A stretch of DNA of 41,466 nt from Stentor roeselii. Lineage: Eukaryota; Ciliophora; Heterotrichea; Heterotrichida; Stentoridae. Position numbers and translations under genes: made by a program. The notes under the pieces are model-generated. The model ran no database searches. It saw nothing but the letters and a program-made list of their open reading frames with translations, and had not been told where the DNA came from. Positions 1 through 41,466 of the stretch are shown one piece after another; position 1 is the stretch's first letter; each line of letters begins with the position of its first letter. The stretch is taken from NCBI GenBank assembly GCA_006503475.1, contig RSEH01000343.1:1-41466 (forward strand), written 5' to 3'.

Positions 1-78
1 GCGTCTTAATAGTTAAGAAATTATTAAAACATCGCAGTATTATGTTCACTACTTTTACTATAAACTAATATTTTTTAA

Positions 79-270
79 AGGATCTTTAATCCAGACTACT
101 CAAAAGACGATAAATTTAAGGTTCGTCATTTCATAGGTGAACAAAAAGTAATCTTCTTCATCCAATATGAATATAAAATTTTCGATGAGTTAAAGACATC
201 ACTAATCTGGCCATCTTTCAAAGAGTTTAGTATATCCAATGTTTCAGAGGTAGATGCGTTATTGAAATGA
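79..270 (+). pseudogene. 3' coding fragment without start
   Basis: A stretch of 63 codons is open on the plus strand and ends in TGA at 268-270. It has no ATG and is closed upstream by TAA at 76-78. The residues look like real protein (for example DYSKDDKFKVRHFIGEQ and YEYKIFDELKTSLIWPSF), and no other frame in the first 400 bases is as coherent. I do not recognise the family. It may be the last exon of a gene starting left of the window, or a relic like those at the right end. Bases 271-404 hold nothing I can support. Confidence 0.35.
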
Positions 271-404
271 TTTTCCTACAATTTTAAAATATGGTCTCAA
301 GATTTGATTAATATAGTATTCAAATCTTAAACGAAACCGGATTAATTATCATGTCAAGAAACCTTTAATACAGTAAAGTTATTTAGCTTCAATTATAATT
401 TACA

Positions 405-1529
405 TTATTTAATTTTCACCCTTTGCTTGCCCGTATATGGACGGATTGGGCTTTTGCTGTAAAAGTTGTCATAAAAGGTTTTAAAATGTTTTATTCTAGG
501 CGAAGGCTCTTTTGGCTTTTTCGCCTTTGCACTGAATGTCTTTCGTCTTTCCATGAATTCTACCTTTTTAGGCTCTCTAGCAAATCGAGTTTCTTCAGGT
601 AAAACCAGAGCTGCAAACATACAAGCAAAAAAAATACTTCTTAATTTGATTTCAGCATCATAAATCCTCATAAGTTCCAGATAAGTCTTCGGAATTTCCT
701 TATCCTCTCCAGTGATCCAAGGATGTGCAAGTGCTTGACTAGCCGTATACCTTTCAATAGGGTTAGTCTTAGTAAGATTTAAAATAAGATTCATCGCCAA
801 GCTCGGAAATCTTTTAGGAAAGACCCATTTCGGATTCTGTAACTTAAGAAAATACGCTTCTTTACTTTCATGCAGGGTGTAAAGTGGATGACTTCCCTTA
901 TTCAACAATTTAAACAAAATGATTCCACAACTCCAAATATCAACTTCTTTGCTATAAGCCTTGTTAGCAGCCTGTTCAGGAGCCATATAAAGAATAGTTC
1001 CACAGCGTTCATCAACTTTCGAGCCTTTATCAATTTGAGTCGAAAGTCCAAAGTCAGCGATTTTGACTGTTGACAAGTTATGCGAGTTGAGAATCAAGAT
1101 ATTATCAGGTTTCAAGTCGCGATGAACGATTCCATTGCTGTGAAGGTATTCAACAGCTCTTAAAATTCCAGTCATTGCAAGGTTTGACTTCTTTTCAGTC
1201 ATTTTTTTGGTTTTCATGTAAGAGCCCAGGGTGCCTCCTCGGACGTACTCCATGATGATAAAAATTCGTGTGTTTGACTCTTTCACTGCAATGAACTTCA
1301 CAATGTTGGGATGGTTTAAACTGCTTAGAACTGCTGCTTCTTGACGTAGTTCTTTCACCTGGGCTTCTGTTAAGTTTCGTTTCTTTATTATTTTTACTGC
1401 GCAAATATGACCTGTGTATCGGTCTAACGCTTTTACTACTTTTCCGTAAGAACCCTCGCCTAGATCTTTGTAGTATAGGAAAAAAGAACTGAATTTGTCA
1501 CCGTAGTCACCTTTGTCTAGTTGATCCAT
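405..1529 (-). CDS. Ser/Thr protein kinase with basic C-terminal tail
   Basis: A complete 374-residue protein kinase. The glycine loop GEGSYG is at residues 24-29, the ATP-binding lysine at K46 (AVK), the catalytic loop HRDLKPDN at 136-143, DFG at 159-161, and an APE motif follows, so it should be active. The sequence is of the CAMK/ULK-like kind common in ciliates; there are no EF-hands, so it is not a CDPK. The last 90 or so residues are rich in Lys, Arg and Ser/Pro with no recognised domain, perhaps a targeting or substrate arm. The ATG is chosen because it lies in the string TATAAATG (minus strand, 1527-1534) shared with other genes here. Stop is TAA. It follows the next gene (1864-4287) head to tail on the same strand. 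Confidence 0.9.
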   Translation of the reverse strand: MDQLDKGDYGDKFSSFFLYYKDLGEGSYGKVVKALDRYTGHICAVKIIKKRNLTEAQVKELRQEAAVLSSLNHPNIVKFIAVKESNTRIFIIMEYVRGGTLGSYMKTKKMTEKKSNLAMTGILRAVEYLHSNGIVHRDLKPDNILILNSHNLSTVKIADFGLSTQIDKGSKVDERCGTILYMAPEQAANKAYSKEVDIWSCGIILFKLLNKGSHPLYTLHESKEAYFLKLQNPKWVFPKRFPSLAMNLILNLTKTNPIERYTASQALAHPWITGEDKEIPKTYLELMRIYDAEIKLRSIFFACMFAALVLPEETRFAREPKKVEFMERRKTFSAKAKKPKEPSPRIKHFKTFYDNFYSKSPIRPYTGKQRVKIK

Positions 1530-1863
1530 TTATATGATTTTTGCATTTTGATGACTTGTTCGGCTTGTGAGAATAATGGAATTTTGTCAGTTTAAAATTT
1601 TGTGATTTATTTTTTTATGAGATTTAATTTCAAGTGATTATTTATGAGGATTATTTCTGTGATTAAGATGATAACTGATAATAAATTTCTATTATTCAAA
1701 GAATAATAACTAGCAATAAGCCATGAAGACTTTTTGAATGTGAAGATATATAATTAGATTATTTCAGAATGTCAGTTACAAAGACATAATTATGATTAAT
1801 CTAATTTACCAATTTTAGTTCAGTGTTTCACTTGAGAAACAGATCATCTGAAGTAGAATGGAT
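1530..1863. other. Intergenic, 334 bp
   Basis: AT-rich spacer between two minus-strand genes. It must hold the promoter of the kinase at 405-1529 and the 3' end of the gene to its right. Apart from the TATAA directly upstream of the kinase start (1530-1534), I see no motif or coding frame. Confidence 0.5.
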
Positions 1864-4287
1864 TTAATTGTTATGGATATCAAAAGAGGTTGGAGCCACT
1901 TGAGTTATAATCATGCTGCTTATCAAGTCTCTCACTTTCAAGTCCAAACATTTGACCTGGATACTCGCCTGTTGTTCAGCTAAAGAAACAACAGCCAGCA
2001 CGACTCCAACAGGCGAGTTGCCTGCCAAGATGACTCCATTCCCTTCAATATAACTATACTGAAAGTTTCTGCTGAAAACCAAGCTCTTCGCAAGTTTTTT
2101 AATAGATTCATGTTCACATTTCACTACAGTTTCCACACATTCCTCAATATTTTCCCATTCTTTAATAAGATCAATTTGGCTCTTCAAGAAAAACAAAGTA
2201 TACGAAATAGGCAACAACAAAACAATGGTATTTTTTTCATTTTCATAAAAAAAAGTGATTTTCATCAAAGGAAAAACCTGAAAAATTCCTTTACACTTGA
2301 AAATCACAGACTTTTCTAGAATCTGGCCTTGGGAGATAGTTTCAGGTCCTTCTGAGTTGATAGCGAGGAACATCTGGTCATTAGGATCAAAGAAAAGTTT
2401 TGTTTTTACCTGATTCAAATTTTGATCAGTCATATTTTTCAGGTTAATTCTAAGTTTTCCTTGAAAGTCCGAGACTTGCATAGAGCTGGTGACTTGAATC
2501 AACAAGTTTTCATATAAAACTCCATGTTTTTTACGTATCACTTCTTTAAAATTCTCGATGTTGTCAATGTGCGTCAGTTTATTAGTCGGCTCGTGGGCTA
2601 AAGAAAATCCTTCACTTGTAAGACTGTCGAAGGATAAGTTTTCTGCTTGGCTCTCTGGAAGAGGGTCTTCTTGACAGGGGATTAAAGACTGGTCTTCTTG
2701 ACTTATTATTGAAAACATTCGGATTTTACTGGGAGAGTCTTCTGGAACTGATATTTCTTCGAGGTTCTCGTTGGAATCAGTTAGTTTTAAAAACTCTTCG
2801 TTTTGGAGGATTCGGGATTTTCGAGGGGAGGCTGGAGATGATTTTGAAGTTTGTTTGAGTTTGTTGAGCTGTTTGTTTAAGTCTTTTAGATCTTTTTTCA
2901 TGTTTCTTTCAGTTTCTTGAAGTTTTTCTGTTTCTTGTTCTAGTTGTTTGCAGTTGTTATCAAGGAAATTTTTTTCTTTTTCTAGTTTTTCAATTAAAAT
3001 TAAACAATTTTGATGATTTTGTGTAATTTTTTCAAGTTCTTCTTCGAGTTTTCTGATGTTTTTCTTGTAGTCCTGTTCAAGTTTCCTAAGTTCTTCATTT
3101 TCCATCAAAAGTTTCATTTTTTCATTTTCTCTTTCTTTTTTTTCAGCTTTCCATTTAATCTTCATTTCTTCAGCCATTTGAGAAAATACTTCTTTTTCAG
3201 CGAGTTCTCTTTCATACAAGACCTGAGTTTTTTCAAGTTCAATCTGATAGCTAAGTGCATTTTGTTCAGTGATTTCAAGTCGATCCTTTAATCTGCAATA
3301 ATCCGCTCCAAGTCCAGTCCACTCATTAGAAAGAGTGAATTCTTTTTCAGTTTCAAATTCTCTCTCAGTGATCAAAGGTCCAGGCGAGGATTCTTCAACT
3401 TGAATAAGTCCAATAGAAGCCGAAAGCTCATCAGCTCCAGGTAGTTCCTTAGGTTCGATGTCAGGTAAGAACAAGCAAGAAGGTGGCAAAGTGAACTGAG
3501 GATTGTCTAATATAGAAACCCGTGCAGTTCTCTCCTGCCAAGCATGAAACGCGTTGTTTCCATCATTCAGCAAGTCAAGAGTCAAGTTAAGGTCCTTGAT
3601 AAGGTCATGGTCTTCCATATCCATGTACTTCACAATTTGATTTTGAATCATCTGATTACTGGTTTCTAAAGTTTTCCCGATTTTCTTGATTTTATCAAAA
3701 CCTCGATTTTCTGAAATGAAGTCAAACATTGACTTCACATTTTTACGGATTCTGATAAGAACACTTTTTAATTCTTCCTTTTCTTTCTTTTGACCTTCTT
3801 CAGGAAAAGTGACGCCTTTTGACTGCAGATAAGAAAATAACTTCGAGAAAGCTGAGGGTTTTCCTCGACTGTCTAAAGGATGGTTTTTTGCCCAGATTTT
3901 CACACTTTTTAGAAGAAGAATTAGAAACTCTTCGGAAGCCACTTGATTTGAACGGCCTTCGGCTTGGAATAAAAGAGTTCCTCGTCGCTCGTCTTTTGAT
4001 TCTTTTCGATGTTCTGCAAATATTTTGAACCTGTTGAAGAACTTTTTTCCGCAGTACTCGATGATGAAGACGTTTTTAGAGGACATTAAAGAGTTTAGAA
4101 GCTTTAATGCTTGAAGTTTGACTGTTGGAGACGTCTTTTTTGATTTTATTACTTCTTTTAAGTACTTTAGAACTTCTTTTGAGTAGTCTTCGTTGTAGGA
4201 TGGGAATTTTGATGATAAGGAAGGGAGAAGGTTGTATCGGTCGTTTAGGTAGAGGATTGAGTGGAAATTTTCGGATATTGATTCCAT
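1864..4287 (-). CDS. VHS/GAT-like, coiled-coil, alpha-adaptin-ear adaptor protein
   Basis: An 807-residue protein that looks like a clathrin-adaptor-type trafficking factor. Residues 1-165 resemble a VHS/ENTH superhelix (TSPTVKLQALKLLNSLM is the characteristic helix). Residues about 180-258 resemble the GAT three-helix bundle of GGA/TOM1 proteins (DLNLTLDLLNDGNNAF). A 60-residue acidic Pro/Glu linker follows, then a long coiled coil at about 330-490 and a Ser/Pro linker. Residues about 590-795 match the alpha-adaptin appendage: a beta-sandwich starting GVLYENLLIQ, the LLLPISYTLFF-x10-EW junction, and a platform subdomain. GGA proteins have VHS-GAT-hinge-gamma ear; here the ear is alpha-type and a coil is inserted. 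By family, VHS binds cargo or membrane, GAT binds Arf/ubiquitin and the ear binds endocytic accessory proteins. The ATG lacks the TATAA context. Domain calls are by eye; the ear is firmest. Confidence 0.8.
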   Translation of the reverse strand: MESISENFHSILYLNDRYNLLPSLSSKFPSYNEDYSKEVLKYLKEVIKSKKTSPTVKLQALKLLNSLMSSKNVFIIEYCGKKFFNRFKIFAEHRKESKDERRGTLLFQAEGRSNQVASEEFLILLLKSVKIWAKNHPLDSRGKPSAFSKLFSYLQSKGVTFPEEGQKKEKEELKSVLIRIRKNVKSMFDFISENRGFDKIKKIGKTLETSNQMIQNQIVKYMDMEDHDLIKDLNLTLDLLNDGNNAFHAWQERTARVSILDNPQFTLPPSCLFLPDIEPKELPGADELSASIGLIQVEESSPGPLITEREFETEKEFTLSNEWTGLGADYCRLKDRLEITEQNALSYQIELEKTQVLYERELAEKEVFSQMAEEMKIKWKAEKKERENEKMKLLMENEELRKLEQDYKKNIRKLEEELEKITQNHQNCLILIEKLEKEKNFLDNNCKQLEQETEKLQETERNMKKDLKDLNKQLNKLKQTSKSSPASPRKSRILQNEEFLKLTDSNENLEEISVPEDSPSKIRMFSIISQEDQSLIPCQEDPLPESQAENLSFDSLTSEGFSLAHEPTNKLTHIDNIENFKEVIRKKHGVLYENLLIQVTSSMQVSDFQGKLRINLKNMTDQNLNQVKTKLFFDPNDQMFLAINSEGPETISQGQILEKSVIFKCKGIFQVFPLMKITFFYENEKNTIVLLLPISYTLFFLKSQIDLIKEWENIEECVETVVKCEHESIKKLAKSLVFSRNFQYSYIEGNGVILAGNSPVGVVLAVVSLAEQQASIQVKCLDLKVRDLISSMIITQVAPTSFDIHNN

Positions 4288-4599
4288 TTTCGGAAATGAT
4301 TGATTATTAGAAAGGTGGAGGATTGTGAGGATTGCTTGAGGTTTAGGTAGATTTATTGGTTATTGAAAAATTTGAGGTTTAACTAGAAATTTGATTTTTT
4401 TTATTTAGGGAAGTCATAAGAGGAAGGACTGTGGGTATGTCTTAATTAAAACAATATTCAATATCTAAACCCTCCAACCCTCCATCAATCCATAACCCAA
4501 TCCGTTTCCACAAAATCCATCCCAATCTCTCCACCCATCCATTTTCCATCCAACCTTCTCCAACTTTCCAAGAATTCCATTCAAATAACTTCACTATAA
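4288..4599. promoter_or_regulatory. Divergent promoter region, 312 bp
   Basis: Spacer between the divergently transcribed adaptor gene (minus) and the CDPK (plus). The half next to the CDPK (about 4460-4590) is strongly C/T-rich on the plus strand with repeated CCATCC/CCATT words, unlike the AT-rich spacers elsewhere. It ends in TATAA (4595-4599) abutting the CDPK ATG. Regulatory function is inferred from position only. Confidence 0.45.
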
Positions 4600-6006
4600 A
4601 TGGGTTGTTTATGTTCATCAAGGTTAGACTTGCCCCAAAACGGGGTGAAGCGAAGTTCAACATTTTCGAGCATGGAAGAGTTTTCCCGACAATCTCTCCA
4701 AAACTTTTCATCAGCACGAAACTTTTACTCCGAGTTCAAGTTGCATAAAGACCCGATCGGTTCAGGTCTATTCGGAGAAATCCGAATGTGTTTCCAGTTA
4801 TCCACCAATAAAAAATTCGCTGTGAAAATTGTTTCAAAAGCCGGTCTTCCGAGTGACCATCTAAAAAGAAAAGTGGTTGAAAGTCAGTTTAAGTTAATTC
4901 GAAGTATGGACCACCCGTCAGTCTTGAAGCTTCATGATTTCTTCGAAGACAGTTGCAACTACTACCTTGTCATGGAATACGTCAAGGGCGGCGACTTGCT
5001 GACGAAACTTGAAAAAACTGGAAGGTTTTCAGAGAAAGAAGCCGCGAAAGTAATGAAACAGCTTTTATCGGCTTTGGCCTTCATGCATTCACATAATGTG
5101 ATTCATCGTGATGTGAAGTGTGAAAATGTCTTGATTGAGGAGAACCAAGGGCAGGTTGTGGTCAAGTTGATTGACTTTGATACAATAATTCAGCTCTCAG
5201 ATGATAAGAAGTGTGTTGGAAAGTACGGAACTGTTTATTACATGGCTCCTGAAGTCATCAACGGGGCTTACAATGAAAAATGTGATATCTGGTCCGCTGG
5301 TATTGTTTTGTACTCAATGATTACCAAGACTTTCCCCTTCGGCGGCACCTGTGACGAAGCGATAATGAGGAACATCACGACTACCAAGATAAACTTCGCT
5401 GGTTTGAAGATTTGGAGAGCTTCTGATGAACTTATCAATTTTTTGCAAATCTTGCTCGACCCTTGTCCGGCTTCCAGGATCTCGGCGAGGAAAGCTTGTA
5501 GTCATCCTTGGATTGTGAAACATTCAAAAACTTCTGTAATTCCGAATTCACCGTCGTTTTCAGGAAGTTCTTTTGCTTTGGGTCTAAGCCAAGCGTTGAA
5601 AACTTGGGCGCTTAAGTCAGTCGTGCCTGGAAAGGACCTGGCTGAGTATCACATGATGTTTATTAATATTGATAAAGACCTTGACGGAGTCATCAGCCGG
5701 GAAGACCTCAGAGGACTTTATGAAAATGAAGGAATTGTTGAGAAAATCATGAAAATCGCTGATTTGGATGGAAATGGAGTTTTGGAATATCATGAGTTCC
5801 TCAGTGTTGTTGTTCAAGGAGATATCGTTCGAAAGTATTCAGATAAAATTGTAGCTGAACTTGATAAGGATAACTCTGGAAAGGTCTCTGTTAACTCTTT
5901 GGTTTCTTTTCTTGAATATGCCTTGCAGGAGAAAATCAAGGAGGCTGGTTTATGTACTTTTTCTGAGTTGAGTGATACTGAAATTCTAGATTTAATATGT
6001 TCTTAG
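4600..6006 (+). CDS. Calcium-dependent protein kinase (CDPK), DFD variant
   Basis: A 468-residue CDPK. The N-terminus MGCLCSS fits N-myristoylation at Gly2 and palmitoylation at Cys3/Cys5, so membrane anchoring is likely. The kinase domain has GSGLFG (64-69), lysine K76, catalytic loop HRDVKCEN (169-176) and an APE motif, but the metal-binding DFG is DFD (192-194). The C-terminal regulatory part has three visible EF-hand loops: 358-369 (DKDLDG), 388-399 (DLDGNG, canonical) and 422-433 (DKDNSG, Ser at position 12, so probably weak). A usual CDPK has four; the missing or degenerate one lies between the first and second or at the end. Ca2+ should release autoinhibition. The start lies in TATAAATG. 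A CaMKI-like kinase follows after 25 bp. Confidence 0.92.
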   Translation: MGCLCSSRLDLPQNGVKRSSTFSSMEEFSRQSLQNFSSARNFYSEFKLHKDPIGSGLFGEIRMCFQLSTNKKFAVKIVSKAGLPSDHLKRKVVESQFKLIRSMDHPSVLKLHDFFEDSCNYYLVMEYVKGGDLLTKLEKTGRFSEKEAAKVMKQLLSALAFMHSHNVIHRDVKCENVLIEENQGQVVVKLIDFDTIIQLSDDKKCVGKYGTVYYMAPEVINGAYNEKCDIWSAGIVLYSMITKTFPFGGTCDEAIMRNITTTKINFAGLKIWRASDELINFLQILLDPCPASRISARKACSHPWIVKHSKTSVIPNSPSFSGSSFALGLSQALKTWALKSVVPGKDLAEYHMMFINIDKDLDGVISREDLRGLYENEGIVEKIMKIADLDGNGVLEYHEFLSVVVQGDIVRKYSDKIVAELDKDNSGKVSVNSLVSFLEYALQEKIKEAGLCTFSELSDTEILDLICS

Positions 6007-6031
6007 AACCATTAATTCACTTTTAAATAAA

Positions 6032-7003
6032 ATGTATAAGCGAGTCGAGTCGAAAGAACAGACTGCTAGGAATTTCTACACATTTGTTGAACAGATTGGA
6101 GAAGGGGCTTTTGGAATTGTTTATAAAGCGACTAAAAAGGATACAGGCGAAACTTATGCCATAAAGTCAATAGACAAGTCAACTTTAGGCCAAGAAGAAC
6201 TTTCAAATCTTCACTTAGAAATCGACATAATTTCCCAAGTAGACCATCCAAACATCGTACGAGCATTTGAATTTTACGACGAGCCCAAGCACCTCCACGT
6301 GGTGATGGAAGTGATGGTGGGAGGTGAGTTATTCGAGCGTATAGTAGAAAAAGATCACTATTCAGAGCAAGAAGCAGCTCTAACAATAAGACCCGTGATC
6401 GACGCAATAAAATACTGCCACGAGATGAACATAGTCCACCGAGACCTAAAGCCCGAAAACATGCTTTACTCCTCATTCGACTTAGACGGAATCGTGAAAA
6501 TCACTGACTTCGGCCTTGCGCGTTTTTACGACGACGACGTGATGACCACTGCTTGTGGGACTCCTTCGTATGTGGCTCCTGAAATACTTGAAGGCAGAGG
6601 ATATGGCATTGAAGTAGACTATTGGAGCATTGGAGTCATTCTTTACACTATGCTCTCTGGATACTTGCCTTTTAATGAAGAATCAAATCAAGAACTATTT
6701 GATAAGATCAAATCAGGAGATTATTCGTTTCCTTCACCGGATTGGGATAATATCAGTGATATGGCAAAGGATTTGATTAGGAGATGTCTGCTTGTCAACC
6801 CCAGTGAAAGGATCACTGCGAGTGATATGTTGAAACATCCTTGGATACTTGGAGAGAATATTCCTAGGAATAATATGCCTGATGTCGCTAGTAAGATCAG
6901 GGAGTATAATGCCAGGAGGAAATTTAGGAAATATGGAAATACTGCCTTGGCCTCTAATAAGTTCATGAGCATTATCAAGAGTAAGAGAGAACAAGGTAAC
7001 TAA
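6032..7003 (+). CDS. CaMKI-like Ca2+/calmodulin-dependent kinase
   Basis: A 323-residue kinase close to the CaMKI family in length and layout. Glycine loop GEGAFG (23-28), lysine K45, HRDLKPEN (136-143), DFG (159-161), GTPSYVAPE (176-184). After the C-lobe comes a basic segment, SKIREYNARRKFRKYGNTAL (about 287-306), matching the autoinhibitory/calmodulin-binding tail of CaMKI. Residues at the T-loop (TTACGTPSY) would accept activation-loop phosphorylation. It lies 25 bp after the CDPK stop in the same orientation, so its promoter must be tiny or overlap the CDPK end. The ATG context is AATAAAATG. Stop TAA. Confidence 0.92.
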   Translation: MYKRVESKEQTARNFYTFVEQIGEGAFGIVYKATKKDTGETYAIKSIDKSTLGQEELSNLHLEIDIISQVDHPNIVRAFEFYDEPKHLHVVMEVMVGGELFERIVEKDHYSEQEAALTIRPVIDAIKYCHEMNIVHRDLKPENMLYSSFDLDGIVKITDFGLARFYDDDVMTTACGTPSYVAPEILEGRGYGIEVDYWSIGVILYTMLSGYLPFNEESNQELFDKIKSGDYSFPSPDWDNISDMAKDLIRRCLLVNPSERITASDMLKHPWILGENIPRNNMPDVASKIREYNARRKFRKYGNTALASNKFMSIIKSKREQGN

Positions 7004-7340
7004 TGTTTTAGTAAATAGAGGTTTGGAGTAGATTGAATAGAATTGAGATAATTGTTGATTTTCTCTTGAATGTTTTAAAATATCGCTTTATTATCGTTAA
7101 TTAGAATCTATCATTTATCATATCCTTGCCAGGGTATCTTAATGCACAAAGATTAATAGTCTCTTAAATACCACCTCATTCACTGATAAAATTTTAAAAT
7201 TCTTGATATTCTCAAACTCTTTATTTCAAAACCATTAACGATTCTTTATAACTTTAAAAAATCACTAAAAATTTCTAATAAACTTAAATTCTTTTGACAA
7301 TTTACAGTGTTTTATCAAGAATGTCTAAACTCCATTATAA
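7004..7340. other. Intergenic, 337 bp
   Basis: AT-rich spacer between two plus-strand genes. It ends in TCCATTATAA directly before the next ATG; the same TCCATTATAAA string occurs at 12701-12711 upstream of the gene at 12726. No coding frame or RNA gene is visible. Confidence 0.5.
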
Positions 7341-7670
7341 ATGAATCTTGAAGAAGTCCACTGGTATTATATCGATGATGCCAACAACGATGCTCAAATC
7401 GGACCGTTTGTTATAAAAGACTTCAGAGAAAAGTTCTTATCAGGCGGGCTGACGCCAGAGTCGTACTGTTGGCATGAAGAAATCGACGACTGGGAAAAAT
7501 TAAAAAATATTTCATTTCGAGGCAAGCCAGCCTTGCACTATTTTAACGAAAATATTTTTTCCCAAAAATCTGAAGTTCCAAAGAGCTTGAAAAATAACAC
7601 AAACGAAGTTAAAACCTCTGAAATTGAAGAAGAAATTAGGGAAAGATTAAGGCGAAAATTTGGAAAATAA
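7341..7670 (+). CDS. Small GYF_2-type domain protein
   Basis: A 109-residue protein. Residues about 6-60 carry the GYF_2 pattern: WYY near the start, QIGPF in the middle, an L-x2-GG-L turn, then a tryptophan (CW) and a final DDWEKL. Such domains are small proline-rich-peptide or protein-interaction modules. The last 40 residues are charged and probably helical (ETEEEIRERLRRKFGK-like). No membrane segment is present. The start lies in TATAAATG (7336-7343), which supports it as a real gene despite its size. Partner and role are unknown. Confidence 0.75.
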   Translation: MNLEEVHWYYIDDANNDAQIGPFVIKDFREKFLSGGLTPESYCWHEEIDDWEKLKNISFRGKPALHYFNENIFSQKSEVPKSLKNNTNEVKTSEIEEEIRERLRRKFGK

Positions 7671-8984
7671 ATAAATGTATTCGAATTAGGATGATTTGAA
7701 TAAATGGGGATTTGTTATAGAGGATTAGGCTCAAATGATGAAATGGGTAAGTTTTTTTAATTAAGCTCGGAAATTTGAGCGATAAAGTCGCAGGTAAGTA
7801 AAAAAAATTGAATATTTTATCAAATGATTTTTTTTAATAGGAAGTAGTGATGATCGGATTAAGTTTTTGAGTATTTTGAAGATATCTTCATGATTTTTAT
7901 ACACTTTCTTAAACATTCTAAAGAGATCATGTTTTAGTTGAAAATTCTTCTAACTAAAATAAAAAAAAATACAAAGCTGAAGAAGATTAGTCCCATTTTC
8001 ATCTATTTGATTTCTTTATTTTGTGTATAAGATTATATTTGGCAATACCGTTAAACTTATAAATTAAAATAAGTATTATGCTTCTTAGTTCTCATCAAGT
8101 GAAACAACCAGAAAGTCTTTGAAATTAATTGAACAATAGAAAGATTGCAATCTTTACCTACTATAATCCACACTGCTAAATGAATTGACTTATTTTTGAT
8201 ATCATGAATGAAACATAGAAAGAATTAAATAAAGAAGATGCCTTCTATTATTCACGTTTCAAGACCTCTTTCACAAAGTTTTTAAAACTAATAATGTGCT
8301 TTTTAATGCTATTAATCATTTTCTTGAGACTTATTATCATCTAGAAGGTATTTTTAAGAATAATTGTATTATTGAGTCATCTTTTGAAATAAGATTCCAA
8401 TCTATTTATGAAGAAAGTTATACTAATTAGATTGTAGTTAACGCACCAAATCTTTAATTTTTGTCTAAATATTCAAGATTGTTTATTAAAGTGCTGATAT
8501 ATATTAATTTATAATCTTTCAATCATGTTTAGCAAACTTATTATAGTTAATTAAAGGAGTCATCTAGAGAGTGAGGATTATAATACAATAAAAGAATATG
8601 TATCTATTATGACAAGAAGAGTGTCTTTTTTCTAGTTAGTACATTCTGAAACATAAATAATTTCACATATACATACTGATACAAAATTTATATTTAAGTT
8701 GAATATACTTTTATAAAAAAAACTCTTGATTCTAGTCCTTGAATCTTTTGAAGTATTTTCCATAATTATTAACCAAAGATAAATGCACCGTTATAGAAAT
8801 AGGTTTAGACTAATAGCCTCATGATACTCCAAGTAAAAGTTGATCCCTCAATGGCCAATAATTTTTGATATTATTTAAAACAAGAATTAAAAATATCTTC
8901 AATAAAATTTAGATACCACTTACTTCCTCTAAATAAAATCCTGAATAAATCCAAATAAATCATCCACATTCACCCCAAATCTAT
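7671..8984. other. Gene-free spacer, 1.3 kb
   Basis: The longest gap in the dense half, between the GYF-type gene and the 3' end of transketolase. It is AT-rich, with stops in all six frames. A 17-codon reading frame starts at about 7704 in an ATAAATG context (MGICYRG...), but it does not continue through any 15- or 16-nt intron I could find. No tRNA, repeat or relic was recognised. Confidence 0.5.
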
Positions 8985-10862
8985 CTAATTAATCCTTAAA
9001 ATCTCTGCAACTTTTTCCTCAATTCTTTTAGCACTAATTCCATATTTCTGCAGCAACTCATTAGGCTGTCCACTTCTAGGTAATTCCCTAACATTCAACC
9101 CCCAAACCCTGACATTATCAGCAGCAAGTGCAGAACTGACAGCTTCAAAAATCCCTCCTTCAGGGTAATGATCTTCAACAGTAATTACTTTCCCTCCAGT
9201 CTGACGAGCAGCCTCTAAAATAGTATTCCTATCAACAGGTTTAACAGCAAACAAGTCAACCACCCTGACATGAGTTCCATTTTTTTTCAATTCATCCGCC
9301 GCTTTAAGAGCTTCATGCAGGGTGACTCCAGCAGCGACAATAGTGACAACATCATTATCACTTTTCCTAACAACATAACTTTTCGCTTCAAAAACTTGTG
9401 AATTTTCATACAAAACTGCAGTGGCAGGTCTAGAAGTCCTGATATAAGCAACTCCTTTATGATTCGCAGCAAGTTGCACAGCTCTATATGCTGAAACCGC
9501 ATCTGAAGGGTACAAAACGAGAGCTCCAGGAATACTTCTAAACATTGCCAAGTCCTCAAGTCCCATCTGACTTGACCCGTCTTCGCCAATAGAGACTCCA
9601 CAATGCGAGCCGACCATCTTGACGTTGCCTTCAGAAATCGCGGCGAGTCGGACCTGGTCGAAGGTCCTGCTGAAAAAAGCAGCGAAAGTGGAACAAAACG
9701 GGATCCACCCTCGAGTACTCAAGCCGAGGGCAGTTCCGATCATGTTCTGTTCAGCGACGAAGCATTCAACGAAGCGTTTCGGGTAAGTCAGTTGAAAGCC
9801 TTGAGACATGGTTGAATTTTTAGTGTCTCCATCGAGGCCGACTATTCTCGCATCAGACCCGAGCGCTTTGAGTCCATCGCCGTAGGCGTTTCTCGTCGCG
9901 ACTTTACTGGACCTGTCGTAGTTCGGCAAGGGTTGGCTTATCGCGTCTCTGGGCAAGGGTGGAGCTGCTGAAGACCTCGGAGGTGTTGTTGTGGGTTTTG
10001 AGTTTCCTTGGATTTTCTGTTTAAGTTGCTGGATCACTCCTGCCGCCTTGTCGCCTAAAGGCTTTCCATGCCAGTTCGGCAGGTTTTCAATACCTTCGAA
10101 GTCTCGGCCTTTGAAGGTTTTCGCAATGATGGCTGTTGGAGAACCACTCGAGTTTCGGGCAGTGTTGAAAGCGGCGACTATTTCATCTACGGAGTGTCCA
10201 TCAATCACAATTGTTTTCCATCCGAAAGCCTCGGCTCTGGCCCTGTAGGCTTGAATGTCATGTTGGAACATCGTCGGGTCGCTTTGGCCCAGTCTGTTGA
10301 TGTCGAAGATGGCGATCATGTTGTCCAGTTTGTAATGACTCGCGAAGTTCATCGCTTCCCAGACGCTGCCTTCGGCAGACTCAGCGTCTCCCATGATTGT
10401 GAAGACTTTGGCAGAGGACTGTTCCAGGTACTTGACACTGTAGGCCATTCCACAGGCTGCTGACAGTCCCTGCCCCAAGGAGCCTGTCGCGATGTCGATG
10501 AAGTTCAGTCTTGGCGTCGGGTGGCCTTCAAGGTCTGAAGTGATTTTCCGAAGGTTCTGCAATTCGCTTGTTGGGAAGAGACCTGCCTCGGCCCATGCTG
10601 CGTAAAGAATGGGAGCCGCGTGGCCTTTGGAAAGAACCAACTTGTCGTTTGAACTGCACTTTGGGTCGGAGACTTTCAAGTGCATTCCAGATGGGTGGAA
10701 AAACAACACGGAAAGCATCTCAGCCACTGATGAACAGGATGTTGGATGGCCTGAGTTTGAAGCGTTGGTCGATTCTATTGCGTGGATTCGCAAACGAGCT
10801 GCCATATCACGAAGCGACTGGAAATTCGATGAAGAGAATAAACGGTTCAGAGATCTCATCAT
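8985..10862 (-). CDS. tkt: Transketolase
   Basis: A complete 625-residue transketolase (thiamine diphosphate enzyme of the non-oxidative pentose phosphate pathway; two-carbon transfer between sugar phosphates). It aligns along its length with the animal-type enzyme of about 623 residues: SGHPTS (38-43), LSKGHAAPILYA (77-88), GHP, GSLGQGL (127-133), the cofactor motif, DINRLGQSDP, GDTKNST, VAEQNMIG with the catalytic Glu, STFAAFF, HCGVSIGEDG, YIRTSRP and EDHYPEGG. The cofactor motif reads GDA (158-160) instead of the usual GDG. The N-terminus carries about 13 extra residues rich in Arg/Ser/Leu/Phe, possibly a mitochondrial presequence. The middle of the gene is much richer in G/C-ending codons than its neighbours, which fits high expression rather than transfer. 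Two ATGs are adjacent (10862, 10859). Stop TAA. Confidence 0.97.
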   Translation of the reverse strand: MMRSLNRLFSSSNFQSLRDMAARLRIHAIESTNASNSGHPTSCSSVAEMLSVLFFHPSGMHLKVSDPKCSSNDKLVLSKGHAAPILYAAWAEAGLFPTSELQNLRKITSDLEGHPTPRLNFIDIATGSLGQGLSAACGMAYSVKYLEQSSAKVFTIMGDAESAEGSVWEAMNFASHYKLDNMIAIFDINRLGQSDPTMFQHDIQAYRARAEAFGWKTIVIDGHSVDEIVAAFNTARNSSGSPTAIIAKTFKGRDFEGIENLPNWHGKPLGDKAAGVIQQLKQKIQGNSKPTTTPPRSSAAPPLPRDAISQPLPNYDRSSKVATRNAYGDGLKALGSDARIVGLDGDTKNSTMSQGFQLTYPKRFVECFVAEQNMIGTALGLSTRGWIPFCSTFAAFFSRTFDQVRLAAISEGNVKMVGSHCGVSIGEDGSSQMGLEDLAMFRSIPGALVLYPSDAVSAYRAVQLAANHKGVAYIRTSRPATAVLYENSQVFEAKSYVVRKSDNDVVTIVAAGVTLHEALKAADELKKNGTHVRVVDLFAVKPVDRNTILEAARQTGGKVITVEDHYPEGGIFEAVSSALAADNVRVWGLNVRELPRSGQPNELLQKYGISAKRIEEKVAEILRIN

Positions 10863-10969
10863 TTTTATTCACATGAATCATTTGATGGAGTCACTTTTGG
10901 CCAGGATTAATAAAGTAAGGGATTTTAAGGTTTATTGTTTAATAGAATTTTTTTGAATAGTGTTAGATA
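10863..10969. promoter_or_regulatory. Shared divergent promoter, 107 bp
   Basis: The only DNA between transketolase (minus) and the RPB8 gene (plus), so both promoters lie here or inside the genes. No clear TATAAATG on either side: the starts read AATAAAAATG (transketolase) and TTAGATAATG (RPB8). Confidence 0.55.
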
Positions 10970-11419
10970 ATGGGAGATTTAGGTGGAAGTTCAATCCTCT
11001 TGGAAGATACACTTCAAGTCTCAGCAGTAGACCGAGAAGGGAAAATGTTTCAAAGAGTTTCAAGAGTAGAAGGCTCAAGTCAGCTAAACGAGGTCCAAGT
11101 GACTTTAGACGTGCACAGCGAACTTTACCCAATGGAAGTCGGTCAGTCCCACTCACTAGTGATAGCCTCTTCTCTATCCTTAGACGGTTCAGAAAACAAA
11201 GGAAGTTACAACATCCACGAGAACCATTCAAACACTTTATTAGGAAAGTACTCTTATTGCATGTATGGCAAGATTTTCAGACACTCGATGGAAAAAAACC
11301 AGCTCGTCGTGCACATCTCTTTCGGAGGACTGCTGATGACCATCGCTGGCCAACCGACAGACCTGGCACAGCTGGAGCCTGACTCTTATGTTTATCTGCT
11401 GCTAAAGAAACTTTTATAA
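10970..11419 (+). CDS. RPB8: RNA polymerase subunit RPB8 (shared by Pol I, II, III)
   Basis: A 149-residue protein matching the eukaryotic RPB8/POLR2H subunit in length and over its whole length: the N-terminal ILLEDTLQV-x4-REGKMFQRVSRVEG, the LDVHSELYPMEVGQ-x4-LVIASSLSLDG block, YSYCMYGKIFR, and the C-terminal ISFGGLLMTIAG with DSYVYLLLKKL. It forms an OB-like fold within all three nuclear polymerases. The ATG immediately precedes the conserved region. It is divergent from transketolase and converges on a SIAH-like gene with only 26 bp between the two stop codons. Confidence 0.95.
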   Translation: MGDLGGSSILLEDTLQVSAVDREGKMFQRVSRVEGSSQLNEVQVTLDVHSELYPMEVGQSHSLVIASSLSLDGSENKGSYNIHENHSNTLLGKYSYCMYGKIFRHSMEKNQLVVHISFGGLLMTIAGQPTDLAQLEPDSYVYLLLKKLL

Positions 11420-11445
11420 TAGTTAGAATTCTAATACAGGGTTAT

Positions 11446-12216
11446 TCAGACATTCGAGGACTCGATCAACTTCACCTTTATCGCTAGTTTCTTGTAACCT
11501 TCTTCTAGACCTTCTGCTGGCTCGAGTAAGTATTTTTCAGCTACGGCGATACTGATGTTGAAAGGTAAGCAGGTGTAGTGGATCCTTGCTTGCTTTACTG
11601 GTAGGGTTTGGATTGTGAAACTTATACAGCATTGGTCTTTTTTAGTTGAGAGTTGCATTGATTGCCGCTTGTTACCGATGTGGTAGACGTAGAGATAAAA
11701 TGTTTCACCGTCACTTTTACTTTTGTTTAAGATTTGGATCTCCCCGAATTTCCAGATGCTGTATCCCCAGTCAGCATTTTTCCAAGTCTTCGAGTTCCAC
11801 CCTCTGACCCCTCCTCTGGTAGGCATTTCAAACTCTTTTACTGAATGTTTAGATTTTAAGTGTTCAACAAGTCCTTCACCTTCCCAGGTGCAATCTGCGA
11901 AAACGCAGCCCATGTAAGGGTTATAGTCACAAACCGACTCATGCGCCTTTTTGTTGATTAAAGAAACCCTGGTCCCACAGCCGATGAACTTGCAGACAGT
12001 TTCAATAGAATTAAGAATATGTTCAAGGTTAATATTTCGGCACTTCCCGAGGATTGGAGATTGACATTCTGTGCAGTCTTTAACTTTTTCGAAGCAAGAC
12101 CCACAAAATGAGTGGCCTTGGGTGCATTGGTAGATTGGTGGCGAAAAGAATGAAAGGCATATTGGACATTTTAGAGAATCTGAGAGTAAATGAGTCAAGT
12201 GCAGGGTTTCTTCCAT
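11446..12216 (-). CDS. SIAH/Seven-in-absentia-type E3 ubiquitin ligase
   Basis: A 256-residue E3 ligase. The RING has Cys/His at C17, C20, C31, H35, C38, C41, C48, C51 (CPIC...CTQGHSFCGSC...CTEC). The SIAH-type double zinc finger follows: C75, C80, H92, C96 and C104, C109, H119, H124. The remainder (about 130-250) fits the substrate-binding beta-sandwich of SIAH proteins, with a WGYSIWKFG-like strand. By family it recruits an E2 and ubiquitinates specific targets. The start lies in TATAAATG (minus strand; TATAA at 12217-12221). The stop is TGA, one of three TGA stops in the window. Convergent with RPB8. Confidence 0.9.
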   Translation of the reverse strand: MEETLHLTHLLSDSLKCPICLSFFSPPIYQCTQGHSFCGSCFEKVKDCTECQSPILGKCRNINLEHILNSIETVCKFIGCGTRVSLINKKAHESVCDYNPYMGCVFADCTWEGEGLVEHLKSKHSVKEFEMPTRGGVRGWNSKTWKNADWGYSIWKFGEIQILNKSKSDGETFYLYVYHIGNKRQSMQLSTKKDQCCISFTIQTLPVKQARIHYTCLPFNISIAVAEKYLLEPAEGLEEGYKKLAIKVKLIESSNV

Positions 12217-12725
12217 TTATAAGAAAGTTCGCGAAGTGTGATAATCTACGTTTCAAGGTTTGGGGTTTTTTGGAATGATGGTATTTTAGAGTTGATAAAG
12301 GGTTAAAGGGATTGTTGATTGGTGAATACATTTAATGATGGCTGTTTTTTCAAGAATTTCAGTAAATAGTAAATTGATTTGAATATTATAGGGTCTAGGT
12401 GATTAAAAGATTGAACAGGTTGCTTCAATATATCAGGGAATCACTTGAAATAAAGAAAGACTCGGAGATAAAAGTATAAATTAATAAATCAATATGTGGA
12501 AATAATTATAATTAGATACTTTGCTAATCAACAGGGTAATATAAGTTAACTTAAAAAGTTACAGAACTCAATAAAATTTTAAAGAAAATTTTGATTTCGT
12601 ATAACTAAAGTTACTTTAACTTTCTTTAAACCCAAAAAGTATTAAAACTCCTCTAAACCATTTATAGCTCTAAATATCATCTCGAATTCTTAGTTCTGAG
12701 TCCATTATAAACAAACCCTAACCAA
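12217..12725. other. Divergent spacer, 509 bp
   Basis: AT-rich spacer between the SIAH-like gene (minus) and the small basic gene (plus). It contains TATAA next to the SIAH start and TCCATTATAAA (12701-12711) upstream of the other. No coding frame is visible. Confidence 0.5.
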
Positions 12726-13127
12726 ATGAAAATCACTGAAAGTCTTTCACAGTTTTTAAAATCTCCAGAGAAGCGAAATCATCGTTTCAGGACATCTCAT
12801 TACCCTAAAGTTTACCTGGGAGAGGAGTTCAAGTCAAAAATAGATACAATAAAAGCTTACTACAAATGTCTCGATACTCCAACCGATTCTCACAAGAAGT
12901 TGAGAAACTCTCGTTCGCCAGTGAAAGTATCTCAAATCCGACACTTAAATTTCGCATTCCGCTCTCATTCATCTTCGAAACTACTACGAGAAGATATCAA
13001 CGCCCGTCTTGAAAAACCGATAAAGTTGAGATATTACCGATCCCATAGCAAAACAAGAGAAAAAATCTCAAAAGAACCGAAACAAGAGAGACTCTTGGAA
13101 CTGATTCGGATTTCATCAGCGAAATGA
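12726..13127 (+). CDS. Small basic protein, family unknown
   Basis: A 133-residue, strongly basic protein rich in Lys, Arg, Ser and His, without a recognised domain, signal peptide or membrane segment. It contains SRSPVKV and repeated Arg-Ser-His patches, which suggest binding to an acidic surface such as microtubules or nucleic acid (inference). The ATG lies 15 bp after a TATAAA. It ends in TGA immediately followed by TAG. It is the first of three plus-strand genes that share the same reading-frame phase; the next starts 36 bp later. Confidence 0.65.
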   Translation: MKITESLSQFLKSPEKRNHRFRTSHYPKVYLGEEFKSKIDTIKAYYKCLDTPTDSHKKLRNSRSPVKVSQIRHLNFAFRSHSSSKLLREDINARLEKPIKLRYYRSHSKTREKISKEPKQERLLELIRISSAK

Positions 13128-13163
13128 TAGAAAATAAATTAGTTTGTAAAAAGTTTATATAAT

Positions 13164-15719
13164 ATGATTCCCGGTAGAACTTTTAACTCGCTTTCTATGA
13201 AAGATGAAGATTTCAATACTTATAAACTTAAAAGACTTTTGCAAGAACAGACTGTTAAGAATGAGTCTCTTAATGAAAAAAATCTTAGACTTAATGTTCA
13301 GTTGAAAAGTTTAATTGCTTTACTTCAGAAAAAAGATGATGAAATTGATGAGATTTTTCAACAAAATTCTCAGAAATTCGTGATGAGAAGTCATGCTTGT
13401 AGGGTTATTCAAAATTGGATACAAGGAAGATTAAGAATTATAAAAATTGAAACTTTTGAGATGTTAGGTGGAGTCATTTTTCAAAAGATTTTAGCTTCTG
13501 GACTTCTGATGCAGGGGATATTATTGAATTTTGTGAGGAAAAGGAAGAAAAAAATCATTGTTTTACTGAAAGGGTCACAAAAAAACAATTTTAAGATATT
13601 TAGGATGGCTTATTTGGTGGAACTTAAGATTATTCGGAATGTATTTGGAATTTTACTTGAAAATAATAAATTAGAATCGAGAAAAAATTTGAAGTACCTT
13701 AAATTGTTTGTTTTAACACAAAAGTTTTTTATTAAAAACAGTTTTTTCTCAGGCTTACCAAGACTTTATTTTCATTTTTGGAAAAAGAATAAAAGTACTC
13801 GTTCTAATTATTTATTCCCTTTGAATTATTTAATTCAATCAAGTCAAAGATTTGGGTTCAATAAAATAAAACAATTTGAAAATCATAAAAAAAAACAAAT
13901 AATTATAAAAGAAAAATTACTTTCTGAAGCGAAATGTAAGGCTTTTAGTCAGAAATTTAAAACCCTTAACTTATTATTTTTATCCTTAAAGAATTTTCAC
14001 TACAAGAAAAAAATCTTCTGTTTCTTTAAATGGAAGCGAAGTGAGCATAAGGTAAATTTTTCTAAATTTTTAATAATCCTTAAAGCTCTGATCAAATCTC
14101 GATTTTCTCTTTTTTTAAAGAAAGCAACCTGCAGATCATTTTCGTCATTCTTGAATCTTCTCAATAAAAAAGTAACTCAGAGGATAAAAGAAAATTTTCA
14201 GGTATTAAGCAACTACTCAAACATTATGAGTGAAGAATTCCTGAAGTTTGAGCTCCAAACATTGAAAACTCAGAGCGAGTCTTCTTTATCTTCTTTGGCA
14301 TCTTTGCAGTTAAAACTTTTAGACCTAAACAAGCAAGTAATGTCATTTCAACTAACTTTTGATCAGCAAGAAATCATAAAAAAGCAGAAATTGATAGAAT
14401 CTAATGAACAAAAGCGAAGTTTAACTGAAATTGGACTAGAGTTATCAAAAGTAGAAAGCAAAATTAAAGAAACTGAAACAGAAAATGAATCAAAATCAAG
14501 AAGTTATCAGGAAAGTTTAGAAAAAATCAAGAAAAACATGGAACAAAACAACCAGAAAATCAGCAAAATTGAACAAAATATTGACTTTTATTGTGTGAAC
14601 ATCGAGAAACTTGAACAAGAAGGGACAACTGCTGCATTTAAACTTACCCAGTTAGAGTCCTCATACAAGAAAACACAAGAAATCCTTTCAAACGCTTTAA
14701 ACGAAAGAAATCGTTTCTTGGCACAAGACTCTGAACTAAAGAAACAAAAAATTATATTAACAGGAAAAATCGACTCATTAGCTGAAGAAAAGGAAAAAAT
14801 GATTGAAAAACTTTCACAGATCAAACACGAAAAGACTTTAGCAGAACAGGAACTAAAAGAAAGAGCTCAAGAAAGCCAAGAACTAAAAGAAAAACTCACA
14901 GAAATCTCTACAAAACTAGAAATCCTGGAAGATAAAAAATTCCGACTTTCCCAGCAAGTTGATGAAAGTTTCGACTTAAAAGAAAACCTGTTGGCTCATC
15001 GTCAAAAAGAACTAATCAAACTTAAAGACCACCTCTCATTCAACGTTACCCAAGTCGAGTCTTTACAGAAGGAAATTAACAAAATTCGAGCAGAAGACAA
15101 GGAAAACACTTTAAACTTGGAATATTCTCAACTTTTAGCAAAGTCTGAAGACTTAAAAAAAGAACTTTATTCAGAGTCCCAGAAATATCAGAACCTGTCT
15201 TCTAATGTGTCGTTTTTATCTCAAGAAAACGAAATTCTCCAGCAAGAACTGGAAAACTTGCAGGATTTTATAAAAGAGTCTCAATTAACACATTCAACAC
15301 TCAAGGCCAGGCTGTCTGAACTTTCCGTTCCTTCCTTAAACTCATCCATGGAAGATAATATTTCAAGTTTAAAGGAATACTCATTCAAATTAGAAGCCAA
15401 AATCAATGAATTAACACAAAAACTGTCAAGTAATCCTGGAATTTCAAGACTCGCTACAATAAAGGCGAATTTAGAAAGTAAAGTCAAGAATCTTGAAGAA
15501 AAATTGAAAGAATGTCAGGAGTTTGCAATGAAAAGCAGAGCTGATGTCGCTGAAGCTATCACTGAGATCGAGCATTACGCTCACCTGCTGAATGTTTTAG
15601 AAGAAAAAATGAATGAAACTGAGGAAAAAGTCTTGATTTGTCTTAGAGAAAAAGAATTCGCTGCTGAGGAACTGAAAGAAGTGAAAGATGAGTACTTTGG
15701 AATGATTGCCAGGAGATAG
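13164..15719 (+). CDS. Long coiled-coil protein with Sfi1-like middle
   Basis: An 851-residue protein. Residues 14-66 form a short coiled coil; residues about 78-92 (RVIQNWIQGRLR) resemble a weak IQ motif. Residues about 95-340 are basic and aromatic with spaced F-x-x-W-K/F-x-F-W-K motifs (HFWKKN, CFFKWKRSE), like the centrin-binding repeats of Sfi1. From about 350 to the end is an almost unbroken coiled coil rich in Glu, Lys, Gln and Leu. This layout suits a basal-body or cortical fibre component (inference). ATG context is TTATATAATATG. It ends in TAG; the next reading frame begins 12 nt later in the same frame. Confidence 0.85.
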   Translation: MIPGRTFNSLSMKDEDFNTYKLKRLLQEQTVKNESLNEKNLRLNVQLKSLIALLQKKDDEIDEIFQQNSQKFVMRSHACRVIQNWIQGRLRIIKIETFEMLGGVIFQKILASGLLMQGILLNFVRKRKKKIIVLLKGSQKNNFKIFRMAYLVELKIIRNVFGILLENNKLESRKNLKYLKLFVLTQKFFIKNSFFSGLPRLYFHFWKKNKSTRSNYLFPLNYLIQSSQRFGFNKIKQFENHKKKQIIIKEKLLSEAKCKAFSQKFKTLNLLFLSLKNFHYKKKIFCFFKWKRSEHKVNFSKFLIILKALIKSRFSLFLKKATCRSFSSFLNLLNKKVTQRIKENFQVLSNYSNIMSEEFLKFELQTLKTQSESSLSSLASLQLKLLDLNKQVMSFQLTFDQQEIIKKQKLIESNEQKRSLTEIGLELSKVESKIKETETENESKSRSYQESLEKIKKNMEQNNQKISKIEQNIDFYCVNIEKLEQEGTTAAFKLTQLESSYKKTQEILSNALNERNRFLAQDSELKKQKIILTGKIDSLAEEKEKMIEKLSQIKHEKTLAEQELKERAQESQELKEKLTEISTKLEILEDKKFRLSQQVDESFDLKENLLAHRQKELIKLKDHLSFNVTQVESLQKEINKIRAEDKENTLNLEYSQLLAKSEDLKKELYSESQKYQNLSSNVSFLSQENEILQQELENLQDFIKESQLTHSTLKARLSELSVPSLNSSMEDNISSLKEYSFKLEAKINELTQKLSSNPGISRLATIKANLESKVKNLEEKLKECQEFAMKSRADVAEAITEIEHYAHLLNVLEEKMNETEEKVLICLREKEFAAEELKEVKDEYFGMIARR

Positions 15720-15731
15720 TTATTAATAATA

Positions 15732-17369
15732 ATGAAATTTAAAGGTCGAAAATTTGAAAGTTTTGATAATACAAAACTTTCACTTCCAGTTGTTAATTTG
15801 AATCATTCTAATATTACGCCTCATTCGCATTTACAGAACCAGAAATATTCAAAAACCTTTGAATTCTTGCAAAGTACTGAAAACTCAATAATTCCGAAAC
15901 TATCGAAAAACAAGCTTGCATCTCATAATTGGAAATTTGATAAACTTGTGGAAAAACTTGATGTTGTTGTTCATGAGTCTCGGTTTCCCACTAAAAGAAT
16001 CACGCTTTTTGAAAACACCCTGGTTAAAGGATATATTGAAGAAGGCTCTTATCAGTTTTTTGAGGTACTTGTTAGAGACTTTTTCAGTCCTTTAAAGGTA
16101 AAAATCACATTAAAAAAAGGAATTGTGCAAAGTTTCATTTCCTTCAAAAACCCTCAACCTGACAAATCAAGTTTTGACAAAACATTTGAAACTCCTTACT
16201 TTGAAATCCATTCTCCGAATCCAGTTTTTATTGACCACAAATGCTTTCTAAGCATTTTCGCAGTAGTTGGAGCGAGCTTAAAAATCCTGGTTTCATTTGG
16301 AGGAAGTTTACTGAACAAGAGGTCGAAAGCAAGTAACTCATCAATGAAAATAAATACAAATTATTCATATGATAGACATATTAAAGACCTTCGCAGCAAC
16401 CCAGACCTAAAAAACGAATTCGATGAAAAAGTCCAAAAAATTCTAGAAAAGCGAAAAGTCAATTTCAAGTCAAATTTTATCGAAAAAAACAAATCTTTGG
16501 AAAAATCTTTAGTCCTCAAACCGAGTCTCGACTTGAAAATAAAGAAAGTCCAGGAACAGAAAAAAAACATTCAAAAGTCCAGATCTGAATTTATTCTCGC
16601 TAAAATCAACAAAAATCTTTTAAAGGAAAATACTGAAAACGAGTTAAACAATTTAAAAGCTTTGATTTGGTTCAGAAAGTTTTTTGAAGAAAATTGGCTG
16701 AAGCTGGTTTACACAAGTGTATTTGCCACGGTTTTAAAAGATCGATTTGTATACAGAAAAAATCGCAAAATGTTTAGAATTTTATGCTCGATGCAGGCAT
16801 ACAAGATCCAGAAGAACTTTTCGAGGACTTTTCCAGAGAATTTTTCAATAATGTACAGGAACCTGGCAATATGTAGGAATAATTTGATGCTTTTCAAAAT
16901 GACTGGAAAACCAGATCAAAAACGTCTAGCAAAAAAAATGATCTTAAAGACAATTCAATCTGTTAGTTTCTTTAAATCTATACCACGAAAATTCAAACTT
17001 TTTCATAAATGTGCTGTCAGGATTCAGAGATATTGGAGGGAATGGAAAGGATTCTACGAAAGCTTGATGGAACTTTTTTTGAGGTTTTGGAATCAAACAA
17101 ATGATGGACTTATCAACTTTTACTTAGGAAATAACAAATTGAAGAGGAAGAGAAAAGCTTATATTTTGGAAAAATTAGCTAATATTACTGATGATACGAA
17201 AAAAAAGTGTGTGAAGAATTATTTGTATGAGTGCAGGATCAATTTGTTGAACTGTGTTAAAAGATCACAAACTTTAAGAGAACCTTATCCAAGAGATAAG
17301 GAAAAATTCAAGAAAATTATTCTCGGGTTGTGTAAAGAGAGGATGAAGAGCATGAAAAAGACTAAATAA
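15732..17369 (+). CDS. Orphan protein: beta-rich N-terminus plus IQ/Sfi1-like C-terminus
   Basis: A 545-residue protein of no family I can name. Residues about 90-205 look like an all-beta domain: alternating strands around GYIEEGSYQFFEVLV, LKVKITLKKG, SFISFKNPQPDK and SIFAVVGASLKILVSFGG. A Lys-rich linker follows. The C-terminal half is helical and basic, with an IQ motif at 431 (IQRYWREWKGF) and F-x-W motifs (LRFWNQ) as in the preceding gene. The start is 12 nt after the TAG of the preceding gene and in phase with it, so read-through would give one 1,400-residue chain; the ATG in AATAATAATG argues for a separate gene. A calmodulin/centrin-binding cytoskeletal role is inference. Confidence 0.8.
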   Translation: MKFKGRKFESFDNTKLSLPVVNLNHSNITPHSHLQNQKYSKTFEFLQSTENSIIPKLSKNKLASHNWKFDKLVEKLDVVVHESRFPTKRITLFENTLVKGYIEEGSYQFFEVLVRDFFSPLKVKITLKKGIVQSFISFKNPQPDKSSFDKTFETPYFEIHSPNPVFIDHKCFLSIFAVVGASLKILVSFGGSLLNKRSKASNSSMKINTNYSYDRHIKDLRSNPDLKNEFDEKVQKILEKRKVNFKSNFIEKNKSLEKSLVLKPSLDLKIKKVQEQKKNIQKSRSEFILAKINKNLLKENTENELNNLKALIWFRKFFEENWLKLVYTSVFATVLKDRFVYRKNRKMFRILCSMQAYKIQKNFSRTFPENFSIMYRNLAICRNNLMLFKMTGKPDQKRLAKKMILKTIQSVSFFKSIPRKFKLFHKCAVRIQRYWREWKGFYESLMELFLRFWNQTNDGLINFYLGNNKLKRKRKAYILEKLANITDDTKKKCVKNYLYECRINLLNCVKRSQTLREPYPRDKEKFKKIILGLCKERMKSMKKTK

Positions 17370-17454
17370 TAACTTAATTTGCTTCATTATAAGGATTCGA
17401 TTGATTAAAGTTAAGTCTAATATAAAAATACAATCTATAATAAAACTACCATAA

Positions 17455-18069
17455 ATGGACCCAAGAAAAAAAGACTTATACACAGGTATATTTTACGTCA
17501 TAATCACTGTGTTTGAAATTGCAGAATCAGTTTTACCTTGGATTCGTTATTGTCAAATCGAATTTTCATTTTTGACAGTCTTTGCACTCGATGATGGACT
17601 TTCTTATCAACGTAAAAGATTTCAGACCTATTCAATGCTTCGAGAAAGTCTTTGCGGGTATTTTAAAAAGGTAGTCGAAAACGCTTGTCCAGATTTATGT
17701 GATAACATTGAATCACTGCAGAATGCCGGGCTATTACTTTTCAGTTGCAACATTATTTGTATTCTGCTTCATATTTTTCTCGCGATTCTTTTCTTATCTA
17801 GGGCAAAACAAAGGTATGGAGGATATATTCCAAGTTTAGCTTGTTGGTCAATGGCAGTAATGAAGGTGCTTCTGGGAGTGGTCTATTTTGAAGTTGCAAG
17901 CCCTAAGGACTTTCGCACTCCCTGGCAATACAGCTTTGATGCGTTTTTGTCATTCGGGTTTTACTTTTATTTTGTTGGGGTGATGTCAGAGCTGATGGCT
18001 GCTTATTTGATATATCACAATCAGGATAGACTTTTAAGATCTTCAAGTGAAGGCAAATTGAGTAGTTAG
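17455..18069 (+). CDS. Four-transmembrane protein, family unknown
   Basis: A 204-residue membrane protein with hydrophobic segments at about 10-28, 91-114, 126-146 and 162-187. The long loop between the first two (29-90) holds cysteines C33, C67, C78 and C82, suggesting a disulfide-stabilised outer loop as in tetraspan families, though no claudin or tetraspanin signature is present. The tail after the fourth segment is short, hydrophilic and Ser-rich. The start context is CATAAATG, close to the TATAAATG of other genes. Its role cannot be told from sequence. Confidence 0.75.
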   Translation: MDPRKKDLYTGIFYVIITVFEIAESVLPWIRYCQIEFSFLTVFALDDGLSYQRKRFQTYSMLRESLCGYFKKVVENACPDLCDNIESLQNAGLLLFSCNIICILLHIFLAILFLSRAKQRYGGYIPSLACWSMAVMKVLLGVVYFEVASPKDFRTPWQYSFDAFLSFGFYFYFVGVMSELMAAYLIYHNQDRLLRSSSEGKLSS

Positions 18070-18462
18070 TTATTAAATAGGAAAGTAAATTAGTATATGT
18101 TTAGTTTTAGAGTTACACAGCGGTGTATAATCTTTTAATTCTTGTATTTTTATGTATTTAGAGTTAATTACGAGTGCATTCGCAAGGTAATTTTGAATGG
18201 ATAAATTTTAATAGATGTTAGTGTAATATTACTTCAATAAAATTTGATGAATACTTGCAATATATATGTTTGACGAAGTAGTAGGATTAAAAAGACTTTA
18301 ATATATTTTAGTAAAAATATTGTTGAATTGTATATATCCCGAACTTACTCTTTATTCCAACTCAGAATAATAAATAATAAAATCACTCTACCTATTAAAT
18401 CTTATTATAATCAAATTTTCATCATGCAGATAAATAAACTCTATCATTCCTTTCCATAATAA
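18070..18462. other. Intergenic, 393 bp
   Basis: AT-rich spacer between two plus-strand genes. Nothing recognisable except AATAAATG at the start of the next gene. Confidence 0.5.
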
Positions 18463-19539
18463 ATGATCTTGAGCAGCAAATGTTATTTATGCAATCAAGG
18501 TAGCTTCTTCAATACTAGAAAATGTATGGTATGCAACAATTATTCATGTAAGAATTGCTATGTCGAAGAAGGGAATTCATTATTCAAAAAAGGTTTTTGC
18601 ACCAGATGTTCTCGAATTCTCGAAAAAAATCCAAGTTTGGACATTCAGATGCCAAGTGAACTCGAAATCAGAAATAATCAGCAAAGATTCATAACCCAAA
18701 TAGAAAGAAGCCCGTTTGATTTTTTTGAAGAAATTGGCTGCATCGGAAAAGGGAACTTCAGCTCAGTCTACAAAGTAAGAAGCCGTTCTGACCAACAAGA
18801 ATACGCACTGAAAAAGCTTAATTCAAATGATAATATTGAAGCATTTGTCGAATTCGCCGAATCAGTTGTGACACCTTCTGAAAATCTCTTAAAGCACTTT
18901 GCCCTTTACTTCAATGAAAACACTTATTACATCCTTCAAGAATTAATGAAATGCAGCTTAAGGGAGTTTATAAGAAATACTAACAAATTACCTGAAGACG
19001 TGATTTTGTATATTTTAAGAGAAATCACTAAAGGACTAGCATTTTTACATAATTCGTTTAAAATTCACAGAGACCTCAAGACAGAAAATGTATTTTTAAG
19101 CTTTTCAGGAGAGATCAAAGTAGGAGACTTCGGAAGTGTTGCTCAGCTAACCCAAGAAAACGTGCTTCGATCGACTTTAACTGGCACTCCTCTGTACTTG
19201 GCTCCTGAAATCGTGATGGGTCGAAACTACAGCCTGGAAGTCGACATCTGGTCATTAGGTATAATCGCTCACGAGTTACTTTATAAAGATACCCCCTTCT
19301 GCGATTGCTCAAACATTTATCAATTGGGTCAGCGAATCAACAGCTTTAGTATGGAGGTCGTGAAAAAATCAGATTACAAAAAAGTCGATGAATTTATCAA
19401 ATCTTGTCTAAATCCTGACCCCAGCCAAAGAACTTCCACAAATAAAATCCTTGAATGTCAACTTTACAAAGTAAACAATGAACGGTGTCGAAGTTTCATT
19501 CAAGATATTATCAGAGAAAATTTTAATAATAGCTTATAA
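18463..19539 (+). CDS. FYVE-like zinc finger plus NEK-like protein kinase
   Basis: A 358-residue protein. The N-terminal 50 residues form a zinc finger with eight cysteines in four pairs: C7/C10, C21/C24, C29/C32, C46/C49, the spacing of FYVE-type fingers (a basic RKC at the second pair). This predicts binding to membrane phosphoinositides, though the exact lipid-binding signature is incomplete. A Ser/Thr kinase follows: glycine loop GKGNFSSV (95-102), K117, HRDLKTEN (202-209), DFG (222-224) and GTPLYLAPE. The HRDLKTEN-VFL and activation-loop style are NEK-like. The frame ends in TAA at 19537-19539; an open frame in the +1 phase overlaps this end and may be its true C-terminus. Start context AATAAATG. 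Confidence 0.88.
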   Translation: MILSSKCYLCNQGSFFNTRKCMVCNNYSCKNCYVEEGNSLFKKGFCTRCSRILEKNPSLDIQMPSELEIRNNQQRFITQIERSPFDFFEEIGCIGKGNFSSVYKVRSRSDQQEYALKKLNSNDNIEAFVEFAESVVTPSENLLKHFALYFNENTYYILQELMKCSLREFIRNTNKLPEDVILYILREITKGLAFLHNSFKIHRDLKTENVFLSFSGEIKVGDFGSVAQLTQENVLRSTLTGTPLYLAPEIVMGRNYSLEVDIWSLGIIAHELLYKDTPFCDCSNIYQLGQRINSFSMEVVKKSDYKKVDEFIKSCLNPDPSQRTSTNKILECQLYKVNNERCRSFIQDIIRENFNNSL

Positions 19540-19852
19540 AATTTCAGGAAAATTTACAGAGAAAAATGCAGAGGGGAGACTATTGACTCCGAAAACAAAG
19601 ACAATATTGAAAGAAAGGTCATCTTCTCAGTCACGACTTTTGTTAACTGGAGCTTTGCTGGATTCGAAAAGCGCGACAAAGACTTTGAAGGGTTTCGAGA
19701 TTTTGCCTAAGAGTGGATCGAGCACTCCTCGCAAGTTGCCTCCGATAGAAGACTTACACACTTATTACAAGCAAATAGAGGACCAAGAAGAAAAAGCTTT
19801 AGCCCTGATTTTAAGAGAACTGGATGGTTTGGCTTCATTACATCTATTTTAG
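19478..19852 (+). CDS. Possible C-terminal extension of the kinase
   Basis: An open frame in the +1 phase relative to the kinase, overlapping its last 62 nt. The part after 19540 is protein-like: Lys/Ser/Thr/Pro-rich, then a charged helix ending EEKALALILRELDG. Its only ATG (19478) lies inside the kinase coding region, so a separate gene is unlikely. Three explanations: a GT...AG intron (19493-19514, 22 nt, fits the phase but is longer than the 15-nt introns proved elsewhere), a +1 frameshift at TTA-TAA-A (19534), or a base error. It ends in TAG, 8 bp from the stop of the convergent NPRL3 gene. Confidence 0.45.
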   Translation: MNGVEVSFKILSEKILIIAYKISGKFTEKNAEGRLLTPKTKTILKERSSSQSRLLLTGALLDSKSATKTLKGFEILPKSGSSTPRKLPPIEDLHTYYKQIEDQEEKALALILRELDGLASLHLF

Positions 19853-19860
19853 TAAAAGAA

Positions 19861-21243
19861 TCAGTGGATAACCATTTTTAAATATTTCCCGAAACGCTTT
19901 GAACAATTTGAAATGTCTTGGATGGAGAGACCGGTGATATTGACTACATCGTCTGCCATGGTTTTTCCATCAGCGAAGGGAGTTAAAGTTCGTAAAGTCT
20001 TCAAGTCTTCTGCACTTTCGTCTGAGTTGTTGAGGTTTGAAGGACTGTGAGTCAGGTAAAGGTAATAATGAACGTTCTTTACAACTCCTTTTCGTAGCAG
20101 CCAGGTCACTAAAGGAATTGCTTTTGCCCTTCCTATTGACAAGACTTCTAAGCACTTTATCGGCTTTGGAGTTGAGAATAATGATAACACTTTCAGTAGT
20201 TCAGAAGCTTTATGCTTGAAGATCTTTTCAAACTGCTCTGCCAGCTCTCCACTGTAAGTGAAGGATGAAGAGTTCACGAATAAACTGTTGTCACTTATCG
20301 TCGGGACTGTTTTTCCCTTGTTCCATCTAACGAAGTGTAAAGCTGCGTTGAAAACTGCTTCAAGAGTCACCCCTTCAGCTTCTGCTATTTCTTTAAATGA
20401 AGTAGTAGGAAACTTGCATTTTTTCACGAGAACCATCAGCAGAGTGTTTTGGCTTTTTTCATTCACGAAGGGCTCTAGACGTTTCGGACTGTCGAAGAAA
20501 AGAAGTGAGTGGAACTCGCTGCAGGGACTGATTGGATCTGAAGGAATAATCAGAAGGTTTAGTTTAAGCCAGTTGTTTATTTCAATGAAACTTTCTCCTT
20601 TAATCAGCAGATCAGTGAAAATAGTGATAAGGTCTTTTGCTAAAGAACTTTCATTCATCATCGATAATGTTTCTTCTTCTTTTGTTTGACTGGCTTCTCG
20701 AATATTTTTCAGTTTCAATATTTCAGAAGACACGTAACCTGATCGTTTTTCTTCAAATTTCAAAGTCTGGTCTGATTAGCTCTTACTGATAGCAATGACT
20801 GCTTCTTTGATTTTATCAGAATGCTTCAAAAGTGGACTATCAACTTCAAAAGCAAAGGCAACGTTAAAAGCTGCAATGTTTTCTTTCACACGACTGCTGA
20901 CTTCTGACTCACTCGAGATCAGTGAATGAGAAGACTTGATTTTCGCTGATTTTGATATGGCCTTGTGCGTGACAGATGCAGGGTAACCGATGAATCGAAT
21001 GCTTTCAGCTGAAAAATCGAGGATTTTGTCCCATCTTTCCTTTTTAGGACACAAAAGTTCTGCGATGACATTCACCGGCCAGCCTAAGATAAAGGTTTTC
21101 GATGAATTGGAACTGGAAATAGTGGAGTTGTAGTGAACAGTGTCGAAATACGACAGATTCTGCTTAAATATTGAATTAGGGAAGCCGAGATTTACGTCTT
21201 TTCCTGAATGTGTACCTCGAGTCACCAAAATTAATCCAAGCAT
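19861..21243 (-). CDS. NPRL3: NPRL3-like GATOR1 subunit (one 15-nt intron)
   Basis: Two frames join into one protein of 455 residues once the 15-nt intron at 20772-20786 is removed. It matches nitrogen permease regulator 3-like proteins: N-terminal LGLILVTRGTHSGKDVNLGFPN, the longin-domain core ILDFSAESIRFIGYP, FNVAFAFEVDSP, a middle INNWLKLNLLIIP, then EAVFNAALHFVRWNKGK and C-terminal winged-helix segments (AIPLVTWLLRKGVVKNVHYYLYL). By family, NPRL3 pairs with NPRL2 and DEPDC5 in GATOR1, the GAP for Rag GTPases that turns TORC1 off when amino acids are low. It is shorter than the roughly 570-residue human protein. ATG at 21241-21243; TGA stop. No alternative identity fits. Confidence 0.87.
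20772..20786 (-). other. 15-nt intron in the NPRL3 gene
   Basis: Minus-strand GTAAGAGCTAATCAG. It carries the only in-frame stop between the two halves of NPRL3. Removal joins ...AVIAI to NQTLKFEEKR in frame. Exact 15-nt GTAA...CAG introns are a known trait of Stentor. Confidence 0.85.
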
Positions 21244-21338
21244 GGAATAAGTACATTCATTTTTTCAAAGACTACATAAAAATTTAATAAGGATTCTGAT
21301 ACAACAACAGCCAAAAATAAGATTTCATAATTTTGATA
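21244..21338. promoter_or_regulatory. Divergent promoter, 95 bp
   Basis: All the DNA between the NPRL3 start (minus) and the zinc finger start (plus). AT-rich, with no TATAAATG at either start. Confidence 0.45.
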
Positions 21339-21782
21339 ATGGAAACTGAAATAGCCTCGAATGATTTATACAAATCTGACAATGAAGAGTTGAAACAAGA
21401 AGAAAGTTCTAACAGGACCAGAGGGAAAAAGTTCACTTGTAGTTTTTGTAGTAAGGTGCTTTCGTCGAAACAAAACTTGAAAGAGCACGAGTTTACTCAT
21501 ACTGGAGAACTGCCTTATGTTTGCAAATATCCTGGCTGTGGAATGCGTTTTCGACAGGGAAGCGTTTTGAGTTCTCACAAGAGGATTCACAGCTTCATTG
21601 AAAAGTACATTGCTCAAGACACTTTTAATGTAATTAGAGTAACGATTACACAGCTGACTGACTTACTCAAGGAAGGCAAAGAGAAACTTGTCGAAGTCAA
21701 GAATGAAATCAAGGAAAAAATCGAACTTCCTCCTATTTCTGGTCCTCAGGAGTTTTTTATTTACAGGGAGTATGACGAATAG
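21339..21782 (+). CDS. Two-finger C2H2 zinc finger protein
   Basis: A 147-residue protein with two classic C2H2 fingers joined by a TGE-type linker: CSFC-x12-H-x3-H (about residues 34-55) and CKYPGC-x12-H-x3-H (about 62-84), with HTGELPY between. The second finger's C-x4-C spacing is as in TFIIIA-type fingers. It probably binds DNA or RNA. The acidic N-terminus and a helical, charged C-terminus with a Pro-rich end are unrecognised. The first ATG (21339) is used; an in-frame TTG lies 6 nt upstream. Confidence 0.82.
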   Translation: METEIASNDLYKSDNEELKQEESSNRTRGKKFTCSFCSKVLSSKQNLKEHEFTHTGELPYVCKYPGCGMRFRQGSVLSSHKRIHSFIEKYIAQDTFNVIRVTITQLTDLLKEGKEKLVEVKNEIKEKIELPPISGPQEFFIYREYDE

Positions 21783-22085
21783 CTTAGTATTTAGATAGTT
21801 CGGTAAAGTTTTATGATATTATAGAAATACCTTGGCTAGTTCACTATACCAAAGTGATTTAATCTAGATATAAAAATCTATTAAGTTTTGAAAGTTTTAA
21901 AATTTTTGTTTTTGAGTCGGTTGAGACTAAATCTCAAGGAATTTATCCAATTTATCAAATTAAACAAATTTTCCGATTTTTTTTACGGTTTTGATAAAAA
22001 ATGATACAAAAAATGATAAAAAAATGATGAACTAAGCTCACCTATTGAAAATTAGTTAAATGTTTAAATTAATTGATTTGTATAG
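21783..22085. other. Convergent spacer, 303 bp
   Basis: AT-rich spacer between the zinc finger stop and the PP6-subunit stop. It has runs of AAAAATGATA around 21997-22030. No gene is seen. Confidence 0.5.
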
Positions 22086-23489
22086 TTATAAACTCTCATC
22101 AAAATCATCAACAGGCAACCCCCAATAGTTAATAGAAAAGAATTCTTCAGGTTTAGGCATAGTTTCACTTTTATCAAACGTCAAATAACTCGCAACCTCA
22201 TCAGCAGTAAGATGTCGATACCTAATCCTTCCTCCAAGAATGCTATTTTCAATATTTTCCTGTTTGTTAACAGTCATCAAAAAGCTATCCCATCCTTCAA
22301 CGCCCTTGAGTTGACTCTTCACAAAGTCCACGGAAGAGTCCCTGAAGCAAAGTCCGATTTTAGTAATGAACCCCATAAATCCCTTCCTTACATTCGAGTT
22401 TCTTTTTTCAATATTCGGGTTTTCTGCATGAAAAACTAAAAGACTTGGAAGTCCAGCAGCGAAGACCTACTTGTTTTTTACGGCTTCAAGCAAGGAGTTC
22501 GACCTGCTGGCAAGAGACGCGGAGATTAAATTGAAAAAAGCGAGGTGAAGCTGGGAATTCCAGACTTCTTCGAAAAAAAGATGCTGACTTTGCATTACTG
22601 TTGAAAGATTGATGAAACTGCTCGAGCCTATCAAGTAGTTCATGTTGCAGAAGTCAGAAAGAATCGAAAGGTGAGCCACTTGAATCACGTCGATCGTCAT
22701 TTGGCCTCTGCTTCTTTGTAGTTGAAGTGTCAGATGTTCAGTGTTTTCATGAATTACTTTTAAGGCTAGGTTTTTCACTCGGTTACCTGTTGGAAGTTTG
22801 AGACTTTCTTTCAAAATCTTAAAAAAATGTCCAGAGTGATTCACGCTTACCAGGAACAAACGAATCATCTCCTCTTCAATCAACCCGGCCGAGTTTTTCC
22901 CTACAAATTTCAAGGTCCGAGTAATGACTTCACAAGCCAAAAAATCGGAAATTTCATCATGTCCTTCTATAAGTCTATTCAAAAGTCCTCGAAAAAGTAC
23001 TTTGCAGGCTTCTGGTAAATTTTCAATAATTTCTCTTATTACCAGGCCGACTGCCAAACTGCCAAGACAGTCCAAAAGCCAAGAAGTGACTTCCTCGTTC
23101 ATTAAAACTCTTTCAAACGACTTGTTTTTCTTAACCGCGAAGTGTCTGATGAATTGTCCGATGTAACCAGAAGCTGTCAAATTCGCTCTATTCAAATGCA
23201 AGAGTCGCAAACTTGTCATAAAAAAATCTTCATCCGTCAACTTATCGCCGAGCCAACTGGCGAGAAACTCGAGAGTCTGACCTGCGAAAAACGCGGAAGC
23301 TGAGGCCTGTTCTGAGTCGGCAGAGAAAATAACTTTGACTAAAGCTAGAAGATGCTGAGAAGCGACTTGGTTTAAAATATACTGGTGGAACTTGCCCAAG
23401 GCCTCTACTGCTTCGTTTCCAAGAGCGAGGAACAAATTTGGCTCCAAGGACTCGATGAAGGCTTGAAAGGCCTTTTCACAAGATTCCAT
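22086..23489 (-). CDS. SAPS-domain PP6 regulatory subunit (one 15-nt intron)
   Basis: One gene of 462 residues after removal of the 15-nt intron 22467-22481. It matches the C-terminal part of the SAPS domain of protein phosphatase 6 regulatory subunits: a helical-repeat body, then FEEVWNSQLHLAFFNLISAS, and after the splice NVRKGFMGFITKI with the GWDSFLMTVNKQENIENSILGGR block (counterpart of the W-E-F...T-N-x-R-N-T motif). Human and yeast members are 800 residues or more; this one ends soon after the SAPS core. By family it links the PP6 catalytic subunit to its substrates. A cluster of acidic and aromatic residues ends the protein. ATG 23489 in ACTATG; stop TAA. Confidence 0.8.
22467..22481 (-). 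other. 15-nt intron in the SAPS gene
   Basis: Minus-strand GTAAAAAACAAGTAG. It carries the in-frame TAG that splits the gene. Its removal yields ...LLEAVFAAGLPSLLVFHAENPNI, continuous with the SAPS motif that follows. Confidence 0.85.
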
Positions 23490-23603
23490 AGTATTAAGAA
23501 ATGGTTCGATGAATAATAATAAGATGGAGATTCTTATTAGTTTATGCTTGATTAGAGGATTAGTGGTTTAATAGTTTCAAGCTTTTATGGCTTTAATAAT
23601 TTC

Positions 23604-24260
23604 ATGGCTTTAACGTACACTCAAGATCACAACTGGTGGGTACAGAGGGTCAACAAGGAACTCATGGCTAGCTCCAGGTTTAACATGTAAGTTTTATCCA
23701 GGTACAACACTCGCAGCACCTTTTATTCTGGAACCAAAAACTCAGGGTTTCTTAGGACCAAAGATAAGACTTTTAACAGGCCACAAACTTCCAAGTCTCT
23801 TGCTAGCTTTTCTCAAAAGTCTCTCAAGAGAGGGGTTGATCCTAGATTGCAGCAGGAGATCAAAAATTTGGATGAGGCTAAAGTTGAAGCTGAAATTTAT
23901 AAGCCTACAACTTTTGAGAATGATGAAGCACCCTCTGTTCCTATTAGTGCTAAAAGTTCAAGACCTAACACTCACCAGTTTAGTATACGATCTGGTAAAA
24001 GCAGGCCATCCACTGGTTTAAGGCAAGAGAAATTACTTACTCATGAAAAAGGCCAGGATGAAGTAGGATCGGTAGTAAGCAACTCGATTAATTTCAGCAC
24101 AAAAAGTATCAAGTCTGACCAGGACCCAGAAACTCTCAAAAATTATATCAAAGAACTTGAAAAACTTTTGAGATTCGAAAAAATCAAAAGAATTCAAACA
24201 GAGGAAAGTTTAAAGAAGCTAGTCTCGAAGCCAGGTTCGAAATCTATTCAGAGATTCTAA
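23604..24260 (+). CDS. Small basic orphan protein (one 15-nt intron)
   Basis: Removal of the 15-nt intron 23687-23701 gives a 213-residue protein that starts MALTYTQDHNWW and ends SKSIQRF. It is basic, rich in Ser, Lys, Arg and Asn, with many Arg-Pro/Ser-Arg words (SARPNT-like, SRPSTG) and a helical C-terminal segment that may form a coiled coil (ELEKLLRFEKIKRIQTEE). There is no known domain. The Trp-pair N-terminus and Arg/Ser/Thr-rich body are reminiscent of small axonemal or microtubule-bound proteins (weak inference). It is divergent from the SAPS gene with 114 bp between starts. Confidence 0.7.
23687..23701 (+). other. 15-nt intron near the 5' end
   Basis: GTAAGTTTTATCCAG. It interrupts the frame after SSRFN(M) and its removal links the ATG at 23604 to the long downstream frame. 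The GTAAGT start is the best match to a canonical 5' splice site among the introns here. Confidence 0.8.
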
Positions 24261-24491
24261 TAGTTAGAACTTAATGGATTTAGGTCTTATTTGAAATAAC
24301 TTTATACTTAAATAGTTTGCAAATATTTCATTATCCACTCAAATAATCATAAAAAAATAACTAATTTTCACCTCAATCACAACAGAATATTTGATTTCTT
24401 TTTAAAATACTCCAATATTTAAACTCAAACTAATAATTAAAGTATTTTTCAATTTCTCTCATGCCGATTCAAAATACTTAAAATATCCTAA

Positions 24492-25862
24492 TTAAAATCT
24501 AGTCTGTTTGTTAGGGGTAACATAAGCAGCTTCTCTCAACGGTGTATTCCTCAAAGGCATGCTTTTTAATGGAGATTCTAGTCTGGTTGGAATCAAGTCT
24601 TCACTTCTAAACTTCCCAGGTGAGTTCCTCAAAGGACTAGAAGGCAAGATATCAGTTCTTCTAGAAGGTGAAAAAGTAGCAGGTTTTCCAGGGGAGACTC
24701 TAGAGTTTCTAAGTGGAATTGAGTTAACAAAAGAAGACTCAAGGTAACTTCTACGAGGACTTGATTGAATCATAAGTCTTGCAGGAGAACTTCTCAAAGA
24801 AGGTGATCTTCTTAACGGAGAAGAAGCCCTTAAAGGAGAAGAGTTCCTCAAAGGAGAAGAGTTTCTCAAAGGAGAAGAATTTCGTACTGGAGATCTCAGT
24901 CCTGATGATTTCGTCGGTGAGATATCGTAGCAGCTTAAAGTCCTCGCTGGAGAATATCGATAATTAGTACTTGTGATCAGTTGTCTCGAAGGTGACATGT
25001 TGAATGTTTTCGGTGGAGATGATTGTCTTAACGGCGACGAGTTTCGAGCAGTCGAAAATGATTGAATTCTTGAAGCATTGTAAACTTTACTAGGCGAACT
25101 TGTCGGGGATGACTGTCGTAAAGGTGATGAAGCTCGAACAGGTGAATAAACCTGAGGTCTTGAAGCAGAGTAAATTTTACTTGGCGAACTTACTCTTCCA
25201 CGTTTCGGCATCACAGAGTCAACATACTCGACATAGTTCAAAACTCCATCACTATCACAGTCAAGTCTTCTAAACACCCCGTTCAATTCAGACTCAGTAA
25301 GAGCAAGACTATGTCTTGAAAAAAGTCCTCTCAAAGCAGCTCTGTCAATAAAAGAGCTTCTCAAATAGTCTAAAACTCTGAAACTGTCAAGAAGTCCGAA
25401 GTCACTTTGAATTGTGATGTCGCATCTTTGGCCTTCAACGTCTTGCTGGAGTTTCAGTTCAAGTTCTATCAGTCTCAGTAGTCCCAACTGAGTCTCGAGG
25501 GTCACAGAGCTGCTGGGAGTCCTCAAAGAAACCGAATCTCGCAATAACTGGTTCGTGCTTGGAAGGACAAATGATGAAAACTCGTTTATGGAAAGACTAC
25601 CGTCAAGGTTTGAGTCGTATTGAGATATAAGCAGCTGAATCAATGATATCTCGGAGTCTACTCGGTTCTTTCTTAAGAAATCTCGAATGTTTAGAACTGA
25701 AATTGAACCTTTCACATCTGAGTCTAAGAACCTGAAAGATGTGTAAAGCTCGAAGTCGAAGTTTTGGCAGAGCTGTTCTCGTGCTCGCTCAATCTCGGCT
25801 TCTCTTGTCCCTATCATGTAAAACAATTGAGCGATTTTTCTTTCCGTTATTCTGCCTAACAT
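24492..25862 (-). CDS. EF-hand protein with long SPLR-repeat tail
   Basis: A 456-residue protein. The first 220 residues are helical with calmodulin-like EF-hand loops: 47-58 (DSDVKG, imperfect), 83-94 (DSNLDG, canonical, E94) and 201-212 (DCDSDG, canonical, E212); a fourth around 165-176 is degenerate. The C-terminal half (about 224-450) is low complexity: more than a dozen Ser-Ser-Pro-Leu/Val/Ala-Arg units plus related SPSK and SPGK words, good sites for proline-directed kinases and a likely microtubule- or filament-binding surface. By layout it may be a Ca2+-responsive cytoskeletal protein (inference), apt for a contractile ciliate. ATG 25862 follows a run of A. Stop TAA. Confidence 0.82.
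   Translation of the reverse strand: MLGRITERKIAQLFYMIGTREAEIERAREQLCQNFDFELYTSFRFLDSDVKGSISVLNIRDFLRKNRVDSEISLIQLLISQYDSNLDGSLSINEFSSFVLPSTNQLLRDSVSLRTPSSSVTLETQLGLLRLIELELKLQQDVEGQRCDITIQSDFGLLDSFRVLDYLRSSFIDRAALRGLFSRHSLALTESELNGVFRRLDCDSDGVLNYVEYVDSVMPKRGRVSSPSKIYSASRPQVYSPVRASSPLRQSSPTSSPSKVYNASRIQSFSTARNSSPLRQSSPPKTFNMSPSRQLITSTNYRYSPARTLSCYDISPTKSSGLRSPVRNSSPLRNSSPLRNSSPLRASSPLRRSPSLRSSPARLMIQSSPRRSYLESSFVNSIPLRNSRVSPGKPATFSPSRRTDILPSSPLRNSPGKFRSEDLIPTRLESPLKSMPLRNTPLREAAYVTPNKQTRF
24796..24893 (-). repeat. Tandem 18-nt coding repeats (SSPLRN units)
   Basis: Five or so near-identical 18-nt units around AAAGGAGAAGA (plus strand) encode consecutive SSPLRN/SSPLRA units of the EF-hand protein. 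The 18-nt period keeps frame, so units can be gained or lost without harm. Confidence 0.75.
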
Positions 25863-26556
25863 TTTTTTAAATGGTAGTTTTAGGACACTAGGAGCTGATG
25901 TTTGGATTATTCTGAATCCTGGGGATATGGAAGATCGAATTTTTTTCGGGAGGATTTATTATTGATGGGTTTATTAACATGAAGTGATTTTTAAAGTGGT
26001 CTTTATATAGCAATTCAATATTATAATTTTGATTAAAAATTGATTTTAGGTTATAATTTTAAGTTTTTCGATGAAAGACTTGATTGATCAAGCCTTATCA
26101 ATGAACTTTTATTAATTTGACTCTAGTTATAAGTTTATCTATTTTATTATGAAAATCCCTAATAATGTTTTCAATATATTCAATAAAGAAACAAGAAAGC
26201 TATAATAATCATTTGACAAAAGACAAACTTATTTATCTTAGGTTGCTTAATGTCATTCTTAAGATTTAATATAGACAAAAACACAGATTTCGATAAAATT
26301 TACACGTCAAATATAAAATCTTAGAAAGTAAATCAGGAAAAATATTTAAAACATATAAAGTATTCATGTTTTTGATTAAACTTCAAACTAATATTAATCC
26401 TAATGTAATAAAATATAACTCAGATCTAATTTTATCTTATTTACTTGATACAACTCTCAATAATATTACCCAAAGTTTCCAATAAATTCCAGTTGCTCTA
26501 AATCACTAAAAAAACTAGATATGTTTTGTATATTTTCCCGACGTGGTAGCTTATAA
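25863..26556. promoter_or_regulatory. Divergent spacer, 694 bp
   Basis: AT-rich region between the EF-hand gene (minus) and the acyltransferase gene (plus). TATAA (26552-26556) abuts the acyltransferase ATG. No coding frame, repeat or RNA gene is visible. Confidence 0.45.
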
Positions 26557-28374
26557 ATGTTGATTTTCTTGATTGTTGTTGTTTCAGGCTTCACATGCAA
26601 AGAAAAGCTAGAAGAAAAATTGAATCAAGACTTGCAATCAAGAATCGCCTCTTACAACTCAGAAGGTAAGGGACTTGACTATCTGTCTCCCATTGAAAAA
26701 TGCAAAGGTAGTAAAGAATCAACTTACCTGATGATTATATGGCAGACACATAGTTTCCCTTTAATTTCATATGGCTTATGCATGCCTGATGAATGTTTAC
26801 CGACTGATGCAGTCTCATTGATAAACTCAGAAACATTTCCTTACTTGAAAGATATTAATATAGGAAATCTTTCAGTGATAACGATCAACTTGCAGAATAA
26901 TGCTGAATATTCAGCAACTTCAGTGATTTTCTTTACAATGTTTGTAGCTCTACTGGGATTGACATTGCTTTCGACGTGCTTTTCGGGTTTAATTAGGAAA
27001 AAAACTTCAAAGTCTTCTGAATCTTTATCGAAAACTTTAAGTTTCATAAGTCATTTCAATCTGGTAAAAAACACCGAAAACTTTACTGACTTGCGTACTT
27101 CTTTTGAAAATCTTTCCTTTTTTGATGGAATGCGAACGATTTGTTCAATTTCAATTTTAGTACTTCACTCTTATTTCTTTACAATATTTTTGCCTTTAAG
27201 TAATCGAAAAGAGTTCATAGAAATGTTAAGGTCACCCTTTTACATGGTAGTGAGTTACTTTAACTTTTGTGTTGATATCTTTTTTTTCATCGCAGGGTTT
27301 TTAATGTGCGTTTTGACTTTAGCAGAAATCCAGGCTAAAAGCAAAAACTTCAGCTGGATGAAATGTGTAGTGCGAAGACTCATGCGCTACCTTCCCTGCT
27401 ACATGTTCATCATTGGAATGGACAAGGTTTTGCCTCCAGGTATTCCAGAATCAATAGGATCTCTAAATTTTCATCTACTTGAAAAAAATTCAAAACATTA
27501 CTGGTGGAAAAATTTATTTTTCATCCAAAACCTGTTCTTGGAAAAGACTTTGATACATCTTCCATGGACCTGGACAATAGCAGCGGATTTTCAGTTTTAT
27601 TTAGTTTCTTTGTTGATTGTTTTCGTTTATACGAAGAACAAGACTGCAGCGATTTCAGGAGTTTTTGTGATGGTGCTTTTGAGTTGTGTTTATAATGTTT
27701 ATCTTACAAATTATTACGAAACACTTTTAGATCTTTTTGAAATGACTACAAATTTGAAATATTTGCATTTAATTTATTGTTCTTTTTGGATAAGATTTCC
27801 TACGTTTTTTATTGGTGTTGTTTTCGGGTTTTTGTATCGGTTGTGTAAGGATAAGGAAAATATTGTGAGAGATCAAACTTGGGCTTTTAGACTAGCAGGA
27901 AATTTTAGATCTTTTGTGCATAATCCTGCATTTCATAGAAAATTTTATCTTTTTTCAGTTTTTTTACATATTTTTCTCTGTGTTTTTCCTATTATCAGTG
28001 AGTATGTAGAAAGAAGTAGCATATTAAATGTATCAGGGATTCTATACTTAGGATTTTCAAGAGTTTTTTTTATTTTATCATTTGCTGGCTGTGTTGCTCC
28101 AATGATGTTCGGTCATTCGAGGAATGTCTCCAAACTTTTAAGTTCGAGACTATGCAAATTTTTTTCAAAGATTTCTTATTCTTTGTACCTGATCCATCCT
28201 GTGATAATCGTAGCATTAAACATGAGTATTAATACTCATGTAGAGTTTGCCATTTGGAGCTGGGCGTTTAGAACTTTGAGTGTTATTCTTTTTTCATCAA
28301 TAATTGCAACGATTCTTACCATTTTAGTGGAGTCTCCATTCTTAAACATTGAGAAGAAATATGTAGGTAGATAA
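26557..28374 (+). CDS. NRF-6-type membrane acyltransferase (acyltransferase 3)
   Basis: A 605-residue membrane protein. A signal peptide (1-14, ending near GFTC) is followed by a cysteine-bearing luminal NRF-type domain (about 15-115; YGLCMPDECLPTDA is the typical motif), a transmembrane helix (about 121-145) and the acyltransferase-3 domain. The latter starts SFFDGMRTICSISILVLHS, where D190, R193 and H204 are the conserved active-site-side residues, and has about ten further hydrophobic segments, ending with SKISYSLYLIHPVIIV and a final helix before a basic tail. The layout equals the nematode nose-resistant-to-fluoxetine family, which probably acylates lipids or other substrates at membranes. 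Start lies in TATAAATG. Stop TAA. Confidence 0.9.
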   Translation: MLIFLIVVVSGFTCKEKLEEKLNQDLQSRIASYNSEGKGLDYLSPIEKCKGSKESTYLMIIWQTHSFPLISYGLCMPDECLPTDAVSLINSETFPYLKDINIGNLSVITINLQNNAEYSATSVIFFTMFVALLGLTLLSTCFSGLIRKKTSKSSESLSKTLSFISHFNLVKNTENFTDLRTSFENLSFFDGMRTICSISILVLHSYFFTIFLPLSNRKEFIEMLRSPFYMVVSYFNFCVDIFFFIAGFLMCVLTLAEIQAKSKNFSWMKCVVRRLMRYLPCYMFIIGMDKVLPPGIPESIGSLNFHLLEKNSKHYWWKNLFFIQNLFLEKTLIHLPWTWTIAADFQFYLVSLLIVFVYTKNKTAAISGVFVMVLLSCVYNVYLTNYYETLLDLFEMTTNLKYLHLIYCSFWIRFPTFFIGVVFGFLYRLCKDKENIVRDQTWAFRLAGNFRSFVHNPAFHRKFYLFSVFLHIFLCVFPIISEYVERSSILNVSGILYLGFSRVFFILSFAGCVAPMMFGHSRNVSKLLSSRLCKFFSKISYSLYLIHPVIIVALNMSINTHVEFAIWSWAFRTLSVILFSSIIATILTILVESPFLNIEKKYVGR

Positions 28375-28587
28375 TTAGATTTATTATTATTTGAAAAAAA
28401 TGAATAGTTAACCTGAATCCATCCAAAACAAATCTATAAAGCTATTTAAGCTAATATCTCCTAAACCAAATTTTAATTCCGCATTTCTGAACAAATTCCA
28501 GTTTTCCTCTTTAAACTTCAAACTAGAATTGAATGATAAAGATTAGCAGGAACGATACGTTGATAATCGTTCGTAAAAAGCAACTGA

Positions 28588-28881
28588 TCCTCTGCTCATT
28601 CTGACGAGGGCCTGAGACTGGTTCTGGAAGTGATCGAATGGGCGGCTGTTCGTTGACAACAATTCCTTCAATAACATCTTTGCATGCACAGTATTAAAAA
28701 CTTTGTGACTAGGAACAGAGCGTCAATTATGCAGATCTCTGACACTCGTCTACTCTTTGGAGGGACTATTAAAGGCAAGTTCTTTAAGGACATCTGGCAA
28801 AGCAAACTATACAGAAAATCTGCATCTTTAAAATTTGACACTGCTGGAGTCGTTGGGAGAGACGCCTCAATCGCGAATTGA
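28588..28881 (+). pseudogene. Coding relic with in-frame TGA and TAA
   Basis: A frame of 98 codons that reads as protein but holds TGA at 28654-28656 and TAA at 28672-28674, and ends in TGA at 28879-28881. It begins SSAHSDEGLRLVLEVIEWAAVR and continues after the stops as MHSIKNFVTRNRASIMQISD, then LLFGGTIKGKFFKDIWQSKL. No 15/16-nt intron removes the stops. I do not recognise the family. It may be a decayed gene, or a gene needing read-through. It is the first broken gene right of the acyltransferase. Confidence 0.45.
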
Positions 28882-29481
28882 TCATGCCACTGCATTCCTT
28901 ATATTCCAGAAATGACAGTCATAAAAAATGCACTCTTATTCATTCAGTTTTATAAGCAATTCGAATTAAATCTTGGTGTTATCAGCAGCACAGAAACAAA
29001 TATCTAGAAAATTATAGTTAAAATATTTCACAAACGAGCATTGGCTTTTAATTATTGCCAGGATTGTTAGGTCAGTCGTCTTGACAATTGAATTTTTCTC
29101 ACCACAGATTTTTAAAGCTTAGTTGTTCTAATCAGGTTATATGATCATCTTTTCCAAAAATACTCAAGATTGAATATGAAATCAATATCAAGTTCTAGGT
29201 TGCATCGGTATAATTTCTTACTCTAAGAATTGAGGAACGAGATCGGAAAAGGATGATCTGTATTTCTAGCCGAAAAATGATTCTCCCTTGATGATTCTGG
29301 AATCATTTTGCATTTGAGATGGGACAGTAATTGAATCTTTTATTAGAAGAGGAGTTTGGATTGAAACCTCAACGATCAATATTCTGACATTAGGACTATG
29401 ACTTAAAAATTTTAAATTACGTTAGCATAAACAGGAAAAAGTAGAAGAGAAGTCTTTGAATTCAAAATAATCTATTAAATA
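28882..29481. other. Spacer, 600 bp
   Basis: AT-rich DNA between two broken loci. No coherent frame longer than about 30 codons was seen on either strand. Confidence 0.4.
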
Positions 29482-30452
29482 CTAACTAGAAGTGAAGCCC
29501 CATTCTTCATAGCCACACTCCGGGTAGCGGCTCAGCCATTTTCTTGTCTTGGGGTCTTTAGGCTTGGTGGTAGAGAGCTCACGGTCTTTGGTCTCCAGCT
29601 TCCAAACTTCCACTACATAGAAGATACAGACTTCTATATCCTTTACCTAAATGTAGGTTACTCCCTTCAATGTAGGTTACAAGCTTCGTAGTAGGCTACT
29701 GACTTCGTTGTAAGTTACAATCTTTTTCGAAGATTACCTCAATATTGATTACAAAAAAAACAATATTTTCCATCGTTGGAAAATAAGAGTTCTCGATACG
29801 AATCTTGTATCTCTTCTTCTGACCAATCCGAAGCATGTAATTGATCGCCAAAGTTATCTCATAAAAATTCAATCTTTTGATCTTTATTCATGGCTTGAAG
29901 TTCTGCTTATGTATAACCTTTCGCTCTGTTCCTTTTCCTTTCAATTTCCCTTTCTTTTTCTTCTTGAGCTGCCAAGGATTGTTTAAGACTCCAAATATAT
30001 TGGTCCTTTTCATAAATTTCTCGTTTTAAATCACTTATTTTGCTTAGTGTGCTGATTTTTAAATCATTTGAGATTTCTCCTACCTCAGCTACTAAAAAAG
30101 AGATTCTTTCTTGTGAAAATAGATATTCTTCTAATTCGGAGATGTTCTTCATATTCCTTGTTGCTTTTTTAAGGTTCTTTATTGCTTCACTTGAGGCCTT
30201 TTTCAAAGCTATAATTAATTTTTCAGTTTCATTAACAATCTGAACAATATAATTTTGAATTTTCGAATTCAAATCACTCAAAGATTCAATATTCAAGTCC
30301 TTATTGGTGATAGATATAAGATAGTGATCTGGTTCATTTTCATGAGTATTTGAGTGATCATTGCACCAATATGTCATTGTAGGGCAGCCTGTACAATAAT
30401 TTCTGATTTCGAGAGGACAGTCATTGTAAGAACAGGACATATTTATAGACAT
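29482..30452 (-). CDS. B-box-like zinc finger, coiled-coil protein; interrupted C-terminus
   Basis: The first part (30452 down to 29918) is a clean frame: a zinc finger with C7, C12, C20, C23, C30, H33, H37, H43, then a coiled coil of about 120 residues (RING-less TRIM-like layout). A 15-nt intron (29903-29917) then removes a TAA and continues the frame as KELQAMNKDQKIEFL. A TGA follows at 29859-29861 that no GT...AG intron removes. Beyond it the same frame goes on as DNFGDQLHASDWSEEEIQDSYRELLFSNDGKYCFF up to the intron-like array at 29631-29752, and after the array in the same effective frame to TAG at 29482-29484 (ending CGYEEWGFTSS). Either a recent pseudogene with one nonsense change (CGA to TGA would do), or TGA is read through. 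Second ATG has context TATAAATATG. Confidence 0.6.
29631..29752 (-). repeat. Array of seven tandem 15/16-nt intron-like units
   Basis: Read on the minus strand, seven consecutive segments each begin GTA and end AG: 29738-29752 (15 nt), 29722-29737 (16), 29703-29718 (16), 29684-29699 (16), 29665-29680 (16), 29647-29661 (15), 29631-29646 (16). Spacers are 0, 3, 3, 3, 3 and 0 nt. The middle ones share the core GTAACCTACATTGAAG and form a 19-nt tandem repeat. They contain stops in all frames. Removing all seven (110 nt) or the whole block (122 nt) both leave the flanking frames in phase. It may be one composite intron or a chain of introns with 3-nt exons. Confidence 0.75.
29903..29917 (-). other. 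15-nt intron in the zinc finger gene
   Basis: Minus-strand GTTATACATAAGCAG, GT...CAG, 15 nt. It carries the TAA that ends the first open part; removal joins ...KRNRAK to ELQAMNK in frame. Confidence 0.65.
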
Positions 30453-30678
30453 TATTTAATTTCAAATTTATACAGCATAAGACAATAATTTTTTTATTTA
30501 CATATAGTGGATTCATCTTAAGTAGTTATCTTTAGTCCAGTTTTCGATTCACTTCCAATATCATCAGTCTTAAAGATTTCTTACTCCTTTTACCATGCTC
30601 AAACTGGTATTAACTATCGAATTGATGGAGCAAAGGTAGACAGAGTAGACAAGAAAGAAAATTTCAGATCTGGTATAG

Positions 30679-31472
30679 ATGGCAAACAGAAAGAATTCCA
30701 CAAACTATATTGAGACTCTAGACAAAGATAGAAGTGGTTGATTTATTAGTTAAATGCTGTTTGATACCAAGCAGGCCCTATTAGTTAAATGACTAAAAAC
30801 AGACTTACAGACGTTACCAAAAAATCAGATGTTAAGAAGGAGAAAGTTCCAGGTTAAAAGAAGAAATCTGGAAGCTCGAATTCTTCTTAAAATAAAAAGG
30901 CCACAAAAAGTCATCAAGCAGCCTGTCTTCAAAGAAAAAATGTCACAAAAAATCATCAAGCAGCTCCTCTTCAAAGAAATTAGGAACTAGTCAAGCCCGA
31001 AGAAGAAAAGAAAGTCGAAGAAGTAAAAAGCCCTAATAATAAAAAGAAAGAAAAGATGTGTCTTTAATATCGTCTTAAGAGATTTCAGACAACAAATCTG
31101 ATGCGCTTGTCGTCTGTAAACTGAATAAGGTGAAGAATTTCTTGGCTCTTGTGTGCAAAGTCCTAGAAATCCCTGTGCTGAGTGACGCTGACTTCGAAAC
31201 CAAAGCCAGAGCTGCAAGTATTAAGAAAAAAACTTAAATTAGCAAATTCATCAAGGTGCTGAAAGCCTTGTTTCCCAGTGGAACTTACAGTGTCAAGCAG
31301 GTTAAACTGTTTGCAACGATATTCGTGAGAATTTCAAAAATATGAAGCCCAAAGAGTCCTGGGTAGTTATCATAGCTGCTTGAATTATGCCAACTGAAAA
31401 AGAATTCGATCATGACAAACTTGCCTCGCCCTTGGAAAAGCACTCAAGTACATCATTTTATGTAAGAGATAA
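30679..31472 (+). pseudogene. Relic of a Ser/Lys-rich protein gene
   Basis: Successive plus-strand frames read as protein but are broken. It begins MANRKNSTNYIETLDKDRSG (an EF-hand-like DKDRSG) with TGA and TAA soon after; then a low-complexity stretch in another frame (KKSSSSLSSKKKCHKKSSSS); then a domain SDALVVCKLNKVKNFLALVCK and ISKFIKVLKALFPSGTYS, split by one TAA (about 31226); then two frame changes, ENFKNMKPKESWVVIIAA with a TGA, and KALKYIIL before the final TAA. I count at least four stops and three frame changes. The family is not recognised. Confidence 0.5.
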
Positions 31473-32463
31473 ATAATTATAAGTTAGAATTAGGGTTTTT
31501 TTATTTGGATGATTGAATGGGTTTATATTAGTTTAGCCAATATTTTGATTGAATAGTGAAAAATTGTGATCATTTCTTAGTAATCATCTAGAATATTTGA
31601 TTAATATTCTTGAATTTCCTTTGGCCCACATTCCTTTTGTCAGTTTAAACAAAAATTTACTCTTACTAATATTAATAATATCAATTCATACTTTTGAATT
31701 GGATTATATTGTAAAAATAAGACAAGAGAACTAATTGAGCCAAATTATTAATCATATTGCAAGGAGACAGATGTTTGTGCAAGTGCGAAACAAGAAAGTT
31801 AGATATTTTCTCCGAAATCCCAGTTCTATTATAAAATTATGAAAAAAAAGTATTGACTGATCTACCTTGTAGAAAACAATTCAAAGTAAGAATAATCATG
31901 CTAGGTTGAAATTAGTGATGATATCTTTCATAAATTACACAATTTAATATTGATTCATCCAGAAGATGAAAAATGGTCTCTGAAAATTTCATTTTTTTAA
32001 AACAAGTGGATAATTTGGTTGATTGATACTAGGATATTAGAAAGTTTTATCATAAATAAACACTAATTTAATTTTATCGTTATCTTAACAAATTATAGAA
32101 TTTCATTACATGAGCAAGTATCAAATTATTTTATAAAATTTATACCGAGATTCAAAATAAGCCAAATATTATTTTAAGTGAATTATGAATTTTTTATTTT
32201 TATTAAAATGTTTACTCATTTATTAAATAGTTTTTTGTAGAATAAATAAATTTGGAACTTAAAACAAATATATTCCCTAAAAAATGCCTTTACAATATTG
32301 AGAATTTTATTCTCAAGAATCAATTTTCTGAGTTATCTTCCTAATATGATTCTTAAACTTTAATCTTGAAGATTTATAATTATATAATAATGAAATTTCG
32401 AAGTGATAGAACATTAAGCTTCGCTGACTCAGTAGATTTTATTCATTTAATTATCTTAATCTA
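31473..32463. other. Gene-free spacer, 1.0 kb
   Basis: Very AT-rich DNA between the Ser/Lys relic and the 3' end of the Kelch-type gene. No coherent frame or repeat found. Confidence 0.4.
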
Positions 32464-33767
32464 TTAATAAATATTTTTGATTAATCCTCCACAATGCTCC
32501 TCACAATTATATCTAAATATTTTATAGTCATCAACTAAAAAGAATGCAAATTTTCCATGATAGCAAGGCTTACTATTAACAATTCCTATAGAAATACAGC
32601 TCTTTTGTTTTTTCCAGATGTTTGTATATTTTTTATTTTCACATACATAAACTGAGCTATCATTAATGAAATATATTTTACTTTCATATAAAAGTAGAAT
32701 ATTTTTCTGAGAAACACTTTCATTGATATTCATTCCTCGATATTGATTTTTCCATATGTTGTAAAGATAAAGAAAGCCCAAGTAACCAGATATTAAAATT
32801 TTATGAGAGAAAAGTAATGTTGAAATGTAATGTGCTTTCGATGGCAAGGCTTCGATAGAAATCCATTTTAATTCCTCAAAATCGAAATATCTTGAGTCAG
32901 AAATAGCAACTTTGGAAAATCCTCCAAAAATATATATTTTATTATCATAATACTCTAATGAGGATTGCTCAGCTGTGATCCCTGAAGGTAACTCTACAAC
33001 TGATTTGTCAATTATGTCAATTAAATTTGATATACCCTTGTCATAACTAAAAATATATTTTCTATTAATTTTAAAAATAGCTGTAGACCATATATTATGA
33101 TTTAATGACTGTATTTCGAGACTATTAATAAATTCATTCCGAGGGTTAAATCTGTACAATCTTTTTGTGTTTTTTTTTTTGAAAATAGTATATCATTTTC
33201 GCCAAAATTATTACTTTCATCAAAATCAATGTTAAGGATTTGATTGAATAAGTCTAATTGTTCATCACATAGAACTTTGAAATCTTTTTCTAAACTTTTT
33301 ATTTTAGATGATTTAATTGATTTTGTGATTAAAACTTGGATATCTTTAATAACATAATTTTTCTTATTATAAAGTTCCCAAGGTTGTTGTTCTTTATCGA
33401 ATGATTCAGAAATTATTAATCTTTGATGTTTTGTGATTTCTTTGATACTTTGAAACAGATATCTGTTCAATTCATTCAAATGTTTTATCATTTTATTATA
33501 TATAATAATAATATTTTCTGCATTTTTAGTTAGTTTTGTCCTTATCTCTGAATTTTGATTAATCATTTGCTTGAGTGAGTTGATTGAATCTGTTTGAGGT
33601 ATATTTTTTATGCTTTTATAAATATACAATAGTTTATGTATACTTGATAAGTCTTGATTAATATGACTTCCTGCATGGTCTTCACAAATGTATTCAGGTT
33701 GCCCTTTACAAAAACAAAACATAATCGCTTTTTTTTCGCAAGTTTCAATGAAGCATTGAAATTTCAT
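32464..33767 (-). CDS. B-box-like zinc finger, coiled-coil, Kelch protein with a frameshift
   Basis: Two overlapping frames make one protein of about 430 residues. The first starts at 33767 with a zinc finger (C5, C10, C18, C20, C28, H31, H35, H44) and about 150 residues of coiled coil. The second holds Kelch-type beta-propeller blades (KIYIFGG, then aromatic turns), ending CGGLIKNIY. They are joined at an 11-base A run (plus-strand T run 33170-33180): with 12 A the frame would run straight through (...FSKKKNTKRLYRFNP). So either one base is missing in the assembly, or a slippery run makes a frameshift, or the gene is newly broken. Relatives lie at 29482-30452 and 35203-37344. Stop TAA. Confidence 0.65.
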
Positions 33768-35202
33768 ATTTATTTAAAAGATAATCACTTCATTTCTAAT
33801 TTAAATTCTATGAGTCTACATTTATTTTAAATTCATAAGAAAAGCAAGATTTAATTATTAAGCACTTTTGATTTAAATTTTTATATGTTCAATTTACTAG
33901 GCATTCAAGTTTGATTGTTATAAAATTTTCCTTTTCTTTTTTCTGAGACTTTTCTATTCCTTGCTTAATCAATTAGATCTAAATTATCTTCTTCTGCTCA
34001 TTTGTTCTACTTTAATTGAAAGGAAATACTTTTGCCAGTTACCGGGTGTCTTATTACACTTATGCTTAATCACTTTGAGTTTAATCTAGCTCCTAGAAAT
34101 TAATTGATTTATAATCATCTTCTTTCAAATTCAAACAAATTGATTAGCTAAAATGCAGACTTATCCGCTAAGAATAAAGAATTTTAGTAGGTCTGTATGT
34201 TTTGATAGGTTAGACATTGATTTTGAAACTTATGCTATTTTATGATAGAAGGTAAGAGAAATGTCTTAATAGATCATTTTAATATACGAGTAAAGATAAT
34301 TATTAATCTAATAACACCTTAACTTTAGAAACTCTATAAAATTTTGTAGTTTCAATGTTATTTGTTATATAGATTCGGGAGTAATTGAGAAACATAGGGA
34401 AATCAATTTATCAAAAAATACTCCAAATACTTTTCATGATAGATCTGTCTTCCCAGATCAATTTTCTATATATTATTTTTGATTAAAATTTTATATTCCC
34501 GAATTTATTTGGTAAAATCAATACGGAATTCGATTAAGATCCTGTAAGAGGCAATCCAGTAGGAAATATAGCAGTTGATTGACTGTGTGTATACCTTTAC
34601 AAGCCATTTTTCAATATTAGATTATAATAAAATCGTAGATCTAATTATCAAAAGATAGACCCATATTTATCTTATAGACTTAATATATTTTTTTGATATG
34701 AATCAATCTATTTACATGTGCAAATAAATTCAAAACATAAATTTTGATAATACAGATGTTATATTATGATATTTGGATAAGCACTTCATAAAAATGAAAA
34801 AAGAAATTATAATATTAGCACACTTAAGTAGCCAAAAACTAAAAATAATTATGTCCAAGCCATTATATTAATCTATATGAACTTTAGGTAATTTGAGAGA
34901 TAATAGATGAGAGCTAATTAAATCATTCTATTGAAGATAGGATGATATCGAAGATTTTATGTAAAATATACTCAAATAGATAGGTAATCAAAATCTTATC
35001 CAAATTAGAATCCTTATAATATCAAAAGATTAATATTATAATCTCATAAAACCTTATCACTGAATTATGTGAAGAATCATCGTCCTTGTAAACTTAATAG
35101 TTGATCTTATTACGTTGGTCTGATAAAAATCGGGTTTGATACTTGAAGCCCTTTAAGTGTCTACATTTTAAAACCTGGAATAAAAATGAGATATTCTTAT
35201 AA
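33768..35202. other. Gene-free divergent spacer, 1.4 kb
   Basis: Very AT-rich DNA between the divergent Kelch-type and WD40-type genes. Apart from TATAA (35198-35202) next to the WD40 start I see no motif, relic or repeat. Confidence 0.4.
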
Positions 35203-37344
35203 ATGGATTGTTTTTTTTGCGAATTTTACCCAATCTTTCACTGCACTTGTGGAAATGTGAAGATTTGCGATGATCATTTAGGGAACCACTTAAGACTTCA
35301 AGGAAATCACTCTTACAAAAGACTTAACACCGGAAACCAAGAAGAAACTATTCATTCGTCCAGCTATGAGAAGTTCAAAGTAGATCATGAACTCAAAAAT
35401 AGAATAAATTTACTCAAAGAATATAAAAACAAGATCTTTAAAATCACTGAGACATTAATCAAAGATATCGAGAGCAATTGCAAGATGGCCATAATGAAAA
35501 TAAACACTTTTTTAGATTATTACTTCAAACTTAAGTATCAAAAAGAATACAAAGTGAGTCAAAAAGAAGACATTGAAAATTTAATCCAAACAGAAATGAT
35601 TATAAATAAATTTGAATATGACCTGATAAGAGATGAACTTCGCAAGATTTATTTACTAGATTTTTTCAGTTTTATTAATTCTGATGAACTTTATAATACT
35701 AGATATAAAAAATTCGTTGATTCAAAAAATATTGAGACGATGAACAATCAAAAATTTCTAAAGACTCATGTGTGTTATTTTGTATGTTTATTAATATCAA
35801 ATGATGGAACTACTCTGTTCACTGGATCTCAGGATAATTGTGTCAGGTTTTGGGATGTCGCAAGTAAAAGGCAAACTGCTTGTTTGGATGAACATAAAAA
35901 TGAAATTTCTTGTTTAGGTTTATCAGATGATAGTTTATTACTTGCATCTGGATCGGTGGACGGAATGATCATATTATGGGATGTTAAAAGAAAACAATCA
36001 ATTGGTATTTATAAAAAACATGATATTTATGTTAATTTTATCGGCATTGATAAGAAAAACGGTTTAATTATTTCCTCTAGTGTAGAAAGAATTATTTTTT
36101 TTTGGAATATTGGATCAACAACACCAATAAGGTCTATAAACCTAAACTTTTCTATTAGGTGTGGTGTTTTGAGTTCAAATGGTATATTTTTTGCATTGGG
36201 AATGGGAATCATTAAGGCTATTGATGTAAATTCATTTAAGATTCGTTTTCAAATCAGTATCGAAGATGTGTTAAGTGGAAATTGTGTTGCAATTACTAAA
36301 AATAATAAATTTCTTCTAGTCGGAACTGACGAAGGGATCGATTTTTGGAATATTCCAAAAAAAAAGTGCAGCTATTGTCTGTTAGGTCAAACATTCAATG
36401 TATCATCTTTAACACTATCCTCAGATGATAAGTTTTTTATTTCAGGATCCGCTGATTCAACAATAATTTTATGGGATTTTCGAACCAAGGCAAAAATCCA
36501 TCAATTTTATTTCCATTCAACAACGATAGAAAGTATCGTGTGCTTTAATGACCTGATATTTTCAATCGCTTCCAACGATCCAATAGGAATGTCGCAAATC
36601 TCTTCAAAATCAATAGAAACTTTTAGCAGTCTGAGACAATTTAACAGTAAAAGTCAGTTTTTCAGGGATAATATCTATTCATATGGAATAGAAAATAAAG
36701 TAATTATAAGTGATTTGAATAACGATGATTCTTTCTTAGAACTTCGAGGCCATGAAGAATCTGTTACTAAAACATATATTTTTTCCAATAAGAAAAAAAT
36801 GATGAGTCTATCAAAAGAAAATGAAAATAGTTTAATTCTTTGGAACCTTGAAAATAACTCAATCATTTCGCAATTCAAAGAGCATGATAAATGGGTTAGT
36901 TGTTTGGATGTTTCAAAAGATGAAAAACTTGCCATTTCTGGAGATGAAAATGGATTGGTTATACTTTGGGATCTTATTAAATTGCAATTAAAGTTTAAGC
37001 TTGTAGGACATAGCCAGGTGGTGGCATCGTTGAAATTTACGGAAGATTCTAAATTAGCTGTGTCTTCTGGATGTGATGGAAACATTTTTATATGGAATAT
37101 TATGAACGGGGATAAATTTGCATGCTTAGATGGTTATGAGAATGGTTTTGATAGAATATTGATTACTTCGGACAATAAATACTTTGCTGAAATTAATTCT
37201 TCTCTTGAAATAAGAATCTGGAGCCTTATGACCCGTATTGAAATTTTTAAATATAGTAGTATAGAAGATTTCAATGAAAACTTTCAAACGAATAAAATGC
37301 TGAAATATGAGGTTTCGAAATATTTATTTACAATTAATAGTTAG
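35203..37344 (+). CDS. B-box-like zinc finger, coiled-coil, WD40 protein
   Basis: A 713-residue intact protein. The N-terminus has the same kind of finger as its two neighbours: C3, C6, C14, C16, C22, H25, H29, H36. A helical coiled-coil region follows (about 50-180). From about 190 to 700 are ten or more WD40 blades, several with clear SG(S/D)-x-D/E-N-x-V-x-W-D endings (FTGSQDNCVRFWDV, ASGSVDGMIILWDV, SGSADSTIILWDF, SGDENGLVILWDL, SSGCDGNIFIWNI), enough for two propellers. By layout it is a RING-less TRIM-like scaffold, whose finger may bind ubiquitin-type or protein partners (inference). Start lies in TATAAATG; stop TAG. It is the only fully intact member of the local family. Confidence 0.85.
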   Translation: MDCFFCEFYPIFHCTCGNVKICDDHLGNHLRLQGNHSYKRLNTGNQEETIHSSSYEKFKVDHELKNRINLLKEYKNKIFKITETLIKDIESNCKMAIMKINTFLDYYFKLKYQKEYKVSQKEDIENLIQTEMIINKFEYDLIRDELRKIYLLDFFSFINSDELYNTRYKKFVDSKNIETMNNQKFLKTHVCYFVCLLISNDGTTLFTGSQDNCVRFWDVASKRQTACLDEHKNEISCLGLSDDSLLLASGSVDGMIILWDVKRKQSIGIYKKHDIYVNFIGIDKKNGLIISSSVERIIFFWNIGSTTPIRSINLNFSIRCGVLSSNGIFFALGMGIIKAIDVNSFKIRFQISIEDVLSGNCVAITKNNKFLLVGTDEGIDFWNIPKKKCSYCLLGQTFNVSSLTLSSDDKFFISGSADSTIILWDFRTKAKIHQFYFHSTTIESIVCFNDLIFSIASNDPIGMSQISSKSIETFSSLRQFNSKSQFFRDNIYSYGIENKVIISDLNNDDSFLELRGHEESVTKTYIFSNKKKMMSLSKENENSLILWNLENNSIISQFKEHDKWVSCLDVSKDEKLAISGDENGLVILWDLIKLQLKFKLVGHSQVVASLKFTEDSKLAVSSGCDGNIFIWNIMNGDKFACLDGYENGFDRILITSDNKYFAEINSSLEIRIWSLMTRIEIFKYSSIEDFNENFQTNKMLKYEVSKYLFTINS

Positions 37345-37485
37345 TTAATTGGGTAGACATAAATGCACTTATTTTAAGTTTTACGTTATTACTTTTAAGT
37401 ATGGTTTTATTTCATGATATTTGTTAAAACTCTAGAATAAGAATTTCGAGATAAATATTTTTCTTATAATATAAATTGAACAAAA

Positions 37486-37820
37486 ATGATTAAATATATA
37501 TTAATACATGAAGAATCTATTTCGGTTAATTTAGGTGAAATATTGAAAGTATTGGATGAGTGGGCAAATGTTTAGTGTCTAAAGGGTGTTGTTTACCAAA
37601 GCTTTAATACAGAGACTTCTCTGTTAATTTTTTTGCTCAATTTGATACTATTAACGGAAAACTATTTAGAATATTGAATGGGTTGACTGAAATATTCTCA
37701 CTATGGCTTGGCACGAAATTATACTTGAAAATTCTATTGAGCTCTAGATCAGGTAAAATTTGTTTCAATAATTCAATCGATATGAAACTTCAAGCTGGTC
37801 CAATATTGAAATCTCCTTAA
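37486..37820 (+). pseudogene. Small broken gene, unknown family
   Basis: ATG at 37486 opens MIKYILIHEESISVNLGEIL. A TAG soon after lies in a 15-nt GT...AG string (37570-37584), whose removal continues as NGVVYQSFNTETS. The frame then changes near 37615, and the coherent sequence goes on as VNFFAQFDTINGKLFRILNG to KLQAGPILKSP and TAA at 37818-37820. No known domain. One frame change with no matching intron suggests decay. Confidence 0.4.
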
Positions 37821-37933
37821 TCCAAACTCACTCACAGTAAAAAATTTATCTCGGAACATTGCCAAAAATTTCTTTATGCAATATTTCGAGTTTAGACCCC
37901 AGCACTCGAATCTAAAATTTACTATAGGCGATT

Positions 37934-39424
37934 ATGTTTCTTCATTCAAATGAATGCTCGCTTGGCTTTCAGCGAAAAACTCAGAAAAGAAATTACAAAT
38001 TAAATCCTCAAACTTTAAAAATGAGGGATAATCAATTGATTCAGGCGAAATATACACTAATGTTTCATTTTCTTCTTGGCCTTGGTGTGTTTCTCGCTAC
38101 AATTGTCATCTTTTTGTTTCAAACAGTGCGCAGACGGAACCTGATACTTACCAAAAGATTCTAGTTCATGTATTCATGGAACTGCTTCTTACTGCATCAG
38201 TATTTACAAAATATAAATGGAAATAATTCATTTTGTATTGAGTGTGCAAGTAATATATTAATATTGATGGCTATTGTATGAGAATTCCTACATTTTACAA
38301 CATAACAGATTTCGATACCCCAGTAATCGATGGTACTTTCAATCAAATTTTTCAAAATTACGGAGGAGTCTTTGTGAACGGATCAAATGAAAGTACTAAC
38401 GCTTATTTTAATCCTGATGATGATGATCCCTGGCCTCTAAAGATCAGAGGTTTTTTTTTTTAATAAAAGTAAAAAATAGCTTCAACTTTAACCATATTTT
38501 CACCATGTTAGAAGGAACTTATAACTACAACTTGTGAGAAATCATCATGATCTTCATGCTTCTGAGACTTTACCTCGTACCTCGACTTACAAGCACTACT
38601 CGAAATGGGAAGCCGAGCACGAGCAGTTTGCAAGAACTATTCAACGATTCGAGATGCGGTTTTCGCTTTCAAGTCAGATTAAAAGCTCAGACCTTTACAT
38701 ACCATTGGAGTTATCTTTACTTTTCTAGTCATTTTCATGGAAATCGCAGTGATACAAGCTGAGCGAAATTTCGTTCTTGATAAAAGGACTTTTGAAGTTG
38801 ATAAGAAAAATGTTTCAATTGACATGGGACAGCTCACGAATAACCAGTGGATAATTTTTGTCACCCACCATCGGCTTTGAAGACATCTACCCTGCCACTC
38901 ATCATGGAAGGTTTTCTGCATCTTAGCTTGCATTTGTGGAATGATTCTTAATTGCGCATTGATCGTCGCTTTGAATAAGGCAATTGAACTTTCGAAAGAA
39001 CAGAGAAGTGCTTATTTGATGTTGAAAAGTGAAGAAGGAAGGCATATTTGGATGGGATCTGCTGGGAATATCATCAAACTTGCATTTAAAAATGCGAATT
39101 GCAAACTAGGAAGTGTTCGAAGGTATAAACTTGGATTGCTATTGAAGGAAGAAATTCATCAATATAGGAGGATCTCGAAAACTGTCAGCAAGTTGTCAGT
39201 CACTTCCACTGAAATGCTTCATGAACTGCAAAACAAGCTGAGGCAAGATTCAGTGAAGCGAAAAATGCTATTTTTAAGATTCCCAATTATCAACAACGAT
39301 GTGAAACTTTAAGGAAAATCAGGCAAATGTTGAAGTACTTGTTGATAAAATTTCTGAACAGCAAAGGATTATCTTTAATTGTGTCAACACGAAATTCTCA
39401 CCGAATGGTGAAGGGGTTAAATAA
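37934..39424 (+). pseudogene. SK-type potassium channel relic
   Basis: Pieces of a six-transmembrane potassium channel in all three frames. In order: a hydrophobic S1 (LMFHFLLGLGVFLATIVIFLF, about 38066-38130), S2 (HVFMELLLTASVF), S4-like IIMIFMLLRLYLVPR (about 38540-38580), a linker YSKWEAEHEQF typical of ciliate SK-like channels, S5 (YLYFLVIFMEIAVIQAERNF), the pore helix NNQWIIFVT, a selectivity filter TIGFEDIYP (38867-38893), S6 ACICGMILNCALIVALNKAI and the LSKEQRSAY start of the C-tail, ending in a coiled coil (ISEQQRIIFN) and TAA at 39422-39424. At least six frame changes and several stops are needed, and the filter lost GYGD. By family these channels are Ca2+-activated K+ channels. Confidence 0.8.
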
Positions 39425-41466
39425 TTAGATTAATTTTGGAAGGGTTAAAAGGTTTGAGTACAGTTTTTCGTCGAACCAGAATTTTAAGGAAGATATTTTT
39501 AGTAGATTGGGGGAAGAAAGATGAAAAGTTTTGAGGGTTGATAAGTTGTTGAAGGGTAATGGGACCATATTGAGATGTGGGAATCTTGGGATAATTTTAT
39601 TGAAGTTTCTGGAGATCTGGTGCTGATATTATGCATTTTTATTGAAAAATAGGAAGATTAAGTGATACTTGGTTGAAGTTTTTCTAGAGATGAGGATTTG
39701 AAGGAGGTTTTTGATGTTATTTAATAACTTTCTCTTGATGGGAATTTGAAATGAATTGTTAAATTGAAAGAGTTTAACTGGAAATTTATAAGGATTTTGA
39801 ATAAGTTATGATGCTTGATTACTACCCCTTCAGAATACTGAAAAAATATTTAACATTTTTCGATTCTTATAGAAAAACTTTTAATTTAGAATACATGACG
39901 ATAAATCTGGTAATTATTAAAATATTTAGTATTAGTTAAAAAATTATTGCGATTAGTAAAACAAATCGCTGAGATCTTTGTGAAAAAGTAAGAAATAAAA
40001 GATAGGTCTTCAAGAAGATTCAAATAATTAGAATCTTTCTGCAGAAAACTCTCAATTTGCTCCTTTTGCTGAGAAGTACCCGTAGAGACATACAAATAAA
40101 ACTACCAAAATAAAGTGCCTTCACTTTTTCAAAATTATTCCTAATTACCCCAACTTCCATTTATAAAATTCAATTATCCAGTAATTTTATGATGGAACCT
40201 TCAGAATTAAAACAAGTTTCCGATATCGAGATACAATATTATAATTTACTCTAAATAAATCAACTTATGAATGAAATTCCTTCTATAAATAAAACTTAAA
40301 GGTGAAATTATTAATGAAAATTCATTGAATATCATGAATGAACTTTCGAAGCAATTATTAAAAAATCAAGTTTTTGATAAAAATAATCATACTGTGATAA
40401 CTTGAAAAATTATTGGATAATTATATAATACTATAAATTAACCATCTCAATCTGCCTATCTTTAACCATTTTTTGTAAATTGAAAGTATTAATATTTATT
40501 AATGAATCATTCAAAAAGAGGAATCATATTCTAAGATTTTATAAGACTTTTTTTAGTAAATCTATTATTTATCTTATCTACAATTATATAATTTAATAAA
40601 GTACACAATATTATTTATAATTGTTATTATCATTTAATTCACAATTTAACTTGACTGTATAGTTATTAGGAAATTAAAGTAGGTGAATGCTAAATATATT
40701 TTAATTGTGCTAATTTAGATTTCTGTGATTTGTTTTTATTTTCAAATAATTAAAAATTACAGATAATCTAAATTGACAATTTCCTAGTTAATTTTCAATA
40801 AATAGTTATCTAGAAAATAAATAATATTATTCAATGATACTTAATTTTAAAAACTTATTATAGTACATTAATTTATTATTTTACTTAATGTCACCCTAAA
40901 TCATTAATATTATTAAATTCATATCTAATTAAAGATTTAGATTATATTCTTAAGCCTTCATGAAAACAATCCAAAATAATATATATTATAATAAAAAAAT
41001 AAAATAATAAAATAAAATTAAAATAGTAAATTCCTTATTTTATTGAATTATTTAAAACAGCATTTATATTAGAAGTTAATCATTTTAAATATAATTTGTA
41101 ATGAAATGGTAAGTGTTAGAAACAAGTAAATATAAACAATTTACATGGTTCTGTATTATGTTAGGTACAATGCGTTTATTATTTATATACTATATCCTAC
41201 ACATTCTAAATAAGATAATATATTAAGATAGCATCTTTTTGAAGCAGTTTATTGATTTATCTATTTTATATTATTATTGAAAAATGTCGTAATTTAAAAA
41301 AAATAGATTCATTACACTGAATTAAATATTAAGAAATTCCACAATATAATTCAATATATATTAATTTTTTAACTTTGATATATTTGAATCAGATTGAAAT
41401 TATTATACTGATGCAATTATTAAAAATAAGAGTAAGAATTAAGACTAATATCGTGTGGGGTGTTTA
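39425..41466. other. Very AT-rich, gene-free end of the window
   Basis: Two kilobases with no supportable gene, becoming more AT-rich toward the end. A minus-strand frame of about 65 codons without ATG (40093 to 39886; VSTGTSQQKEQIESFLQKDS near its start) reads as protein and may be another relic. The final bases contain GTGTGGGGTGTTTA, which is G-rich in an otherwise AT-only context but is not a repeat. Confidence 0.4.

Follow-up and report, generated by a model that had tools for sequence, protein, structure and literature searches.

The array of short GTA...AG units on the minus strand of Stentor roeselii contig RSEH01000343.1 is very probably a run of eight consecutive spliceosomal introns, individually spliced and separated by exons of one codon, within a protein-coding gene. 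The layout of the array, its conservation, the open frame of the joined spacers and the position of an internal A are directly visible in the DNA, both in the window (the whole stretch of 41,466 nt that was analysed, contig C279) and in the assembly that was searched (44,391,514 bases in 522 contigs).

Gene model and layout of the array

The predicted gene is read on the minus strand and consists of the following putative features, given in order of reading.

29918..30452, minus strand: exon 1, N-terminal Cys-rich and coiled-coil-like part, MSINMSCSYNDCP...; 125 tblastn matches in its own genome
29903..29917, minus strand: ordinary intron, 15 nt, GTTATACATAAGCAG, A at position 10
29753..29902, minus strand: exon 2, ending ...SNDGKYCFF plus one T of a split codon, placed by block alignment
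29738..29752, minus strand: chain intron 1, 15 nt, GTAATCAATATTGAG
29722..29737, minus strand: chain intron 2, 16 nt, GTAATCTTCGAAAAAG, preceded by a zero-length exon
29719..29721, minus strand: one-codon exon ATT, T-AT giving Tyr (first joined codon Tyr in 53/53)
29703..29718, minus strand: chain intron 3, 16 nt, GTAACTTACAACGAAG
29700..29702, minus strand: one-codon exon TCA
29684..29699, minus strand: chain intron 4, 16 nt, GTAGCCTACTACGAAG
29681..29683, minus strand: one-codon exon CTT
29665..29680, minus strand: chain intron 5, 16 nt, GTAACCTACATTGAAG, with 18 exact genome copies on 10 contigs
29662..29664, minus strand: one-codon exon GGA
29647..29661, minus strand: chain intron 6, 15 nt, GTAACCTACATTTAG
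29631..29646, minus strand: chain intron 7, 16 nt, GTAAAGGATATAGAAG, preceded by a zero-length exon
29628..29630, minus strand: one-codon exon TCT
29613..29627, minus strand: chain intron 8, 15 nt, GTATCTTCTATGTAG, an open unit that could be read through
29482..29612, minus strand: last exon, ..EVWKLETKDRELSTTKPKDPKTRKWLSRYPECGYEEWGFTSS, stop TAG; 48 tblastn matches in its own genome, itself included

The chain spans 140 nt and its eight units measure 15, 16, 16, 16, 16, 15, 16 and 15 nt, with 0, ATT, TCA, CTT, GGA, 0 and TCT between them, which makes five exons of 3 nt and two junctions of zero length. The preliminary description recognized seven GTA...AG units, each 15 or 16 nt long, between 29752 and 29631, all of which are present with spacers of 0, 3, 3, 3, 3 and 0 nt, but it overlooked an eighth unit, GTATCTTCTATGTAG (29627-29613), which follows another 3-nt spacer. 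This unit had been taken as coding (CIFYVV) and is now parsed as an intron. The 19-nt period noted earlier is recovered by Tandem Repeats Finder at 29650-29687 and 29672-29724. The statement that the units carry stops in every frame holds only in part, as five of the eight break the frame through their length of 16 nt, while units 1, 6 and 8 are readable.

In the proposed mechanism, each of the 15-16 nt introns brings a donor and an acceptor of its own, together with a likely branch-point A (position 10, or 11 in two of the 16-nt introns), and the 3-nt exons would be cut in phase 1, such that the last letter of one joins the first two letters of the next. The predicted spliced mRNA, TTTTTT-T-ATT-TCA-CTT-GGA-TCT-TGGAAGTTTGG, would encode ...FF-Y-F-T-W-I-L-EVWKLETKD..., a short loop flanked by two conserved blocks. 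The predicted spliced proteins of the paralogs align through the chain, with a Tyr, a variable loop and a mostly Leu or Met residue followed by an xVWNLETK-like block. The DGKY..VWNLETK blocks may resemble a WD40 hairpin, and the N-terminus a B-box. A Pfam search with the joined proteins returned no domain above cut-off, the nearest being PF14710 in L009 (19.2 bits vs a cut-off of 24).

Exon 2 of the window gene contains an in-frame TGA, read as Trp. A TGA at a position where most paralogs have TGG is seen in two genes, the window gene and L045, and UGA appears to encode Trp in this genome, these two cases being the only direct evidence on the genetic code. They agree with the use of UGA for Trp described for Blepharisma stoltei (PMC9942806).

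At the site of the ordinary upstream intron, a 15-nt GT-AG solution exists in 15 of the 22 paralogs that need an intron, nine more genes being open there, and an A at position 10 (A10) is present in 12/12 distinct sequences. The same test gives rival solutions of 12 nt in 8 and of 24 nt in 12, and controls with other end letters never exceed 5 for lengths of 39 nt or less but reach up to 13 at 60 nt. This family-based test replaced an attempt to locate ordinary introns in the window by linking open frames, which gave noise at every length.

A gene family with chains of short units

The flanking frames have many homologs within the same genome. The DNA around the array has 50 genome matches, the downstream protein block 48 and the upstream part 125, each including itself. 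In a family sample of 66 fetched stretches plus the window, three blocks occur in constant order, and at the 24 loci (the window and 23 others) where both flanking blocks are found, the gap is wholly or mostly filled by such units. The array is a feature of a gene family and no one-off event. Near-identical members such as L052_1419 and L053 may be alleles, so the family counts are not wholly independent.

Chains could be parsed at 53 of the 64 places with the downstream (C) block, with 5-33 introns each (median 11), leaving 11 without a parsed chain. Chains are plainly present at two unparsed places, L058 and L017, the former holding about 50 units in runs of 18, 3, 19, 3 and 7 split by longer stretches. 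L062 shows four units upstream of the C block before its contig terminates, and eight units follow the upstream (N) block of L038, whose C match is weak. No chain of at least four units is found at the site in L034_18, L037, L040, L041, L046, L051 and L072, of which L034_18 is truncated where the sampled stretch ends and others may be fragments.

Within 268,671 nt, chains of at least four units occur only at family loci, upstream of the C block or downstream of the N block (L038, L077); these loci had been chosen for the family, and the positions were compared with the blocks by eye. The same 268,671 nt reversed contain no chain of at least four units, and neither does the remainder of the window. 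A genome search for further runs, as recommended earlier, yielded 129 matches to a motif of two units followed by a third GTA, compared to 9 for the reversed pattern, the places behind the 129 matches being enumerated for the first ones only. Among the matches listed, those at C294:34227, C339:249889 and C383:174574 (G000) lie outside the protein matches of the family and could be chains in other genes. The comparison bears on introners, dispersed intron families in which one intron has been copied to new sites in unrelated genes.

In L056, L060, L063, L065 and L068, the chain-bearing C-terminal module stands behind a different, long coiled-coil-like N-terminal part, and L067 is grouped with these genes through its DNA likeness to L068. 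Since the C-terminal module is joined to different N-terminal parts, it seems to have been shuffled between genes.

Genomic setting

The mean G+C content of the window is ~34%, ranging from 24 to 46% per 2-kb stretch, and reaches up to 45.5% in 10001-12000 compared to 24-39% in the other 2-kb stretches. For Blepharisma stoltei, a genome of 41 Mb with 66% AT is given in PMC9942806. Two further repeats are found in the window. An 18-nt tandem repeat of 5.4 copies, AGAATTTCTCAAAGGAGA, at 24786-24883 lies inside a long minus-strand open frame (24492-25955), its period being a multiple of three, and a 42-nt direct repeat of two copies with 86% matches is located at 30894-30979, upstream of the gene.

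Spacing of the units

A greedy left-to-right scan of 35 family regions, in which codon spacing is not preferred, finds 364 units covering 77.6% of 7274 nt, compared to a mean of 54 units and 11.5% coverage in single-letter shuffles of the same regions. The spacers are multiples of three in 305 of 329 cases, with 212 of 3 nt, 58 of 0 nt, 23 of 6 nt and 7 of 9 nt (300/329 for these four lengths). The whole-region lengths, by contrast, use all remainders modulo 3 (15/12/8). As most spacers are multiples of three and the region lengths are not, it is the units that undergo small length changes, the spacers only rarely. A parser that permitted 14-17 nt gave 608 units in 44 regions, of which 310 measure 15 nt, 216 measure 16 nt, 47 measure 14 nt and 35 measure 17 nt.

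These figures bear on the reading of the array as a single long intron of 122 or 140 nt, built like a minisatellite and with spacers that are never exons. Direct joining of the flanks would keep the frame here, given that the spacers sum to a multiple of three. A single intron, however, offers no reason why spacers should be multiples of a codon when the total length is not, and we consider it improbable. The 122-nt block put forward earlier as an alternative likewise leaves the codon-like behaviour of the spacers unexplained.

Joined spacers behave as codons

When the spacers of 25 clean genes are joined, the predicted frame contains 0 stops in 250 codons, compared to 9 and 26 in 225 codons for the other two phases (TGA included). 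These genes were drawn from 34 parsed ones, nine with longer or odd exons having been excluded, with a first parser that favoured exons of 3 and 6 nt. In 250 codons, 13.6 TAA or TAG would be expected from letter shuffling and 11.0 from reassortment of the spacers, and 0 of 5000 trials of either kind were as low, although the shared ancestry of the paralogs means that these shuffle figures overstate independence. TGA is also absent from the 250 joined codons, where shuffling predicts about 5.5, although UGA should be permitted.

A second parser, which accepts units of 14-17 nt and does not favour multiples of three, places 46 of 53 chains in frame, where chance would give one in three. Its joined frame contains one TAA or TAG in 583 codons, whereas the two alternative phases give 7 and 26 in 537. 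In 53/53 cases the joined sequence begins with a Tyr codon, TAT or TAC, and the first exon in 44 regions is ATT (36), ATC (4), ACT (3) or ATTATT (1). Phase 1 accounts for 554 of 581 introns. Neither the lack of stops in the 250 joined codons nor the invariant Tyr is explained by a single long intron.

Inclusion of the 3-nt exons in the mRNA is what we infer from this codon constraint. Nearly all exons being multiples of three, the skipping of any one would also keep the frame, which puts inclusion beyond proof from sequence alone. Furthermore, 217 of 581 units, including window units 1, 6 and 8, are individually readable as coding without a stop or shift. In 9 of the 46 in-frame genes, the last unit of the chain would bring in a stop or shift the frame and must therefore be removed; it is open in the other 37, the window gene included.

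The seven out-of-frame parses (L013, L056, L057, L063, L071 and two in L076) may be pseudogenes, assembly errors or wrong parses. Such frame-broken members, and the lack of a Pfam domain above cut-off in the joined proteins, would fit an array that is non-coding or decayed, with the upstream gene ending at the array, the downstream frame a leftover and the repeat a minisatellite in the 3' region. This is very improbable in view of the 48 protein-level matches of the downstream block, which follow the array in the same order, and of an N-block dN/dS of 0.28-0.92 that is below 1 in 36/36 pairs of nine paralogs.

Intron-like features of the units

Of 544 distinct units, 473 carry A10, compared to an average A frequency of 0.32 at positions 5-9, 11 and 12. 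Among the 82 distinct units of 15 nt, A10 is 96% conserved and there is little information at positions 5-9 and 11-13. Window units 2 and 4, both of 16 nt, lack A10 and have A11 instead, as read from the letters. In Stentor, 92.81% of 8806 introns are reported to be 15 nt and the remainder 16 nt, and 90.9% of all introns have the branch-point A at position 10, a further 5.0%, all of 16 nt, having it at position 11 (PMC9505925). The introns of Blepharisma stoltei, where UGA encodes Trp, are mostly 15 and 16 bp (PMC9942806). All eight window units have the length of these tiny heterotrich introns and the GT...AG ends, and the candidate branch-point A occupies position 10 in most family units and position 11 in units 2 and 4 of the window. 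A single long intron leaves the presence of A10 in most units of every length unexplained, and its size is at odds with the 15-16 nt reported for heterotrich introns (PMC9505925; "predominantly" in PMC9942806).

The parsed units include 82 of 608 with a length of 14 or 17 nt and 3 of 608 with a GCA donor. Some units of L039, L055, L069, L075, L076, L082 and L084 can be fitted by the parsers as 14-nt introns only, with A10 in 39 of 44 distinct 14-nt units; if these are introns, they fall below the 15 nt reported for Stentor. In L074 and L083, 15- and 16-nt GC...AG units occur where the frame needs an intron.

Taken together, the spacers, the stops, the putative branch-point A and the paralogs support the earlier suggestion of an intron chain with one-codon micro-exons, amended from seven introns to eight. 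Removal by a route other than the spliceosome, through DNA elimination of internal eliminated sequences (IES) or ribosomal bypassing, seems hardly credible. Blepharisma does discard many DNA segments during development of its macronucleus (PMC9942806, PMC9942856). The array, however, is retained in an assembly in which three of the fetched family loci carry contig-end repeats of CCCTAACA, the telomere repeat reported for Blepharisma (PMC9942806), so that it is probably somatic DNA that escaped elimination. Furthermore, the intron ends and the conserved A10 of the units speak against both elimination and bypassing.

Abutting putative introns

The first two units abut in all 44 parsed regions, the acceptor of one being directly followed by the donor of the next, and a second abutting pair is located near the end of the chain in most of the 24 loci with both flanks. 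At the first pair, A10 is present in 38/38 distinct first introns and in 33/37 distinct second introns. Two branch points would be superfluous in a single 30-nt intron, which makes stepwise removal likelier, and the abutting introns are most likely taken out in two steps, each half using its own putative branch-point A. The nested intron considered in the preliminary description does not fit this arrangement: by inspection, the units abut as AG/GT with complete signals on both sides.

Change of the chains and of the protein loop

Chain length differs between close paralogs, with 8 introns in the window gene, 16 in L010 and 12 in L009 at an N-block dS of 0.18-0.31. Exact repeats of differing unit sizes are found, for example in L067 (29 introns), where a 15-nt intron recurs together with ATGATT, and in L058, where one recurs together with TTG. 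Adjacent units are modestly more alike (0.413 differences per site) than distant units of the same chain (0.493), which lends moderate support to the earlier idea that an intron unit was duplicated in tandem. The repeat unit consists of an intron and one (or two) whole codons, so that duplication or loss leaves the frame intact, and tandem duplication or loss of units would alter the length of the loop by whole codons.

In 116 units, 16-nt GTAA introns that follow a 3-nt exon and were not selected for likeness, the exon triplets approach randomness (1.69-1.93 bits per site) and vary more than the free inner positions of the introns (0.75-1.37 bits). An initial comparison of 87 units was discarded, as these had been picked for intron likeness and intron variability was lowered by construction. 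Among 11 same-chain pairs with identical introns, the preceding exons are identical in none; the following exons are identical in some (L042, L013, L031, L067). This triplet variability could mean that the loop is under diversifying selection or that the introns were homogenised, and the two would look alike. That the chain is a device for safe change of the loop, where gain, loss or skipping of units is frame-neutral and alternative splicing could even act within one cell, is a rather doubtful suggestion.

Comparison with known systems

The units resemble the tiny introns of heterotrichs (Stentor coeruleus, PMC9505925; Blepharisma stoltei, PMC9942806) in their length of 15-16 nt, GT(A)...AG ends and A10. 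The portions of these sources consulted describe no chains, whereas the chains here comprise 5-33 successive introns (~50 in one gene) that are either contiguous or mostly a single codon apart, and units of 14 and 17 nt also seem to occur. The one-codon exons are comparable to microexons (3-30 nt), such as the 3-bp exon of Drosophila homothorax (PMC7392893), and at 3 nt lie well within the limit of 30 nt. Microexons, however, are described as one or a few per case, for example three in RPS24 (PMC11162997), whereas in these long chains the majority of exons measure one codon. The AG/GT juxtaposition with a zero-length exon, seen at the first pair, is shared with the ratchet points of recursive splicing, although these are described for long introns (PMC8605326, PMC5126111) and here two introns of ~15 nt abut. 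Several splicing reactions at one place are also known from stwintrons (PMC9024468, PMC12403724), in which, as these sources present them, an inner intron splits a splice signal of the outer one; the units of the chain lie side by side, and no inner intron interrupts an outer signal.

Intron chains with one-codon exons are not reported in the titles and abstract openings covered by the literature search, and the tiny-intron supplement of PMC9942806 could mention such cases. Single introns, micro-exons and abutting splice sites are known, and within the scope of this search their combination in a chain is new.

Implications

Gene finders and short-read aligners may miss such chains, and the genes that carry them are possibly mis-annotated. 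If confirmed in transcripts, the chains would represent an extreme exon-intron layout, with dozens of consecutive introns near the smallest size reported and with one-codon and zero-length exons between them. The finding would then bear on how the spliceosome handles 15-nt introns with neighbours 3 nt away and on the order in which these are removed, as well as on intron gain through tandem duplication, and it would reveal a frame-safe route to varying a protein loop.
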